Positions 1-64,000 of a DNA stretch of 64,000 nt are shown one piece after another. The notes beneath the pieces were generated by a model, which saw nothing but the letters and a program-made list of their open reading frames with translations, searched no databases and was not told where the DNA came from. Source of the stretch: Neorhizobium galegae bv. orientalis str. HAMBI 540 (lineage in GTDB: Bacteria > Pseudomonadota > Alphaproteobacteria > Rhizobiales > Rhizobiaceae). The stretch covers positions 1,550,001 to 1,614,000 of the forward strand of contig NZ_HG938354.1 in assembly GCF_000731315.1 (NCBI RefSeq), read 5' to 3'. Both the position numbers and the translations under genes were made by a program. Each line of letters opens with the position of its first letter. Positions within the stretch are counted from its first letter, which is position 1.

Positions 1-119
1 TTGCCGCAGACGGGCGTGATGCCGAGGATGTCGAGTTCCGGCGAAACGAAAGCCGTCAGAAGCGCGATCGTGTCGTCTATCCCCGGATCGCAATCCACGA
101 TGATCGGAATTGGAGTCAT
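1..119 (-). CDS. Inosine/uridine-preferring nucleoside hydrolase, N-terminal part
   Basis: Only the first 39 codons are inside the window; the gene continues beyond base 1. The reverse strand from 119 begins MTPIPIIVDCDPGIDD, and the DxDPGxDD signature is the calcium- and ribose-binding motif of the IUNH family, which hydrolyses the N-glycosidic bond of ribonucleosides. It lies 39 bases after the DapA-like gene and in the same direction, so it is probably co-transcribed with that gene and the upstream binding protein. The exact substrate cannot be told from this fragment. The family call is firm because the motif is complete. Confidence 0.85.
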   Translation of the reverse strand, partial: MTPIPIIVDCDPGIDDTIALLTAFVSPELDILGITPVCG

Positions 120-158
120 TTCGAATTTGCCCTTGAATTGTCGGTTGAATGCCGGCGC

Positions 159-1040
159 TCAGAGCGCGCCGACATCACGTAGAACCGCACCGATCTCGGC
201 ACGGGCCGCGTCTGCGAGCGGCGCCTGCGGCGCCATCGGCGCGCCGACCGGAAAGCCCTGAAGCTCGAGCGCCGTCTTGATGCAGGCGGCGATCGAATAT
301 TTCGCGAAGATCTCGTTGACGCGCCAAAGCAGACGCTGCAGTTCCATCGCCTTTGCCCAGTCCTCCGCCTTCGCCGCTTCGTAAAGGGCAATGCTCTGGC
401 GCGGCACGATGCAGGCCGGGCCTGCCATCCAGCCGACCCCGCCGATCATCATCACGCAGACCGGGATATGCGCGGAGGCGGCGAACACCTCCATCCGGCC
501 GCGGGTCCGCTCGATGATGGACAGCAGGCGCCCGGTATTGGTCGAGGCATCCTTGATGTAGCGGATGTTCTCGACATGGCTCAGACGCTCGATCACTGGC
601 AGAGTGAGATCGGAACGCTGGAACTGCGGATTGGTGTAGAGGACGACCGGCCGGCCCTTCGCTGCCTTGGCGATAGCCGCGAAATAGGCTTCGACGCCCT
701 CGTCGCTGACCGGGAAATAGGCCTCAAGAATAGCCAATATGCCGTCAGCTCCCGCCTCGACCATGTATTCCGTCTGAGCGACGGCATCGCTGGTCGACGT
801 AGACGCCACGCCGGCGACAACGGGCACCCGGCCGCGATTGGCCGAGATTACCGTGTCGACGACGTGGCGCCGCTGCTCTTGGGAGAGATAGGCAAATTCA
901 CCGGTGCTGCCGAGCGGCGTCAATCCATGGACGCCGGCGTCGATCAGGTGATCCACGAGATCCGTCAGCACGCCTTCCATGACCGCGCCCGACTGGTCGA
1001 TCGGCGAAACAAGGTAGGGGAAAACGCCGCTGAAAGACAT
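159..1040 (-). CDS. DapA/N-acetylneuraminate lyase family aldolase
   Basis: A 293-residue class I aldolase of the dihydrodipicolinate synthase superfamily, the normal length for the family. The GSTGE motif (residues 44-48), the catalytic Tyr135 (LYTNP) and the Schiff-base Lys163 (YIKDAS) are all present. The family joins or cleaves pyruvate and an aldehyde; members outside lysine synthesis act on sugar acids, hydroxyproline products or sialic acid. The position between a family-5 solute-binding protein and a nucleoside hydrolase suggests a catabolic rather than lysine-biosynthetic role. Cytoplasmic. The actual substrate is not evident. Confidence 0.85.
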
Positions 1041-1061
1041 GACGGATCACCGCTTTCCGGA

Positions 1062-2612
1062 TCAGTTCGGCTTCACATAGTAGGGAAGCGTGTAGGCATC
1101 CGACCGGCCTTCATAGGAAAGGCCGTTCTTGAGTGCCCAGGTGTTGGCGAGGTAAAAGACCGGGATGACACCGAGATCGGTCATGGCGATCTCGGTCGCC
1201 TTCTTCAGGAGCGCCTCACGCTTGGCATCGTCGAGCGTACCACGGGCTTCGCTCAGCGCCTTGTCGAACTCCGGATTGGAGTAGCGACCGCGATTGCCCT
1301 GCCCTGCCTTCTCACCATAGGTCTCGAGGATGGGGCCGAGCACGCCGGAGGCTTCGCCGGTTTCGACAGCGGCACCGCCCATGATGAAGCTGAACTCCAG
1401 ATTGGAAGCGCGGGTGAAGTAGACGCTGCCCGGCAGCGTCACGACCTCCGTCTTGATGCCGATGCGGCTGAAGAACTGGCCAATCGCCTGCGCCACCTTG
1501 GAGTCGTTCGGATAACGGTCGTTCGATGCGTGGAAGGTCAACGAGAAACCGTCCGGATAACCGGCCTTGGCCAGCAGTTCCTTGGCCTTGTTCGGGTCGT
1601 AGGCATCGACCTTGATCGCCGGGTCATAGCCGAAATAACCTTCCGGAACGACCTGCCCGGCCGGAACGCCCTGGCCGTCCATGATGCGGTCGACGAGCGC
1701 CTCACGGTTGATCGAGAGAGAAAGCGCACGACGTACTTCCGGCTTCAGCAGCGGGTTCTTGCCGTCCGGACCCTTGGCGAAGGGCGATTCCTCGCGGCCC
1801 TGGTCCATGTGAAGATACATGATGCGGTTGCCCGCAACGTTGACGACCTTCAGCTTGTCGGACGCCTGGAGCTTGCGCGTGTCGGCAGTCGGAATGCTCT
1901 CGATCATATCGACATCGCCGGAAAGCATGGCGGCGACACGGGCGCTGCTGTTCTTGAACACCCGGAACGTCACCTTGTCCCACGCCGCCTTCTCGCCCCA
2001 GTAGCCGTCGTTGCGGGCGACGACAACATTGTCGTCCGGCGTCCAGGAGACGAATTTGAACGGACCGGTGCCGATGACGCCCTTGCCCGAGTTCATGTCT
2101 TCGGTGGTCGTCTTTTCCATTTCGGCCGGCAGGATGGCGATGCGGCTGAGGTTGTTCAGAAGGAGCGGCGTCGGGCCGTCCGTCTTGATACGGACCGTCA
2201 GCGGATCGACGGCAGTGATCTCGGTAATCGCCTTCACATAGGCGGCAAACGAACTCGGGCTGTTCTTCGAAGCGAGCGGCACGCGCTTGATGCTGGCGAC
2301 GACATCGTCCGCCGTGAAGTCGCTGCCGTCGTGGAACTTGACGTTCGGCCGTAGCTTGAATTCCCAGGTCGTATCGTCGATCGTCGTCCAGGACGCGGCG
2401 AGTGCCGGCTGGATCTGCTGCTTGGCGTCCTGATTGACGAGGCCGTCGAAGAGGTTGCGCGCCATGGCGCTGTTCGGGCCGACGACATAGAACTGCGGAT
2501 CCATGGACGTGGTCGAGGCGGCCAGACCAACGGTCAGGTCCTTCGCATGGGCTGCGAACGGTACGGCAAAGACTGACGCTGCCAATGCGGCTGCGATCGT
2601 AAGGAATTTCAT
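1062..2612 (-). CDS. ABC transporter substrate-binding protein, family 5 (DppA/OppA type)
   Basis: A 516-residue periplasmic binding protein. The start at 2612 is chosen because it is preceded by a GGAGGAG ribosome-binding site and opens a clear Sec signal peptide (MKFLTIAAALAASVFAVPF, cleavage near AAHA). The frame remains open upstream but that part has no signal or homology. Family-5 features include PQFYVVGPN near the N-terminus, the central GTGPFKFVSW segment and a C-terminal region typical of peptide/nickel/opine binders. No permease or ATPase genes are adjacent inside the window; they may lie beyond base 1. Divergent from a LysR gene that probably controls it. Confidence 0.88.
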   Translation of the reverse strand: MKFLTIAAALAASVFAVPFAAHAKDLTVGLAASTTSMDPQFYVVGPNSAMARNLFDGLVNQDAKQQIQPALAASWTTIDDTTWEFKLRPNVKFHDGSDFTADDVVASIKRVPLASKNSPSSFAAYVKAITEITAVDPLTVRIKTDGPTPLLLNNLSRIAILPAEMEKTTTEDMNSGKGVIGTGPFKFVSWTPDDNVVVARNDGYWGEKAAWDKVTFRVFKNSSARVAAMLSGDVDMIESIPTADTRKLQASDKLKVVNVAGNRIMYLHMDQGREESPFAKGPDGKNPLLKPEVRRALSLSINREALVDRIMDGQGVPAGQVVPEGYFGYDPAIKVDAYDPNKAKELLAKAGYPDGFSLTFHASNDRYPNDSKVAQAIGQFFSRIGIKTEVVTLPGSVYFTRASNLEFSFIMGGAAVETGEASGVLGPILETYGEKAGQGNRGRYSNPEFDKALSEARGTLDDAKREALLKKATEIAMTDLGVIPVFYLANTWALKNGLSYEGRSDAYTLPYYVKPN

Positions 2613-2644
2613 GATGGAGCTCCTCCGGTGTTTCCGAAATCCGC

Positions 2645-2740
2645 GCTCTCCCAGCGGAATAGAGATGGCATTAAAGCCTCGGGCCAGAAAAGAAAAATTG
2701 CATTTGGTGTTCCGTTCATGTCCTAATGTTATGGGAGAGC
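2645..2740. promoter_or_regulatory. Divergent promoter region with distant inverted repeat
   Basis: The gap between the minus-strand binding protein and the plus-strand LysR gene holds a 9-bp inverted repeat, GCTCTCCCA at 2645-2653 and TGGGAGAGC at 2732-2740, flanking an AT-rich core. LysR proteins normally bind in such divergent spacers, but their sites usually have much closer half-sites, so the role of this pair is a guess. Confidence 0.3.
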
Positions 2741-2747
2741 CAAGCGC

Positions 2748-3644
2748 ATGCGATTGAAGCCACGACAGGTCGAAGCCTTCAGAAGCGTGATGATGACGGG
2801 CGGCATTACCGCCGCCGCCGAGGCGATGAGCGTCACGCAGCCTGCCGTCAGCCGCCTCATCCGCGACCTGGAGGAAATCGTCGAGATCAGGCTGTTCGAA
2901 CGGGTCGGGACCCGGTTGATGCCGACAGCCGAGGCGACGCAGCTCTTCCGGGAGGTCGAGCGGCTTTATCTCGGGCTCGACCAGATCGCTCAGGCCGCCG
3001 ACGATATCCGCCGGCACAAGAACATCGTGCTGAGGATAGCCAGCGTCACCTCGCTGGTCCGGCCCTACCTGCATCAGGCGATCATCGATGTTGTCGGCAA
3101 CCGTCTGGACATCCCACTGGTGATCGATGTCGAAAACAGCCGCCATATCTGGGATATGGTCGAGAAAAACCGTTACGATCTCGGCTTCGTCTTCGGCTCG
3201 CCGCGTATGGCCGACAAGAATGCCGTCCTGCTGCACGGTTCGCATGCTGTCGCCGCCATGGCGCCCGGCCACCGGCTGGCGTCTCGCAAGGTCATCACGC
3301 CCGCCGACCTTCTGGACGAGCGCGTCCTGATCCCGGGCCGCAATTCGCCGCTCAGGCTGGCGCTGGACCGCGCCTTTTCGAATGAAGACCATCAACCGAT
3401 CAGCACGATGGAAACCTCGATGCTGAACTGCTGCTATTTCGCTGCATCGGGAATGGGTGTCGGCATCGTCGATCACACCAGCCTTCGGTCCGCCGGCGCC
3501 GACATCATCGCTATTCCCTTCGAGCCGAAGATCGAAGTCTCCTACTTCGCCATTCGTCCGTCAGGCGGGCAGCGCATTGCAGTGCTGGACGACATCGTAG
3601 GGCGGATGCAGGATATGATGTACGCTGTCAACAATACCAGATGA
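2748..3644 (+). CDS. LysR-family transcriptional regulator
   Basis: 298 residues, the standard LysR length. The N-terminal winged helix-turn-helix reads through TAAAEAMSVTQPAVSRLIRDLE (about residues 21-42), followed by the linker helix and an effector-binding domain ending near residue 290. It is divergent from the family-5 binding protein with a 135-base spacer, the classic arrangement for a LysR activator of a transport/catabolic operon. The probable targets are the binding protein, aldolase and nucleoside hydrolase set; the inducer is unknown. Confidence 0.9.
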   Translation: MRLKPRQVEAFRSVMMTGGITAAAEAMSVTQPAVSRLIRDLEEIVEIRLFERVGTRLMPTAEATQLFREVERLYLGLDQIAQAADDIRRHKNIVLRIASVTSLVRPYLHQAIIDVVGNRLDIPLVIDVENSRHIWDMVEKNRYDLGFVFGSPRMADKNAVLLHGSHAVAAMAPGHRLASRKVITPADLLDERVLIPGRNSPLRLALDRAFSNEDHQPISTMETSMLNCCYFAASGMGVGIVDHTSLRSAGADIIAIPFEPKIEVSYFAIRPSGGQRIAVLDDIVGRMQDMMYAVNNTR

Positions 3645-4340
3645 AGTATGCTTGGGCGGTCGATCGGTGGAAATCGGTGTTTTTGACAGGATATGAACCC
3701 GCTAGCGCTTTGCTGGGCAAACCAAGGGCTGTCCCCACTTGATCTAGCGGACGAACCATCTAGCGGACAAGCCGATCCGGGCAAACAAGGGCCTGCGCTG
3801 GTCCGCCAAGGCGCAGCCCCTCAACCCGACGCGCAGCGGGTGGCATTCGCAAGAAGAGCCCGCAAGCTGAGGGGCTGCGGCGACATTGCTCGAACTCTTC
3901 CACAGCGAGATTCGCGATGAACATAAACTTGAAGCAGCGGTCGCGCAGATCGAGCTTATTTGATGTGATGGAATGATCGTCAGGATCGGGGCACCTGCGT
4001 CGAAGCTGCCGCGTGATCGCCGGCCGGGACCGCGCCGCAGCGACTAGGCCGAACCGCTAGCGCGCTGTTAAGCATAAGCCCTCGGGAGCTCTCAGAGCTG
4101 GATCGGGCCTCGTCTACCAGCGATTGGCCTCGGCATATGGACGTGTGGTGTTTTGGGGCTGTACTGCTGCTGTCTCTTGCTCCTGATGTTTACAGGGCGA
4201 GAACCCCTGAGGCGCCCGGTAGTTTCTGGCTTGGACACCAGCGTCATCGAAATGGTTGATATCGCGGCGAAGACTGCTACGTTCCCCTTCTGTTTCGAGG
4301 TAGAAGGCTGGCGGATAACATCACGATCGCTGAAGCCGCC
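3645..4340. other. Intergenic region without a convincing gene
   Basis: About 700 bases between the LysR gene and dinB. I see no open frame with a ribosome-binding site and family resemblance. It holds two close copies of ATCTAGCGGAC near 3741 and 3756 and a 12-bp inverted repeat listed separately. A short frame at 4153-4344 that reaches the dinB start has no recognisable features. Confidence 0.5.
3812..3879. repeat. 12-bp inverted repeat
   Basis: CGCAGCCCCTCA at 3812-3823 and TGAGGGGCTGCG at 3868-3879 are perfect reverse complements separated by 44 bases. The spacing is wide for a terminator and no T-run follows. It could be the remains of a small mobile or palindromic element, or a structured transcript; nothing further can be said from the sequence. 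Confidence 0.45.
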
Positions 4341-5429
4341 ATGAACGACACGAGCTCGCCCACCATCCGCAAAATCGTGCATGTGGACATGGATGCCTTC
4401 TACGCATCGGTCGAGCAGCGCGATAACCCTGACCTGCGCGGCAAACCGATTGCCGTCGGTGGATCGGCAGCCCGCGGTGTGGTGGCGGCGGCGAGCTATG
4501 AGGCCCGCAAATTCGGTGTTCACTCGGCCATGCCGTCTGTCACCGCGAAGCGCAAATGTCCGGAGCTGATTTTCGTGCCGCCCCGCTTCGATGTCTACAA
4601 GGCCGTGTCGCAGCAAATCCGTGAGATCTTCGCAGAGTACACGCCTCTCATCGAGCCGCTTTCGCTCGACGAGGCCTATCTCGATGTCACCGAAAACCTG
4701 AAGGGCATGGAGCTCGCCACCGAGATCGCATCGGAAATCCGTGTCAGGATCAAGCAGGTGACCGGCCTCAACGCGTCGGCAGGAATTTCCTACAACAAAT
4801 TCCTCGCCAAGATGGCGAGCGATCTGAACAAGCCCAACGGCCAGGCCGTCATCACCCCGAAGAATGGACCGGCATTCGTGGAAGCGCTCTCCGTCAAGAA
4901 ATTTCATGGCGTCGGGCCGGCGACGGCCGAGAAGATGCACCGGCTCGGGATCGAGACGGGCGCAGACCTCAAGCAGAAGACGCTCGAATTCCTCGTCGAC
5001 CACTTCGGCAAGTCGGGACCCTATTTCTACGGCATCGCCCGCGGATTCGACGAGCGCCAGGTCAGGCCCGACCGGGTGCGCAAATCCGTTGGCGCCGAAG
5101 ATACGTTCTCGCAGGACCTCCACGCCTACGAGCCTGCCCGCGAAGGGCTTCAGCCGCTGATCGAAAAAGTGTGGGGTTACTGCGAGGCCAATGAAATCGG
5201 CGCAAAGACCGTGACACTGAAGGTCAAATATGCCGATTTCACTCAGATCACCCGCAGCAGAACGGTTGCGGCTCCTCTACCAACGATCGCCGAGCTGGAG
5301 AACGTAGTCGGCCGGCTGCTCGCGCCAATCTTCCCACCGCGAAAAGGGATCCGCCTGCTCGGCGTGTCGCTGTCTTCGCTGGAACGGCGAGCACCGATCG
5401 CGGAATCGCAGCTGTGGCTGGCGCTTTAG
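4341..5429 (+). CDS. dinB: DNA polymerase IV (Y-family translesion polymerase)
   Basis: 362 residues, typical of DinB. The catalytic carboxylates are Asp16 in HVDMDAFYAS and Asp110-Glu111 in PLSLDEAYLDVT; the helix-hairpin-helix segment (FHGVGPATAEKMHRLGI) and the little-finger domain follow. The enzyme copies past lesions and misaligned ends during stress and is error-prone. The gene is isolated, on the plus strand, with no linked imuA, imuB or dnaE2. No LexA box was identified upstream by eye. Confidence 0.95.
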   Translation: MNDTSSPTIRKIVHVDMDAFYASVEQRDNPDLRGKPIAVGGSAARGVVAAASYEARKFGVHSAMPSVTAKRKCPELIFVPPRFDVYKAVSQQIREIFAEYTPLIEPLSLDEAYLDVTENLKGMELATEIASEIRVRIKQVTGLNASAGISYNKFLAKMASDLNKPNGQAVITPKNGPAFVEALSVKKFHGVGPATAEKMHRLGIETGADLKQKTLEFLVDHFGKSGPYFYGIARGFDERQVRPDRVRKSVGAEDTFSQDLHAYEPAREGLQPLIEKVWGYCEANEIGAKTVTLKVKYADFTQITRSRTVAAPLPTIAELENVVGRLLAPIFPPRKGIRLLGVSLSSLERRAPIAESQLWLAL

Positions 5430-5734
5430 AATGCCAGCATTGTCTGAGCAGGAAGGGTTGAACGGCGGAGCGCCCGGCGGAAGCCTATGCGAGATGTCTG
5501 GTTCAGGAAGGAGCCCCTCGAGCCAGTTATGCGTTGATCGCGCGTCAGCATAGCGATCTGGCGGTCGTGAAATGGCGCAAGGGGAGCGCGTTGACCCATG
5601 GCAGCTCAACAACGTTACAGGATAGACTGCGCCGGCGCTTGGAAATAGTAAACAGTTGGATTTAGCGCGAATTCGCACAATTGACGACTGACAATCTGGC
5701 CCTAGCTCCATGCTTTCATCGCGGCAAGGATCCT
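5430..5734. other. Intergenic region, nothing recognised
   Basis: Roughly 300 bases between dinB and a small hypothetical gene. No coding signal, clear terminator or repeat could be supported. The last bases supply the ribosome-binding site (AAGGA) of the following gene. Confidence 0.4.
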
Positions 5735-6043
5735 ATGTCAGCACTTATTTCCGTACTCCGCCAAGCCATCCAGCGCTCCAACGACACCACGGTCGAAGGG
5801 CGGCAACGTATCTATGCTTCCGCCCGCCGTGGAATAGAAAGGCTTCTTACACGCGCAGACATGCCTGCTGGGCATGGTTCTCTGCCAACCCAACTGCACA
5901 GGCTCGAAGACGCGATCAAGGAAATCGAAAGAGAATTCTCGGCGGATGACCGCGACCACACCAGCCTGGAGCTGGAGGGCAATCTGCCCGATCTTTCGAC
6001 AGAGCGCCGGCAGCGGCGTAGCCGTGCTAAGAACAGCACGTAA
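5735..6043 (+). CDS. Small hypothetical protein, 102 residues
   Basis: Start ATG at 5735 follows CAAGGATCCT, a good ribosome-binding site. The product begins MSALISVLRQAIQRSNDTT and is charged and largely helical, with a glutamate/arginine-rich middle (LHRLEDAIKEIEREF) and a basic tail (RRQRRSRAKNST). There is no signal peptide or membrane segment. I do not recognise a named domain. Codon positions look coding, so I call it a real small gene of unknown role. Confidence 0.5.
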   Translation: MSALISVLRQAIQRSNDTTVEGRQRIYASARRGIERLLTRADMPAGHGSLPTQLHRLEDAIKEIEREFSADDRDHTSLELEGNLPDLSTERRQRRSRAKNST

Positions 6044-6488
6044 GGATGGTGCGTTCGGATTTAGTTTGGTGCGCTCCAGCGGCTCTCCGCTATCGTTGCG
6101 CCAGCAACGTTCGCTTCCCGGCCGCCATGCTGGCAATGGCATTCCTGGCGTGGACCGTGCGCGACGAGATTCGATCGCGCGCAAGGCCGCGCTCGTCAGC
6201 GACCATTGCGCTGCCCGAGCGCAGCCAAAATAGCGCTCTCGGCAAGTGCTAATTCCTGATCCCTACAATACCGCCATTCGGAAAGCATGAATTTGTGAGC
6301 CAAGCCCCAAATATTATCTCACTTGAAGCTCGTACCGGCTTGTCCATCTTAGCGTCAACGTAAGCAGTCCTCCCCGGCAAGATGAGACTCATGCCGATGA
6401 TTGCAATGGCAACCGGGCTCCACCTGCCAAGCCCTTCCTCAATCAAAAGCGAGCGTGGGAGCTGGTTGAGGAAGGCATAGATATCTTT
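6044..6488. other. Region with only weak short frames
   Basis: Several overlapping frames under 70 codons run in both directions. One on the minus strand (6249-6446) would give a 65-residue peptide with a hydrophobic stretch (VAIAIIGMSLIL) but has no ribosome-binding site. None is supported well enough to call a gene. Confidence 0.35.
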
Positions 6489-6614
6489 CTATCGGATCGC
6501 GCCAGTCACGATGGGATCGAGTTTGTCGAGCTGGTCCCAAGCGAGCGACGCGCCAAACAGCAGCACCGCAATAATCGGGATAACCAAAAGCACAGCACCA
6601 CCGGGAACACGCAT
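6489..6614 (-). CDS. Small single-pass membrane protein, 41 residues
   Basis: The start at 6614 is preceded by GAGAGG seven bases upstream. The product reads MRVPGGAVLLVIPIIAVLLF and then GASLAWDQLDKLDP: one strongly hydrophobic helix with a short polar tail. A longer frame reading upstream (to 6815) lacks a good start and looks non-coding. Short inner-membrane peptides like this are common in rhizobia but the function is unknown. Confidence 0.45.
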   Translation of the reverse strand: MRVPGGAVLLVIPIIAVLLFGASLAWDQLDKLDPIVTGAIR

Positions 6615-6914
6615 GACAAAACCTCTCAGCGATTGAGCCCCAGACTCATGCTCCGGCTTCGTTACCGAGAGGTTAATTGCGTCTCGCTTTCGCACAGGAA
6701 AGCACACCAGCTGGACTTCTTCTTCGACCCGCACTCCCTTCCATGATTGCTTAGGAGAGTTAGCAAATCGCGGAAGCCATAACTTGCGAGTTACCGACAC
6801 CATACCGATCCCCATTGAACGGACGGGACGGCCAGCGGCTCGGGAAAGGGCGAGTTAACGCAGGGATGAAGCCGCATCAGGAATGCCTACTAGAGCACCC
6901 ATCCGAAACTGGCT

Positions 6915-7205
6915 TTATCTATAGAGCGATGAACAGGTCGCTCGCACGCCTGCGCGCGGAGAATCCGTGTTGCCGTCAGCGCGATAGGACTGATAGCGGT
7001 TTGTACACCACTGTGCATGGCTGCCCCCACCCGCGCGAGGCCGGCTCGCGATGGCACCGCCGATGATAGCGACAGCACCGAATGCTGCTAAGGGTACCAG
7101 AAACCATCGCTGCGGTGGTGGTAGCCCGTACGTCTGTCTCTGTATCCACGTTGGCCATTGGCAATATTCGCGACGATCATTGTATCCACGGCGGTCATCC
7201 CGCTA
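6915..7205 (-). pseudogene. BA14K-family protein remnant, frameshifted
   Basis: No single frame is open, but joining two minus-strand frames gives a BA14K-like protein. One frame gives [20 protein letters not shown] then Tyr-Pro and a stop; a single extra base there would lead into [19 protein letters not shown] in the other frame. That frame continues with [18 protein letters not shown] and ends with a conserved-looking Cys-containing tail ([10 protein letters not shown], stop at 6915). The hydrophobic AIIGGAI segment and HxxWCxxRYxSYR motif are BA14K hallmarks. The signal-peptide end is missing, as the upstream bases now lie next to cspA. A sequencing indel could explain one shift but not the missing N-terminus. 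Confidence 0.6.
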
Positions 7206-7247
7206 TAGAGTGCACCCACAACTCTGCGAACACGGGAATAGGTATTT

Positions 7248-7451
7248 ATGGCGACTGGTACAGTGAAGTTTTTCAACGACGACAAGGGTTTTGGTTTCAT
7301 CACCCCCGAGAATGGCGGACAAGACGTTTTCGTCCATGTCTCCGCACTCGAGCGCGGCGGATCGCTCCGTGAAGGCGACAAGGTGAGCTTCGAACTGGGG
7401 CAAGATCGCAAAACCGGGAAATCAAAAGCAGAGAACGTCTCGGTTCTTTGA
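7248..7451 (+). CDS. cspA: Cold-shock domain protein
   Basis: 67 residues, a single cold-shock domain. RNP1 (KGFGFITP, residues 13-20) and RNP2 (VFVHVSAL, about 27-34) are intact. The protein binds single-stranded RNA/DNA as a chaperone for transcripts. Rhizobia carry several paralogues, so the symbol marks the family and not a specific copy. It is monocistronic on the plus strand; a cold-responsive 5' leader may exist but cannot be judged by eye. Confidence 0.92.
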
Positions 7452-7934
7452 CTAAGAAATCGGCTTCGCGAAATACAGGGCTCTGCCAGGAAGCGCTGTT
7501 CAGCTTGAGCTGGCAGTTTCGTCAACGAGCCAAGCTGATCCATGTGGTACATCGACGAGATCAGCGCGCCGGAATAGCAAGCCTGCTGAGATTGGATGTA
7601 GGGTGGACAAGCGAGCCGTTAGATTGACAGCGAGGTCCCGACGGGTAGGTCCCGGACAGGGCTACGCTGCCCCGCGAGATGTGATAAGGTTTCGGGAGCG
7701 ACTGACTGGCTGCGGGGAGCGGAGCTCGCGGACGGTATAGCGGCCGGACGCGACGCCGATCGCAATCCGCCGTCCGCACTTCGCAACCAGGTCGATGAGA
7801 TCGAAGCCATTCAACGTCCCTCCTGATAAACATGAGCGGGTGCAAGTTGACTTGGTGATTCCGGGACAAAGAATGTTGTTGTGTGCCGGCGAGCGCGAGC
7901 TGCGGCTGTAGAGATACTAAGAGGGAAGCTGATA
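7452..7934. other. Intergenic region, no gene supported
   Basis: About 480 bases after cspA. Minus-strand frames at 7561-7869 and 7619-7810 have compositions typical of overlapping noise (Arg/Ser/Pro-rich) and no ribosome-binding sites. No terminator with a T-run was found after cspA. Confidence 0.4.
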
Positions 7935-8111
7935 ATGGGATGGAAAACGCCGAAGGTCGAGTACGTCAACGGTTATAGGATTGTTGAGCTCGAGGGACCG
8001 ACCTTCAAAGTTTATGACGGCGACCGCCAGCTCGGTGAGGATTTCCCCTACTCCGGCGAAGCGGCCGCTCACGCGAAGTCTCTTCCAACGCTGGATCCTC
8101 CGCGGCGATGA
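7935..8111 (+). CDS. Small hypothetical protein, 58 residues
   Basis: ATG at 7935 follows GAGGGAAGCTGATA, a usable ribosome-binding site. The product starts MGWKTPKVEYVNGYRIVELE and ends in a Pro/Arg tail. It looks like a small beta-rich cytoplasmic protein with no signal peptide and no cysteines. The family is unrecognised. An in-frame upstream start at 7881 is possible but has no ribosome-binding site. Confidence 0.5.
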   Translation: MGWKTPKVEYVNGYRIVELEGPTFKVYDGDRQLGEDFPYSGEAAAHAKSLPTLDPPRR

Positions 8112-8277
8112 GTAGGACTTCCGAACGGTTTTCGGGCATTTCCTCTTCGGCGGTCTCGTGGAAATCGGACTCAAGGACACTTAGCTGAATATCACCTTTA
8201 TTGGGACCATGGATTGATCACTTTCAATCCGTACATGACCCAGATGCAACTTTGCTTATTCATTCAATCGACGAGGC

Positions 8278-8571
8278 CTAAACAGGATCGCCGGCCCAGT
8301 CTTCGTGTCCATGGCGTATTCGGATCACGAAAATAGCTCCATTCTCTTCGATCCGGTACACAACGAGATGCGCTTTGAACGGATGGATCCTAACGGGCGG
8401 CGAAATCTCTTCTCGCTCACGCGCCATTCGCGGATTCGCAGCAATCAGGTCAAGCACCGCAAAAAGCTCGTCATAATACCGCCTAGCCTGTGCGGATCCG
8501 AACATGCGGACACTTTGCTCGGCGATTGCAATGATGTCCTCTTCCGCTTCGACAGAAAAGCTAAAACGCAT
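8278..8571 (-). CDS. parE: ParE-family toxin of a type II toxin-antitoxin pair
   Basis: 97 residues with the RelE/ParE fold pattern: an N-terminal strand and helices (AEEDIIAIAEQSVRMFG), the central region RRYYDELFAVLDLIAANPRM, and the C-terminal strands HLVVYRIEENGAIFVIRIRH. ParE proteins poison DNA gyrase. Its start codon shares one base with the antitoxin stop (TAATG), so translation is coupled and the antitoxin is made first. The order antitoxin then toxin and the sizes are those of ParDE. Confidence 0.85.
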   Translation of the reverse strand: MRFSFSVEAEEDIIAIAEQSVRMFGSAQARRYYDELFAVLDLIAANPRMAREREEISPPVRIHPFKAHLVVYRIEENGAIFVIRIRHGHEDWAGDPV

Positions 8572-8825
8572 TATTTGCTGCCGCGGGTGGTTTCCGCGCG
8601 CACGACAGCCGCGGCAAAGAGTTCGTCCTTTGAGCGGCCGCCAACACCACTTTTGAGACCGTCGTCGACAAAGCGCTGCATGGCAGCAATCTTATCACTG
8701 CGCGCTTGGTCTCTCCGAATCAGGTCGCGCACATAGTCACTGGCATTGGAATATCGCCCGGTCCTCGCTTGCGCCTCAACCCAATCTTTCATTGGGTCTG
8801 GTAAAGATACGTTCATAGTAGCCAT
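8571..8825 (-). CDS. parD: ParD-family ribbon-helix-helix antitoxin
   Basis: 84 residues. The start at 8825 is chosen because GGAGG precedes it; an upstream in-frame ATG overlaps that site. The N-terminal strand MATMNVSLPDPMKDWVEAQA followed by GRYSNASDYVRDLIRRDQ is the ribbon-helix-helix DNA-binding fold of CC2985-type antitoxins. The C-terminal half (MQRFVDDGLKSGVGGRSKDE) is the toxin-binding tail. It probably represses its own promoter through the dyad just upstream. Confidence 0.85.
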   Translation of the reverse strand: MATMNVSLPDPMKDWVEAQARTGRYSNASDYVRDLIRRDQARSDKIAAMQRFVDDGLKSGVGGRSKDELFAAAVVRAETTRGSK

Positions 8826-8865
8826 TCGAGCCTCCATACTGCGCACAAGTTAGTTGAATTTGGCA

Positions 8866-8880
8866 AAGTTTGTCAAACTT
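8866..8880. promoter_or_regulatory. Dyad operator upstream of parDE
   Basis: AAGTTTG-T-CAAACTT is a perfect 7-bp inverted repeat with one central base, 41 bases upstream of the parD start in an AT-rich stretch. Related half-sites (ACAAGTT, AACTTG) lie on either side. Ribbon-helix-helix antitoxins bind such short palindromes to autoregulate; binding here is inferred. Confidence 0.55.
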
Positions 8881-9143
8881 GATAACTTGGGCACGGGGGC
8901 GTTGTTTGTATGTTTGTGGCCACCGGATCAGCTAGGGGAAGCCCCCTCGCGACGGATGGTTTTTGATTTCCGACGAGGTTTCGATCGGGCCTAATTTGGC
9001 CATCTGATCGAGCCGGCGAAGAGTAACGAAGAAAGGCTTCGAACCGGCATCATCCAAGCCCCTTGTCGCTTGAGCAATAACAATTATTTAACCTGCCGAT
9101 CGGCACCGGGGCTCCAGTTCGGATTCACACGCGGGAAATAGTT

Positions 9144-11111
9144 CTAACGCCTCTTACTCAACAAAAACATCAAGCAAGGAGCACCTATGAGGGCTGACAC
9201 GAGCCCGGCCGGGATCTGGTAGGGCGCTACGATGGTGCGGCCGACGAAATCTGCCGCCACCATTAGTCCGCCGCCGATCAGCGCAGCGCCGATCATCTGT
9301 GGAAGGGCGCGCGTCAAGCCGGCCTCCCGCGCAAGATGTGGCCCCATGAGTCCCACGAAGGATAGCGGCCCGACAGTCAGCGTTGCGGCCGCGGTCATAA
9401 GTCCGGCAAGCCCAAACAGCGCCAGCCTCGATCTGGCCAACGGTATACCGACCGCAGCCGAAGGGGCTGGTCCGAGCGGCAGGATATCGAGCCAACGGCG
9501 CGCTGCCAGAGCAACGGCAAGCAGTGCGGCTGCTATTGCTGCTTCCGCCGTGGCTACCGTGCCGTCGACCAGATAGGTCGAGCCGCTCATCCATCGCATG
9601 AGCAGGACTGCCCTTGGATCTCCCGTCGAACTCAAGACGCCGACAATTGCATCGATCATCGCACTGAGCGCGATGCCGGCCAACAAGACCCGTTCCGGGG
9701 CGAAGGTGGAGCGCCGCGAACTCAGAAGAATGACGGTGAGAACCGAGATGGCACCGCCGACCGCAAAGGCAAGCTGGCCGGAGAACCCCGGTGCGATAGC
9801 AAAAAGCGCGATAGCAACGCCGAAGGTAGCGCCGGCGCTGATCCCGAGAACTTCGGGGCTTGCCATCTCGTTGCCGGTCAATCTCTGGAGGATCGAACCC
9901 GCGACGGCAAGCATCGCGCCGGATGCGAGCGCCGCAAAGACCTTCGGGGCGCGGATCGCAAGGAGCTCATCGAGGAATTCGCCGGAAAGGACAGTCCAGC
10001 CGCCGCCAGGCCCACGTCCGACAAAAAGGCCGACAATCACGAGAACCAGAACACTTATGGCAGCAATGGCAACGGGGACTTTTGTGTTCCATGTGGGCGG
10101 GTGCCGCCGCGCCGCCGGCTGCTGCATCCTGTGCCGGATCTTCAATCGCGGCAGTAGCGCCAGGAGCAGCGGCGAACCGAAGATGGCAGTGACTGCACCA
10201 GTCGGCAGAAAATCGCCAAAGCCGCCCGCCGCGAGTTGGAGCACGGAGTCGGCAAGAAAGAGCAGTCCCGCGCCGATCAACGGAGACCAGAAGATCAACT
10301 GGACCGGCCGACGCGCTCCGGAAAGCCGCGCGAGCGTCGGTGCGACCAGTCCGACGAAGCCGATGACGCCGACGGCACTGGTGACGAAGGCGGCAAGCAT
10401 CACCGCGCAGGCGACGACCACGATGCGAAGGCGAGCGAGCCTCACTCCGAGCGCGGCCGAACTGCTCTCTCCCAGATCGAGCAGCGACAGCGGCCTGATT
10501 ACCAGGGCGCAGACGATGGCGACGGTGCTCACCTTCCAGATGAGCGACTGGGGAATGACCCAACTCTGCTGCGCCAACGAACCCGCGCCCCAAATGAACA
10601 GGCTCGCCAGGTAGCGCTGGTTCAGGTAGGTCAGGATCGCCGATAGGCCCCCGCACCAGAGGCTCAGAACCAAGCCCGAAAGGACAAGCGAATAGGGGGA
10701 GAAGCCGCGCCGCGCGCCAAAGCCGACGACGATCGCAGCGGCGGCACCGCTCCCGAGAAGAGCGACAATGTCGCGGCCGGCCCCAATAAGGCCGGGCATA
10801 AAAAGCGAGACCACAACCAGTGCGAGATTGGCTCCGGCTGACACGCCGAGCGTCGTCGGGTCGGCCAGCGGGTTTCGTAGGACCTGCTGGAACAAGGCAC
10901 CGGACAATGCGAGCGCGGCACCGGCAAGTAACGCCGTGGCTAGCCGTGGCAAGGTCGAATAATAAAGCACCATGCGCTGGATGTCGTAGCCCTGCCCGGC
11001 CGATCCTGAGAGCACCGGTCCTACGAGAAGCCAGAATGCCATGCAACCGGCGCAGAGCAGGACGAGAAACACGAGCGCCGGCCCGAGATTTTCGCGGCGA
11101 ATTGCCTTCAT
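9144..11111 (-). CDS. fhuB: Fused double-length iron-siderophore ABC permease (FhuB type)
   Basis: 655 residues made of two FecCD-type permease halves in one chain, the arrangement of FhuB. The start at 11111 overlaps the end of the binding-protein gene by four bases (ATGA). Each half has about ten hydrophobic helices and the conserved family block: ALSGALFQQVLRNPLADPTT in the first and LQRLTGNEMASPEVLGISAG in the second. It forms the inner-membrane channel for ferric hydroxamate-type siderophores with the FhuC- and FhuD-like products upstream. The length matches FhuB (about 660). Confidence 0.9.
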   Translation of the reverse strand: MKAIRRENLGPALVFLVLLCAGCMAFWLLVGPVLSGSAGQGYDIQRMVLYYSTLPRLATALLAGAALALSGALFQQVLRNPLADPTTLGVSAGANLALVVVSLFMPGLIGAGRDIVALLGSGAAAAIVVGFGARRGFSPYSLVLSGLVLSLWCGGLSAILTYLNQRYLASLFIWGAGSLAQQSWVIPQSLIWKVSTVAIVCALVIRPLSLLDLGESSSAALGVRLARLRIVVVACAVMLAAFVTSAVGVIGFVGLVAPTLARLSGARRPVQLIFWSPLIGAGLLFLADSVLQLAAGGFGDFLPTGAVTAIFGSPLLLALLPRLKIRHRMQQPAARRHPPTWNTKVPVAIAAISVLVLVIVGLFVGRGPGGGWTVLSGEFLDELLAIRAPKVFAALASGAMLAVAGSILQRLTGNEMASPEVLGISAGATFGVAIALFAIAPGFSGQLAFAVGGAISVLTVILLSSRRSTFAPERVLLAGIALSAMIDAIVGVLSSTGDPRAVLLMRWMSGSTYLVDGTVATAEAAIAAALLAVALAARRWLDILPLGPAPSAAVGIPLARSRLALFGLAGLMTAAATLTVGPLSFVGLMGPHLAREAGLTRALPQMIGAALIGGGLMVAADFVGRTIVAPYQIPAGLVSALIGAPCLMFLLSKRR

Positions 11112-11992
11112 GCGTCTTGTTCCAGAACGTCGGTCACCAGGCCGGCGAAACGCATAGCCTCGTTGACCATGCCGAACATCAGCGCTGGCGGAACGACTGA
11201 CAGGTGGCCCGGCCGGGAAAACGGGAGCACCTGCCACAATGGGCTGTCGACGAGCTTCGGCAACACGTCGGGCGGGACGGGGTCGAAGGCGATCAGCCGG
11301 GCGTCCGGATCGGTGATGACGGACAATTCTTCGATGCCAATCGTCTCGAAGCCCCAATAGTTCGATTGCCGCGTCCAGGCATTACGCACGCCAATACGCT
11401 CGAGCGCATTGTGAAACAGGCCAGGGGCCGAATAGACGCGAGCGTGCCGCGCATCCATAAAGCTCACCAGCGTGACGGAGGGAACGGTCCGGCCGGCAAG
11501 CCGTCGGCGGCACCTCTCGAAGAATGCGTCGGATCGCGCCAGGAATTGTTCCGCCTCGGCTTCATGACCGAGTTCGGCAGCCAGTCTGTGCGTCGCCGCG
11601 ATCGCCGCCGGCAGGATCGGGCCAGTGTCGGGCGTGAAGATCTCAAGCCGCAAAATCTTCGCAATCGGCTGGAGCCTGGGCAAAAGCTCGTCGAGATAAG
11701 GCGTCGTCAGAATAATGTCCGGCTTCAGCTGAATCAGGACCTCGAAATCGACTTCATGAGAACTGCCGATATCGACGACCGATTGCGGCATCACGGGCTC
11801 GACCACCCATTTGTCCCAGTCGGCAAGGTCGGATATTCCGACTGGAGGCAATCCAAGCGACAGGAGCGTGGACGACAGCCCGTAGTCGAGGCTGACCACT
11901 CTTTGTCTGGCGACTTCGGCCCACAATGGCTTCGGCACCACGACGGCTGCGGCCGCGGCATAGTGCAGAAGTGAACGCCTTGAAATCTTCAT
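11108..11992 (-). CDS. fhuD: Periplasmic iron-siderophore binding protein (FhuD type), Tat signal
   Basis: 294 residues from the ATG at 11992, which leaves a 13-base gap after the ATPase gene; an in-frame ATG at 12022 would overlap that gene. The N-terminus MKISRRSLLHYAAAAAVVVP is a twin-arginine signal. The mature part has the TroA/FhuD class III fold: VVSLDYGLSSTLLSLGLPPVGI near the start and a long central helix. It delivers the ferric siderophore to the FhuB-like permease. It is translationally coupled to the permease gene. Confidence 0.88.
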   Translation of the reverse strand: MKISRRSLLHYAAAAAVVVPKPLWAEVARQRVVSLDYGLSSTLLSLGLPPVGISDLADWDKWVVEPVMPQSVVDIGSSHEVDFEVLIQLKPDIILTTPYLDELLPRLQPIAKILRLEIFTPDTGPILPAAIAATHRLAAELGHEAEAEQFLARSDAFFERCRRRLAGRTVPSVTLVSFMDARHARVYSAPGLFHNALERIGVRNAWTRQSNYWGFETIGIEELSVITDPDARLIAFDPVPPDVLPKLVDSPLWQVLPFSRPGHLSVVPPALMFGMVNEAMRFAGLVTDVLEQDA

Positions 11993-12005
11993 CCCGGAAC
12001 AGGCC

Positions 12006-12818
12006 TCAGCAGGCATAGGCAAGCGGATGCGAAAGGTGCGGAACGGAAATCACATCCATATCGATCCCGTAAATGGCGTGGAGCGTCTCAGGCACTACGA
12101 TTTCGTTCGGCGTGCCGCTTGCAACGACCCGTCCGCCTTTCAGCGCATGGATCCGATCGCAGAAGCGGGCGGCCATGTTGATATCATGAAGAACGATCAC
12201 GATGCTCCGGCCGCCTTCGCGGGCCAGCCGCTGCACGAGAGACAGCACTTCGATCTGGTGCGCGATATCCAGCGCCGCGGTCGGCTCGTCGAGCAGCAGG
12301 CACCGGGCGTCCTGAGCGATCAGCATGGCGATCCACGCACGCTGCCGCTCTCCACCGGACAATGTGCCTACAACACGATCGGCAAAGGTCTCGATATGCG
12401 TGGCGGCTATGGCGGCCTCGACTTTTGCCTTGTCGACATCGGAGAAACGGCCAAGCGCGCCGTGCCAGGGATAGCGCCCGCAACCGACGAGTTCGCGGAT
12501 CGTCATGTCTGACCCTGTACCCAGATCCTGCGGCAAATAGGCAACCGACCGTGCAAAGTCACGGCCGTGATAATGCGCGAGGTTGCGGCCACCGTAAGCG
12601 ACCGATCCGGCGGTCGGTGTGAGTTGCCGCGCCAGAATTTTCAAGAGACTGGATTTGCCGGAACCATTGTGGCCGACCAGGGCCACCACCTCACCTGCTG
12701 GAAAATCGAGACTGACGTCTGACAGGATCGTGTTCCCGTCGATGGAAAGACCGACCTTGTCAACAGCAAAAGCATCCGTCGTTTCGGGAGCGTCCTGAGC
12801 TAGCTGAGCCGAGACCAC
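12006..12818 (-). CDS. fhuC: Iron-siderophore ABC transporter ATPase (FhuC type)
   Basis: 270 residues. Walker A is GHNGSGKSS (49-57), the ABC signature LSGGERQR (153-160) and Walker B LLLDEPTAALD (about 174-184), with the switch His in VLHDINMAARFCD. The best match is the FecE/FhuC group (PYWHG-like GRYPWHGALGRF segment). It powers import through the adjacent FhuB-like permease. The start is supported by GGAGG just upstream of 12818 on the minus strand. Confidence 0.92.
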   Translation of the reverse strand: MVSAQLAQDAPETTDAFAVDKVGLSIDGNTILSDVSLDFPAGEVVALVGHNGSGKSSLLKILARQLTPTAGSVAYGGRNLAHYHGRDFARSVAYLPQDLGTGSDMTIRELVGCGRYPWHGALGRFSDVDKAKVEAAIAATHIETFADRVVGTLSGGERQRAWIAMLIAQDARCLLLDEPTAALDIAHQIEVLSLVQRLAREGGRSIVIVLHDINMAARFCDRIHALKGGRVVASGTPNEIVVPETLHAIYGIDMDVISVPHLSHPLAYAC

Positions 12819-12869
12819 GTTACCTCCTAAGCCAATAATGAAATGTCGCGCCTGCGGCGCACGTGTCTG

Positions 12870-13769
12870 TCATGCATTTTTGTCCACCACTTCGAAAGCG
12901 ATGCCCACTGCGCGATTGACGGCTGGTCCGAGGACGGACATGTGGGTCTGCCCTGCAAAAAGCTCGAACTGCGTCCGAATGCCGTCCTCGGGACGGTTCA
13001 GTCGCTCTGCCATCTCCTGCGCCAACGCGATGGTCTGCTCGGTTTTCCTCTTCTCCAGACGGGACGCCGCATCTTCGTTTCGGTACTGGAAAGGAGCAAG
13101 TTTATCTCCCTCGTACTCACCGGCCGACAGATGCAGGAAGGCCGCGTGACCCGCGACGCTCTGGCGGCGCACCTCATTGTTCAGGATTTCACTGCCTTCC
13201 CAATAGATGGTCGGACTGGCAGCAATCCAGTTGGCAAAAAGGGCTGGACGTTCGAAAAGGGCGTAGAGAGTGAAAAGACCTCCAAAGGAGTGCCCGAAGA
13301 GCGATCGTCGCGTCGCGTCGAGCCGTACCATTTCGGAAAGCCGCGGAAGCAGTTGTGTCTCGATCACGTCGATCAGTTCCCCCGTCCCGCCGATGCGGAC
13401 GGCAGGGCCACCTTCAAAATAGGGCGGATAGGATTTGATCGGCGGAGGCCCCAGGTCCCACGCCCTGCGGAGTGCGTTATAGGGTTCGTCAGAGGGGTAG
13501 CCAATCGCCGCGATAACGCCCCAACCGACGTTGGTTCCGGTCGGGTAGGGCGCTTGCGTTACCAGGCTGGCGACGGCAAAGGGAAAGGTTGCATTCCCGT
13601 CGGTCAGGACCAGAAGCGGCCATCCCTCAGCCGGAGGTTCGCCGGTGGGAATATAGAGGAAGATGCGATAGGGCTCGCCGCCCGCCTTTGGCGCCAGGTC
13701 AAAACAAACAGTTCCGGGCAACGTGTAGGTTTTTTCAGTCATGCTCAACTCGCTGAGATTTTTTGCCAT
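12870..13769 (-). CDS. Siderophore-type esterase (IroE/Fes/BesA-like alpha/beta hydrolase)
   Basis: About 299 residues of the esterase D-like alpha/beta hydrolase family. The nucleophile elbow is GHSFGG, with ALFANWIAASPTIYW and a C-terminal GQTHMSV that supplies the catalytic His, as in IroE and BesA. There is no signal peptide, so it should act in the cytoplasm on an imported ferric siderophore with ester bonds. The start is uncertain: GTG at 13796 overlaps the receptor gene, ATG at 13769 is used here, and ATG at 13742 is possible. It lies between receptor and ABC genes in one operon. Confidence 0.8.
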   Translation of the reverse strand: MAKNLSELSMTEKTYTLPGTVCFDLAPKAGGEPYRIFLYIPTGEPPAEGWPLLVLTDGNATFPFAVASLVTQAPYPTGTNVGWGVIAAIGYPSDEPYNALRRAWDLGPPPIKSYPPYFEGGPAVRIGGTGELIDVIETQLLPRLSEMVRLDATRRSLFGHSFGGLFTLYALFERPALFANWIAASPTIYWEGSEILNNEVRRQSVAGHAAFLHLSAGEYEGDKLAPFQYRNEDAASRLEKRKTEQTIALAQEMAERLNRPEDGIRTQFELFAGQTHMSVLGPAVNRAVGIAFEVVDKNA

Positions 13770-13789
13770 GACGCCAATAGACCCACCTG

Positions 13790-15922
13790 CTACCACTTAT
13801 ATTTCAGCGAGCCCAGAACCGTGCGCCCCTGGCCGAAGTAGCAATAACCATCGTTGCAAACCTGCTCCTCCAGATTGGCGAGGTTGGTCGCGCTGACAGA
13901 CAGCGAAAGCCCCTTCAGGTCAGGCGACTTGACGCCGAAGTCGTAAGCAATCGAAGCATCGAAATAGACGACGCCGGCATTCCTGGCTGTGTTGTAATTG
14001 TCGGTGAAGGACTTGCTCGTGGCGCGGACGCCGCCACCGATGCTGAGACCGCCGATCGCCACATCCTCAGGCGCATCGTAATTGACCCAGAGCGAAGCGA
14101 CATGCCGGGGTGTCGTCGTCGGTGTGTTGCCGACGATGCTGCGGTCGAGATGGCCGGTGATTTCGCCATGCGCGTAGGTATAGGCGGCAATCAGGCTGAT
14201 GCCGTTGTCGAAAGCCTTGCGGCCTTCAATTTCAAAACCGGTGAACGTGTTCTCGCCGGAGTTCTGATAATAGAGCCCTCCCGGAAGGGCCGGATCGTAT
14301 TGCGGCTTGCCGGTCTCAACAAGACGATAGACGGCAGAGCTGAGCGAGAAGTTTTCGCCATCCGGCTGATACTTGATGCCGGCTTCGATCTGACGGCCTA
14401 CCGTTGGCTCCAGCACGGCCCCTGAGGCAGAGAGCTCGGTCGAGGGTACAAAGGAGGTTCCGTAGCTCACATAGGGAGCGATCCCATTGTCAAAGAGATA
14501 GAGAAGGCCGACCTGACCGGACAGAGCTCCGTCTTCCCTCTCGTCGCTTGTGCCACCGACCTTATCTGTGGTGGTCTGATCCAGCCAATCATAGCGCAAG
14601 CCGCCGACGAAGCGCCAGTTTCCGATCTCTGCCTGTTCCTGCGCATACAGTCCCGTCTGACGCAGGTTGTTGCCAGTGAAGCCGGTAAGCGCAGGCGTTG
14701 GTGCGCCACCGACGTTGCCAGGCGATGTGGACCCATAGCCGACGGCAAAATCCGAGTTTACGGCAGTGTAATCCAGCCCCGCGAGAATGGTATGTGATAT
14801 GCTGCCGGTTTCGAACTTGGCTTGAAGCTGGTTGTCGATCTGGTAGGCACGCATCTTGTCCGTAACCGCTGCGGTCGACCAGGGATCGGCCGGAGCGCTG
14901 AACATTGTCATCCGGTTGAGATAACGTGCCTTGAGGTCGAGATCGCTCACGCGTGCGTTCTGCCGGAAGGTCAGGCCGTTGCCAAAGTCATGTTCGAGTT
15001 TGTAGCCCAGCTGATACTGCCGAATTTTCTGATAATCGTAATCCGGGTCGCTGACGAGATAGATCTGGCCGTCGTTTTTGAAGGTCCAGGCGCTCGCCGC
15101 GGTTTCGGTATCCTGAGCCAGGCCGTAGATGGTGATTTTGGTGCTGTCGGTCGGCTCCCAGGTAAAGGACGGCTGCAGCAGGTAACGGTCGTCCTGAATA
15201 TCGTAGTTGGTCTCCCCTTCTCGTACGAGCCCTACGACACGGTAGAACATGTCGCTGCCTTCGCCGATCGGTCCGCCAACATCGAAGGCAGCCTGCTTGC
15301 GGCCAACCGTCCCGTATTGGAGTTCGACCTCGTGGTGCGCTTCCTGCAGCGGCAGTTTGGAAATCTTGTTGACGATACCGGCTGCGCTCGCCGCGCCGTA
15401 CATAACAGACACTGGGCCCTTCAACACCTCCACACGGTCGAGCGTGTATATTTCGGTTGTGAATGTTCCGTAGGTCATCACCGGTTGGCGCAGGCCGTCG
15501 CGAAAATCACCGCTTGTCGTTGTCTCGACGCCACGGATGTAAATCTGATCGAAGCGCGGGTCATAACCGAAGCCACCGGTGCTCACGCCGGAACTGTACC
15601 GGGTTGCCTGGATTATATCGGTGACGGCACGCTGCTCCATCTCCTTGCGTGTGATCACGGAAACTGAGCGCGGCGTCTCGACGAGCGGTGTGTCGGTCTT
15701 CAGGGCGGAAACCGAACGCTCGGGAACGATAGTGTCGTTGTCCTCACTGATCGTCTGGGTGCCGGAGCCTCTTAAGATTATGGGTTCGAGCGTAGTCGCG
15801 TCACTAGCCGCATCCTGCGCAACTGCCCCAATAGGCATGATGGCTGCAGCCATGGCGCCAACGAGTACGGTGGAGCCGAGAAGATGGCGGCGGGCATAAA
15901 ACCGATTGCAAAATAACGTCAT
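13790..15922 (-). CDS. TonB-dependent outer-membrane siderophore receptor
   Basis: 710 residues from ATG 15922, preceded by AAGGA; an upstream in-frame extension is rejected. There is a signal peptide, then a plug domain (TPRSVSVITRKEMEQRAV; RFDQIYIRGVET) and a 22-strand barrel ending in the aromatic C-terminus SLKYKW needed for barrel assembly. The plug signature is that of the FhuA/FpvA/FoxA ferric-siderophore group. It is the first gene of an operon with esterase and FhuCDB-like genes and lies behind an IRO box, so it should be induced by iron starvation. Confidence 0.92.
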   Translation of the reverse strand: MTLFCNRFYARRHLLGSTVLVGAMAAAIMPIGAVAQDAASDATTLEPIILRGSGTQTISEDNDTIVPERSVSALKTDTPLVETPRSVSVITRKEMEQRAVTDIIQATRYSSGVSTGGFGYDPRFDQIYIRGVETTTSGDFRDGLRQPVMTYGTFTTEIYTLDRVEVLKGPVSVMYGAASAAGIVNKISKLPLQEAHHEVELQYGTVGRKQAAFDVGGPIGEGSDMFYRVVGLVREGETNYDIQDDRYLLQPSFTWEPTDSTKITIYGLAQDTETAASAWTFKNDGQIYLVSDPDYDYQKIRQYQLGYKLEHDFGNGLTFRQNARVSDLDLKARYLNRMTMFSAPADPWSTAAVTDKMRAYQIDNQLQAKFETGSISHTILAGLDYTAVNSDFAVGYGSTSPGNVGGAPTPALTGFTGNNLRQTGLYAQEQAEIGNWRFVGGLRYDWLDQTTTDKVGGTSDEREDGALSGQVGLLYLFDNGIAPYVSYGTSFVPSTELSASGAVLEPTVGRQIEAGIKYQPDGENFSLSSAVYRLVETGKPQYDPALPGGLYYQNSGENTFTGFEIEGRKAFDNGISLIAAYTYAHGEITGHLDRSIVGNTPTTTPRHVASLWVNYDAPEDVAIGGLSIGGGVRATSKSFTDNYNTARNAGVVYFDASIAYDFGVKSPDLKGLSLSVSATNLANLEEQVCNDGYCYFGQGRTVLGSLKYKW

Positions 15923-16063
15923 TGCCCGATCCTTCTTGGCGGCAAACTGCGGTGGGTGATCCTGACAGATCACGGAGTGAGGGAGCAGCGAGAGAAGGTC
16001 GCTGGGCGAGATGGTTCGCCGAGCGCAGCTATAAAAGCCGAATCTTTGCTGATCAATAAAATA

Positions 16064-16078
16064 TGAGTGCTATACTCA
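16064..16078. promoter_or_regulatory. IRO box (predicted RirA operator)
   Basis: TGAGTGCTATACTCA fits the rhizobial iron-responsive operator TGA-N9-TCA exactly and is symmetrical further out (ATGAGT / ACTCAT). It lies about 140 bases upstream of the TonB-receptor start. RirA, an Fe-S Rrf2-family repressor of Rhizobiales, binds such boxes when iron is sufficient. The match is by sequence only. Confidence 0.7.
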
Positions 16079-16340
16079 TCTTATTGACAGGGGTCGCAGA
16101 ATTGCAACGGACAATGGCCGACGCGAACCGGAAAGTGCTGGCCGTAACCTCTACATCCAAGAGCTCTACCAAAATCTCCCCTTGCACACCCGCCTTCGCC
16201 GGCGAATCTCCGCCGCTGGCGGAGAAATGCGCGAGGAGGGATCTAGCCGCTGTTGAAGGGATTGGAACCGTCGGTACTTGTACAAGAGGTCTGGACCGGC
16301 CTAACGTCAGCTTCAATCGCATGCAGACGAAGGGTGTCCT
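16079..16340. other. Intergenic region with a short hairpin
   Basis: This is the spacer between the siderophore operon and the RpiR gene. It contains a perfect 8-bp stem with a 3-base loop at 16207-16225 (TCTCCGCC / GGCGGAGA). No T-run follows, so it is not a standard terminator. No gene is supported here. Confidence 0.45.
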
Positions 16341-17243
16341 GTGAGTCCGTCCCGCAAATCGACAGCCCAGCAACAGCCGCGCTCCCTCGAGGCGCGCATC
16401 TACGCGATATATTCCACGCTGTCGCCCGCCGAAAAGCGGCTCGCCGACATCCTGCTGCAATACCAGATGGACCTGCCGAGCTATACGGCGGGCGAACTTG
16501 CGGAAAAGGCGCAGGTGTCGAAAGCAACTGCGGCACGGCTGATCCGCTCACTCGGTTATGCGACCTATCCCGATGCCAAGCGGCAGATCCGGGCCGACCA
16601 GCACTGGGGATCGCCCCGGGCAGGCCTGGAAGACCCGGATCGCGCGCCGTCCGGCAAGGTCACGCTTTCCAGCACGGTCCAGATGGACCTCGACAATATT
16701 CGAACCACCGCCGAAAGCCTGTCCGAAACTACGCTGAGCGAGGTAAGCCAGGCGATCGTCGGCGCCCGCCGCCTGTGGATCATGGGCCTTCGCAGCGGTT
16801 ACGGCCTGGCGCTCCAGGCCGCCCATTATTTCACGCTGATGAAGAGCGACGTGCAGGTGATCCCCGCCGGCGGGGGGAGCTATTCGCATGAGATCGCCTC
16901 CATCGCCAAGGGCGACGTGCTGCTCGTCATCGCATTTCGCCGGCGCCCCAGGCTGCTGCCGACGATCATCAAGGAGGCGCGCGCCGCAGGAGCGATAACG
17001 GTGCTGATCACCGATCTCAGCGCTGCAGCAAGCGCCAAGGCCGCCAACCATGTGCTGCGATGCCGCTGCCAATCGCCGTCACCCTTCAATTCCTTCGTCG
17101 CCGCCGTCACCATCATCAATTATCTCGCCTGGAGCGTATCGACGACGATGGGCGAGGCAAGCCTTGCCCGGTTCGAAAAGATCGACAGATTGGTGAAACT
17201 GCTCGACGACGTATCGACCCCCCAGACCAGTATCGGCCGGTAG
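16341..17243 (+). CDS. RpiR-family transcriptional regulator (HTH plus SIS domain)
   Basis: 300 residues starting at a GTG codon. The N-terminal HTH_6 domain (residues about 20-95) includes YTAGELAEKAQVSKATAARLIRSLGY; the C-terminal SIS sugar-phosphate-binding domain (about 130-270) includes ARRLWIMGLRSGYGLALQAA. RpiR regulators usually respond to sugar phosphates or related metabolites. It is convergent with the hydantoin-racemase-like gene and is the likely local controller of the transport cluster at 17-25 kb, though it does not sit at the promoter end of it. Confidence 0.88.
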   Translation: MSPSRKSTAQQQPRSLEARIYAIYSTLSPAEKRLADILLQYQMDLPSYTAGELAEKAQVSKATAARLIRSLGYATYPDAKRQIRADQHWGSPRAGLEDPDRAPSGKVTLSSTVQMDLDNIRTTAESLSETTLSEVSQAIVGARRLWIMGLRSGYGLALQAAHYFTLMKSDVQVIPAGGGSYSHEIASIAKGDVLLVIAFRRRPRLLPTIIKEARAAGAITVLITDLSAAASAKAANHVLRCRCQSPSPFNSFVAAVTIINYLAWSVSTTMGEASLARFEKIDRLVKLLDDVSTPQTSIGR

Positions 17244-17264
17244 GCCGGTAAGGCGCGACTTTGG

Positions 17265-17981
17265 TCAGGAAAATTTTTCGAGCACGTGCAGACGCGTCGG
17301 CGACGCCCAGACACCGGATTTGGATGTAGTCAGGCCGCACCTGACGAGCGTCTCGGCAAGACCGACGGCCGCCGAGACGCCATCGACCACCGGAATGCCG
17401 TGCGAGCGCTGCAGGTCGAGCGCAAATTCCGCCATGCCGGCACAGCCGAGCGAAACGCCCTCGGCACCCATCGCAACTCCCTGGCGAATGAAGTCGGATA
17501 TCCGCTCGAACGCGCCGCTTTGCGGATTTTCCAACTCGAGTACCGGAATGTCGGTCGCAAAAACCCGGCGGCAGCGGTGGCCGAAACCGTAGCGGTGGAT
17601 ATTGTCCTCGATGACCGGCGCCGAGCGGGAAAGCGTCGTCACCACGCAGAAACTGTGCGCCACAAGGCTGACGGCATGGAACGAAGCCTCGCCGATGCCG
17701 ATCACCGGTTTTGTCGCAATCGCCCTTGCCGCATCCAGCCCGGTATCGTCGAAACATGCGATGATATGGGCGTCGGCGCCATCGCGTTCGGCAGCAACGA
17801 TTTCCTTCAGCAGGCCGGGCACCGAAAGCGCCCCGTCAAAGGGACCTTCGATCGCTTCCGGGCCGTTTCCTGGCTGCCGGCCGACGATTTCCGTGTCGCG
17901 GCCGGCAACGGCGCGCGCCGCAGCCGTGATGCGCTGCGTCATCGACGCAGTCGTGTTGGGATTGATGACGGCAATACGCAT
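17265..17981 (-). CDS. Asp/Glu/hydantoin racemase family protein
   Basis: 238 residues from ATG 17981 (MRIAVINPNTTASMTQRI); the open frame upstream is not part of the family. The two catalytic cysteines are seen in IIACFDDTGLDAAR and SLGCAGMAEF, as in hydantoin (HyuE) and allantoin racemases. These enzymes invert an alpha-carbon without a cofactor. It is the last gene of the minus-strand set that includes two binding proteins, an ABC transporter and a creatinase-like protein, so a role in catabolism of a cyclic ureide or amino derivative is plausible. Confidence 0.85.
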   Translation of the reverse strand: MRIAVINPNTTASMTQRITAAARAVAGRDTEIVGRQPGNGPEAIEGPFDGALSVPGLLKEIVAAERDGADAHIIACFDDTGLDAARAIATKPVIGIGEASFHAVSLVAHSFCVVTTLSRSAPVIEDNIHRYGFGHRCRRVFATDIPVLELENPQSGAFERISDFIRQGVAMGAEGVSLGCAGMAEFALDLQRSHGIPVVDGVSAAVGLAETLVRCGLTTSKSGVWASPTRLHVLEKFS

Positions 17982-18012
17982 CGTCTCGGATACTCCAGGG
18001 ATCAACTTGGGG

Positions 18013-18918
18013 TCAGGCGGCCGTGAAGGCTGCCGTCGGGCGCGTGTCGATAAGATCGCGGTAGGCGATCGGCCCCTCTGTGAGATGACCGTCGGCAATA
18101 CCCTGCTGCCAGCGGGCATAGGCGTTCGGATCGATCCGCGGCGTCGTCCACATGCCATTGGCCCGATAGATATCGGTTAGCCTCACGAGCAGGTCCGGCG
18201 AGAATTTCGGGAATGTCCTTGCCAGGAAATCGCGGTATTCCTCGGCGTCGTTTGCCAGTATCCACTCCATGCCGCGTCCGAGCGCCGTTGAGAACCGGGT
18301 CTGGGTGTCCAGCCGTGCATCATCGCTCTCGCCTTCGGCGTAGTAGACGCTCCACGGCACGTTACCGCCGGTGATGGGGAGTTCGGCAACGACATGGACG
18401 GCGGTCTTCGATGCAAGCGTGACGGCGGAGGGGTAGTCGATGACCAGATAATCGCCCATGCCACCGACGAAGAGATCGGACAGCATCTTGCCGTCGAGAT
18501 CCTGGACGAAATTGACCGTCAGCGGATCGACACCGTTTTCGCGCAGCAAAAGCTTGGTGAACAGGCCGACGCTGGCGCCATTGCTGCCCTTCATGGAAAT
18601 CGTCTTGCCGGGCACGGCCTGCCAATCGAAATCCCCGGGCTGTTCGCGGCCGAGGATGGCCAGGGGGGCGCGGGCCGCGATCTGCGCGAACGGCGTATAA
18701 CGTTTGCCGCGGCCATGGAACATCGACGGGACCCAGATGCCACCAAGGGAGGCGTCGGCCTTGGCCGAGCCGATGTCGCTGAGCACCCGATCCCAGGGAG
18801 AGGGAACGCTTGCCGTGACGTCGAGCCCCTCGTCCTGAAAGAAGCCCTGCCAGACCGCGACATATTCGGGAAGGTAGTTGAGGCTGTGCCCGGTCGCCGA
18901 GACGTGGAAATTCTGCAT
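18013..18918 (-). CDS. NMT1/THI5-like substrate-binding-fold protein without signal peptide
   Basis: 301 residues from ATG 18918, directly after the ATPase gene (5-base gap). It has the NMT1/SsuA-type fold: LNYLPEYVAVWQGFFQDEGL at the start, SIGSAKADASLGGIW-like ligand loop and a C-terminal LTDIYRANGMW segment. No Sec, Tat or lipoprotein signal is visible at this start, which is unusual for an ABC binding protein. It may be cytoplasmic, either an enzyme or sensor with this fold, or a true start could lie elsewhere. The upstream frame (to 19005) gives no signal peptide either. Confidence 0.75.
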   Translation of the reverse strand: MQNFHVSATGHSLNYLPEYVAVWQGFFQDEGLDVTASVPSPWDRVLSDIGSAKADASLGGIWVPSMFHGRGKRYTPFAQIAARAPLAILGREQPGDFDWQAVPGKTISMKGSNGASVGLFTKLLLRENGVDPLTVNFVQDLDGKMLSDLFVGGMGDYLVIDYPSAVTLASKTAVHVVAELPITGGNVPWSVYYAEGESDDARLDTQTRFSTALGRGMEWILANDAEEYRDFLARTFPKFSPDLLVRLTDIYRANGMWTTPRIDPNAYARWQQGIADGHLTEGPIAYRDLIDTRPTAAFTAA

Positions 18919-18923
18919 GATGT

Positions 18924-20084
18924 TCACTCCTGGTCCGGGAAAATGCGATCGCCGTTGTCGATGTCGAACCACAGGACATCGTCCGCCTGATAATCCAGCG
19001 AACACAGTTCACCGATCTTGACCTTCGGGTTGCCCGAGACCCGGACGAAGACGAGGTCGTGTTCCAGCAATCGCTGGTCCTTGTTCTCCTCGCCGGTCAT
19101 CAGGCGGCAACCGATCACCGTCTCCGCGCCGAGGCGCTCGACGACCGCAACCTGTGCAGGCAGGCGCCCTTCCGCGGCCGGGTGAAGGGTGAGCTTTTCG
19201 GGCCTGACCCCGAATGTCAGCTCCCGTCTCGGTGGGAGCGGCGCTGCGTGTTCGACCGCGAGCTTGCCCGAAAGCTGGAGCGCGTTGTTTCTGACCGAAG
19301 CCGGAATGAGGTTCATCGGGGGCGACCCCACGAAACGCGCGACAAAGGTGTTAGCGGGACGATCGTAAATCTCGTCCGGCGTATCGACCTGCTGGACGAT
19401 GCCCTTGTTCATCACGATGATGCGCGTCGCCATGGTCATGGCCTCGACCTGGTCGTGCGTCACGTAGACGAATGTCTTGCCGACCTTGTGATGCAGAGCC
19501 GAGATTTCCGAGCGCATCTGCGTGCGCAGCTTGGCATCCAGGTTGGAAAGCGGCTCGTCGAGCAGGTAGAGAGCCGGGTTGCGCACGAGAGCGCGGGCAA
19601 GCGCAACGCGCTGCCTCTGCCCGCCCGAGAGGCTCGCCGGGCGTCTGTCGAGCAGAGGCTCGAGCTCGAGCTGACGGGCGATACTGAGGGTCCGCTCGGC
19701 GATATCCGCCCGCTTCATCAGCCTGTGGCGGGCGACGATGTTGACGATCGGCAGATGATACCACTTGCGAAACGCATCCATGATCAGCGGAAACGCGATA
19801 TTCTCGCGAACCGTCATATGCGGATAGAGCGCATAGGTCTGGAAAACGAAGGCGACGCCGCGCTGTTTGGGCTCCCAATCGTTGGCGACGGACCCGTCGA
19901 ACAGCAGGTCCCCGGAGGTAATGTCGCTGAGGCCCGCGATCATGCGCAGCAGCGTCGATTTTCCGCAGCCGGAGGGGCCGAGCAGGACCAGGAACTCACC
20001 ATCGTGGATCTCTGCGCTGAAAGCATCGATGACGGTGTTGTCGCCGAATTTCTTGGAGATGTTCTCAAATGTCAAAGCGGGCAT
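18924..20084 (-). CDS. Sugar-type ABC transporter ATPase (MalK/UgpC type)
   Basis: 386 residues. Walker A GPSGCGKST (36-44), signature SLSGGQRQRVALARAL (about 151-166) and Walker B LYLLDEPLSNLD are intact, followed by the C-terminal OB-fold regulatory domain of the MalK/UgpC group. A stretch of about 20 residues between the Q-loop and the signature (MDAFRKWYHLPIVNIVARHR) appears longer than in MalK. It energises the two permeases encoded just upstream; the gap to the MalG-type gene is only three bases. Confidence 0.92.
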   Translation of the reverse strand: MPALTFENISKKFGDNTVIDAFSAEIHDGEFLVLLGPSGCGKSTLLRMIAGLSDITSGDLLFDGSVANDWEPKQRGVAFVFQTYALYPHMTVRENIAFPLIMDAFRKWYHLPIVNIVARHRLMKRADIAERTLSIARQLELEPLLDRRPASLSGGQRQRVALARALVRNPALYLLDEPLSNLDAKLRTQMRSEISALHHKVGKTFVYVTHDQVEAMTMATRIIVMNKGIVQQVDTPDEIYDRPANTFVARFVGSPPMNLIPASVRNNALQLSGKLAVEHAAPLPPRRELTFGVRPEKLTLHPAAEGRLPAQVAVVERLGAETVIGCRLMTGEENKDQRLLEHDLVFVRVSGNPKVKIGELCSLDYQADDVLWFDIDNGDRIFPDQE

Positions 20085-20087
20085 GGA

Positions 20088-20924
20088 TTATCCCTTTACG
20101 GCGCCAGCCGTCAGACCGGCCACGATTTTGCGCTGGATAAGAAGAAAAAAGACGATGGCAGGAAGGCTGAACACGAGGGCTGCGCCAAGCACGGCCGACA
20201 TCGGCGTTTCATACTGCCCAACGAAGGAGGCGAGCCCGACGCTTGCCGGCCACAAGGAATTGTCCATCAGGAAGGTCGAGGCGAACAGGAACTCGTTCCA
20301 GCCGGCAAAGAAGGCCACGACGGCCGCGGCCGCGATGCTCGGCATGATCAGCGGCAGAATGATCATGGTGAGCACGCTGAACCGCGGGCAATTGTCGATG
20401 ATCGCGGACTCCTCGATCTCGTAGGGCACCGCGTCCATCGCGCCCTTCAGGACGAAACATGCGACAGGCAGCGAGAAACCGACATTGGCGAGGATCAGAC
20501 CCGTCAGGCTGTTCAAGAGGCCGAAGGTGATGAACATCGCATAGAGCGGCACCAGGATCAGCGCTTCGGGAACGACCTGGGTCATGAACAGCAGAAAGCC
20601 GACCAGGCCGCGCCCATGGAACTTGAAACGGCTGAGCGCATAACCGGCAAGCGCGCCGAGGGTCAGGCTCAAAATGGTGCCGCCGGAGGCGATCAGCAGC
20701 GTGTTGAACAGCCAGCGGCCGATCGGAACCTTGCCGAGCTCCGTTGCCAGATCCGGCAGATGCTGCAGCTGCGGCCAGGCGACCTGGCCGGTTCCGTAGA
20801 GCTGGGAATTGACGTTGAGCGCGGTGGCCGCCATCCAGTAGACCGGGAAGCCGGCGAGAACGACCAGAACTCCGATCAGCGTATATCGCAGCGCCTTCAT
20901 GGCGAGTTTTCGGGGTGTCATCAT
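20088..20924 (-). CDS. Carbohydrate-type ABC permease (MalG family)
   Basis: 278 residues with six predicted membrane helices and the EAA loop (EIEESAIIDNCPRFSVLTMIILPL) that docks to the ATPase. It overlaps the MalF-type gene by four bases (ATGA). It forms the inner-membrane channel with that protein. Confidence 0.92.
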   Translation of the reverse strand: MMTPRKLAMKALRYTLIGVLVVLAGFPVYWMAATALNVNSQLYGTGQVAWPQLQHLPDLATELGKVPIGRWLFNTLLIASGGTILSLTLGALAGYALSRFKFHGRGLVGFLLFMTQVVPEALILVPLYAMFITFGLLNSLTGLILANVGFSLPVACFVLKGAMDAVPYEIEESAIIDNCPRFSVLTMIILPLIMPSIAAAAVVAFFAGWNEFLFASTFLMDNSLWPASVGLASFVGQYETPMSAVLGAALVFSLPAIVFFLLIQRKIVAGLTAGAVKG

Positions 20925-21826
20925 CGAGACATCCTCTTCATGCGGCGTTGTTCGACGGTGTAATGGACGGCTGCCACCATCAGCGCCAGTGCGAGGCCGA
21001 CCGCGCCGTAAGCGCTGGCCATTCCCAGTTCATGGCCTTCGAACGCCGTCTGGCGGAGCTTGACGACGAGGGTGCTGGTCGAACCGAGCGGACCGCCCCC
21101 GGTCAGCAGGTAGATGATGTCGAAGCGGCGAATGGACCAGACGGCGACCAGAAGGGCTGCGAGCTGGATCGATGGACGGATATGCGGCAGCGTCACTGCT
21201 CGGAAGGTGCTGATCCCATCGGCGCCATCGATCCTGGCGGCTTCGCGCACCTCTTGCGGCACCGATTGGAGGGCTGCCAGCACAACCAGCATCACAAATG
21301 GAGCGACCTGCCAGACAGTAACGGCAAGAACCGAGCCGAGCGCATAGTCCGTGCTGGTCAGCCACGAGAAGCGGCCGATGCCGAGGAGCTCAGTGATGCG
21401 ATTGAAGACGCCCGACCGTTCGTTATACATCCACAACCAGATCAGCGAGGCCGCCACACCGGGCACGGCCCAGCCGAACAGCAGGATTGCCCGGACGACT
21501 GCGCGCCCCTTGAAGGGACGATCGATGGCAAGTGCGGCCACAACGCCGAGAGCGACGCCGATAAGGACGGTCAGGACCGTATAAACCAAGGTTGCTTTCA
21601 GGGAGACATAGAAGGCTGGATCTTCGATCAGCCGTTCATAATTGCCGAGGCCGATGAACCGGCCTCGGTTGGGATTGACGATCCGGGTGTTGGTCAGGCT
21701 CATGTACATCTGCCGCGACAGCGGCCAGAACATGAAGACCACCAAATAGATCATGGGCGGAAGGATGAAGGCATAGGGCAACAATTTGACCAGGCCGTTC
21801 CTGTTTTTCAGGCCATTCGCACTCAC
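20921..21826 (-). CDS. Carbohydrate-type ABC permease (MalF family)
   Basis: 301 residues. I use the GTG start at 21826 because AAGGGAG lies seven bases upstream and it begins 28 bases after the binding-protein gene; a longer frame would overlap that gene. There are six membrane helices and an EAA motif (EVREAARIDGADGISTFRAV). The family includes permeases for sugars, glycerol phosphate and other polyols. It is co-transcribed with the binding protein and the MalG-type gene. Confidence 0.9.
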   Translation of the reverse strand: MSANGLKNRNGLVKLLPYAFILPPMIYLVVFMFWPLSRQMYMSLTNTRIVNPNRGRFIGLGNYERLIEDPAFYVSLKATLVYTVLTVLIGVALGVVAALAIDRPFKGRAVVRAILLFGWAVPGVAASLIWLWMYNERSGVFNRITELLGIGRFSWLTSTDYALGSVLAVTVWQVAPFVMLVVLAALQSVPQEVREAARIDGADGISTFRAVTLPHIRPSIQLAALLVAVWSIRRFDIIYLLTGGGPLGSTSTLVVKLRQTAFEGHELGMASAYGAVGLALALMVAAVHYTVEQRRMKRMSR

Positions 21827-21854
21827 ATCAGTCTCCCTTCTTGATGCGAGGTTG

Positions 21855-23114
21855 TCAGAACTGCTTGTCGATGGCGGACTGAGCTTCGGCGAGCGCCGTC
21901 TTCGGATCGGCATTCGCAAGGATGACCTTTTCGACCGCCTGCATCACGAACCGCATGATTTGTGCCGTTTCGACTTCATATCCCTTGATCAGCGTGCTGC
22001 GGGAGGTTTCGGCGAGCTTGACGAAGGTCGGCGCCCAAGGGTTGGCCTTGGAGTAGGCGTCGCTGACAGGCACGTCGGTTGCAAGCGCATCCGGACCTGA
22101 TGCGTCACGCAGAGCCTGCTGACCGACGGGACCGACCAGCCACTTGACGAAGGCGATCGCTTCTTTCTGGTGTTTGCCATGCGCGCTCACGCCAACGAAG
22201 ATCTGCTGATGCGCGCCGGGGTTCTTGAACGGCATCGGAGCGGCATAAAGGTCGCCGGACTGAAGGGCACCACCGGAGGCGATATTGAGCGTGCCGCCGG
22301 AATTGTCGATCGAAAAGGCCGCATGCTTTTCCTTGAAGCGCGTGCGCTGCGTCGGAAAACTGTCGCCGGTGGGCATGATGCCGGCGTCGTAAGTCTTCTT
22401 GAAAGCCGTGATGGCGGCGACGGCTTCCGGCGTATTGATCGTCAGCTTGCCGTCTGCATCGACCCAGTTGACGCCGTAGCCATAGGCCCAGCTCTGGAAA
22501 TCCATGAACCAGCCCGAAAAGTCGTTGATCTGGTGGCGGGCGGTAAAGCCGATGACGCCCGGAGTTGCCGCAGACGCTGCCTTGGCGGAGGCAATCAGCT
22601 CATCCACGGTCGTCGGCACCTTCGCATTGGCGGCATCGATCAGCGGCTTGTTGTAGATCAGGGCGTAGACGGCGCGCTGCCAGGCGACGCCCAGGCGCTT
22701 GCCGTCGATCACGCCGTTTTCATTGCTCTTGTTCAGCTTCGCGCCGTCGGCCGCAGCCGAGAGATCGACGAGAAAGCCCGCATCCGCAATCGCGTAGAAC
22801 AGGCCTTCCTGCATCATCGCCACATCCGGCCCCTGGCCTGCGCCCATTTCGGTCGTCAGCTTGTCGGCGAATTCCGCAGACGGAATGGCTTCCTGCTCGA
22901 GCGTGACGTTCGGATTGGCTTCCTGGTATTTGCTGACCGCTGCCCAGAGGTTCTTGCCGCGCAACGCATCAAGCCATTGGGAATTGGCCAGTTTCAGCGT
23001 GACCTTCTCGCTCGATTGAGCATGAGTTTCGCCTGCACCGAGCCCGACGGTCAATGCAAGCGCCGCAAGGGCTACCGTAGCCAACAGCTTTCGGCGACGA
23101 ATCCTATCAAACAT
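21855..23114 (-). CDS. ABC transporter substrate-binding protein, family 1
   Basis: 419 residues from ATG 23114 with GGAGAA upstream. The signal peptide is MFDRIRRRKLLATVALAALA and cleavage is near THAQ. The mature protein is an extracellular family-1 binder: KYQEANPNVTLEQEAIPSAE early and an aromatic-rich ligand region (FSGWFMDFQSWAYGYGVNWV). It feeds the MalFGK-type transporter encoded downstream. The ligand cannot be named; the neighbouring racemase and creatinase-like genes hint that it might not be a sugar. Confidence 0.9.
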   Translation of the reverse strand: MFDRIRRRKLLATVALAALALTVGLGAGETHAQSSEKVTLKLANSQWLDALRGKNLWAAVSKYQEANPNVTLEQEAIPSAEFADKLTTEMGAGQGPDVAMMQEGLFYAIADAGFLVDLSAAADGAKLNKSNENGVIDGKRLGVAWQRAVYALIYNKPLIDAANAKVPTTVDELIASAKAASAATPGVIGFTARHQINDFSGWFMDFQSWAYGYGVNWVDADGKLTINTPEAVAAITAFKKTYDAGIMPTGDSFPTQRTRFKEKHAAFSIDNSGGTLNIASGGALQSGDLYAAPMPFKNPGAHQQIFVGVSAHGKHQKEAIAFVKWLVGPVGQQALRDASGPDALATDVPVSDAYSKANPWAPTFVKLAETSRSTLIKGYEVETAQIMRFVMQAVEKVILANADPKTALAEAQSAIDKQF

Positions 23115-23188
23115 GTCTGTTCTCCATCTGGGTTTCTTATTTGGCGGTTTCTTATTGGTAGTTTGGCATTCACAGATCAGGCAGTGCG

Positions 23189-24637
23189 TCAGGCGACCGC
23201 TTTCACACGATGCACTGCAAGCGGCGTATGGTGGCTGAGTTTTTCGCCCCCCGTATCGGTGACGAGATAGCAGTCGCCAACATTGCAGCCGGCGACCTCG
23301 GGCTCGAGCCATTGCGAGTGCAGGACGAAGGTCATGCCTTCTTCGAGCTTGTCGTGGTTGTTCGATTGGATGTTGTAGTTGTTGAACTTCACCATCGAGA
23401 CCGAATGTCCGACATTGGGATTGTGGGGACCGAGCGTCGCCGGATAGACGTGCATCAGCTTGCGGCCCTGGCGCTCCCAATCTTCATCCACGACATGCTT
23501 TCGCGGGATCAGGCGCGGCTTGCCGTCGTCTTCGGACACCCAGTTGTATGGCATTGTCCGGCTGTCATGGGACGAAAGATAGCCGCGGGCGATGTAGGGT
23601 TCGAAGGAAGCGTTGGCGAGGTCGGAGATGATCGCGCCGGGCTTGATCAGCGCTGCCGCTTTCTGAACACCTTCGGTGCACATCTGCAGCACGTCTTCCT
23701 GCTTGTCGGTAATGTCGCCGACCGCGATCATGCGGGCGATCTGGGCCGTGTAGCCCTGATAGATCACCGCCGAAATGTAGAGATTGATGATGTCGCCGTT
23801 GCGCACCACGTGCCCGTAGGGCTTGCCGCAATGGGTGCCGTATTGGTTGATGCCGATCTGGTAGCCGTCTCCGCTTTCGCCGCCTCGCGCCATCTGGGCA
23901 TAGGTGAAGGCGGCGTAGATTTCATAATCGGTCACGCCGGGTTTGGTGACATGGTATGCGGCCTCTATGCCGATACTGGCCAGTTGGGCGGCGGCCCGCA
24001 CCACCGCCTGCTCACGCTTCGAACGCACCTTCTGCATGCGATCGATGATCGAGCTTGCCTGCACGAACGAACTTTTCGGGAGACGTTTGCCGAGGCTGTT
24101 CCAGTAACCGGCGGAGGTCGCATCGCCGATCAGGCCGATCTGCGACGACGCAAAACCCTCGCGTTCCAGGAAGGAACCGACGGCCTCGACGACCTTGTCG
24201 ACGGTCCTGCCCGGGCGATTATAGGTTTCGCGGCCCCAGGTACCGACCTGCCAGATGTCTTCGACCAGGACCGCCTCGCCGGCCGGCGGCAGCAGGACGG
24301 AACTGCTGAAGATGGAAAACAGCGTCAGCGGCTTGTCTTCGTCGGTCGGGACCACCAGCACGCCCTCGCGTGCCCAGTCGCACATGTAGCGAAGGTACGA
24401 GTTGGAAACCCGGTAGGAGCCGATGGAATCGGCATGGACAAGCATGACGTCATGCCCCGCGACGGTCGCCTCGCGCCTGATGCGGCGCAGCCTGTCGACG
24501 AATTCGCTTTCCGGGAGCGGACCGACCGGCTCGAACTTGAAGCTGGGGCTGAAACCGTCCAACAGGCGCTCGAAACGCACATCACCGTGCTGAAAGGGGT
24601 GGTTAGGACGAGTTTGGGCGGTCATTGGGCGTCTCAT
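23189..24637 (-). CDS. M24-fold (creatinase/prolidase-like) protein lacking the metal ligands
   Basis: 482 residues with an N-terminal creatinase domain and the C-terminal pita-bread fold. The positions that bind metal in aminopeptidase P are replaced: the first Asp is Tyr287 (GDIINLYIS), the second is Gln299 (GYTAQIAR), the first Glu is His (FVLHSQW) and the last Glu is missing in NVGDCYLVTD. Creatinase has the same fold without metal and a similar segment, so a metal-free amidinohydrolase-like reaction is possible. The ATG at 24625 is an alternative start; neither has a good ribosome-binding site. It is first in the minus-strand operon. Confidence 0.82.
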   Translation of the reverse strand: MRRPMTAQTRPNHPFQHGDVRFERLLDGFSPSFKFEPVGPLPESEFVDRLRRIRREATVAGHDVMLVHADSIGSYRVSNSYLRYMCDWAREGVLVVPTDEDKPLTLFSIFSSSVLLPPAGEAVLVEDIWQVGTWGRETYNRPGRTVDKVVEAVGSFLEREGFASSQIGLIGDATSAGYWNSLGKRLPKSSFVQASSIIDRMQKVRSKREQAVVRAAAQLASIGIEAAYHVTKPGVTDYEIYAAFTYAQMARGGESGDGYQIGINQYGTHCGKPYGHVVRNGDIINLYISAVIYQGYTAQIARMIAVGDITDKQEDVLQMCTEGVQKAAALIKPGAIISDLANASFEPYIARGYLSSHDSRTMPYNWVSEDDGKPRLIPRKHVVDEDWERQGRKLMHVYPATLGPHNPNVGHSVSMVKFNNYNIQSNNHDKLEEGMTFVLHSQWLEPEVAGCNVGDCYLVTDTGGEKLSHHTPLAVHRVKAVA

Positions 24638-25408
24638 TTAGCAGATACTGATGGGACTAGATTATATCTGAAAAATAATTTGCATAGTCCGGCGAATGTT
24701 CATTTGTCGAGCGATCCGCCGCCAAAATAGGCATTTGGAAGAATGTAGCAGAAAAGCGATCGAAATGACTCAAGTACGAAACTGGGGCGCGGATCATTTT
24801 CCGTTAGTGATTAACGAGATCAACGATTTTTCATCGCAGCGCCGGGGCAAAAAAAGCGACTCAGCTTATAAAAAATCGGCACCCGCAAATCACACGGATG
24901 CCTTCCGATTAATCACGGACGAGAGCACCTTCTGTTCAACGAGTATAGGAATCGTGAAAAAAAAGTTCCAACGATGGCGTGTGGCCGAATTAGGAGTAGC
25001 TCTCCGGCACTCGCGTCTGTTTCCCAGCACGGCAGGCCGGATTCGGATACACATCACCGGGGACGCCTGCTGCTGGATCGCGTGTGAGTGCGAGCCTTAA
25101 ACCGGCTTGGCGTAGAGTCTCATGAGGCGGATTCTGCCGAATCTCGGTGAGACTGCAGAAAGACAATCCCGTTATTCAGATGGCGACCCCGTGGACGGAT
25201 AGGAGCGGAGCTGGCAATCCGCTCAGATCGGAACTCGCAGGCATGCTGATCTGTTGCAATTGAAATCCACACCAATCTGCCGCAGCATATTCTATGGATT
25301 TAGCATATTGCAGGATAACAGTTTCGCTCTCACCTGGAAGAGAGGATGCGATTGCTCGTGGCAACTGAGAGGCTCCACTAGGTTCTTGGTCGAACAATGG
25401 AGCACGGA
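24638..25408. other. AT-richer intergenic region, island boundary
   Basis: About 770 bases of lower GC than the flanks. The first 60 bases are the likely promoter of the creatinase-like operon. A 134-codon plus-strand frame at 24696-25100 shows no family resemblance and odd composition, so I do not call it. The shift in composition suggests acquired or decayed DNA. Confidence 0.45.
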
Positions 25409-25606
25409 ATGTCATCCACCAAACTCACCAAGTTATTTTTCGGACTTGCTCTTTCAATCTCTGCACTGACGTCGACGCAGGCGTCCGCGGATGCAACGCT
25501 GGACCGAATCAAAGGACGCGGCAAGCTGACCGTCGGCGTGATCCTGTCGGGCGCGCCCTTCGGCTATATCGACCCGAAGACGCAGGCGCAGAAGGGCTAC
25601 AATCTC
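25409..25606 (+). pseudogene. Amino-acid ABC binding protein (family 3), truncated after about 65 residues
   Basis: ATG at 25409 opens a signal peptide (MSSTKLTKLFFGLALSISAL, cleavage near QASA) and then ATLDRIKGRGKLTVGVILSG with PFGYIDPKTQ, the start of a family-3 amino-acid binder. After KGYNLD (about 25606) the homology stops abruptly; the frame runs to 25678 with unrelated residues. A normal member is about 260-300 residues, so this is a fragment cut by insertion or deletion. No transporter genes follow. Confidence 0.7.
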
Positions 25607-25891
25607 GACACTCGCTTCTTGCTTCTGGTTGCACATGAGACTTATGGACGAGGCACCCAAATCAGCCAGTTTGGCTGAACAGACGATTTCACATAATGCT
25701 TCGCCTTGATGAGGATCGAACCTTCGATGCGAGTTGCTTTTATCTCGTAGTATCAGCGCCTTAGGCTTTTCAGCATGCCGTAAGGCTCTGTTTTTGAAGC
25801 TCTTTCCGGGCACGACTAGACCACTGCAGAAGTGGAGAAACCTGCATGCTCGAGGCGCGGACTTTGACAACGAGGACTTAGCGTGCTTTTC

Positions 25892-25917
25892 TGTCCTTAG
25901 TCCTAGGACGGAGGACA
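25892..25917. promoter_or_regulatory. Nested palindromes before the HTH-NTase-PP2C operon
   Basis: A perfect 10-bp palindrome, GTCCTAGGAC (25900-25909), sits inside an outer inverted repeat TGTCCT (25892-25897) / AGGACA (25912-25917), ending 13 bases before the first start codon. This is where an autoregulator would bind, and the first gene may encode a winged-helix protein. A TTGACA hexamer at 25864 could be a -35 element; no clear -10 was found. Confidence 0.45.
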
Positions 25918-25930
25918 CCATTCGGAACAC

Positions 25931-26509
25931 ATGATGAAAAGCCAGGACATCGTCATACTGCTCAAGCTCATCAGCCTTCAGGAGCAGGAGCAGGAACAAG
26001 AGCAGGGGGCCGCACGCTTGCGCCTGGAGGCGCAGGGCGATGACCCCTACTCTGTCCGGAATTTGGAGGCATCTCTCGGCATAAGCAAGACCGAGGTCAA
26101 TGAGTCTATCAAGAGAAGCGTATCCTCCGGCATTGCCAGCAAAGATCGCGAACTTGGCCGACCCAAACCGAGCCGCCGGAATCTGTTCAATTTCATCGTC
26201 CACGGCCTGAAATTCACATTTCCGGCAAAGCCCGGATCAATGCAGCGAGGCATTCCAACCGCCTTTGCGGCACCCATGCTCGAGGGCCTTTTGGTCAGCG
26301 CTGGCAACTACATTTACGTGTGGCCGCATGCGAGCGGCCGTGAAATGGGCCAGTCAGTCGATCCGTTGTTCAAAAGCGTGCCGGAAGCAGTCCAAAAAGA
26401 CGAGCGCCTCTACGAATATCTGGCACTCTGCGACGCAATCCGTCTCGGAAACCAGCGCGAAGTGGGTTTGGCAAGTGAGCGCCTCTCAACACGGATACTC
26501 GGCAAATGA
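25931..26509 (+). CDS. Putative winged-helix regulator/antitoxin-like protein
   Basis: 192 residues. The N-terminus (MMKSQDIVILLKLISLQ) leads into a Glu-Gln repeat (QEQEQEQEQ, residues about 17-25), then a probable helix-turn-helix YSVRNLEASLGISKTEVNES and a wing. The middle, IPTAFAAPMLEGLLVSAGNY, and the VWPHASGREMGQSVDPLF block look conserved. I do not recognise a named family, but the layout (DNA-binding protein just before a nucleotidyltransferase) is that of an AbiEi-like antitoxin/regulator. Its stop overlaps the next start (ATGA). ATG 25934 is an equally good start. Confidence 0.7.
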   Translation: MMKSQDIVILLKLISLQEQEQEQEQGAARLRLEAQGDDPYSVRNLEASLGISKTEVNESIKRSVSSGIASKDRELGRPKPSRRNLFNFIVHGLKFTFPAKPGSMQRGIPTAFAAPMLEGLLVSAGNYIYVWPHASGREMGQSVDPLFKSVPEAVQKDERLYEYLALCDAIRLGNQREVGLASERLSTRILGK

Positions 26510-27225
26510 CCACTGTCCGCGGCCAACTGCTCGAAATGTTAAAAGTCGTCGCAACAGCGCTTGAACAAGATTTGCGCGATCGCCTTGTCTTCGTCGGGGG
26601 CTGCACAACGGCGCTCTTCATCACAGACCCGGTGACCCTCGAAGATGTCAGGGCCACCGACGATATCGACCTTATTGTCGATCTTGCGGGGCTTGCTGAG
26701 TGGGGCCAGCTTTTGGAACAGCTGCGAGAAAGGGGGTTCAAAGAGTCCTCGGATGATGACGTCATCTGCCGAATGCGGCTCGGCCCGCTCAAAGTCGATT
26801 TCATGCCGGATGATGAAGCGATCCTCGGCTTTAGCAATCGCTGGTACGCAAAAGGGATCGAAACCGCTGAGGTTCACCAACTCACTGAAGGTCTGACCAT
26901 CCGGCTCCTCACGCCGGCCCTCTTTATAGCGACGAAACTGGAAGCGTTCGCCGGCAGGGGTGGCGATGACCTCTATTCCAGCCGAGATGCCGAAGACATA
27001 CTTCTCGTGGTCGATGGAAGAGAGGAGCTTGGCAAGGAGTTGGCGAATGCAGATCTCGACGTTAGAACATACATCGCTGAACAATTCCAAGGGCTACTCG
27101 AGCATCGCGACTTTGACGACTTCCTCGAGGGAAATTTGCGTGGGCAACCCGGCCGCGCAGCTATCGTGCGCGAGCGCTATGTTGCCATAAGCCTATGCGC
27201 AGACGGTGGCGCGGATGCGCATTAA
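26506..27225 (+). CDS. Nucleotidyltransferase-fold protein (AbiEii/MNT-like)
   Basis: 239 residues. The polymerase-beta-type NTase core is clear: Gly31-Gly32 (VFVGGCTTALF), the metal-binding pair Asp53/Asp55 (TDDIDLIVDL) and the third carboxylate Asp98 (LKVDFMPDD). The C-terminal part continues with LFIATKLEAFAGRG and SRDAEDILLVVDGREEL. Proteins of this kind are seen as toxins or RNA-modifying partners in AbiE-like and MenAT-like systems. It overlaps the preceding gene by four bases and the following gene by eleven, so all three are translated together. The target is unknown. Confidence 0.78.
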   Translation: MTTVRGQLLEMLKVVATALEQDLRDRLVFVGGCTTALFITDPVTLEDVRATDDIDLIVDLAGLAEWGQLLEQLRERGFKESSDDDVICRMRLGPLKVDFMPDDEAILGFSNRWYAKGIETAEVHQLTEGLTIRLLTPALFIATKLEAFAGRGGDDLYSSRDAEDILLVVDGREELGKELANADLDVRTYIAEQFQGLLEHRDFDDFLEGNLRGQPGRAAIVRERYVAISLCADGGADAH

Positions 27226-27955
27226 AGCAACCTGGTATAGTCAGAAAGGCACAAAGACCTCTGACAATCGTGATCATGCAGGGCTTGGCATCAGTACAAG
27301 CGGCGTTATGAGCATCGTCGTCGACGGCTCTACCGCAGGCCCCGACAATGGCGAATATGCGGGCGCGATCGTACGGGAAATGGTCGACTGGTTCAGCTGC
27401 CTGAAGGAAGCGTTGGATCCCGATGCACTCATGAGACAGCTGCGCAGGATCCATACGGATTTGCAGGCCCGTTTCCCTCGGGGTTCGGCCAGTTTTATTA
27501 TCGTGCATATAGCAGCTGAAGGCCGAACGGCCGTTGTCCATGCTGGCGACTGTCTTCTGGGCGAGATCACCCAAGGCGACAGAATTCAGTGGCAAACTCA
27601 CCCTCACACGCTCGCCAATGTTTTCACCGAAGTTGCACTTGATGAATTATCGAAGATACCAGCTCGACATCTCCTCACCAAAAGCTTCCGGTCCCGCGAA
27701 TATATAGCGCCTGAAATCATCGAAACGGACACCGTGCCCGGCGTCTATCTAATTTCCACGGACGGCTATTGGGCCGAACTCTCAGCAAGTGACCAACTTG
27801 CGGTGATCGACGGCCGCGAAGTAACCCTAGATGGAGAGCACGACGACTGGAGCCTGCTAAAGCTCGCCGTTACGGATATTGCCGACCAGCAATTTATCGT
27901 CGATGTTGGCGGCCTCTCCCCGAATTTTTACACGGCCCAAGCATTGCGCCTTTGA
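27215..27955 (+). CDS. PP2C-type Ser/Thr phosphatase-like protein
   Basis: 246 residues from ATG 27215 inside the end of the NTase gene (a GTG at 27206 is also possible). PPM/PP2C motifs appear in order: SDNRDHAG (16-23), VDGST with Asp37, HAGDCLLGEI with Asp112, STDGYWAEL with Asp183, and HDDWS with Asp210/211, the last replacing the usual DN. All metal-binding aspartates are kept, so the enzyme should be active. There is no signal peptide or membrane segment. A phosphatase coupled to an HTH and an NTase gene suggests that phosphorylation controls the module, or that the module senses a kinase. Confidence 0.75.
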   Translation: MRIKATWYSQKGTKTSDNRDHAGLGISTSGVMSIVVDGSTAGPDNGEYAGAIVREMVDWFSCLKEALDPDALMRQLRRIHTDLQARFPRGSASFIIVHIAAEGRTAVVHAGDCLLGEITQGDRIQWQTHPHTLANVFTEVALDELSKIPARHLLTKSFRSREYIAPEIIETDTVPGVYLISTDGYWAELSASDQLAVIDGREVTLDGEHDDWSLLKLAVTDIADQQFIVDVGGLSPNFYTAQALRL

Positions 27956-28046
27956 GCTGCTTAACTTCCCGTCGTTTGTCGGCCGGACGATACGCCTCTG
28001 CAAGCTCCTGATAACAAGCGAAACGCTGGCGCATCACTCCATTCAT

Positions 28047-28931
28047 TCATACACGCAGCGCATCGATGACGGCGCGCAGGCCGGCCGACAGGTATTTGCG
28101 CGTCGGGTAATAGAGATAAAGCCAGTCCTCGGGCGCACTCCAGGATGCCAGGCATTCGACCAGGCTGCCGTTCTGGATATAGGGACGCGCCCGTTCCTCC
28201 CAGACGTAAGCCAGCCCCACGCCCGAAAGTGCTGCCTCGACCATCAGTTCATGGTCATCGAGCGACAGAGACCCGGTCGTCTCGAATTCGATGATCTTTC
28301 CGGCGCGACTGAACTCCCAGGCATAGGGCTTGCCGCTTGGATAGATATTGCGGATGCAGACATGTTGACGCAGATCATCCGGGGTTTTGGGGAGCGGATG
28401 ACGCTCGAAATAGTTTGAAGAACCGACGACAGCAAACCGAAGCCGCGGCTTGATCTTCACAGCCGTCATGCCATCGCGCAGGCTTTCACCGAGACGAATA
28501 CCAGCATCGAACCCCTCCTCAACAATGTCGACAAGCCGGTCGGTGGCGACGATTTCCAGCTGGAGACCGGGATTTTTTGCAATCAGCGGGCCAATGACCG
28601 ACCGGAACACAAACGGCGCCACCGAATTGGGCGCGTTGATGCGCACCTTACCGAACGGCGTGTCACGAAACTGGTTGAGAGCATCGAGCGCCGATCCGAT
28701 CTCGCCGAAAGCCGGCGATAGTTGCGACAAGAGCATCGCGCCGGCATCGGTCAGGGCCACGCTGCGGGTCGTCCGGTTGAGCAGGCGAATACCGACGCGC
28801 GCCTCGAGATTGCCAACGGCATGGCTTATCGCCGAGGCCGTCACCCCGCGCTCTTCGCCGGCCCGGCGAAAGTTGCGGTGACGGGCAACCGCATCGAAGG
28901 CGGCCAGTTCCGAGAGATCCGTGCTGCGCAT
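28047..28931 (-). CDS. LysR-family transcriptional regulator
   Basis: 294 residues from ATG 28931. The HTH is RNFRRAGEERGVTASAISHA followed by GNLEARVGIRLLNRTTRSV, typical of the LysR subgroup that controls oxidoreductase genes (DhcR/AaeR-like). The effector domain ends ...LYLYYPTRKYLSAGLRAVI. It is divergent from the VOC/SDR pair with a 117-base spacer and probably regulates it. Confidence 0.9.
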   Translation of the reverse strand: MRSTDLSELAAFDAVARHRNFRRAGEERGVTASAISHAVGNLEARVGIRLLNRTTRSVALTDAGAMLLSQLSPAFGEIGSALDALNQFRDTPFGKVRINAPNSVAPFVFRSVIGPLIAKNPGLQLEIVATDRLVDIVEEGFDAGIRLGESLRDGMTAVKIKPRLRFAVVGSSNYFERHPLPKTPDDLRQHVCIRNIYPSGKPYAWEFSRAGKIIEFETTGSLSLDDHELMVEAALSGVGLAYVWEERARPYIQNGSLVECLASWSAPEDWLYLYYPTRKYLSAGLRAVIDALRV

Positions 28932-28938
28932 TGTCAAA

Positions 28939-28956
28939 TCTCACTCATCATTGAGA
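28939..28956. promoter_or_regulatory. Possible LysR binding site in divergent spacer
   Basis: TCTCA at 28939-28943 and TGAGA at 28952-28956 form an inverted repeat eight bases apart, directly upstream of the LysR start and in the spacer shared with the VOC gene. This fits the loose shape of a LysR site but is short. Confidence 0.35.
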
Positions 28957-29048
28957 GGAAGATTATCTCTCTAATTCTTATCATCGAAAAGGTCCAGATT
29001 TCTCCTCGCAAACCGGCATTGGTGCCGGACCACACAGGAGACAAGACA

Positions 29049-29510
29049 ATGGCCGACTTCATTCCTCCCGCCCACAACACTGCATCGCCCTTCGCTGACA
29101 TGCGCGGTCATCACGTTGCCGTCCGCACGCCGGACCTCGAAACCGCCAAGCGCTGGTATGTCGAGAAGCTCGACTTTCGTGTCGTTGCCGAGTGGGACTA
29201 TGCCGACGAACAACTCGCCTATCTGGCACCCGCTACTGACGACCATTTCTATGTGGAAATCCTTGGCGGCGGAGATCCGTCGCCAACAGACGTCCGTCCC
29301 TATACCGATCTTGGCGACAGTCTCAAATATGCCGGATGCCACCATTTCTGCCTGAATGTCGCAAGCGTCGATGCCACTGTCGAGGAACTGCGCGCACGCG
29401 GCGTCACCATCGTCACCGAGCCGTTCGAGCTTCTGGCAATCAGCCGCCGCCTCGCCTTCTTCTGCGACCCCTTCGGCAACCTGATCGAACTCGCCGAAGT
29501 CCTGCCGTGA
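29049..29510 (+). CDS. VOC-superfamily (glyoxalase/bleomycin-resistance-like) protein
   Basis: 153 residues from ATG 29049, preceded by AGGAG. It shows a vicinal-oxygen-chelate pattern: GHHVAVRTPDLETAKRWYVE, HFYVEILGGG, HHFCLNVASVDATVEEL and a C-terminal FCDPFGNLIELAE. The metal-binding His and Glu positions are present. Typical roles are lyase, dioxygenase or binding of electrophiles; the substrate is not evident. It forms a unit with the SDR gene 85 bases downstream. Confidence 0.85.
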   Translation: MADFIPPAHNTASPFADMRGHHVAVRTPDLETAKRWYVEKLDFRVVAEWDYADEQLAYLAPATDDHFYVEILGGGDPSPTDVRPYTDLGDSLKYAGCHHFCLNVASVDATVEELRARGVTIVTEPFELLAISRRLAFFCDPFGNLIELAEVLP

Positions 29511-29595
29511 GGCTTTCCCACCCGGTTGGCCATCCCGACATCGCGGTGGCCAGACGCCCCCTCCCTTATCTCATCGAAAATCAAGGAATATCCTC

Positions 29596-30429
29596 ATGAA
29601 AATCTGGTTCATCACCGGCGCCTCGCGCGGCTTTGGCGCCCTCATCACTACGCGTGCTCTTGCACAGGGCGACGCCGTCGTCGCCACCGCCCGCAATCCA
29701 AAGGCGATCACCGAGCGGTTCGGCGAACACCCCAACCTGCTTCCGGTCGCCCTCGACGTGACCGACGACAGCCAGGCGACCACAGCGGTGAAAGCCGCGA
29801 TCGATCGCTTCGGCCAGATCGATATCCTGCTCAACAATGCCGGCTTTGGACTGATGGGGGCTGTCGAGGAGGCGACGGCATCCGAAATAGAGGCTGTCTA
29901 TCGCACCAATGTCTTCGGCCTCCTCAACGTAACCCGCGCGGTCCTGCCCTCGATGCGCCGAGCGCGTTCCGGCCGCATCCTGAATATCTCATCGATCGGC
30001 GGCTATCGCGGCGCCGCTGGCTTCGGTGTCTACTCCTCGACGAAATTCGCGGTCGAAGGGCTGAGCGAAGCTCTGCATGACGAACTGGCACCGCTTGGCA
30101 TTCACGTCACGGTCATCGAGCCGGGCTATTTCCGCACAGATTTCCTCGATAACTCCTCCTTGTCGGTTAGCGGCGATATCATCGGCGATTACGCAGAGAC
30201 TGTCGGCAAGGTGCGCACCGTAGCTACAAGTCTCAGCCATAACCAACCCGGCGATCCTCAAAAGCTGGCAGAGGTTCTGATCGCCTTCACTGACGCCCCC
30301 AATCCGCCAGTGCGCCTGCCGCTCGGTAGCGACACAGTCGCCGCGATCGAGAAAAAGCACGCACAAGACGCTGCCATCCTCTCCGAATGGCGCACCGTCT
30401 CGATGTCGACCGACTTCGCCGTTGGCTAA
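29596..30429 (+). CDS. Short-chain dehydrogenase/reductase
   Basis: 277 residues of the classical SDR family. The nucleotide-binding TGASRGFG (residues 7-14), the NNAG motif (LLNNAGFG) and the active-site Ser plus YSSTK catalytic tetrad are all present. The GFG form and the length suggest an oxidoreductase of the YciK/DltE-like group that uses NADP(H). It probably reduces or oxidises a carbonyl compound together with the VOC protein. The start is preceded by AAGGA. Confidence 0.9.
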   Translation: MKIWFITGASRGFGALITTRALAQGDAVVATARNPKAITERFGEHPNLLPVALDVTDDSQATTAVKAAIDRFGQIDILLNNAGFGLMGAVEEATASEIEAVYRTNVFGLLNVTRAVLPSMRRARSGRILNISSIGGYRGAAGFGVYSSTKFAVEGLSEALHDELAPLGIHVTVIEPGYFRTDFLDNSSLSVSGDIIGDYAETVGKVRTVATSLSHNQPGDPQKLAEVLIAFTDAPNPPVRLPLGSDTVAAIEKKHAQDAAILSEWRTVSMSTDFAVG

Positions 30430-30459
30430 TGACGACGCTCGTCTGGTTAAACTTCGTCC

Positions 30460-30489
30460 GATGGGAGGTCGCCTTCGGGGCCTCCCATC
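30460..30489. terminator. Hairpin between converging SDR and LysR genes
   Basis: GATGGGAGG (30460-30468) and CCTCCCATC (30481-30489) form a perfect 9-bp GC-rich stem, 30 bases after the SDR stop. No T-run follows on either strand, so it would be an imperfect terminator for the converging transcripts. Confidence 0.45.
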
Positions 30490-30602
30490 GCCTTGAAGGG
30501 ATTGGACCCGATGGCCCCGCGAAGCAAATCGCTCCGGTTCGTTGAAAGATTAAGCATTGCAGCGAGTTAACCGCCCTATTGAATGGCCGGTTGGCCGAAC
30601 CA

Positions 30603-31490
30603 TCAGGCCCTCAATGCTTCGACGATGACTCTAAAGGCGGGCGAATTCTGCCGGCGGCTCGGATAATACAAATAGTAGCCTGGGAACAACGGCGTCCAAT
30701 CATCGAGCACCTGGACAAGCTGCCCCGAAGCAATTTTATCCAACACGAGACTTTCCGGCACATAGGCGATGCCATACCCGCTGACGGCTGCGTCGATCAT
30801 CGCATAGGACGTGTTGAAGGTGAGCTGACCATCGACCCGGACCCGAACTTCCGCACCATCTTTCTCGAATTCCCACACATAGAGGCCGCCGGCCCGGGCT
30901 TGCCGGTGGTTGATGCAGTCGTGACCAACAAGGTCACGGGGCGTTTCTGGAGCGGTTCGCTCCGCCAGATACTCTGGAGAGGCGATCGCGACCAAGCGCC
31001 AGTCAGGACCGATGCGAACGGCAATCATATCCTTGTCCAGGCTCTCGCCGAGGCGCACGCCGGCGTCGAACTTTTCTTCGACGATGTTTCGGAAGCCGTT
31101 ATCGCTGTTCAGTTCCACCTTGATGTCTGGATACTGCTTGAGCACAGGGCGCAGTTTCGGCCACACGACGCTCTCCAGGGCATGATCCGACAAGGTGATG
31201 CGAACCGAGCCGGTCGGCTTGTCCCTGATTTCCATCAACTCGTCGATCTCGGTTTCGAGCTCTTCGATACGCGGCGCCAGCGAGCGGATCAGTCGCTCTC
31301 CGGCCTCTGTCGGGACAACACTCCGAGTGGTACGAGTTAAAAGCCGAATTCCCATCCGGGCTTCAAGCTTCTTGATCGTGTGGCTGATTGTCGATTGCGA
31401 TGTCCCGAGCTTCGCTGCTGCCTTCGTAAAGCTTCGCTCTTCCGCAACCGCCAGAAACCAGAGCATGTCGTTGAGATCTTCGCGTTTCAT
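30603..31490 (-). CDS. LysR-family transcriptional regulator
   Basis: 295 residues from ATG 31490, chosen because AGGAGG lies just upstream. The HTH is RSFTKAAAKLGTSQSTISHT with KKLEARMGIRLLTRTTRSV; the effector domain is complete and ends near ...SPAFRVIVEAL. It is divergent from the MFS exporter with a 97-base spacer and likely regulates that gene and the hydrolase after it. It resembles the LysR at 28047 in the HTH and tail. Confidence 0.9.
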   Translation of the reverse strand: MKREDLNDMLWFLAVAEERSFTKAAAKLGTSQSTISHTIKKLEARMGIRLLTRTTRSVVPTEAGERLIRSLAPRIEELETEIDELMEIRDKPTGSVRITLSDHALESVVWPKLRPVLKQYPDIKVELNSDNGFRNIVEEKFDAGVRLGESLDKDMIAVRIGPDWRLVAIASPEYLAERTAPETPRDLVGHDCINHRQARAGGLYVWEFEKDGAEVRVRVDGQLTFNTSYAMIDAAVSGYGIAYVPESLVLDKIASGQLVQVLDDWTPLFPGYYLYYPSRRQNSPAFRVIVEALRA

Positions 31491-31587
31491 CGCCGCCTCC
31501 TGCATCGTCCATTCATGTCACAGGCCGATAAGTCCAAGCGAATTGCAATGACTAATCATCGAACTGCACCCGGCATATATTGCCGCC

Positions 31588-32820
31588 ATGACACAACAAG
31601 CTCTCACACGACCTGAATTTCTCGATGGCGAAGCCGAACCGAACGCGGTGGCGCCTGCCACTTCGGCGGTGCCCGTTGCTGCCTGGGGCGCGGTCATCTC
31701 GATGGCCTTGTGCGTTGCCGTGCTGATCGCATCGGAATTCATGCCGGTCAGCCTCTTGTCGCCAATAGCAATTGAACTGGGTGTCACCGAAGGTCGTGCC
31801 GGCCAAGCGATCTCGATCTCGGGGATCTTCGCCGTCCTGACCAGTCTGTTGGTAGCCGGTCTGACACGGCGGCTGGACCAGCGATTGGTTCTCGCGTCCT
31901 TTTCGCTGATCCTGGTGATCTCAGGAACGATCGTCACTTTTGCCCCGAACTATCTCGTGCTGATGATCGGCCGAGCCATGCTCGGGGTCGCCATCGGCGG
32001 CTTTTGGTCGATGTCGACGTCCATCGTCATGCGACTGGTTCCAGAACAGTCGGTCCCAAAGGGGCTGGCGATGCTGAACGCGGGCAACGCCATTGCCGCG
32101 ACGATCTCCGCGCCGCTTGGAAGCCTGCTAGGCAACTATATCGGCTGGCGAGGCGCCTTCTTCGCGATCGTACCGCTCGCTCTTGTCGCGCTCGTCTGGC
32201 AGTGGATCAGCCTGCCCTCGTTGCCACCGCAGGGCAACGAGGGATCATCCAACGTCTTTCGTTTACTTCGGCGCCCGCAGGTCGCGACCGGCATGGCCTC
32301 GATCATGCTGCTGTTCATGGGCCAGTTCGCGCTGTTCACCTATCTGCGGCCATTTCTGGAGACGGTAACGGAAGTGTCGATATCGACCCTATCCCTTCTG
32401 CTGCTGTTGATGGGGCTTGCGGGTGTCGTAGGGACGTATCTCGTCAGCCATCTGGTGCAAAAGCGCCTGTTCAGCATTCTTGTCGCTATCCCACTGATCA
32501 TGGGCGTGATTGCGCTGGGGCTGATCACGCTCGGTTCATCTGCCGCCTTCACCGCCATCCTTCTAATCGGCTGGGGTCTGTTCGGCACGGCCGCACCGGT
32601 TGGCTGGGGCACGTGGTTGAGCCGCACCATGCCTGACGACGCAGAAGCTGGTGGAGGGCTTCAGGTCGCAACCATCCAGCTCGCCATTACGCTTGGAGCT
32701 TCAACGGGCGGCGTCCTGTTCGACGCCGCCGGCTGGTGGACCACCTTCCTGTTCGCCGCATCCCTGTTGGCCGGCTCTTCCCTTCTCGCCGCGGCAGCAT
32801 GGCGTTCGGCACACCGCTGA
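31588..32820 (+). CDS. MFS exporter (DHA1 / NepI-like)
   Basis: 410 residues with twelve predicted membrane helices and the drug:H+ antiporter-1 layout. Recognisable blocks are ASEFMPVSLLSPIAIELGVT in helix 1 and its loop, GRAMLGVAIGGFWSMSTSIV (motif C region) and GTAAPVGWGTWLSR near helix 10. This fits the NepI/AraJ group that exports purine ribonucleosides, sugars or drugs. It is divergent from the LysR gene and followed 61 bases later by the Tat-exported hydrolase. Confidence 0.88.
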   Translation: MTQQALTRPEFLDGEAEPNAVAPATSAVPVAAWGAVISMALCVAVLIASEFMPVSLLSPIAIELGVTEGRAGQAISISGIFAVLTSLLVAGLTRRLDQRLVLASFSLILVISGTIVTFAPNYLVLMIGRAMLGVAIGGFWSMSTSIVMRLVPEQSVPKGLAMLNAGNAIAATISAPLGSLLGNYIGWRGAFFAIVPLALVALVWQWISLPSLPPQGNEGSSNVFRLLRRPQVATGMASIMLLFMGQFALFTYLRPFLETVTEVSISTLSLLLLLMGLAGVVGTYLVSHLVQKRLFSILVAIPLIMGVIALGLITLGSSAAFTAILLIGWGLFGTAAPVGWGTWLSRTMPDDAEAGGGLQVATIQLAITLGASTGGVLFDAAGWWTTFLFAASLLAGSSLLAAAAWRSAHR

Positions 32821-32881
32821 ACATCGACAGCGTACCACCGGGATCATTTTCCATCGCATTACCGCTCAAGGAGACTTGCAG

Positions 32882-33991
32882 ATGACCATCGCGACAAACC
32901 AAGACGACGCACAGACCTCGAACACCGGGATCGACCGCCGCCACTTGCTCAAGATGGCAGGCGCTGGCGTAGCGGCTCTCGGCGCCATGTCGATCTTCGA
33001 CACCACTTTCGCAAAGGCCCAAGACCTCTCCAAGGGCGCATCCAACTTTTATACCAGTGATCGCGTGACTCTGCAGAAGGTCAGGTTCACGACACAATAT
33101 CAGACCAATGTTGCGGGTAACCTATTTCTGCCCAAGGACATTGACCGGGCGGTGAAGAACCCGGCAATCATCGTCGGCCACCCCATGGGAGCGGTGAAGG
33201 AGCAAAGCGCAAACCTCTATGCCACCAAAATGGCCGAGCAGGGTTTTGTCGCGATGTCGATCGACCTTCCGTTCTGGGGCGAGAGCGAAGGACAGTCGCG
33301 CAACCTCGTATCTCCCGAAGCCTATGTCGAAGCGTTCAGCGCGGGCGTCGACTTCCTCGGTTCGCACTCGTTCGTCGACCGACGGAATATCGGCGCGATC
33401 GGGGTCTGCGGTAGCGGCAGCTTTGTTATCAGCGCCGCCAAGATCGATCCGCGCATCAAGGCGATTGCCACGGTCAGCATGTACAACATGGGCGCTGCTT
33501 TCCGCGATGCGCTCAACAAGTCGCAGACGGTCGAACAGCGCAAGCAGTTCATCGCCACCGCTGCCGAACAGCGTTGGGCGGAGGCCGGCGGCGCTGACAT
33601 CCAGTACATCGGCGGCACCACGCTCGAACTGACAGCCGATACGGATCCGATACAGCGCGAGTTCTACGATTTCTACCGGACGTCTCGTGGGGAGTTCACG
33701 CCTGCCGGAGTGACCAGACAGACGACAACGAAGCCGACGCTGAGCAGCAGCGTCAAGTTCATGAACTTCTATCCGTTCAACGACATCGAGACGATCTCGC
33801 CCCGCCCGATGCTGTTCATCTCCGGCGACCAGGCCCATTCGAAGGAATTCAGCCAGGATGCCTACAACCGGGCTTCGGAGCCGAAGGAACTTGTCTGGAT
33901 CAAGGGTGCTGGCCATGTCGATCTTTATGACCGCGTCGATCTCATCCCCTTCGGCAAGCTGAAGGGCTTCTTCGACCAGCACCTCGCCTGA
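32882..33991 (+). CDS. Tat-exported alpha/beta hydrolase with Cys nucleophile
   Basis: 369 residues from ATG 32882 with AGGAG upstream. The Tat signal is DRRHLLKMAGAGVAALGAM. The nucleophile elbow is GVCGSGS, with Cys where most hydrolases have Ser, as in dienelactone hydrolases. The acid lies in LFISGDQAHS and the His in KGAGHVDLYD. The product is predicted to be periplasmic. It follows the MFS gene on the same strand and probably shares its regulation. The substrate is unknown. Confidence 0.82.
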   Translation: MTIATNQDDAQTSNTGIDRRHLLKMAGAGVAALGAMSIFDTTFAKAQDLSKGASNFYTSDRVTLQKVRFTTQYQTNVAGNLFLPKDIDRAVKNPAIIVGHPMGAVKEQSANLYATKMAEQGFVAMSIDLPFWGESEGQSRNLVSPEAYVEAFSAGVDFLGSHSFVDRRNIGAIGVCGSGSFVISAAKIDPRIKAIATVSMYNMGAAFRDALNKSQTVEQRKQFIATAAEQRWAEAGGADIQYIGGTTLELTADTDPIQREFYDFYRTSRGEFTPAGVTRQTTTKPTLSSSVKFMNFYPFNDIETISPRPMLFISGDQAHSKEFSQDAYNRASEPKELVWIKGAGHVDLYDRVDLIPFGKLKGFFDQHLA

Positions 33992-33993
33992 AA

Positions 33994-34020
33994 CCAGGAG
34001 CCAGGAGCCAGGAGCCAGGA
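33994..34020. repeat. Short tandem repeat (CCAGGAG)x3.9
   Basis: The 7-bp unit CCAGGAG is repeated almost four times just after the hydrolase stop codon. It is non-coding and could vary between strains by slippage. No function is evident. Confidence 0.7.
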
Positions 34021-34221
34021 AGTCAACTGAGGCTTCTTGGCTCCATCCCCACCTCGTCTCGGCTGATTTTTGTTCGACATTCCGTCGAGACGCGCGGGAA
34101 GACTCCAATCCCAAGTTTAGCAGTCTGTGTAGCGGCAAATTCAGATCAGCCGCTCTTATAGGCGGCGGACGGAGCAGACGGGCGTGATGCCCTTTCACGA
34201 TCTACTTAAAGGGTAAAGCCC

Positions 34222-34695
34222 ATGAAATTCTTTCGCTGGTCCGGCTTGGTGGTTGCGCCCCTCGCGGTTGTCCTGACAGGCTATTTCGTCGTTGAGACTG
34301 AGCTGTCGCCGACCTCAGCGCTTGCGGCATCCAACTCGGTGACGTTTCCGCCTCTCGAACAGCTCGAGCATTATACGACGGTCCGACGGGGGATCACCCG
34401 CGAGCATATGCTGACGAACCCTGCCGCTCTCTCGGCGCTCCGAGCCGGGCAACCTGTTCCGACCGGCACCCATATGGTTCTCGTCGATTATCAAAGCGAC
34501 GTTCTGACGCGCTATCTCGTGGCACAGAAGATCGGAGCCGGCGCGGATCAATGGGAATACCAGTGGTTCTGGCCGGATCGGACCGTCAAGGCAGACGAAA
34601 ATGTCGCCCGTTGCTACTCCTGCCATCGTTCGCGTCAGTCCGAGCAGTTCATGTTCACGCTGAGCGGCGCCATTTCCGATGATGATCCGCTTTGA
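34222..34695 (+). CDS. Cytochrome P460-like monoheme protein
   Basis: 157 residues. An N-terminal signal/anchor (WSGLVVAPLAVVLTGYFVV) precedes a domain with GTHMVLVDYQSD, EYQWFWPDRTV and a C-terminal heme c site CYSCH followed by FMFT. The heme motif near the C-terminus and the preceding strands match the cytochrome P460 domain, whose members oxidise hydroxylamine or nitric oxide or take part in detoxification. It is the first gene of a three-gene operon with a DUF4405 membrane protein and a cyclophilin-like protein. Confidence 0.78.
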   Translation: MKFFRWSGLVVAPLAVVLTGYFVVETELSPTSALAASNSVTFPPLEQLEHYTTVRRGITREHMLTNPAALSALRAGQPVPTGTHMVLVDYQSDVLTRYLVAQKIGAGADQWEYQWFWPDRTVKADENVARCYSCHRSRQSEQFMFTLSGAISDDDPL

Positions 34696-34713
34696 CCTCC
34701 AGGAGGTACTGGA

Positions 34714-35412
34714 ATGCTTCGATTGGTGACCGATCGCCTCGTTCTTCCCGCAAGCATGGCGGCGCTGCTTATGCTGGCTCTCGCCTATTGGTGGCTCGAC
34801 AATGGTCCGCATGAGATCTTTGGAACGGCCATGTTCGGGCTTTTTGGATGGCACCTGACCATGAACAGACGCTGGTTCTTGAAGCTCCGTAGCGGTCGTT
34901 ACGATGTTCGTCGCTGGATGGTCGTGTTGATACATGCCTGGCTTGGGATCACCATGGCGGTACTGGTGGTGACCAGCGTGCTGATCTCACGCTCGGTACT
35001 GAGCTTCGCGAAGTTCACCAATAATGTGAGCGTCATAGAGCTTCACTGGTTCTCGGCCTATTGGGTCGCGATAATCGTTGCAATTCATGCCGGCACCCAT
35101 TGGGCGCGCGTGATGACAGTGGCCGGAACCGTTTTCAGAGTCTCTCCGTCTCGGATCGGAACCGCTAGTTTACGGCTGATCGCTGTGCTGCTGCTGTGCT
35201 TTGGCGCCTGGAGCTTTGCGGCTCTCGGCGTCTCGACCAAGCTGATGTTCGGCTACAGTCTGGAATTCTGGGATTTCACCGGCTCGGTGGTGCCTTTTTT
35301 CGCGCATTGGACGGGTGTGATGGCAGGCGTGGTTGTGATTTCACACTACGCGATGCTCTGTCTGAGAGCAGTTAACAAGACTCGTATTCCGGCAACGAAG
35401 GGTGAGACATGA
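34714..35412 (+). CDS. DUF4405-type membrane protein (putative b-heme)
   Basis: 232 residues, start supported by AGGAGG. It has about six membrane helices, with His residues in helices (FGWHLTMNRRW; LIHAWLG; ELHWFSAYW; IHAGTHW) that could bind b-type heme, as in DUF4405/cytochrome b561-like proteins. It probably passes electrons between the quinone pool and the cytochrome P460-like partner. Its stop overlaps the next start (ATGA). Confidence 0.75.
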   Translation: MLRLVTDRLVLPASMAALLMLALAYWWLDNGPHEIFGTAMFGLFGWHLTMNRRWFLKLRSGRYDVRRWMVVLIHAWLGITMAVLVVTSVLISRSVLSFAKFTNNVSVIELHWFSAYWVAIIVAIHAGTHWARVMTVAGTVFRVSPSRIGTASLRLIAVLLLCFGAWSFAALGVSTKLMFGYSLEFWDFTGSVVPFFAHWTGVMAGVVVISHYAMLCLRAVNKTRIPATKGET

Positions 35413-35828
35413 AACAGATCATGGGTGCGACTTTTCTCGCAGCTGTTCTAACGCTTAACCTTGGAGGATCCGCCTTGGCGCAGGACCGCATTGTGATTTC
35501 ATCTGATTGGGGCAAGGTCACCGCCGAACTGGCTGACAACGCGGCCGCTCGAGCGCTTTCCGCGATGCTGCCGCTGACGATCGAGATGGACGATCATCTT
35601 CGTCAGGAAAAGACAGGCGACCTGCCCGCCGCCCTGCCAGCCGCTCCCCGTCAGCGAGACTTCTCCGCCGGTACACTCGGTCTTTGGAGTGCCGGTGATT
35701 TCGTCATCTACTACCGTGAGGGGCGTGTACCGCAGCCTGGCATCGTGATTTTGGGCCAGATCCAAGGCGACGTCTCGATCTTTGACCGACCCGGCAAACT
35801 CACCATCAAAGTCGAGAAAACTCGCTGA
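35409..35828 (+). CDS. Cyclophilin-like periplasmic protein
   Basis: 139 residues with a signal peptide (MKQIMGATFLAAVLTLNLGG, cleavage near ALAQ). The body (DRIVISSDWGKVTAELADN; TLGLWSAGDFVIYYREGRVP) is a small beta barrel of the cyclophilin-like fold family seen next to oxidoreductases. It probably binds a partner or ligand and is not shown to be a prolyl isomerase. Last gene of the cytochrome P460-like operon. Confidence 0.72.
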   Translation: MKQIMGATFLAAVLTLNLGGSALAQDRIVISSDWGKVTAELADNAAARALSAMLPLTIEMDDHLRQEKTGDLPAALPAAPRQRDFSAGTLGLWSAGDFVIYYREGRVPQPGIVILGQIQGDVSIFDRPGKLTIKVEKTR

Positions 35829-36088
35829 GCTGTTCGCAAAACATTCTGTTGTGGCACCGGGGAAACAGGCGTTCGATCGTCAGCCAAACGAAGGACCTGA
35901 TCGTCGAGCAGAACCTTGCCGCTACGACGCTTTCTCTTTGCTTCAGCGCCAGCCCTTGCTGACAATAAGAAAATACCCGCGCGCGACCCCCGTCCGTCAC
36001 GGGGAAAACTGCTTGCCGTATTGTTCGTCCGTCACCTGCTCGAGCCAATTCTCTGGCGGCGGCTCGATAAAGCCGCCGCCTCTCCTGC

Positions 36089-38287
36089 TCAGGCGATTTC
36101 AGGAAGACCGCCGATCAGCTTATCGAGGGTGATCGGATAGTGACGCACACGGACACCCGATGCGTTGTAGATAGCATTGGCAATGGCTGCGGCCACGCCG
36201 CAGAGACCGAGTTCGCCGACACCTTTTGCCTTCATAGGCGACGACATCGGGTCAGTTTCATCCATGAAGATCACTTTCTGATGCGGGATGTCCGCATGCA
36301 CCGGCACCTCATAGCCTGCCAGGTCGTGATTGACGAAGAAGCCACGACGCGTATCGACCGCCAGTTCCTCGGACAGCGCCCCGCCCGCTCCCATTGTCAT
36401 GGCACCGATCACCTGGCTGCGTGCGGTAATCGGATTGAGGATCCGACCTGCGGCGCAGACGGCAAGCATGCGGCGGATACGGCTTTCGCCAGTCGCGACA
36501 TCGACACCGACCTCGACGAAGTGGGCGCCGAATGTCGATTGCTGATGCGTCTCGGTCAGATCGCCCCACGTCATCGTGTCTTCACCGACAAGCCCCTCCT
36601 CGCCTGCTGCCTGCGAAAGCGGAACGGAGCGGTTTCCGGAGCGCACTTCGCCGTTTTCGAACACGACATCAGCGGAGTTGAAGCCAAGCTTCGTCGCAAT
36701 GGCGTCCCTCAACTTGACGCAGGCGGCATAGACGCCTGATGTCGAAGAGTTCGCCCCAAACTGCCCACCGGAACCAGCAGACACTGGGAAACGCGAATCC
36801 CCGAGATGCACCGCTACCTTATCGAGGGGTAGGCCCAACATTTCGGCCGCCGTCTGGGCGATGATCGTATAACTGCCGGTACCGATATCCGTCATATCCG
36901 TTTCGACCGTGACGACCCCCTCGCGATTCAGTCGCACACGCGCTCCAGACGGCAGGACGAGGTTGTTGCGGAATGCGGCAGCGACCCCGTGGCCAATCAA
37001 CCAGTTTCCGTCGCGGCGAGCACCTGGCCGGCCTCGGCTGTTCCAACCGAAACGTTCGGCGCCGAGCTTCAGGCAGCCGACAAGGTCGCGGTGGGAGAAA
37101 GGACGCTCCGGCTTTTCGGGATCCACTTGCGTATCGTTGAGGATCCTGAACTGCACCGGATCCATGCCAAGCTTCTCGGCCATCTCGTCGATCGCGATCT
37201 CCAGCGCCATCAACCCTGGCGCTTCCCCGGGCGCACGCATCGCGTTGCCTTCGGGAAGATGCAGTGTCGCAAGCCGCATCGCCGTCATCCGGTTCGCCCC
37301 GGCATAAAGCAGACGGGTCTGCGCGACCGCGGTTTCGAGCTGGCCCCCGGGTTGATCACCCGACCAGCTTTCGTGCGCAATCGCCGTGATCTTTCCGTCA
37401 CGCTCTGCCCCGATCCTGATCCGCTGGATCGTCGCCGGCCGGTGCGTGGTGTTGTTCATCATGAACGGACGCGGCAAAGCAACCTTGACCGGCCTTTTCG
37501 CCGCGCGGGCTCCCAAAACCGCCAAAACGGCGTCCGCTCGCAAGAAAAGCTTGCCGCCAAACCCGCCGCCGATAAACGGCGACATCAGGTGGATCTTTTC
37601 CTTGTCGATATCAAGCGTTGTGGCAAGGTCGCTTCGCCACCAGTCGATCATCTGGCTGGAGGTCCATACCGTCACCTCGTCACCATTCCATGCCGCGATC
37701 GATGCATGCGGCTCCATCATCGCGTGGGACTGGTCCGGCGTTGTATAAGTCTCGTCCAATCTGACCGCGGCGCTCGCAAAGGCGCCGTCGAAATTGCCGG
37801 CTGCGGTGTCAGGCTGCTGTGATTCAGCCGGCTTTTCGGCGGTTTTCATCGCCTCCTTCAGGTCAAAGGCACCAGCCTCCACGGCGTAGTCGACCTTGAC
37901 CAATGCCGCTGCGGCACGGGCCTGTTCGAAAGTCTCGGCGACCACGACGGCGATCGCCTGATGGTAATGCTGCACCTCGTCACCGCCGAACAGCTTCGCG
38001 GTGTTGAATTTCCCCTTCTTGCGGTCGCCGACGCTGAGCGTGGTGACAACCGCGAGGACACCTGGCGCTTTTTGCGCGGCGGCGACGTCCATCGATCTGA
38101 TGCGGCCCTTGGCAATCGATGCCCCTACCGGATAGCCGTAGGCGTAAGGAATGTTGGTGTCATGCCACTCGTAAGCGTATTTCGCTCGGCCCGTGGTCTT
38201 CAATTGACCATCTATACGGTGGATGGGCTGCCCGACCACTTTGAGCTGGTCGATCGGGTTAGTCGTTGCTGGTCTGTCGAACTTCAT
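36089..38287 (-). CDS. paoC: Aldehyde oxidase molybdenum-cofactor subunit
   Basis: 732 residues, the same length as E. coli PaoC. The catalytic Glu is at residue 692 in KGVGELGLCGVAAA, identical in position to PaoC Glu692, and the MoCo-binding blocks GGGFGGK and GSGGQFGANSST are present. PaoABC oxidises aromatic and other aldehydes in the periplasm, passing electrons through Fe-S and FAD subunits. It lies three bases after paoB. No MoCo-inserting chaperone gene (paoD/xdhC) is adjacent. Confidence 0.92.
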   Translation of the reverse strand: MKFDRPATTNPIDQLKVVGQPIHRIDGQLKTTGRAKYAYEWHDTNIPYAYGYPVGASIAKGRIRSMDVAAAQKAPGVLAVVTTLSVGDRKKGKFNTAKLFGGDEVQHYHQAIAVVVAETFEQARAAAALVKVDYAVEAGAFDLKEAMKTAEKPAESQQPDTAAGNFDGAFASAAVRLDETYTTPDQSHAMMEPHASIAAWNGDEVTVWTSSQMIDWWRSDLATTLDIDKEKIHLMSPFIGGGFGGKLFLRADAVLAVLGARAAKRPVKVALPRPFMMNNTTHRPATIQRIRIGAERDGKITAIAHESWSGDQPGGQLETAVAQTRLLYAGANRMTAMRLATLHLPEGNAMRAPGEAPGLMALEIAIDEMAEKLGMDPVQFRILNDTQVDPEKPERPFSHRDLVGCLKLGAERFGWNSRGRPGARRDGNWLIGHGVAAAFRNNLVLPSGARVRLNREGVVTVETDMTDIGTGSYTIIAQTAAEMLGLPLDKVAVHLGDSRFPVSAGSGGQFGANSSTSGVYAACVKLRDAIATKLGFNSADVVFENGEVRSGNRSVPLSQAAGEEGLVGEDTMTWGDLTETHQQSTFGAHFVEVGVDVATGESRIRRMLAVCAAGRILNPITARSQVIGAMTMGAGGALSEELAVDTRRGFFVNHDLAGYEVPVHADIPHQKVIFMDETDPMSSPMKAKGVGELGLCGVAAAIANAIYNASGVRVRHYPITLDKLIGGLPEIA

Positions 38288-38290
38288 GGC

Positions 38291-39241
38291 TCAACTCCTC
38301 GCTTCTGCGATCACGGCCCCGAGCGTGCGCTCGACCAGATCTATCTTGAACCGGTTCTGCTCCGTCGGCCGCGCATCTGCCAGAAGCGCCGCGGAGGTCG
38401 CCTTGGCTCCCTTCGCAAGCTCGGCATCTGCCGCTTCAAGCCGCCATGGCTTGTGGGCCACCCCGCCCACCGCGACACGCCCGCTACCGTCGGGTTGAAT
38501 AACCGCACCGATGGAAACAAGAGCAAAGGCATATGACGCACGGTCGCGAACTTTGCGGTAGATGTGACGCCCGCCGACCGGCGCCGGCAGAACGACGGCG
38601 ATTATGAACTCACCTTGCTCCAGGACGGTTTCGAGATGCGGCGTGTCGCCCGGCAGGCGATGAAACTCCGCGATCGGAATCGCATGGCGGCGCCCGTCCG
38701 GTTTCACGGTTTCCACGACGGCATCGAGCGCGCGCATGGCGACCGTCATATCACTCGGATGTGTCGCGATACACGCATCGCTGACCCCGACGATTCCCAG
38801 CTGGCGGCTGAACCCACCGATAGCCGAACAGCCGCTGCCAGGCTGCCGCTTGTTGCATGGCTGGTTGGTGTCGTAGAAATACGGACAGCGGGTGCGTTGC
38901 AGGAGATTGCCCGCGGTCGTCGCCTTGTTTCGGAGCTGACCCGAGGCACCGGCTAGCAGAGCCCGAGAGAGCAGCCCGTAATCACGGCGAACGATATCAT
39001 TTGCGGCAAGATCGGTGTTGCGCACCGAGGCCCCTATCCGCAGTCCGCCTTCGGGGGTTTTCTCGATTTTGTCGAGGCCAAGGCCATTGACGTCTATCAG
39101 ATGCGTCGGCGCCTCGATCTCGAGCTTCATCAGGTCGAGCAGGTTGGTACCACCGGCAATGAACTTGGCGGTTGGGCTGGAAGCGGCCGCCCTGGCCGCC
39201 GCCTCGATCGATGAGGCGCGCTCATAGGTGAAGGCTCTCAT
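38291..39241 (-). CDS. paoB: Aldehyde oxidase FAD subunit with 4Fe-4S insertion
   Basis: 316 residues from ATG 39241, which overlaps the paoA stop by four bases (ATGA). The FAD-binding domain shows [13 protein letters not shown]; the insertion with [20 protein letters not shown] carries the extra cysteines that bind a 4Fe-4S cluster in PaoB. It carries electrons between the PaoA and PaoC subunits. An in-frame longer start (39298) would overlap paoA and is rejected. Confidence 0.92.
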
Positions 39242-39876
39242 GCTTTTGTCCCCGCGACTTCGGTGATGGCATCCACGATGTTGGAATAAGCGCCGCATCG
39301 ACAGATGTTGCCGCTCATGCGCTCGCGAATCTCCGTTGCCGTAACCGAAGCCGGCGCGGTAAGGTCGGCAGTCACATGGCTCGGAATATTCGCCTTGATC
39401 TCCTCAAGGACTGCCACCGAGGAACAGATCTGCCCAGGCGTACAGTAACCGCACTGGAAACCATCGTGCTTCACGAAGGCCGCCTGCATCGGGTGGAGGC
39501 TGCCTGGTGCACCCAGTCCTTCGATGGTGATGATCTCATCTCCCTCGTGCATGACGGCAAGCGTCAGACAGGAATTGACGCGACGACCATCCACCATGAC
39601 GGTGCAGGCGCCACATTGCCCGTGGTCGCAGCCCTTCTTCGTGCCGGTCAAGTGTAGATGTTCGCGCAAGGCGTCGAGCAAGGTCGTCCTGTTGTCGACG
39701 ACTAATTCGCGCCTTTCGCCGTTGACAGCAAATGCCACAGAGGTGCTGAGGTTCATCGTACTCCCCGAAGATTGCGCTGCCGCTGCGAGCGGGACGGCGC
39801 TGGTCGCCGCGACAGTTGCGGCAGACGAGATAAGTAAGTTTCGGCGGGAAATTTCAAGTTGGGTTAGGTTTTGCAT
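39238..39876 (-). CDS. paoA: Aldehyde oxidase 2Fe-2S subunit, Tat-exported
   Basis: 212 residues from ATG 39876 with GGAG upstream. A twin-arginine signal ([20 protein letters not shown]) exports the folded complex. Two 2Fe-2S clusters are bound by CDHGQCGAC...CLTLAV and by CGYCTPGQ...GNICRCGAY. First gene of paoABC on the minus strand, with its promoter in the spacer above 39876. Confidence 0.92.
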
Positions 39877-40348
39877 AGCCAGCTCCAGTTCCACAAATGG
39901 ACGTGAGGCGCTACGACCGGCAGCGCAATCTGAAGCTAGTGCGGCGAAAACAAGTGATTAGTACCTAATTCTCGCATGGACTTATCGATCCTGAACATAA
40001 ATCATTATCGGACTTCGTCGATATCGGGCAGTCAGTTCTCCAGGAAAGTCGAAGAACTCGAGAAGCATGGCTGCTCAGGGCGATGGAACAGATGCTCAAT
40101 GCGATTGAACAGGAGCAACTGTTTGCGGCAAGCGAGCTACTGGAACGTCTGGCTGTGCATCAAGACCTACGATCGCTCCGCCATGGGCCCGCTCAGTTCG
40201 GATAGCCTTCGTTATGAAGCTCCGTTCCGCTTCGGAAGCAGTGGTAAATCAACCAGTGCCGCCCTGAGGCGGTCCTGTCGGATTTGCAACAGCTCAACTG
40301 CTCCCACCGATGCCGGCCCTCCTAAACCGAGAAAGCCGGCATCGGGCG
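39877..40348. other. Intergenic region, paoABC promoter side
   Basis: About 470 bases between paoA and the end of the branched-chain-type binding protein gene. A plus-strand frame at 39976-40368 has Ser/Arg-rich, gene-unlike composition and no ribosome-binding site, so it is not called. No repeat or terminator could be supported. Confidence 0.4.
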
Positions 40349-41515
40349 TCACTGTGCGGGATTCTTGACCGCTTCGTAGGTCTTGAACTCGTTGTTATAG
40401 AGTTCTCCGCTCACGCGTTCGACCGTGCGCATATAGATGTTCTGGATGATATCTCCGGAGTGTTTGTCGATCTGGATCGGTCCACGAGGGCTCTGTATCT
40501 TTGTTCCCTTAGCCGCCGCCATGAACACATCGCCAGTTGCGTCACCCTTCGTCTTGTCGAGAGTCTTATAGATCAGATCGAGGGCGTCCCAAGCGCTAAC
40601 GGCTACGATATTGGGACGCATTCCAGTGTTGAGCTTCTTGAATTGCTCAACAAAGGCCTTGTTCTCAGGCGAGTCATGATTGGCGGAATATGGCCCCCCG
40701 GTAATCATGCCAAGGGCCGGATCACCCATGTTGTTCAGCAGATCGTCGTCCGCAACATCGGACATCGCGATGATCCGGATCCCACTTTTGTCAAGGCCCC
40801 GTTCCACGAACTGTTTCATGAAAGTAGCACCGACGCCGGAAGGGACGAACACGAACAGAGCTTCCGGTTTCTTGTCGGCGACGCGCTGCAGGAAAGGTGC
40901 GAAGTCGGGATTGGCAAGAGGTACTCGCACTTTCTCCATGACCTCGCCACCCTTCTGCTGAAGCGTCTTGGCAAACCACTCTTCTGCATCGATCCCTGGT
41001 CCGTAGTCCGATACGACACTGATGAATTTCTTAGCGCCATTTTCGGGTGCCCATTCGCCGATTACGCTCGCGATCTGGGGGATCGTTTGGGAAGTCCGCA
41101 GGATGTAAGGCGACGCTTTCATGATGGACGAGGTAGCGGCCACCATGATGACCTGCGGAATCTTGGCGCGCCTTGAGAGGGTTGCGACGGACATTGCGTT
41201 CGGCGTTGTTCCAAAGCCCGCCAATATAGAGACCTGATCAGTCGTCACCATCTCCTGCGCAATTCTTAGCGAGGTGTCGGCGACACCACCGTCGTCTCGA
41301 AGAACAATCTCGACTTTCTTTCCACCCGCCGTATTGCCGCGGGCGGCAACGAAGGCCTTGAGGGCAGCGTTGATCTGCTTGCCCGTCGTCTGAAACGGAC
41401 CTGTCATCGGGGCGATCACCCCGACCTTCACCGTCTCCTGTGCATGGCCTGTCGCCAGACCTATGATGAGGGCAGCGGCTGTTGCCGCACCCCGTAGTAC
41501 CTGTTTTCCGAACAT
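40349..41515 (-). CDS. Branched-chain amino-acid/aromatic-type ABC substrate-binding protein
   Basis: 388 residues from ATG 41515 with GGGAGGA upstream. The signal peptide is MFGKQVLRGAATAAALIIGL, cleavage near GHAQ. The mature protein has the LivK/Peripla_BP_6 pattern: VKVGVIAPMTGPFQTTGKQI and ILAGFGTTPNAMSVATLSRR. In soil bacteria this family also binds aromatic acids. No permease or ATPase is adjacent. It lies 67 bases after the GcvT/LigM-like gene on the same strand, so it may import the methylated substrate. Confidence 0.88.
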   Translation of the reverse strand: MFGKQVLRGAATAAALIIGLATGHAQETVKVGVIAPMTGPFQTTGKQINAALKAFVAARGNTAGGKKVEIVLRDDGGVADTSLRIAQEMVTTDQVSILAGFGTTPNAMSVATLSRRAKIPQVIMVAATSSIMKASPYILRTSQTIPQIASVIGEWAPENGAKKFISVVSDYGPGIDAEEWFAKTLQQKGGEVMEKVRVPLANPDFAPFLQRVADKKPEALFVFVPSGVGATFMKQFVERGLDKSGIRIIAMSDVADDDLLNNMGDPALGMITGGPYSANHDSPENKAFVEQFKKLNTGMRPNIVAVSAWDALDLIYKTLDKTKGDATGDVFMAAAKGTKIQSPRGPIQIDKHSGDIIQNIYMRTVERVSGELYNNEFKTYEAVKNPAQ

Positions 41516-41582
41516 CGACTTCCTCCCTTGTCGTGGACTGCAACCAAATGCAGACGAGCCGCTTTGCACGGCCCGTCAATTC

Positions 41583-42956
41583 TTATTTTTGTGCACGGTA
41601 TTCCTTCCGCGCTGCCGCATGGATCGGCCAGGGATGTACCTCAGCGCCCACCTCCATCTGGACGTGCCGCTCGACATGCGGCTTCTGGGTTCCACCATTG
41701 GCTTCACCCCAGAGGATCGACAGCTTCATACCCTGCGTCGCAAGATCCGGGCGAACCATTGCCAGCGAAATCCATGCACGTTCGTTTGCGGAGTAGACCG
41801 GATAGGTGGAAAGGCCGACCATTTGGCCATCCAGCAGAACCTGGTCATAGGGATGGGCGGCATAATGGCCAGCTGGCAATTCCATCAGTTTCGGGCCTGG
41901 GAAATCGGCCATCATACCTGCAAAGATCTTGAGCACGTCATCGTGATCCCAGACCAGCGTTACCTTCTTGCGGTGCCTGGCGCCGGCCATCCTTTCGAGC
42001 GCCTCGCGCCCGATGAACTCGTGATCGAACTTCACAATGCGGTCGTAGTCGAGGTCCCAGGGCGTAAGATAGAAATCGTCGACATTCTCCGGCTGGAAGC
42101 TGCCACCGACGGAGCAGGTTGCCTCAAAGCTGTTGCCCGAAAGCCATTCGCGATAAGCGCGCGTTGTTTCCCCGGAATAGATCGCGGGCAGCGGCGATGG
42201 GATCCAGCCTGATTCCATTGCCGCGCAGGAATAGGCGCGCGCGCCGGCACGCAGCATCCCGTATTTCGCGCCGACATCCAAAAGCCTGTCATAGACCTTT
42301 TTACCGTCTTCGTAAGGACCCCAAAGTTCCAGACCCTTTGCTCCGCCCATGCCGTGGCTGAGCGTGCGCGCCCTGCATCCGGCGACGGTGATCTCCCCCA
42401 TGTTGAAGAATTTGGTGACGAGCGGTCCGCCTTCATTGACTTCGTTGAGAATGTCGAGAGCAAGCGGACCCTGAACCTCGTAGCGATAGAGCTTGCGAGG
42501 CTTGGCCGAGTTCTCCAGAGAGCGAATGTCCATCTCGGTGGTGATGTCGAAATCACCGATCTCGGCCTGGTAGGCCATCCAGTTCGTCAACGGCGGGCGC
42601 CCCACGTAAAGCGCTTCGTCGTCCTCAAGACCGAAAATGATGCCGTCACCGATGACGTAACCGTCCGGGCTGCAGCAGACAAGCTGCTTGGCTTTGTCGC
42701 GACCAAAGCCCTCGAAGCTGTTGACACCCACATAGGACAGGAACTTCACAGTATCCTTGCCCCGAATGTAGAGGTCGGTCATGTGGTAGGACTGGTTCAG
42801 AAGAACAGCGCTATTACGCCAGGACCGAACCTCTTCCATCCAGTTGGTATATTGTGGCGAGATGGGAAACACGTAAGCGCCCACCTGCGAATTTTGCAGC
42901 ATATGTGATGCGTTGCCAATGCGATCAATCTTGTCTTGAAGCGTTTTGTCCGACAC
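41583..42956 (-). CDS. GcvT-family tetrahydrofolate-dependent demethylase (LigM/DesA-like)
   Basis: 457 residues, close to LigM (about 470). The T-protein fold is clear: VNSFEGFGRDKAKQLVCCSP, the central GGAKGLELWGPYEDGKKVYD and a C-terminal AHPYDQVLLDGQMVGLSTYP barrel. In Sphingobium LigM and DesA move a methyl group from vanillate or syringate to THF. MetF-like, PurU and FolD-like sequences are encoded just across the divergent LysR gene, which fits a THF-linked demethylation. The GcvT family also includes dimethylglycine/sarcosine and DMSP demethylases, so the substrate is open. Confidence 0.8.
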   Translation of the reverse strand: MSDKTLQDKIDRIGNASHMLQNSQVGAYVFPISPQYTNWMEEVRSWRNSAVLLNQSYHMTDLYIRGKDTVKFLSYVGVNSFEGFGRDKAKQLVCCSPDGYVIGDGIIFGLEDDEALYVGRPPLTNWMAYQAEIGDFDITTEMDIRSLENSAKPRKLYRYEVQGPLALDILNEVNEGGPLVTKFFNMGEITVAGCRARTLSHGMGGAKGLELWGPYEDGKKVYDRLLDVGAKYGMLRAGARAYSCAAMESGWIPSPLPAIYSGETTRAYREWLSGNSFEATCSVGGSFQPENVDDFYLTPWDLDYDRIVKFDHEFIGREALERMAGARHRKKVTLVWDHDDVLKIFAGMMADFPGPKLMELPAGHYAAHPYDQVLLDGQMVGLSTYPVYSANERAWISLAMVRPDLATQGMKLSILWGEANGGTQKPHVERHVQMEVGAEVHPWPIHAAARKEYRAQK

Positions 42957-43061
42957 GGCCGGCAGTCCTCCTATATCCTCCTGCCGACCAATAGCAGCTT
43001 GAATTGCTCCCAGCTTATGCGGATCATGGATATCTCAAGCCATTTCAGTTATATCCCGTGC

Positions 43062-44258
43062 ATGGAGAACCTGATCCGCATCAGTTTGAAGCAAGCCCGA
43101 ACGGTTGATGCTGTCGCCAAAGCGCGGGGCCTTGATGCGGCGGCGCCTGTCCTCAATATGACTCAGCCCGTGATTTCCCGAACTCTGGCAGCCGCTGAAG
43201 CGCTGCTCGGTGTCACCCTGTTCCAGCGGGGTTGGGGTGGGACGGAGCCAACGGCGTGGGGGGATGCAATCCTGCCCCGATGCAGCGCAGCCGTACATCT
43301 TATCGCAAAGGCAGAGGACGATCTTGAGGCGCTCGGCGGGGTGCGTCCGAACCTACTCGCCTTTTTGCGTTGGCATCACCTTGATGCACTCGCTGCTGTC
43401 AGCCTCCGCGGAAGCGCTTCGGCGGCGTCCGGCCAGCTGGGTATGACGCAGCCTGCAGTCAGTCGCGCGATTTCGGCCGTCGCACATTACACGAACCAGC
43501 CGTTGTTTCGGCGGCGCCGGAACGGTTTGGAAGCAACGCCGGTTGCCGGCAGGCTATCTTTATTACGTGATGAATTGCTGAGAGAGTTAGCGTCCACGGA
43601 CGGCTTTGGGCTACATGCCGAGAGGGGTCTGTTCGGGAGGCTTGCCGTCGGGCTGCTTCCGTTTTCGGGGCAGGATCTGGTCGCGAAAACCCTTGGAATT
43701 CTGACAGGATCCAATCCTGAGCTGCGTCTCATGGCCGTCCCAGGAAGCTACGCCATGCTGGCGCAAGCGCTGCTGCGGGGCGAGATCGACTGCATGATGG
43801 GGATACTTCGAGCCCCTCCCCCCTTTCCGGGACTGCGTGAAATCTTCCTCTATGAAGAGAGTTTTACGCTGGTTGCGCACAAGAACCATCCATGCCACCG
43901 CTATGCGACCTCCATGATCGATTTGACCAACGAAAACTGGATCGTTGCCCCACACGGCACGCCTGTCCGAACCTATTTCGAGAACTTATTCCGTACGCTG
44001 GGCGCAACGCCACCGGCTCAAACCTGCGAGGTTCTTTCATTTTCTGACGCCGAGAAGGTCATTCTTCATAGCAATTCCATCGGCATGCTGAGCTATAGCA
44101 ATCGCCATCTTGCTGATCTGCCAAATGATCTGAAGAAAGTCGACGTCGATCTTCCGCATGGCAGGGTGCCGATTGGCCTGACTGTCCGGGAGATCGGCGA
44201 TGTCGGGGCAATTTTAAGCCGATTTGAGCAGATATTGAGGTCAATGCTCGACGGATGA
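43062..44258 (+). CDS. LysR-type regulator with two tandem HTH domains
   Basis: 398 residues from ATG 43062 (43026 and 43017 are possible starts; none has a good ribosome-binding site). Two HTH segments are visible: VLNMTQPVISRTLAAAEALL with GVTLFQRG (about 30-60) and GQLGMTQPAVSRAISAVAHY with QPLFRRRR (about 125-155). The normal LysR effector domain follows (GRLAVGLLPF...; IDCMMGILRAPPPFPGLREI). A single LysR is about 300 residues, so the extra 90 are the duplicated DNA-binding unit. Divergent from the demethylase gene and upstream of metF/purU, which it may control. Confidence 0.85.
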   Translation: MENLIRISLKQARTVDAVAKARGLDAAAPVLNMTQPVISRTLAAAEALLGVTLFQRGWGGTEPTAWGDAILPRCSAAVHLIAKAEDDLEALGGVRPNLLAFLRWHHLDALAAVSLRGSASAASGQLGMTQPAVSRAISAVAHYTNQPLFRRRRNGLEATPVAGRLSLLRDELLRELASTDGFGLHAERGLFGRLAVGLLPFSGQDLVAKTLGILTGSNPELRLMAVPGSYAMLAQALLRGEIDCMMGILRAPPPFPGLREIFLYEESFTLVAHKNHPCHRYATSMIDLTNENWIVAPHGTPVRTYFENLFRTLGATPPAQTCEVLSFSDAEKVILHSNSIGMLSYSNRHLADLPNDLKKVDVDLPHGRVPIGLTVREIGDVGAILSRFEQILRSMLDG

Positions 44259-44374
44259 GGCTACGCCAAGATATAATCAATCTGGATTCGAAATTCCGAA
44301 ATTCGCATAAGTCGGCTGGACTCGCATGTGCTACTCCGTCCGAGGAGAGCATCGAATCTCCAGGCGGAGCGGTC

Positions 44375-45298
44375 TTGGCACTTTTAAATTTGTTCAGGAG
44401 CAAGCAGGAAGAGAAGTCCGTGGAGCCGGCCCGCTTCAGGGACCTTATCAACGGCTATTCCATCGAAGTCATGCCGCGCACGGCGGCGAAGATCGAAGAT
44501 TTCAAGACACTGCTGCCGAAGGGCACGCGGGTCTATATTGCCCATATCGACGGGACGCCGATCGAGGACATGGTGCAGACCGCAAGGCGCCTGCACGAAG
44601 ACGGCTTCCCCGTCATGCCGCATTTTCCCTCCCGCATCATTGCAAGCCATGCGATCCTGGAGGACTGGATCAAGCGCTATAGAAACGAGGCGGGTGTGGA
44701 ACAGGCGCTGCTGCTCGGCGGCGGCGTATCGACCCCCGCTGGCGATTTCGACAGTTCCATCCAGCTGATCGAGACCGGCCTGTTCGACCGCTACGGCTTT
44801 AGGCGGCTGCACGTCGCCGGCCACCCGGAAGGCAATAAGGACATCGACAAGGATGGCGGTCACAGGATCGTCGACGAGGCGTTGAAGTTCAAACAGGCCT
44901 ATTCCGAGCGCACCGATGCGGAGATGGCGATCGCCACCCAGTTCGCCTTCGATGCCAAGCCGGTGATCGCCTGGGCCGAGCGGATTGCCGCCGCCGGCGT
45001 CAAGCTGCCGATCCACCTTGGCATTGCCGGCCCCACCAAACTGCAGACGCTTATCAAGTTTGCGATCGCATGCGGCGTCGGCCCCTCGCTCGGCGTGCTG
45101 CAGAAGCGCGCAATGGATCTCAGCAAGCTCCTGGTTCCCTACGAGCCGACCGAAGTGCTGGCTGACATCGCCAACTACAAGACCGCCCATCCGGAAAGTC
45201 TGCTTCAGCAGATCCATGTCTTCCCGCTCGGCGGCATCCGCGCCAGCGCGGAATGGATGAACGAACAGCTGACCGGCGAGCGCAGCATCGCCCCCTGA
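44375..45298 (+). CDS. Methylenetetrahydrofolate reductase-like protein
   Basis: 307 residues from a TTG codon at 44375, chosen for GGCGGAG just upstream and because homology begins there (LALLNLFRSKQEEK). An ATG at 44255 overlaps the LysR stop but adds 40 residues of no resemblance. MTHFR features are YIAHIDGTPIEDMVQTARRL, MPHFPSRIIA, ALLLGGGVSTP and LHVAGHPEGN. The family interconverts 5-methyl- and 5,10-methylene-THF. Next to a methyl-to-THF enzyme it would run in the oxidative direction to recycle methyl-THF. Confidence 0.82.
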   Translation: MALLNLFRSKQEEKSVEPARFRDLINGYSIEVMPRTAAKIEDFKTLLPKGTRVYIAHIDGTPIEDMVQTARRLHEDGFPVMPHFPSRIIASHAILEDWIKRYRNEAGVEQALLLGGGVSTPAGDFDSSIQLIETGLFDRYGFRRLHVAGHPEGNKDIDKDGGHRIVDEALKFKQAYSERTDAEMAIATQFAFDAKPVIAWAERIAAAGVKLPIHLGIAGPTKLQTLIKFAIACGVGPSLGVLQKRAMDLSKLLVPYEPTEVLADIANYKTAHPESLLQQIHVFPLGGIRASAEWMNEQLTGERSIAP

Positions 45299-45376
45299 TT
45301 ATGCCGCCTGGCCTCGCCGCCTACCCCCCACCGGAAGAGATCGCGCGGCCCGACCCAATCCGAGATCCATCACCTA

Positions 45377-46273
45377 ATGAGCAGACAAATGAACAACTAC
45401 GTCCTGACCGTTTCCTGCAAGACGACGCGCGGCATTGTCGCGGCGATTTCCGGCTTTCTGGCGGAAAAGGGTTGCAACATCATCGACAGTTCGCAGTTCG
45501 ATGACCTCGACACGGGCAAGTTCTTCATGCGCGTCAGCTTCCTCTCCGAAGAAGGCGCCGAGCGTCCGGCGCTGCTCGAAGGCTTCAAGCCGATCGCCGG
45601 CCGGTTCGAGATGGAATGGGAGATCTTCGATACTGATGAGCGGATGAAGGTTCTCCTGATGGTCTCCCGTTTCGGCCACTGCCTGAACGACCTCCTCTAC
45701 CGCTGGAAGATCGGCGCGCTGCCGATCGATATTGTCGGTGTCGTCTCCAACCATTTCGACTACCAGAAACAGGTCGTCAACAACGACATCCCCTTCCACC
45801 ACATCAAGGTGACGAAGGAAAACAAGCCGCAGGCCGAAGCCCAGCTTCTCGATCTGGTCGAACAGAGCGGCACGGAACTCATCGTGCTGGCCCGCTACAT
45901 GCAGGTCCTGTCCGACAGTCTGTGCCGGAAGATGTCCGGCAAGATCATCAATATCCACCACTCCTTCCTGCCGAGCTTCAAGGGCGCCAACCCTTACAAG
46001 CAGGCCTATACCCGCGGCGTAAAACTGATCGGCGCGACGGCCCATTACGTCACCGCCGATCTCGACGAAGGCCCGATCCTCGAGCAGGACACGGTGCGCA
46101 TCACCCATGCGCAGTCGGCCGACGACTATGTTTCGCTCGGCCGTGACGTTGAAAGCCAGGTCCTGGCGCGCGCCATCCACGCCCATATCCATCACCGTAC
46201 TTTCATCAACGGCAATCGTACCGTCGTCTTCCCGCCGAGCCCCGGTTCCTACGCTTCGGAGCGTATGGGCTGA
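45377..46273 (+). CDS. purU: Formyltetrahydrofolate deformylase
   Basis: 298 residues, typical of PurU. The N-terminal ACT domain (about 5-85) begins YVLTVSCKTTRGIVAAISGF; the C-terminal formyl-THF hydrolase domain has FGHCLNDLLYRWKIGALPID and the catalytic Asn-His pair in KIINIHHSFLPSFKGANPY, with the Asp in YVTADLDEGPI. It releases formate and THF from 10-formyl-THF. It is 78 bases after the MetF-like gene, on the same strand, and followed by a broken folD. Confidence 0.92.
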   Translation: MSRQMNNYVLTVSCKTTRGIVAAISGFLAEKGCNIIDSSQFDDLDTGKFFMRVSFLSEEGAERPALLEGFKPIAGRFEMEWEIFDTDERMKVLLMVSRFGHCLNDLLYRWKIGALPIDIVGVVSNHFDYQKQVVNNDIPFHHIKVTKENKPQAEAQLLDLVEQSGTELIVLARYMQVLSDSLCRKMSGKIINIHHSFLPSFKGANPYKQAYTRGVKLIGATAHYVTADLDEGPILEQDTVRITHAQSADDYVSLGRDVESQVLARAIHAHIHHRTFINGNRTVVFPPSPGSYASERMG

Positions 46274-46365
46274 TAGTGGCAGCCGTGATCGAGGGGAAAG
46301 AAGCGCAAACGTACCTATGTCAATTCAAAGGGCAATGTGGCGAAACAGTGCAGCTTCAACGCGAT

Positions 46366-46701
46366 CCAGCACGCCCTTCCCGAGTCAACAAGCCACAAGG
46401 TGCTTAAAAAACTGGTGGCCCGGAAAAGGATGTCGATGGCCTGCATGTCGTCAACGCCGGCAAGATCGCGACGGCTGGCTCGTCCACCGGCCTCGTTTTC
46501 CTGCTCTCCAGGAGGTCCATGCTGCGGGTCAAGTGAATAAATGGCGAGGATCTCTCGGCCTCAATGCGGGCGTCATCGGCCGCTTCAACCTTTTCGGCAA
46601 GCCGAGGAGCCGGCAGCAGCATTGCCGGCAATGCGACCGTCACCATGGCGCATTCGAAGACCAAGGACCTCGCCGCGGTCACCGCAACGCTGAGTCGGTG
46701 A
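46366..46701 (+). pseudogene. folD: folD remnant (methylene-THF dehydrogenase/cyclohydrolase), frameshifted
   Basis: No intact frame, but three pieces in different frames match FolD in order: LPESTSHKVLKKL (about 46377-46415), then PEKDVDGLHVVNAGKIATAG (46419-46478), then VIGRFNLFGKP (46574-46606) and IAGNATVTMAHSKTKDLAAV (about 46620-46680). The N-terminal third with the catalytic Lys and the C-terminal end are missing. It follows purU and would have supplied the middle step of a methylene-THF to formate path; the housekeeping FolD elsewhere could substitute. Confidence 0.75.
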
Positions 46702-46818
46702 GATCGAGGAGCCCCCCACGCCTTGAGCCAATCTGAACCCTCGACCCCTAAAGCTCACTTCTCAAGCGGCTGAAAAAGTAGCCCTGCTGCATAGGTGCCA
46801 TCATTGATGGATTCACGA

Positions 46819-47184
46819 TCAGCCGGCCGGTGACTTTTTCGGCCGGCCTGCAACCGTCTCGACAGAATAGGCAGAGGTAGCCGCTGGTACCTGCCTCTCA
46901 TTCGAATGTGCGGACCAAGCTTGTCGCGCATGCGCCGTAGGCTCGACAGGAACAATCTTGCCGACGTAGCGCTCCGGTATGGCACCGGTCTCCAGCAGCT
47001 GTCGGTCTGCGAAACGGGTTGCCAACAGCTGGACGCCCGTAAATTTTCCCGGGACCGTCCCCACGGGTACGGTCAAACCCGGTAGCCCGATCGTCGGGCT
47101 ACCCATGTAGGGTGCGTCAACTCTGTAGAACCATTCCATGTCCGGATTGTCGGAGACATCCAGATCACCGACCATAGGCTTCAC
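46819..47184 (-). pseudogene. Amidase C-terminal fragment
   Basis: The minus-strand frame gives MEWFYRVDAPYMGSPTIGLP followed by GLTVPVGTVPGKFTGVQLLA and RFADRQLLETGAIPERYVGK, which is the C-terminal part of amidase-signature enzymes. The catalytic Ser-Ser-Lys core is not present; upstream bases do not continue the family in any frame I could follow. The last 50 residues look like run-on sequence. I take it as the leftover of a deleted or degraded amidase gene. Confidence 0.55.
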
Positions 47185-47506
47185 ACAAATGACCGCGGTC
47201 AGAAGGAGCGGCCGGCGTTCGAAGAACAGCTGCCATTTTCTCAGCAGACGGGAACGTGGTCAGGAAGGTCGTCTGCGACGATGATTTGTTGCGGGAATTG
47301 GTGATGCCTGTAGCCGATGGGCGAATTCTCATCCCACCATATCCATGTCCCACTGCCATTGAGCCAATATGATTCGCGACCTCTTGTGGGCCGGTTGACT
47401 TACCAACCAGAAGGACTACTTTTTTAGTAATCGCAACATATCCGCGCGCGAGGATGGCGGTGGATGATGGAGCGATTGGGCAACCTTGAGGAGGATGAGG
47501 TTTGCC
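47185..47506. other. Intergenic region upstream of the oxidase cluster
   Basis: About 320 bases between the amidase remnant and the cytochrome c gene. A minus-strand frame passes through but shows no family resemblance. The AT-rich stretch around 47400-47445 is the probable promoter area of the cytochrome/oxidase operon. Confidence 0.4.
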
Positions 47507-47896
47507 ATGACCCATCGTGTTATTCTGTTGATCGGCGCGTCCATCGTCGCCGTTTCGTCGTTTGATGCCGCAGCTCAGGAAGGTGATGCGACGGCCGGCG
47601 CCACCGTTTTCAAGAAATGCGCGACCTGTCATATCGTCGATTCCGATACGAACAAGGTCGGCCCGTCACTGAACAAGCTGTTTGGCCGAAAGGCCGGAAC
47701 GCATCCCAATTTCGCCTATTCGACCGGGATGAAAGAGGCCGGAGACGGCGGCCTCGTCTGGGACGAGGCGACGCTGCGTGACTATCTGCACAATCCAAAA
47801 GCGAAGGTGAAGGGCACCAAGATGGCCTTCGTCGGCCTGAAGGACGAGCAGGAGATCACCAATCTCATCGCCTATCTCAAGCAATATTCCCAGTAA
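47507..47896 (+). CDS. Class I cytochrome c
   Basis: 129 residues from ATG 47507 with GAGG upstream (TTG 47486 and ATG 47495 are in frame but overlap that site). The signal peptide is MTHRVILLIGASIVAVSSFD, cleavage near AAAQ. The heme is bound by CATCH (38-42) and the sixth ligand is Met106 in GTKMAFVG. It is a soluble periplasmic c2/c550-like electron carrier, encoded 130 bases before the oxidase genes, and is the likely electron donor to that oxidase. Confidence 0.9.
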   Translation: MTHRVILLIGASIVAVSSFDAAAQEGDATAGATVFKKCATCHIVDSDTNKVGPSLNKLFGRKAGTHPNFAYSTGMKEAGDGGLVWDEATLRDYLHNPKAKVKGTKMAFVGLKDEQEITNLIAYLKQYSQ

Positions 47897-48026
47897 CAGG
47901 CCGAGAGACCACCGGCTGGACATGCCTAAATTGCAGTAATTGCCCATCTTTTCCATTCGTGCGATAATAACCCGGTATTTTTGCGGAATGCGGTTTCACG
48001 GTCGACCTGCTCAGGGAGGGGCGGAA

Positions 48027-48848
48027 ATGGCTGTTGTGCTGATTCTCGTTTTGATTGTTGTCGGCTCCGTGCTGTTCCATGTGCTGAGCCCGTGGTGGTG
48101 GACGCCGATCGCCTCCAACTGGACCTATATCGACAGCACGCTCGTCATCACCTTCTGGATCACCGGCATCGTCTTCGTGGCTGTGGTTTTGTTCATGGCC
48201 TATTGCGTCTTTCGCTTCCGGCACAAGCCAGGCAATCAGGCTGCCTACGAGCCTGAAAACCGCAGGCTGGAATGGCTGCTGGCATCGGGAACGGCAGTCG
48301 GCGTCGCGGCGATGCTGGCGCCCGGCCTGGTGGTGTGGAACCAGTTCATCACGGTGCCCGACGATGCCGTGCCGGTCGAGGTCGTCAGCCAGCAGTGGCT
48401 GTGGAACTTCCGCCTGCCGGGCGCGGACGGAAAGCTCGGCCGCGCCGAGACGCGCGACGTCAGCGCCGACAATCCGCTCGGCCTGAACAAGAACGACGCA
48501 AGCGGCCTCGACGACGTGATCATCGAGGGCGGCGAGCTGCATCTGCCGGTCGGCAAGCCGGTGCGCATATTGCTGCGCTCGGTCGATGTTCTCCACGATT
48601 TCTACGTGCCGGAATTCCGCGCCAAGATGGACATGATCCCCGGCATGATCACCTATTTCTGGTTCACGCCGACGCGCACGGGAAGCTTCGAGATCCTCTG
48701 CGCCGAACTCTGCGGCGTCGGCCACCCGCAAATGCGCGGCACCGTCGTCGTCGACGAGGATGCGGACTACCAGACCTGGCTCGGGCAGCAGCAGACATTC
48801 ACCCAGCTTACGGCGTCATCGGGAGAGCCGCCGCGGCCGGCAAACTGA
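48027..48848 (+). CDS. coxM: Alternative cytochrome c oxidase subunit II
   Basis: 273 residues from ATG 48027 with GGGAGG upstream. Two N-terminal membrane helices precede a cupredoxin domain with the full CuA site: His190, Cys225, Glu227, Cys229, His233 and Met236 (ILCAELCGVGHPQM). It accepts electrons from cytochrome c. Subunit order II-I-III-III-IV and the sequence style match the rhizobial coxMNOP alternative oxidase. The symbol rests on that layout. Confidence 0.88.
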   Translation: MAVVLILVLIVVGSVLFHVLSPWWWTPIASNWTYIDSTLVITFWITGIVFVAVVLFMAYCVFRFRHKPGNQAAYEPENRRLEWLLASGTAVGVAAMLAPGLVVWNQFITVPDDAVPVEVVSQQWLWNFRLPGADGKLGRAETRDVSADNPLGLNKNDASGLDDVIIEGGELHLPVGKPVRILLRSVDVLHDFYVPEFRAKMDMIPGMITYFWFTPTRTGSFEILCAELCGVGHPQMRGTVVVDEDADYQTWLGQQQTFTQLTASSGEPPRPAN

Positions 48849-48897
48849 CCCGGCGGAGCGGTCGGAAGCCGCTTCGGAAGGAAAGGGAAGAGAGATC

Positions 48898-50676
48898 ATG
48901 GTCGAGATTCCATCCGGAAGTGCAGGCGCCATCCCCTCCGCCGAAGTCGAGGATGTCGAGCTTTATCATCCGAGCAGCTGGTGGACGAAATATGTGTTCA
49001 GCCAGGATGCCAAGATCATCGCCGTGCAATATTCGATGACTGCCATCTCGATCGGCCTTGTCGCGCTGGTGCTCTCCTGGCTGATGCGGCTGCAGCTTGC
49101 CTTTCCCGGCTATTTCGCCTTCATCGATGCCGATCACTATTATCAGTTCATCACCATGCACGGCATGATCATGGTGATCTATCTCCTGACAGCGCTCTTC
49201 CTCGGCGGCTTCGGCAATTACCTCATTCCGCTGATGGTCGGCGCCCGCGACATGGTGTTTCCCTACGCCAACATGCTGAGCTACTGGATCTACCTGCTCG
49301 CGGTGCTGATCCTCGTCGCAGGCTTTTTCGCCCCCGGCGGCCCGACAGGAGCCGGCTGGACGCTTTATCCGCCGCAATCGGTTCTTTCCGGCACCCCCGG
49401 CGGCAAGGACTGGGGCATCCTCCTCATGCTCTCGTCGCTGATCGTCTTCATCATCGGCTTCACCATGGGCGGGCTGAACTATGTGGTGACGGTGCTGCAG
49501 GGGCGCGCGCGCGGCATGACACTGATGCGCATGCCGCTCACCGTCTGGGGCATCTTCACCGCCACCGTGATGGCGCTGCTTGCCTTTCCTGCACTCTTTG
49601 TCGCCTGCGTCATGATGCTGTTCGACCGCGTGCTCGGCACCAGCTTCTTCATGCCCGCCATCGTCGAGATGGGCACGCAACTGCAGCACGGCGGCGGCAG
49701 CCCGATCCTGTTCCAGCACCTGTTCTGGTTCTTCGGCCATCCGGAGGTGTATATCGTTGCGCTACCGGCCTTCGGCATCGTTTCGGACCTGATCAGCACG
49801 CATGCGCGCAAGAACATCTTCGGCTATCGCATGATGGTCTGGGCGATCGTCATCATCGGCGCTCTCAGCTTCGTCGTCTGGGCGCACCACATGTATGTCA
49901 GCGGCATGAACCCGGCCTTCGGCTTCTTCTTCGCCACCACGACGCTGATCATCGCCGTGCCGACGGCGATCAAGGTCTATAACTGGGTGCTGACGCTCTG
50001 GCGCGGCGACATCCACCTGACGCTGCCGATGCTCTTTGCGCTGGCCTTCATCGTCACCTTCGTCAATGGCGGGCTGACCGGCCTCTTCCTCGGCAATGTC
50101 GTCGTCGACGTGCCGCTGTCGGACACGATGTTCGTTGTCGCGCATTTCCACATGGTCATGGGGGTGGCGCCGATCCTCGTCATCTTCGGGGCGATCTATC
50201 ACTGGTATCCGAAGGTGACGGGACGCATGCTGAACGATGTGCTCGGCCATATCCACTTCTGGATCACCTTCCTCGGCGCCTATGCGATCTTCTTTCCGAT
50301 GCATTACCTCGGCCTGCTCGGTGTGCCGCGCCGCTACTTCGAGATGGGAGAGACAGCCTTCGTTCCGCCTTCGGCCCATACGCTGAACATCTTCATCACC
50401 GTCATGGCGCTGATCGTCGGGGCCGGACAGATGGTCTTTCTGTTCAATCTCGTCTGGAGCCTTTTCCGGGGGAGAGAGGCCGGCGGCAATCCATGGCGGG
50501 CGACGACGCTCGAATGGCAGACGCCGCAGACCCCGCCCGCCCATGGCAACTGGGGCAAGGACCTGCCCGTCGTCTACCGCTGGGCCTATGACTACAGCGT
50601 GCCGGGAGCGGCCGAGGATTTCATTCCGCAGAATGTTCCGGCAAGCGATGGCGTCACTCGGGAGGTTCCCGCATGA
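48898..50676 (+). CDS. coxN: Alternative cytochrome c oxidase subunit I
   Basis: 592 residues from ATG 48898 (upstream frame rejected; AGGAAAGGGAAGAGAG ahead). Twelve membrane helices. The heme-copper ligands are visible: His88 for low-spin heme (TMHGM), HPEVY at 281-285 with the His-Tyr crosslink pair, His330-His331 for CuB, and the two late His of AHFHMVMG. The YVTVLQG/NP residues of the proton channels are of the A-type. Catalyses oxygen reduction with proton pumping. Confidence 0.92.
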   Translation: MVEIPSGSAGAIPSAEVEDVELYHPSSWWTKYVFSQDAKIIAVQYSMTAISIGLVALVLSWLMRLQLAFPGYFAFIDADHYYQFITMHGMIMVIYLLTALFLGGFGNYLIPLMVGARDMVFPYANMLSYWIYLLAVLILVAGFFAPGGPTGAGWTLYPPQSVLSGTPGGKDWGILLMLSSLIVFIIGFTMGGLNYVVTVLQGRARGMTLMRMPLTVWGIFTATVMALLAFPALFVACVMMLFDRVLGTSFFMPAIVEMGTQLQHGGGSPILFQHLFWFFGHPEVYIVALPAFGIVSDLISTHARKNIFGYRMMVWAIVIIGALSFVVWAHHMYVSGMNPAFGFFFATTTLIIAVPTAIKVYNWVLTLWRGDIHLTLPMLFALAFIVTFVNGGLTGLFLGNVVVDVPLSDTMFVVAHFHMVMGVAPILVIFGAIYHWYPKVTGRMLNDVLGHIHFWITFLGAYAIFFPMHYLGLLGVPRRYFEMGETAFVPPSAHTLNIFITVMALIVGAGQMVFLFNLVWSLFRGREAGGNPWRATTLEWQTPQTPPAHGNWGKDLPVVYRWAYDYSVPGAAEDFIPQNVPASDGVTREVPA

Positions 50677-51386
50677 ACGTCATCCTGATCTTCCTTGCCG
50701 CGATTGCCGCCATCATCATCTGGTGGCTTTCCGGGCAGCGGCTGACCTCGAAGCCCTGGCTGGAAACCGGTTCGGTGCAACTGCCGGATCATATCGGCGC
50801 AGAGCGGCTACAGCCGCCAGCGGTGAAGATCGGCCTCTTCGTGTTTCTCGGCGTCGTCGGCGCCGTCTTCAGCCTTGCCGTCAGCGCCTATTTCATGCGC
50901 ATGGCGTCGGCCGACTGGTGGGGCATGCCGGTTCCGCGCCTCCTCTGGGTGAACACCGCAGCACTCGCATTGAGCAGCGCGGCGCTGCAATGGGCGAGAC
51001 GAGAAGCGGGACACGGCCGCATGGAAAGCCTGCGGCCGGCGCTTACCGCCGCATTTGCCCTTGCCCTCTTCTTTCTCGTTGGACAGGTCCAGGCATGGCG
51101 GGAACTGGTGTCAGCCGGCTACGTACTGGCCGACAATCCCGCCAACAGCTTCTTCTACATGCTGACCGGCCTGCACGGGCTGCATATCCTCGGTGGGCTC
51201 GCCGTGCTCGCGCACACGACGGTCAGGGCATTTTCAACCGACGTTGCGCCGGAGAGACTGCGCCTCAGCGTCGATCTCTCCGCCATCTATTCGCATTTCA
51301 TGCTCGCCGTCTGGCTGTTGCTCTTCGCGCTGTTTGCCGGGTGGGCAAATGATTTCGTCGATCTCTGCCGCACATTGCTGACCTAG
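50673..51386 (+). CDS. coxO: Cytochrome c oxidase subunit III-like protein
   Basis: 237 residues; start overlaps the subunit I stop by four bases (ATGA). Seven predicted membrane helices and the subunit III motif region FFYMLTGLHGLHILGGLAVL. It is one of two subunit III-like genes in the operon, as in coxO/coxP of Bradyrhizobium. Confidence 0.88.
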   Translation: MNVILIFLAAIAAIIIWWLSGQRLTSKPWLETGSVQLPDHIGAERLQPPAVKIGLFVFLGVVGAVFSLAVSAYFMRMASADWWGMPVPRLLWVNTAALALSSAALQWARREAGHGRMESLRPALTAAFALALFFLVGQVQAWRELVSAGYVLADNPANSFFYMLTGLHGLHILGGLAVLAHTTVRAFSTDVAPERLRLSVDLSAIYSHFMLAVWLLLFALFAGWANDFVDLCRTLLT

Positions 51387-51409
51387 GGGCCGAACCAGGA
51401 GATTCGCAG

Positions 51410-52129
51410 ATGGCACAGACTATCGGGACACATGGCGAGCCGGACCTCAGGCCGGCGGGCCTGCGCGGTGTCGCCGCCGATTTCGCGTCGGATCAGCGCG
51501 CCTTCAAGACCGCCTCCTGGGGCAAGGCGATGATGTGGATCTTTCTCTTGAGCGACACCTTCGTCTTCGGCTGTTTCCTGATCGCCTATATGACCGCCCG
51601 CATGTCGACGCCCGTCGCATGGCCCAATCCGAGCGAGGTCTTCGCGCTGCATATCGGGGGCCAGGACGTGCCGCTGATCCTGATTGCGATCATGACCTTC
51701 GTGCTGATCTCGAGCAGCGGCACCATGGCAATGGCAGTCAATTTCGGCTATCGCCGCGACCGCCGCACGACCGCGATCCTGATGCTGCTGACGGCGCTTC
51801 TCGGCGCATGCTTCGTCGGCATGCAGGCCTTCGAGTGGACGAAGCTGATCACCGAAGGCGTGCGCCCCTGGGAAAACCCCTGGGGGGCGGCACAGTTCGG
51901 ATCGACCTTCTTCATGATCACCGGCTTTCACGGCACCCATGTCACGATCGGCGTCATCTTTCTCCTCATCGTCGCCCGCAAGGTCTGGCGGGGCGATTTC
52001 GACCAGGAACGGCGCGGCTTCTTCACCAGCCGGAGAGGTCGCTACGAGGCTGTCGAGATCATGGGCCTCTACTGGCACTTCGTCGATCTGGTCTGGGTTT
52101 TCATCTTCGCATTCTTCTATCTGTGGTGA
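51410..52129 (+). CDS. coxP: Cytochrome c oxidase subunit III-like protein
   Basis: 239 residues. Five to seven helices with AMMWIFLLSDTFVFGCFLIA, FFMITGFHGTHVTIGVIFLL and the terminal YWHFVDLVWVFIFAFFYLW that marks subunit III. It follows the first subunit III gene by 23 bases. The pair may represent two halves or alternative partners; both are full-length. Confidence 0.88.
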   Translation: MAQTIGTHGEPDLRPAGLRGVAADFASDQRAFKTASWGKAMMWIFLLSDTFVFGCFLIAYMTARMSTPVAWPNPSEVFALHIGGQDVPLILIAIMTFVLISSSGTMAMAVNFGYRRDRRTTAILMLLTALLGACFVGMQAFEWTKLITEGVRPWENPWGAAQFGSTFFMITGFHGTHVTIGVIFLLIVARKVWRGDFDQERRGFFTSRRGRYEAVEIMGLYWHFVDLVWVFIFAFFYLW

Positions 52130-52136
52130 GGTCGTC

Positions 52137-52499
52137 ATGAACGAGACAGCGGCGCATGCACACATCCAATCGGGAGAACGGCTCCAAACCGGGCAGCAGC
52201 ATCCGATCCGGCTCTACCTCCTCGTCTGGGGCATGCTCTTCGTGCTCAGCGCCTTTTCCTACATGGTCGATTATCTCGGCATTCAGAGCTATCTCAGATG
52301 GACGCTGATCCTGCTGTTCATGATGCTGAAGGCCGGGCTGATCGTTGCCGTCTTCATGCACATGGCCTGGGAACGGCTGGCGCTCGTTTACGCCATCCTG
52401 CTGCCGCCGCTGCTGGTGCTGGTTTTCGTCGCGCTGATGGTATCGGAAGCGGACTATACGATCTTCACCCGCCTCGCCTTCTTCGGCACTGGTCCCTGA
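52137..52499 (+). CDS. Cytochrome c oxidase subunit IV-like membrane protein
   Basis: 120 residues from ATG 52137, seven bases after the second subunit III gene. Three hydrophobic helices (LYLLVWGMLFVLSAFSYMVD; WTLILLFMMLKAGLIVAVFM; LLPPLLVLVFVALMV) and the FMHMAWERLAL segment fit the prokaryotic subunit IV family (CyoD/COX4-pro). Last gene of the oxidase operon. Confidence 0.85.
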   Translation: MNETAAHAHIQSGERLQTGQQHPIRLYLLVWGMLFVLSAFSYMVDYLGIQSYLRWTLILLFMMLKAGLIVAVFMHMAWERLALVYAILLPPLLVLVFVALMVSEADYTIFTRLAFFGTGP

Positions 52500-52527
52500 C
52501 GGGCAGTGCCGAAGCCGGTTTTCCGAC

Positions 52528-53352
52528 TTACCGACCGCTGCTGCTCCCCAAGCCGGATTCCGGTTCAACGACCTTGCGATACAGATGCCAGGTCGCGTGG
52601 CCAAGCACGGGGATCACGATTGCCAGACCGGCAAAGAACATCGCAAAACCGACGACCAGAAGCACCGCCACGATGAGACCCCAGAGGATGAATTCCATGG
52701 GATTGACCGCGAAGGCTTTCATCGAGGTATAGACCGCTGTCGCCGCACCGGTGTCACGATCAAGAAGCAGCGGAAATGCAACGACTGTGGTGCAAAGCAC
52801 GGCCAGAGCGAAGAGGAAGCCGACGGCATTGCCGTAGAGGATCAGTTGCCAACCCCTGCTCGTCGCGAACACCTCGTTGACGAAAATCATCAGCGATTCC
52901 GGCCGTCCCGGCCCGAACAGGCTGACATAGAGCGACTGCGCCGTCAGAAGCCACAGGATAAAAATCACCGCCAGCATAAGACCGATGGCAAGGATTGCCG
53001 GGACCGCCGGGGAATGCCTGATTTCGAGCGCATGCTGCCAGGAGGTGTCAAGGCCAAGCTCCCGCCGGCGACTGATTTCATAAAGCCCCAGCGCCGCTAT
53101 CGGACCGATCAGGGCAAAGCCTGACATGAGCGGAAACAGCAGCGGCAGCGCATTGGCACCGGATGTCCAATACGCGAGGACCACGCCGGCCATAGGGTAG
53201 ATCAGGCAGAGAAAGACGTAGTGCGACGGCTTGGTCCAGAAATCATCCAACCCCTGACGCAGCGAGGTGAAGACATCTGCTACATTGATGCGCCGCACGG
53301 TGGGATAGGCCACCTTCCTGGCGCCTCCCCCGATCACGTGAAAATGTGCCAT
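52528..53352 (-). CDS. DUF2189 integral membrane protein
   Basis: 274 residues with six predicted membrane helices. The N-terminal VRRINVADVFTSLRQGLDDF and the ALGLYEISRRRELG block are characteristic of DUF2189 proteins, which are often found near terminal oxidases. The function is unknown; a role in oxidase assembly or membrane stress is only a guess from location. It converges on the oxidase operon with a 28-base gap. Confidence 0.85.
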   Translation of the reverse strand: MAHFHVIGGGARKVAYPTVRRINVADVFTSLRQGLDDFWTKPSHYVFLCLIYPMAGVVLAYWTSGANALPLLFPLMSGFALIGPIAALGLYEISRRRELGLDTSWQHALEIRHSPAVPAILAIGLMLAVIFILWLLTAQSLYVSLFGPGRPESLMIFVNEVFATSRGWQLILYGNAVGFLFALAVLCTTVVAFPLLLDRDTGAATAVYTSMKAFAVNPMEFILWGLIVAVLLVVGFAMFFAGLAIVIPVLGHATWHLYRKVVEPESGLGSSSGR

Positions 53353-53658
53353 AACAATTCCTCTCCATTCTTGTCACAGACAACAACGACCACAACGGAT
53401 ACCCGCGTGAGGAACGGCGCCTTAGGACTGAACCTGCACGCGTGAAGATTATACGCCCCCGGTTGACACTTGACCAGCGGCGCACCCTACGGCGCAGAAT
53501 TGCTGCGCATCTACGCGTCGTCACATAAACCATATGTCAGTGAGTGGGGCATGGAATTGTCACGTTATCGAGCAGCGATCGAACTATGCCGCTGCTGTCT
53601 GAGATCGGGCAACGCGCCCGTCACGACTTTCCAATGCGCCATGGCGCGGATGCGATGA
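53353..53658. other. Intergenic region, start of accessory island
   Basis: About 300 bases upstream of the DUF2189 gene. The first part is its promoter. No tRNA or direct repeat that could mark an integration site was found by eye. No gene is supported. Confidence 0.4.
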
Positions 53659-54661
53659 ATGTCAGTGGCGAGAGACGAGCGTCTGTGCAGTGGCATGACG
53701 AAGAGATTACGAGGCGCCAAGAAAATCAAGATGGAACGCCGCAGACCTCCGGCACCGGAGGAGATCGAATTCGCTGCGCGCGACTGGAACGGTGCCTGCG
53801 ATGCCTTTCATCGGCATGCAGCCAATCGCTCGAAGGAAATCCAGCGGGTCATGCGCGTCCATCGCGATCCGTTTGAACCGATCATGTGCATTCTCGAATG
53901 CAGACAGCCCCCTCGCCGAATATCGCAAGATCACCGACGAAATCCTGAAGCGCATACCAGATGAGGACCGCTATCCCGGCCGGCGGCCGAAGTCGTTCGC
54001 TCATTCCTATTGCTACGCCTTGGTCTGCATCTCGGGCTCCGACAAAAGAATCTTCGCCAATTGCGCGTCTGCCCACGCGGGCATTTTCCAACGTCAGAAT
54101 GCCGGCTGGAGGACATGAAATGCGGTGAGCTGCGCTGGAGCGATTGCGAGCGCGGATGGGAGGTGCTCATCCCGTCAGTCGTGTTCAAGAATTCCGGCTC
54201 ATCGTTTTTCGGCCAGAAGCCATTCAGGTTGATCCTTCCAGACCTGTTCAATCTCTATAAATATCTCGAGGCCGATATCGACAAACACCGCGGCGTGTTG
54301 CTCGGCGGTGCCAAGGATCCCAGTGCGCTGTTCGTCAAGACGGTGAAATCGACCAGCATCGATGCGGCTTACGACTCGACGAAATTCTACGAGGCTTGGC
54401 GGACTGTGATCCAACGATACGGGATCTACAATCTCTATACCGGCCGTGGCGTCATCAAAGGCTTGCTGCCGCATGGGCCACATAACCTGAGGGATATTCT
54501 CGCAACCCACATTCTTAAGCAGACCGGCTCCTATGAACAGGGCGAGCTACGCCATCCAGCATACGCCGGATGTCGTGCAACAGCACTACGGTCGCTTCCT
54601 ACCGCAGGATAAAGCGGCATTGGCGGCTAAAATGCTCAACCAAGTCTGGGAGGCTGCATAA
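53659..54661 (+). pseudogene. Tyrosine recombinase/phage integrase, broken by three frameshifts
   Basis: Four pieces in alternating frames make one recombinase: a front part (PPAPEEIEFAARDWNGACDA; RSKEIQRVMRVHRDPF), then SPLAEYRKITDEILKRIPDE from about 53900, then LLRLGLHLGLRQKNLRQL from about 54010 carrying the first catalytic Arg, the HxxR box in HGPHNLRDILATHIL (about 54475-54518), and finally DVVQQHYGRFLPQDKAAL with the catalytic Tyr, stop at 54659-54661. The last shift is near 54543. A live enzyme would need all of these in frame. It marks a decayed mobile island next to the NTase gene. Confidence 0.7.
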
Positions 54662-54778
54662 CCAGTCGCATCGACTGTTGATCTCTGGCTTAGATGAGGA
54701 TGTTGGAAATGGGAGCGTCGGCAATGCGACGATGCCGATCAAACGGTATCAACTCCCTTTCCCTTTCACCTGACATCA

Positions 54779-54810
54779 GTTGTTACCATATTACATAATA
54801 TGGTAACAAC
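54779..54810. promoter_or_regulatory. Perfect 32-bp dyad upstream of the NTase gene
   Basis: GTTGTTACCATATTA (54779-54793) and TAATATGGTAACAAC (54796-54810) are perfect reverse complements around CA. The dyad ends 13 bases before the chosen start. It could be an operator of a dimeric repressor or a hairpin in the 5' leader that hides the ribosome-binding site. No gene for a repressor lies next to it. Not a terminator of the preceding gene, since it lacks a following T-run. Confidence 0.75.
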
Positions 54811-54823
54811 CCTGAGGTTACTC

Positions 54824-55915
54824 ATGAAGTCGATTGATCTCGTGTACCAGACCATGCTTGCAGAATTGGGGCAGCGTGCAATGGATGCAGCATGGACCGC
54901 CGATTTTCCATCCGAGGGGCGTTTCGTCAAGGCAGCCGTAAAGGGCAATCGGTACTGGTATTTTGATATATCGGACGAAGCCGGCGGCAAGAAACGTCGC
55001 TACGTCGGTCCGGTCGATGATCCTGAGATCTCTCAGCGAGTTGAAACATTCAAACGCGAAAAGGATGATTATCGCGCTCGCAGGCGCATGGTCTTATCTC
55101 TTACCCGCGAAGGCGGCATGATTGCATCAGATCCAATGTCAGGCGCCATTGTCGAAGCGTTGGCAGCGGGGGGACTATTCCGGCTTCGCGGCGTCTTGAT
55201 CGGCACCGTGGCGTTCCAAACATATGCCGGCATCCTCGGTGTTCGACTTCCTGCTGCGGCGCTTTTGACAGGGGATGCGGACATTGCCCAGGACTATGCG
55301 ATCTCCCGCGAGGTGGAAGACACCTTACCCCCCATATTGGAGTTACTGCAGGCCGTGGATGAAACCTTCCGGCCAGTGCCCCATCGATCAGGCGCAGCAG
55401 CTTCTTCGGCATTTCAAAACGCCAAAGGATATAGGGTCGAATTCCTGAGATCTAATAGAGGAAGCGACGACTATATCGATCAACCCGCTCGCATGCCTGC
55501 CCTCGGCGGTGCAAGCGCCGATCCACTCCGCTTCCTGGACTTCCTCATCCGCGATCCAACAAGAACGATGCTTCTGCACAAGGGCGGCATCGTCGTGACT
55601 GTTCCCGATCCGTCACGGTATGCTGTCCATAAGCTCATCGTCGCATCTCGACGTCGCAACGACGGCCAAAGCGCCGTAAAGCGCGACAAAGATATTCGAC
55701 AGTCCTCGCTCCTGTTTGAAGCGCTCGATCAGACACGACGGCATGCAGATCTCGCCCTTGCCTACACCGAGGCATGGGAGCGGGGTCCAGCTTGGCAGGA
55801 TGGCATTCGCTTCGGGGCGGCCATGCTCAATGAAGCCGAAAAGGAGAGGCTCCGAGATTCGCTTCGACTGGGAGCACAGCAAATCGGTGAGACTGTCACC
55901 ATGCCATTCTCATGA
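54824..55915 (+). CDS. GSU2403-family nucleotidyltransferase-fold protein
   Basis: 363 residues from ATG 54824, which has GAGG upstream; an ATG at 54800 lies inside the dyad and is unlikely. The N-terminal region (NRYWYFDISDEAGGKKRRYV) is followed by the NTase core: GVLIGTVAFQTYAGILGVRL and TGDADIAQDYAI with Asp151 and Asp153 as metal ligands. The C-terminal HKLIVASRRR segment is typical of the GSU2403 (NTP_transf_8) family. The role is unknown; several families of such NTases act in toxin-antitoxin or defence systems. No partner gene follows within 700 bases. Confidence 0.8.
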   Translation: MKSIDLVYQTMLAELGQRAMDAAWTADFPSEGRFVKAAVKGNRYWYFDISDEAGGKKRRYVGPVDDPEISQRVETFKREKDDYRARRRMVLSLTREGGMIASDPMSGAIVEALAAGGLFRLRGVLIGTVAFQTYAGILGVRLPAAALLTGDADIAQDYAISREVEDTLPPILELLQAVDETFRPVPHRSGAAASSAFQNAKGYRVEFLRSNRGSDDYIDQPARMPALGGASADPLRFLDFLIRDPTRTMLLHKGGIVVTVPDPSRYAVHKLIVASRRRNDGQSAVKRDKDIRQSSLLFEALDQTRRHADLALAYTEAWERGPAWQDGIRFGAAMLNEAEKERLRDSLRLGAQQIGETVTMPFS

Positions 55916-56647
55916 AACAATAGAAAGAGTTGGGTGGGCAAACTGACCAAGCCGCACTCGAACGTACCTCGCGTCATCTGGATCGAGAATGTCCTTATAG
56001 GTTGCAGCCCGCGGCGATATGGTTCCGCATAGGTCTGCATGTTGGAGGGGCAGTTCTCAGTGGCAATCGACACCTGGCGTGGTCGAAAGACTTCTTCATG
56101 TTTCGCAGGCTTGTCAAAAGCCCGAGGGAGAACCTCCGGGGGCAATGGGGGCGAAGCAAGGTTTCCTGCGGATTGGAGGGTCCTTACCGACGCTCCGGTC
56201 CTTCCCCGTCAGTACCATCCTTCAAAACATCACCTTGTCGCGCATGGCCGGATGGCGCGCTTATCCGGTGATGCCCATCTCGCGAAGCCTGCCCTGCGGC
56301 ATGAATTTGCACAGGGTCGGTGGAGGGAAACCACCTCCTGGACCGGCACTGGCCTGCCGGTCTGACCTCCTGGAGGTACCCCTCAGGCCCCCCGAGAGCT
56401 GCACCGTCCTTATCCCCTGTCACGGAACGCACTCTCGGGGTCGAAACGACGACAGCCAGCATCGATGAACGGCATCGGCCGATCGGGATATGGCTTGTTC
56501 AAATTTGACGGTGCCGACCTGTTGCCGCCATCGGAACCGTCAAAGCCAGCCCTTGCCTTGTGTGGACAGGGGCCGACAACGAGTTTGCTCCAAGAAAAAC
56601 GCCGTCTACCGCAACAATGCCGGCGTCGTGGCAACATACCGCCCTCG
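55916..56647. other. Gene-poor region after the NTase gene
   Basis: About 730 bases with only short, overlapping frames on both strands and no supported start. Near 56310-56380 there are several short GGAGG/CCTCC complementary stretches that could fold. Probably decayed accessory DNA forming the right side of the island. Confidence 0.4.
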
Positions 56648-57364
56648 TCAGGGATCGCGTTGCGCGTCGGTAATCCGCTCGCGGGCACGCACCAGATGGT
56701 AGCGCATATAGAGCGCCGCGTGCTCCCCGTTTCTCGCCCGGATCGCTTCGACGATCTGCTGGTGCTCGCGCAGCACGGCGATCCGTCGCTCGTCCGAGCC
56801 CAGTTTCGTCAGGTTGAGCGCCACGCCCATAGAGCCGCTGATCTCTCCGCGCAGGTGCTCGAAGAGCGATACGAACAGGTCGTTGCCGCTCGCGACGGCG
56901 ACCTCGCGATGAAAATTGAAATCCGCCTCGCTGGGAGACTGGCCGTTCATGATTTTTTCGCGCAACAGCTCGTTGGCTTCGTCGAGATTGTGAAGGTTCT
57001 GGCTGGAGCGGCGCTCCGCCGCCAGCGACGCTGCCGCAGCCTCCAGCGCGAAACGAACCTCGAAGGACTTCAGATAACCCGCGACATTGGACGGCAGTAC
57101 GAAGCGGGTGATGGCCGAGGGCGGCACGGCGCGCACGAATGTGCCGGAACCGCGCCGCGAATAGACAAGGCCATCAGCCTGCAACCGGATCAAGGCCTGG
57201 CGAACCACCGGGCGCGATACGGAAAAAGCAGAGCAGATATCGTTCTCCGCCGGCAGCCGATCGCCTTCCTTGAAGGCGCCATTCAGAATCTGCTCGAGGA
57301 TCTGGCCGTATAGTTTGTCCGCCAGCCTCTCCTTGCGCGGCGGCGTCAATTGCAGTTCCGCCAT
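56648..57364 (-). CDS. GntR-family regulator, FadR subgroup
   Basis: 238 residues. The N-terminal winged HTH (about 15-80) contains LPAENDICSAFSVSRPVVRQ followed by ALIRLQADGLVYSRRGSGTF; the C-terminal FCD helical domain has the metal-binding His pattern (DFNFHREVAVASGND; LREHQQIVEAI; YMRYHLVRARERI). FadR-type regulators bind sugar acids or organic acids and usually repress. Divergent from the dehydratase/dpp-type operon with a 480-base spacer, so it most likely represses that operon. Confidence 0.9.
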   Translation of the reverse strand: MAELQLTPPRKERLADKLYGQILEQILNGAFKEGDRLPAENDICSAFSVSRPVVRQALIRLQADGLVYSRRGSGTFVRAVPPSAITRFVLPSNVAGYLKSFEVRFALEAAAASLAAERRSSQNLHNLDEANELLREKIMNGQSPSEADFNFHREVAVASGNDLFVSLFEHLRGEISGSMGVALNLTKLGSDERRIAVLREHQQIVEAIRARNGEHAALYMRYHLVRARERITDAQRDP

Positions 57365-57847
57365 TCAACGTCTCCCCTTAGCTCCCAAAACTCTCGTCCC
57401 GGCGGCCCTCCCGGCGCGCGATATGACAGTACCGACCATAGCTCGAGCCCGCATATCCATCGATAGGCACAATTTCAAAGATGTCATCAAAAATTACTTC
57501 TTTTGCGGCTTTTTTTACAAAATTTGAAATGAGAGTTGACAACTTAGGTGACCGTGTTAGCGTATTCGAAATTGTCGAAGTGCATTCGGCGTCTCAGGGA
57601 GGAGATATTCAGATGCAGCACGCGGCGCGAATCGACCATCATTGCTGGCGCGGGAAACGCAGCTGAGGTCGCAAAGCCAAACTTCAACGTCATTTCTGTC
57701 GCACCCCGGGCCGTAAGCCACGAAGCTTCGGCAATGGGGAGTTTTTGCCCGCTTCAGGCATCGGTGACAGTACATTTCTTCAAGCCCGGCACGCCAGCGC
57801 GTCGGCTGGCTCATTCATGCCTTTTTCGACAGAGGAATATTGCGACC
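57365..57847. promoter_or_regulatory. Divergent regulatory region of the GntR and dehydratase genes
   Basis: The spacer contains an AT-rich segment (about 57470-57545) unlike its surroundings. Within it ATTTCAAA (57472-57479) and TTTGAAAT (57523-57530) form an 8-bp inverted repeat, and TTGACA at 57536-57541 could be a -35 element for the rightward transcript. A GntR site is expected here but no clear TGGT/ACCA dyad was seen. No gene is supported. Confidence 0.4.
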
Positions 57848-58987
57848 ATGCGCATTACCGGCCTTCGAAGCTTTATGAGCCACGACGACAAGCGCCCCCG
57901 TGTGATCGTGGCAATCGACACGGACGAGGGCATCACCGGCTGGGGCGAGTGCTACAATCACGGTCCCGACAAGGCATTGCCGCATATCCTCGAATATTTC
58001 TACGAACAGATCAAAGGCGAGGACCCGCGACGGATCGAATTCCTGATGCTGAAGATGCAGCAGCAGGCGCGCTTTCCGGGCGGCGCGATGCATCTGGCGG
58101 CGTTCTCGGCGATAGACCATTGCCTCTGGGATATTTCCGCCAAGGCGGTGGATCTGCCGGTCTATCAACTGATCGGTGGCGCGGTCCGCGACAAGGTGCG
58201 TGTCTATCTCGGCGTGCATAATTACAAGGATGCCGAGGGCTTCCTCGACGTGATCGCCGGTCATAACGAGAAATACGGCCTCGCGGCATTCAAGATGCAT
58301 CCCTATCGTGTGGATTTTCACAAGGAGCGCTGGGGCGAGGTGATCCGAACGGGTGCGGAATTCTTCCGCACCATCCGTGAGCGGGCGCCATCCCATTACG
58401 ACTTCGCTTTCGATGCACATGCCAAGATCTTCGATCCCTGGCAGGCAATCCAGCTCGGCAATGCTCTGGCCCCTTACGATCCGATGTTCTTCGAGGAGCC
58501 TATCCGACCGGAGCACATCCCTGCCTGGGCAGAGATGAAGGCGAAGCTTAACTGCCCGCTGGCGACCGGCGAAAGCCTCTATAACCGCTACGAATTCCTG
58601 AACCTTCTCTCGGCCCGCGGCTGCGATATCGTCCAGCCCGATATCTGCGTCGTCGGCGGGCTTCTCGAGATGCGCAAGATCGCGGTGATTGCGGAAGCGC
58701 ATTATGTGCCGATCGCACCGCATAACCCGATGGGACCGCTGGCGACCGCCGTCAACCTGCATTTCTCCGCAGCGACCCCTAACTTCAAGATCCTCGAATA
58801 CCGGCTGCCGCTCGACGCGCCCTACGTCAAGGACCCCTACCTTCCGGAGGACGGATACCTGCAACTGCGTCCGGACCGTCCCGGCTGGGGTGTCGAGATC
58901 GACGAACAGGTGCTGGCAAAGGATGGCTACGTGCATTGGGAACGCAAGCTGCCGGTCAAGCCGGACGGCGCGTTCGGTTATCCGTGA
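57848..58987 (+). CDS. Mandelate racemase/enolase-superfamily sugar-acid dehydratase (galactonate dehydratase-like)
   Basis: 379 residues. Metal ligands are Asp189 (FAFDAHAK, with His191), Glu216 (FFEEP) and Glu242 (ATGES), and the general acid/base His292 is in IAPHNPMGPL. The Asp-x-His pair and length match the D-galactonate dehydratase subgroup, which removes water from aldonic acids to give 2-keto-3-deoxy acids. An in-frame opening exists upstream to 57548 but lacks homology. It is 61 bases before the binding-protein gene, so the transporter probably imports its substrate or a precursor. Confidence 0.85.
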   Translation: MRITGLRSFMSHDDKRPRVIVAIDTDEGITGWGECYNHGPDKALPHILEYFYEQIKGEDPRRIEFLMLKMQQQARFPGGAMHLAAFSAIDHCLWDISAKAVDLPVYQLIGGAVRDKVRVYLGVHNYKDAEGFLDVIAGHNEKYGLAAFKMHPYRVDFHKERWGEVIRTGAEFFRTIRERAPSHYDFAFDAHAKIFDPWQAIQLGNALAPYDPMFFEEPIRPEHIPAWAEMKAKLNCPLATGESLYNRYEFLNLLSARGCDIVQPDICVVGGLLEMRKIAVIAEAHYVPIAPHNPMGPLATAVNLHFSAATPNFKILEYRLPLDAPYVKDPYLPEDGYLQLRPDRPGWGVEIDEQVLAKDGYVHWERKLPVKPDGAFGYP

Positions 58988-59048
58988 GACGGAAGACGGC
59001 AAGCAGAACGAACTGAAGAGCTCGAAGATTTCAATTGGGAGGTTGAAC

Positions 59049-60647
59049 ATGATGAAACATCTTATGGCGGCGACATTTTTGGTCGCTGCAGCGCTGACGG
59101 TCCCGCAGGGCGCAGCGCTCGCCGCATCGCCGCCGAACATGCTGGTGATCGGCACGAACCTGACCGGCATCCGTACTCTGGACCCGGCAGACAACAACGC
59201 CCGCACGGTTTCGGAGCTGATTTCCAATATCTACGACAACCTCGTCCAGCTGCCGCAGAACGACCTGCAGAAGCTGCAGCCGATGCTCGCGACCAAGTGG
59301 AGCGCCTCGGCCGACGGCAAGCTGATCACCATCACGCTGCGCAGCGACGCCACGTTCCAGAGTGGCAATCCGGTGACCGCCGAAGATGCCGCCTGGTCGA
59401 TCCAGCGCGTCATCAAGCGTGGCCAGGTCGGCTCGACCGATATCGCGCTCTGGGGCTTTACAGCCGACAATGTCGAAAAGCTGGTGCGCGCCAAGGATGC
59501 GCAGACGCTGGAAATCGAGCTGCCGATCCAGGTCAGCATCGATCTCGTGCTTTATTCGCTCGCCAGCTCCTCGCTTGGCATCGTCGATAAGAAGACCGCC
59601 ATGTCGCATGAGGCGAACGGCGATTTCGGCGCCGCCTGGCTTGCCGCCAACTCGGCCGGCAGCGGTCCTTTCACGCTTTCGCAATGGCGTCCGAACGACA
59701 TCGCCGTCTTCGAAGCCAACAAGAAATACTGGGGCGGTGTCCCGGCCATGGCCCGCGTCATCACCCGGCATATCCCCGAATCCGGCAACCTGCGCCTTCA
59801 GCTGCAGGCCGGCGACGTGGATGTCGGCCAGTATCTCGCAAGCGGCGACCTGGATGCGCTGGCGAACGACAAGAAGATGGTGATCGACAATGTTCCGGGT
59901 CTCGGCTTCTATTATATCGCGCTGAACCAGAAAGACCCCGATCTGCAGAAGCCTCTGGTCCGCGAAGCATTCCAGCATGCTTTCGACTGGAAGGCGATCT
60001 CCGGCAATATCATGCGCTATACCGGCTTCCCGTGGCAGTCCGTCGTGCCGAAGGGCATGATCGGCGCACCGGCCGATAATACATCCCGTTACGACTACGA
60101 CCCGGCCAAGGCCAAGGCCTTGCTGGCGCAGGCCGGTTATCCGAATGGCCTCAAGAAGGTGCTGAACCCGTCGGGTGCCGCAACATTGCCGTTCACCGAA
60201 GCCCTGCAGGCAAGCGCCCGTGCGGCCGGCTTCGACCTTAACCTCGTGCCCGGCGAATACACACCAGCCTTCCGCGAGCGCAAATACGAAATCCTGCTCG
60301 GCAATTCCGGTGCCCGCCTGCCCGATCCGTTCGCGGTCGCCACCCAATATGCCTACAACCCGGATAATCGCGACGAGGCTCGTCTCGGCAGCTATTACCT
60401 GTGGCGCACCGCCATGCAGGTTCCGGAGCTGAACACCCTTGTCGATCAGTCGATGAAGGAACGCGATACGACCAAGCGCACGGAAATATTCAAGAAGATT
60501 GATGAGATCTACAAGGGCATGAACCCGCCGCTGATCGTCTTCTTCCAGCGCACCGACCCCTATGTTATTCGCGCCAATGTCAAGGGTTATCAGGGACATA
60601 CGACCTGGTCGACCCGTTGGCACGACGTGACGAAAACCAAGGAGTAG
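59049..60647 (+). CDS. ABC transporter substrate-binding protein, family 5 (DppA type)
   Basis: 532 residues from ATG 59049 with GGGAGG upstream. Signal peptide MMKHLMAATFLVAAALTVPQ, cleavage near ALAA. Family-5 blocks are LDPADNNARTVSELISNIYD, GSGPFTLSQWRPND and YDPAKAKALLAQAGYPNG. The group binds peptides, but in rhizobia also oligosaccharides, opines and sugar acids. First component of the five-gene transporter. Confidence 0.9.
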   Translation: MMKHLMAATFLVAAALTVPQGAALAASPPNMLVIGTNLTGIRTLDPADNNARTVSELISNIYDNLVQLPQNDLQKLQPMLATKWSASADGKLITITLRSDATFQSGNPVTAEDAAWSIQRVIKRGQVGSTDIALWGFTADNVEKLVRAKDAQTLEIELPIQVSIDLVLYSLASSSLGIVDKKTAMSHEANGDFGAAWLAANSAGSGPFTLSQWRPNDIAVFEANKKYWGGVPAMARVITRHIPESGNLRLQLQAGDVDVGQYLASGDLDALANDKKMVIDNVPGLGFYYIALNQKDPDLQKPLVREAFQHAFDWKAISGNIMRYTGFPWQSVVPKGMIGAPADNTSRYDYDPAKAKALLAQAGYPNGLKKVLNPSGAATLPFTEALQASARAAGFDLNLVPGEYTPAFRERKYEILLGNSGARLPDPFAVATQYAYNPDNRDEARLGSYYLWRTAMQVPELNTLVDQSMKERDTTKRTEIFKKIDEIYKGMNPPLIVFFQRTDPYVIRANVKGYQGHTTWSTRWHDVTKTKE

Positions 60648-60654
60648 GATTGAC

Positions 60655-61767
60655 GTGGCCAGCGTGGACATGACGACACGAGACAACTCGCCCGTACCGA
60701 CCACGACTGGTCCCGCCACCAATGGCCCGGTCGATGACATGCCGGATGATGGCATCAAGCTTGCCGTCCGTCACTTCATCGGTCGCGTCGTCGCTGTGGT
60801 GACGACGCTGCTGGGGCTGCTCTTCCTGACCTTCTCGATGGGACGCCTGCTGCCGGCCGATCCGGTTCTGGCGATCACCGGACCCGAGGTCAGCAAGGAA
60901 GTCTACGACCGAGTTTTCAAGCAACTCGGGCTCGACCAGCCCGTCTACATCCAGTTCCTCAGCTATGTGAAAAGAGTGCTGACCGGCGATCTCGGCGTCT
61001 CCGCGATCACCGGCCAGCCCATCGTCACCGACCTGCTGTCGATCTTTCCGGCGACGATCGAACTGACCCTGGTGGCGATGATCGTCGGCACTATCGTTGG
61101 CGTGCCACTCGGCATCACGGCTGCGGTTCATCGCGGCAAGCCGATCGACCATGTCGCCCGTATCGTCGGTCTTGCAGGCCATTCGATCCCGACCTTCTGG
61201 ATGGGTCTGATGGCGCTCTTCATCTTCTATGCCAAGCTGCAATGGGTCGGCGCATCGGGGCGCGTCGATGTCTATTACGAAGGTATCGTCACGCCGGTGA
61301 CCGGCTTTCTGCTGCTCGATTCCGCCATGGAAGGCAATTGGGACGTCTTCCAGAATGCGCTCGGCCACATCATCCTGCCCGGCTCGATCCTCGGTTATTA
61401 TTCCGTCGCCTATATCAGCCGCATGTCGCGCAGCTTCATGCTGGAGCAGCTCGGCCAGGAATACATCATCACGGCGCGCGCCAAGGGGCTGGCCTCCCGC
61501 CAGGTGATCTGGCGCCATGCCTTCCGCAACATCCGCGTCCAGCTCCTGACCATCATAGCGCTGACGCTCGGCGGCCTGCTTGAAGGCGCGGTGCTGATCG
61601 AGACCGTCTTTGCCTGGCCGGGGCTCGGCCAGTATCTCACCCGCGGCCTGCAGATGAACGACATGAATGTTGTCATGGGTGCGGTTCTCACCATCGGGAT
61701 CGTCTTCCTGATCATCAACATCACGTCGGATGTGCTCTACCGCATCCTCGACCCGAGAACACGGTGA
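60655..61767 (+). CDS. ABC transporter permease (DppB type)
   Basis: 370 residues starting at GTG 60655 (ATG 60670 is also possible). Six membrane helices, with the first helix LLGLLFLTFSMGRLLPADPV and the EAA-type loop EYIITARAKGLASRQVIWRH contacting the ATPases. The N-terminal 35 residues are polar and longer than usual. Its stop overlaps the next reading frame (ATG at 61764 in the terminal codons). Confidence 0.88.
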   Translation: MASVDMTTRDNSPVPTTTGPATNGPVDDMPDDGIKLAVRHFIGRVVAVVTTLLGLLFLTFSMGRLLPADPVLAITGPEVSKEVYDRVFKQLGLDQPVYIQFLSYVKRVLTGDLGVSAITGQPIVTDLLSIFPATIELTLVAMIVGTIVGVPLGITAAVHRGKPIDHVARIVGLAGHSIPTFWMGLMALFIFYAKLQWVGASGRVDVYYEGIVTPVTGFLLLDSAMEGNWDVFQNALGHIILPGSILGYYSVAYISRMSRSFMLEQLGQEYIITARAKGLASRQVIWRHAFRNIRVQLLTIIALTLGGLLEGAVLIETVFAWPGLGQYLTRGLQMNDMNVVMGAVLTIGIVFLIINITSDVLYRILDPRTR

Positions 61768-62705
61768 TAGATATGGCGATACCCATTTCCCCATCTCGCC
61801 CCACGCCTCCCGGCATTCGCGGCTGGCTTCTCGCCCCTGAACCCAAGGGTACGCTGCATGCGTCTCTGCAGCAATTCTACCAGGGCTGGCTGAAATTCCG
61901 TGAACATCCGCTCGGCGTCGTTGGCCTAGTGGTTATCCTGATCCTCATCATAACCGCCGCCGCTGCCCCGCTTCTGACGCAATACGATCCGATCGCCCAG
62001 AACATGGCGATCCGCCTGTCGCCCCCCTCCTGGGACCACATTCTCGGAACCGACAATTTCGGTCGCGACGTCTTCGCCCGCATCATTTACGGCGCACGCA
62101 CGACGCTCGACATCATCATCCTCGTGACGATCATCGTCGCACCGATCGGGCTCTTGATCGGCACCTGCTCCGGTTATTTCGGCGGCATTGTCGATGAGGT
62201 GCTGATGCGCATCACGGATATCTTCCTCTCCTTCCCCGGTCTCGTATTGGCGCTCGGCTTTGCGGCAGCTCTCGGTCCCGGCATCACCAATGCGATCATC
62301 GCGATCTCGCTGACTGCCTGGCCGCCGATCGCCCGCCTCGCCCGCGCCGAAACGCTGAGCCTCAGGCAAATGGACTATATCGCCGCGGTGCGGCTGCAAG
62401 GCGCATCCTCGGCCGCCGTCATCATGCGCCATATTCTGCCGATGTGCGTACCCTCGGTCATCGTCCGCGTGACGCTCAACATGGCCGGCATCATCCTGAC
62501 CGCCGCCGGCCTCGGCTTCCTCGGCCTTGGCGCCCAGCCGCCATGGCCGGAATGGGGCGCGATGGCCGCCACCGGCCGCGAGTTCATGCTCGACAGCCCC
62601 TGGGTTATCGCCGCACCCGGCATTGCAATCGCAGTCGTCAGCCTTGCTTTCAACCTCGTCGGCGATGCCCTGCGCGACGTACTCGACCCCAGAGGTGGCG
62701 AATGA
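61764..62705 (+). CDS. ABC transporter permease (DppC type)
   Basis: 313 residues, with the start at 61764 overlapping the DppB-type stop. DppC features are FREHPLGVVGLVVILILIIT as the first helix, LGTDNFGRDVFARIIYGART, and the EAA loop MDYIAAVRLQGASSAAVIMR. It forms a heterodimeric channel with the preceding protein. Confidence 0.92.
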   Translation: MIDMAIPISPSRPTPPGIRGWLLAPEPKGTLHASLQQFYQGWLKFREHPLGVVGLVVILILIITAAAAPLLTQYDPIAQNMAIRLSPPSWDHILGTDNFGRDVFARIIYGARTTLDIIILVTIIVAPIGLLIGTCSGYFGGIVDEVLMRITDIFLSFPGLVLALGFAAALGPGITNAIIAISLTAWPPIARLARAETLSLRQMDYIAAVRLQGASSAAVIMRHILPMCVPSVIVRVTLNMAGIILTAAGLGFLGLGAQPPWPEWGAMAATGREFMLDSPWVIAAPGIAIAVVSLAFNLVGDALRDVLDPRGGE

Positions 62706-63559
62706 CCGAACCGCTCATCGATGTCAGAAATATGGAAATCTCCTTCGCCCACGGCTTCGTGAAAGCTGTGCGCGGCGTGAGCTTCCAACTCGGCCGCGAA
62801 AAGCTCGGCATCGTCGGCGAATCCGGCTCCGGCAAATCGACCGTCGGCCGGGCCATCATGCGGCTCCTGCCGCCGACCGCAAAGGTCACCGCCGACCGGA
62901 TGACGTTCAAAGGCACCGATATTCTGGCCGCCAGTGAAAAGCAGATGATGGATATCCGCGGCAAGCAGATCGGCCTCATCCTGCAGGACCCGAAATATTC
63001 GCTAAACCCGGTCATGCGCGTCGGCGAGCAGATCGCCGAGACCTATCGGCTGCATTATCCGAAAGCCGGCAAGAAGGCCGCTGAGAAGAAGGTGCTGGAA
63101 ATGCTGGAAGCGGTAAAGATCCGCGATCCGCAGCGCGTCTTCCGGCTCTATCCGCACGAAGTCTCAGGCGGCATGGGTCAGCGCATCATGATCGCCATGA
63201 TGCTGATCGCCGAGCCGGAAGTACTGATCGCCGACGAACCCACGTCGGCGCTCGACGTGACCGTGCGCCTCGACGTTCTGGCGCTGCTCGACGAACTGAT
63301 CGCCCGGCGCAACCTCGGCCTGATCTTCATCAGCCACGATTTGAACCTGATCCGTAAATTCTGCGACCGGGTGCTGATCATGTATGCGGGACGCGTCGTC
63401 GAAGTGCTGAAGGCGTCCGAACTCGATAATGCCCAGCACCCCTATACCCAAGGGCTGCTCGCCTCGCTGCCGTCCATCGAAAACCCGCCGGCACGCCTGC
63501 CGACGCTGACGCGCGATCCGTCCTGGCTGACGCAACCCACGATCGGAGTGCCGTCATGA
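62702..63559 (+). CDS. ABC transporter ATPase (DppD type)
   Basis: 285 residues, start overlapping the permease stop by four bases (ATGA). Walker A GESGSGKST, signature VSGGMGQRIMIAM (Gly-Met where most have Gly-Gln-Arg) and Walker B VLIADEPTSALD are present. Somewhat shorter than DppD (about 330) because the C-terminal Fe-S-type tail is reduced. Confidence 0.9.
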   Translation: MTEPLIDVRNMEISFAHGFVKAVRGVSFQLGREKLGIVGESGSGKSTVGRAIMRLLPPTAKVTADRMTFKGTDILAASEKQMMDIRGKQIGLILQDPKYSLNPVMRVGEQIAETYRLHYPKAGKKAAEKKVLEMLEAVKIRDPQRVFRLYPHEVSGGMGQRIMIAMMLIAEPEVLIADEPTSALDVTVRLDVLALLDELIARRNLGLIFISHDLNLIRKFCDRVLIMYAGRVVEVLKASELDNAQHPYTQGLLASLPSIENPPARLPTLTRDPSWLTQPTIGVPS

Positions 63560-64000
63560 TCGACGTCGAAAACCTCACCGTGCGGTTTGGCCCGCGCACG
63601 CCGCTCGTTGTGAAGGGCATCAGCTTCACCGTCGAACGCGGGAAATCCTTCGGCCTCGTCGGCGAATCCGGCTGCGGCAAATCCACCGTGCTCCGCGCGA
63701 TTTCCGGCCTCAACCGCAATTACGGCGGACGGATTTCGCTGGATGGCAAGCCGCTGGAGCCGGAACGGAGCAAAGCCTTCTTCCGCGACGTCCAGATGGT
63801 CTTCCAGGACCCCTACGGCTCGCTGCATCCGCGCAAGACAGTTCGCTCGCAGTTGATCGAACCACTGCGCAATCAGAACCTGCCGATCAAGGAAAACGCT
63901 GTTTCCGACGTGCTGAAAGCAGTCGGTCTCGATCCCGGCCTGGGCTATCGGTTCCCGCATCAGCTTTCCGGCGGCCAGCGGCAGCGCGTCGCGATCGCCC
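63556..64000 (+). CDS. ABC transporter ATPase (DppF type), 3' end outside window
   Basis: The first 148 codons are inside the window; the start overlaps the preceding stop by four bases (ATGA). It begins MIDVENLTVRFGPRTPLVVK with Walker A GESGCGKST, the Q-loop FQDPYGSLHPRKT and the signature LSGGQRQRVAIA just at the window edge. Second ATPase of the dpp-type transporter. Confidence 0.9.
   Translation, partial: MIDVENLTVRFGPRTPLVVKGISFTVERGKSFGLVGESGCGKSTVLRAISGLNRNYGGRISLDGKPLEPERSKAFFRDVQMVFQDPYGSLHPRKTVRSQLIEPLRNQNLPIKENAVSDVLKAVGLDPGLGYRFPHQLSGGQRQRVAIA

What the first reader, a model, noticed from the sequence alone, without database searches (positions are those of the whole stretch)
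25892..27955. Three-gene HTH - nucleotidyltransferase - PP2C phosphatase operon, a candidate undescribed TA/defence module
Three genes overlap (ATGA at 26506; 11 bases at 27215-27225), which argues for a co-acting unit. The NTase keeps GG 31-32 and Asp53/Asp55/Asp98, and the phosphatase keeps the PP2C aspartates (37, 112, 183, 210/211). HTH plus NTase pairs of the AbiE and MenA types are known toxin-antitoxin systems, but a PP2C enzyme as the coupled third member is not a standard part that I know. The island starts after a truncated transporter gene and lies in AT-richer DNA, as expected for horizontally moved defence genes. That it is a toxin or anti-phage system is inference.
Basis: partly seen in the sequence, partly recalled or inferred. 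Interest (0 to 1): 0.78.

Follow-up and report, generated by a model that had tools for sequence, protein, structure and literature searches.

The report
Toxin-like enzyme pair with phosphatase
A three-gene bacterial operon pairs a DNA-binding regulator and a tRNA-toxin-like nucleotidyltransferase with a protein phosphatase; some relatives carry a different phosphatase in the same place, which suggests, but does not prove, a built-in switch for turning a phosphorylation-silenced toxin back on.

Summary
The operon is real: A (winged-HTH, 25931-26509), B (MenT/AbiEii-type nucleotidyltransferase, 26506-27225), C (PP2C phosphatase, to 27955). It is not undescribed: PADLOC lists these three proteins as candidate defence system PDC-M21; I found no test of it. 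New here: (1) A+B is the core: A adjoins B in 138 of 138 loci with room upstream; PP2C, intact or broken, follows in 60 of 131 resolvable loci. (2) A conserved operator, a four-half-site palindrome (window 25892-25917), precedes A; its geometry is exact in 89 of 133 loci and in 0 of 240 control windows. (3) Four loci carry an unrelated calcineurin-type phosphoesterase in C's place; others carry Shedu or type I R-M genes. (4) B folds like MenT1; its Thr51, invariant in 127 of 127, aligns with the Thr whose autophosphorylation silences MenT1. TglT work states that an unidentified phosphatase must reactivate such a toxin; C is a candidate dedicated one. (5) C is broken beside intact B in 11 loci, never intact beside broken B (0 of 5), and diverges fastest: not an obligatory antitoxin. 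Toxicity, phosphorylation and phage defence are untested. New variant of a known kind.

The parts
25892..25917 (.). Operator-like palindrome TGTCCTTAGTCCTAGGACGGAGGACA (half-sites GTCC-N3-GTCC-N2-GGAC-N3-GGAC), 13 bases before ATG 25931; one site in the 6.46-Mb genome within 3 mismatches
25864..25892 (+). Possible promoter read by eye: TTGACA (25864-25869), 17 bases, TTTTCT (25887-25892); the TTGACA also stands in L020
   Evidence: Read; the sigma-70 consensus scan found no promoter here, so it is weak
25931..26509 (+). Gene A, winged-HTH protein (PADLOC PDC-M21A), 192 aa; presumed autorepressor and antitoxin
26506..27225 (+). Gene B, DUF1814/AbiEii-type nucleotidyltransferase (PDC-M21B), 239 aa; MenT1-like fold; GG31-32, R49, T51, D53, D55, D98, K144, R151, D161, D164 invariant
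27206..27955 (+). Gene C, PP2C (PPM) phosphatase (PDC-M21C), 249 aa from GTG 27206 or 246 aa from ATG 27215; metal Asp set conserved
25397..25615 (+). Probable remnant of an amino-acid ABC transporter substrate-binding protein, left flank (not part of the module)
28047..28937 (-). LysR-type regulator, right flank; similarity to three congeneric genomes starts at 28047-28051 and does not reach into the operon

Best explanation
An autoregulated MenAT/AbiE-like nucleotidyltransferase toxin-antitoxin pair (A, B) with an added phosphatase (C). A dimers bind the four-half-site operator and repress the operon. B is a nucleotidyltransferase that, when free and unphosphorylated, modifies a vital target, most likely the tRNA acceptor end. 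A holds B off, probably by inducing B to phosphorylate its own active-site Thr51 as MenA does with MenT. C removes that phosphate and so turns the stored toxin on, or sets the balance. Shown: the operon, the operator and its conserved geometry, the MenT-like predicted fold, the invariant Thr51 at the MenT phosphosite, PP2C identity by sequence, and a second unrelated phosphoesterase family in the same slot. Inferred: A binds the operator, B is toxic, Thr51 is phosphorylated, and C acts on B.
Against: T51 is as invariant in loci without any phosphatase (71 of 131 resolvable loci lack C), so it does not track C. A+B evidently persists without C, so reactivation, if needed, must there have another source (20 of 30 no-C genomes or plasmids searched hold a weaker PP2C match). 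No kinase activity, phosphorylation, toxicity or phage effect was tested. A's C-terminal part matched no solved structure that covers it, so its likeness to MenA/AbiEi is not shown. The phosphoesterases could act on another substrate (another protein, RNA, a nucleotide): the nearest NCBIfam models of the second family are weak and below cut-off (acc_ester, YfcE).
Confidence: 0.4

Rival explanations
1. C is an antitoxin: it neutralises B or reverses the damage done by B, as the PP2C PfpC restrains toxic kinases in the tripartite KKP system.
For: A PP2C serves as antitoxin in KKP, an anti-phage module (PMC11341870; passages). C is tightly coupled to B.
Against: C is broken beside B scored as intact in 11 loci (A also scored intact in 9) and absent beside intact A and B in 59 of the 71 loci that lack C. 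All 5 loci with broken B also have broken C (Fisher p 0.0008; related loci counted singly, so the p is optimistic; some frameshifts may be sequencing errors). Genomes of 26 loci without a seen C, and 4 such plasmid records, gave at best 71 bits with one of PADLOC's three M21C models, against 291 for the window's own C; the 71-bit hit (genome of L085) could be a distant relative, and 20 of the 30 hold such weaker PP2C matches, which might stand in.
Confidence: 0.15
2. C is a sensor or effector of its own: it answers phage or host kinase activity, and its fast divergence reflects an arms race; A+B serves as the regulated partner or guard.
For: C diverges far faster than A and B: mean identity 31.6% against 52.4% and 53.8% over 1081 pairs of 47 loci (3 of them near-copies), C lower than A, and lower than B, in 99.8% of pairs. 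Other third genes are defence effectors: SduA and type I R-M.
Against: No phage counterpart was sought in a way that could show an arms race; fast divergence can also mean relaxed constraint, and C is often broken (16 of 60).
Confidence: 0.25
3. A+B is mainly a selfish stabiliser (toxin-antitoxin) of plasmids, islands and defence operons, without direct anti-phage action.
For: B in 118 plasmid records, 47 of them typed conjugative; an 8.2-kb plasmid carries A-B-C; insertion in R-M and Shedu operons; patchy presence, 6 of 397 genomes of the order.
Against: It does not explain a phosphatase as third gene; in some groups the pair is common (41 of 369 genomes; one family supplies 16 of the 28 matching genomes).
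Confidence: 0.2

Closest known systems
PADLOC PDC-M21 (candidate phage defence system, proteins A, B and C)
   Same: All three genes match the three models at 2e-90, 2e-112 and 2e-87
   Different: I saw no mechanism or test for it; the operator, the A+B core, the second phosphatase family and the MenT link are added here
MenAT1 / MenAT3 (TakA-TglT), DUF1814 nucleotidyltransferase TA systems
   Different: A is a different wHTH protein without shown MenA3 likeness; a phosphatase gene is part of the operon; the word phosphatase does not occur in the main text of the MenT autophosphorylation paper
AbiE (AbiEi/AbiEii), type IV TA and abortive infection
   Same: HTH gene overlapping an AbiEii-family NTase gene; palindromic operator (that AbiEi represses through inverted repeats is recalled, from no call)
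   Different: A has no Pfam hit and no AbiEi hit in PADLOC; AbiEii models match B only weakly (Pfam 9e-6, PADLOC 3e-4); third gene
KKP (kinase-kinase-phosphatase) of Pf prophages
   Same: PP2C gene in a tripartite TA-like anti-phage module (PMC11341870, passages)
   Different: No kinase domain in the three genes; the partner is a nucleotidyltransferase, and C looks dispensable
DarTG2 embedded in a type I R-M operon of E. coli (RptR island, PMC12255303)
   Same: A TA pair inside a type I R-M operon (abstract), as A+B beside hsdM in 9 loci and A+B+C in L132
   Different: Other toxin, antitoxin and operator

Membership tests
PDC-M21 (PADLOC) | Adjacent PDC-M21A, B and C proteins | tested here: met
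   order and overlaps. PADLOC's own system rule was not seen
DUF1814/AbiEii nucleotidyltransferase | Motifs GG...DxD, third Asp, Lys, Asp motif IV | tested here: met
   Pfam AbiEii above cut-off; invariant residues in 127 of 127; MenT1 fold
MenAT-type TA with autophosphorylated toxin | Ser/Thr at the phosphosite before DxD | tested here: met
   T51 in 127 of 127, aligned with MenT1. PMC11375011 reports strict Ser/Thr conservation there in DUF2253 and DUF4849 relatives too, so it is not specific
MenAT-type TA with autophosphorylated toxin | Antitoxin-induced phosphorylation, toxicity and neutralisation | not testable with these tools
   Needs proteins and cells
AbiE (COG5340-type antitoxin) | Antitoxin of AbiEi/MenA3-MenA4 fold | tested here: inconclusive
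   A matches wHTH chains mainly over residues 1-86; no AbiEi row was listed for A, which excludes nothing
PP2C/PPM protein phosphatase | PPM family sequence with metal-binding Asp set | tested here: met
   Family profile to PP2C structures 2e-20; D40, D115, D186, D213 invariant in the 20 rows of A3. Fold not predicted, activity untested
KKP | Two Ser/Thr kinase genes beside the PP2C gene | tested here: not met
   No kinase domain in A, B or C
Anti-phage defence system | Protects against phage | not testable with these tools
   Only context: PADLOC candidate; R-M, Shedu and other defence-type neighbours in some loci

The most novel reading that the evidence does not exclude
Phosphatases of two unrelated folds were independently recruited as dedicated re-activators of DUF1814 nucleotidyltransferase toxins: A induces B to phosphorylate Thr51 and stores it inactive, and the operon's own phosphatase (PP2C or calcineurin-type) releases it on a signal, so that toxin activation needs no antitoxin degradation. 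The same A+B core, under one ancient four-half-site operator, serves as an exchangeable trigger in front of different defence effectors (phosphatase, Shedu, type I R-M).
Probability: 0.3. Interest if true: 0.82.

Novelty: new variant of a known kind. Interest (0 to 1): 0.64.

Why it matters
The TglT/TakA paper (PMC7205606, passages) says outright that an unidentified phosphatase must reactivate the phosphorylated toxin, and the autophosphorylation paper (PMC11375011) names none. An operon that carries such an enzyme next to a MenT-like nucleotidyltransferase, with two different phosphatase families in the same slot, makes that open question testable in a laboratory strain. It also gives an untested defence candidate (PDC-M21) a mechanism to test, separates its core from its optional part, and adds an operator by which its regulation can be measured.

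Tried and rejected
Rejected: 'undescribed module' (PADLOC has it). Rejected: PP2C as an obligatory part. Rejected: C as the necessary antitoxin. Considered: A residues as a specificity code for the operator half-site. K53, Y40 and R43 have the highest mutual information of 192 positions, but GTCC against other half-sites changes only twice on the tree, so this is confounded by descent. Within non-GTCC loci, H57 goes with ATTC in 21 of 21 and with other half-sites in 2 of 10: suggestive only.

Led nowhere: viral contigs with one protein (0; the alignment gave 4 contigs, all with A+B and none with C); phage records (0); paper search for PDC-M21 (0) and for AbiEii + PP2C + operon (0); consensus promoter scan (0); the left-flank stretch in plasmids (3 partial Agrobacterium vitis matches). 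A's C-terminal domain: no covering match among solved structures. No enrichment test of defence neighbours against random genes was run.

Rows left out: of 41 matching genomes I fetched 28 (12 weak or partial ones, and G698, already L079, left out); of 28 (own genome and 7 weak or partial left out); 4 of 6 (own genome and one weak left out); 1 of 3 (own genome and one partial left out). Five near-copies (L051, L056, L076, L152, L156) were removed for the 141-locus, tree and unique-operator counts, but not. Eleven probe loci (L001-L007, L100-L103) repeat counted places or are a weak hit and were not counted; L157-L176 were fetched for other questions and not counted.

Full report
What is there. 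Three genes on the + strand: A 25931-26509, B 26506-27225, C 27206 (GTG) or 27215 (ATG) to 27955. B is above the Pfam cut-off for AbiEii. C had no Pfam hit of its own, but a profile of 20 relatives finds PP2C structures at 2e-20, with the metal Asp set conserved. Against PADLOC the three proteins are PDC-M21A, B and C. 'PDC' is 'Phage Defense Candidate' in PMC12429752 (passages); PMC12988326 (passages) says most PDCs lack experimental validation. A full-text search for 'PDC-M21' found no paper, and one for AbiEii with PP2C and operon found none. The listings of three wider searches (nucleotidyltransferase, TA, PP2C, phosphatase) and one for AbiEii with type I R-M and Shedu showed, by title and abstract start, no account of such an operon; the library lacks most subscription papers.

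Where it sits. The window is part of contig C2 (1.81 Mb) of a two-contig genome. Left of the operon lies a cut-off ABC transporter gene; right of it, similarity to three congeneric genomes begins at 28047-28051, 92-96 bases after C's end, and the 6-7 kb fetched beyond that point in each matches neither the operon nor the left flank at blastn 1e-5. So it lies at the edge of a variable stretch. The nearest relative, L020, matches from 25863 to 27503, where its C gene is cut off. B is found in 6 of 397 genomes of the order, 3 of 289 of the class, 28 of 299 of the phylum and 41 of 369 in the class of a Pseudomonas centre, all at E up to 0.001, own or centre genome and some partial or weak matches included; in 118 plasmid records, 0 phage records and 4 IMG/VR contigs.

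The unit is A+B. I collected 146 loci, the window included; 141 after removing near-copies: 77 from the best 80 contigs by likeness to B, 51 from whole-genome draws, 12 plasmids, and the window. A adjoins B in all 138 loci with at least 700 bases upstream (135 by script; in L073, L079 and L099 the script took an over-long B frame, and searches show A there). The typical junction is a 4-base overlap (77 of 121). C is intact in 44, broken in 16, absent in 71 and undecidable at contig ends in 10. The share depends on the sample: 50 of 73 resolvable among the contigs picked for likeness to this B, 2 of 45 in the genome draws, 7 of 12 plasmids that I picked across the identity range, plus the window. 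On a tree of 127 B proteins, 54 of 55 loci with PP2C (intact or broken) fall in one supported set of 83 rows (SH-aLRT 96; quick method, some long branches), and the PP2C label changes 13 times in all: an early gain and repeated loss is the simplest story.

Other third genes. Four loci (L018, L107, L108, L116) carry a calcineurin-like phosphoesterase (Pfam 1.6e-15 to 9.7e-13) whose frame starts from 4 bases inside to 18 bases behind B's end (L116 would start 12 bases later at its ATG); its metal motifs are intact. On the tree the three that could be placed lie outside the PP2C set; that they form one group is poorly supported. SduA of Shedu follows directly in L049 (PADLOC 3e-168) and, in broken form, in its near-copy L051 and in L066, whose B is broken too. 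HsdM follows in L073, L079, L080, L082, L085, L095, L113, L114 and L133, as a fragment or cut by the contig end in L073 and L085; HsdR lies ahead of A in seven of these nine (not L113, L114); L132 reads hsdR-A-B-C-hsdM-hsdS (HsdR of L079, L095 and L132 checked). Four of the nine (L079, L080, L082, L133) are close kin. L078 has NERD, Mrr and reverse transcriptase genes behind. A TA pair inside a type I R-M operon has a precedent in DarTG2 (PMC12255303, abstract).

Judgement. A specialist may know the candidate system's name but, as far as these searches show, not the core/accessory split, the operator or the link between MenT phosphorylation and a co-encoded phosphatase. The finding is a new variant of a known kind, worth testing, not a proven defence system.

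Noticed in passing
L098 (Alishewanella jeotgali contig) about 7094-8292: The C gene is interrupted: its two halves lie about 1.2 kb apart, beside intact A and B. What fills the gap was not identified.
   Followed up: partly
L135-L143, L145, L148, L149 (genome family code f215): One family of 1.7-3.0-Mb genomes supplies 16 of the 28 matching genomes. C was seen in 0 of the 12 loci fetched from it (4 undecidable at contig ends), and most have ATTC-type operators.
   Followed up: partly
L104:106-6210:-: Behind A+B lies a 2035-aa protein with a weak AAA ATPase match; the size recalls large NLR-like defence proteins (recalled, no call).
   Followed up: no
L012:453-3194:+ (Vibrio anguillarum plasmid p292): A gene annotated TrlF-family AAA-like ATPase stands directly ahead of A-B-C.
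   Followed up: no
L015:3507-6508:- (Sinorhizobium meliloti plasmid): A UvrD-type helicase and an annotated AAA ATPase gene lie next to A-B-C on the other strand; the pairing recalls Gabija (recalled, no call).
   Followed up: partly
L089:6755-8941:+: A 729-aa protein behind A+B has no Pfam or PADLOC match at E up to 0.01.
   Followed up: no
L086:6865-7608:+: A second, different Pol-beta-type nucleotidyltransferase gene follows A+B.
   Followed up: no
window 9001-11000: Strong AT skew (0.23-0.35) with high GC over 2 kb, with a 737-aa frame on the - strand.
   Followed up: no
L017:4001-4759:+ (Picosynechococcus PCC 7002 plasmid pAQ6): A intact beside only a short remnant of B, close to annotated MNT/HEPN and VapBC-type TA genes.
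   Followed up: no
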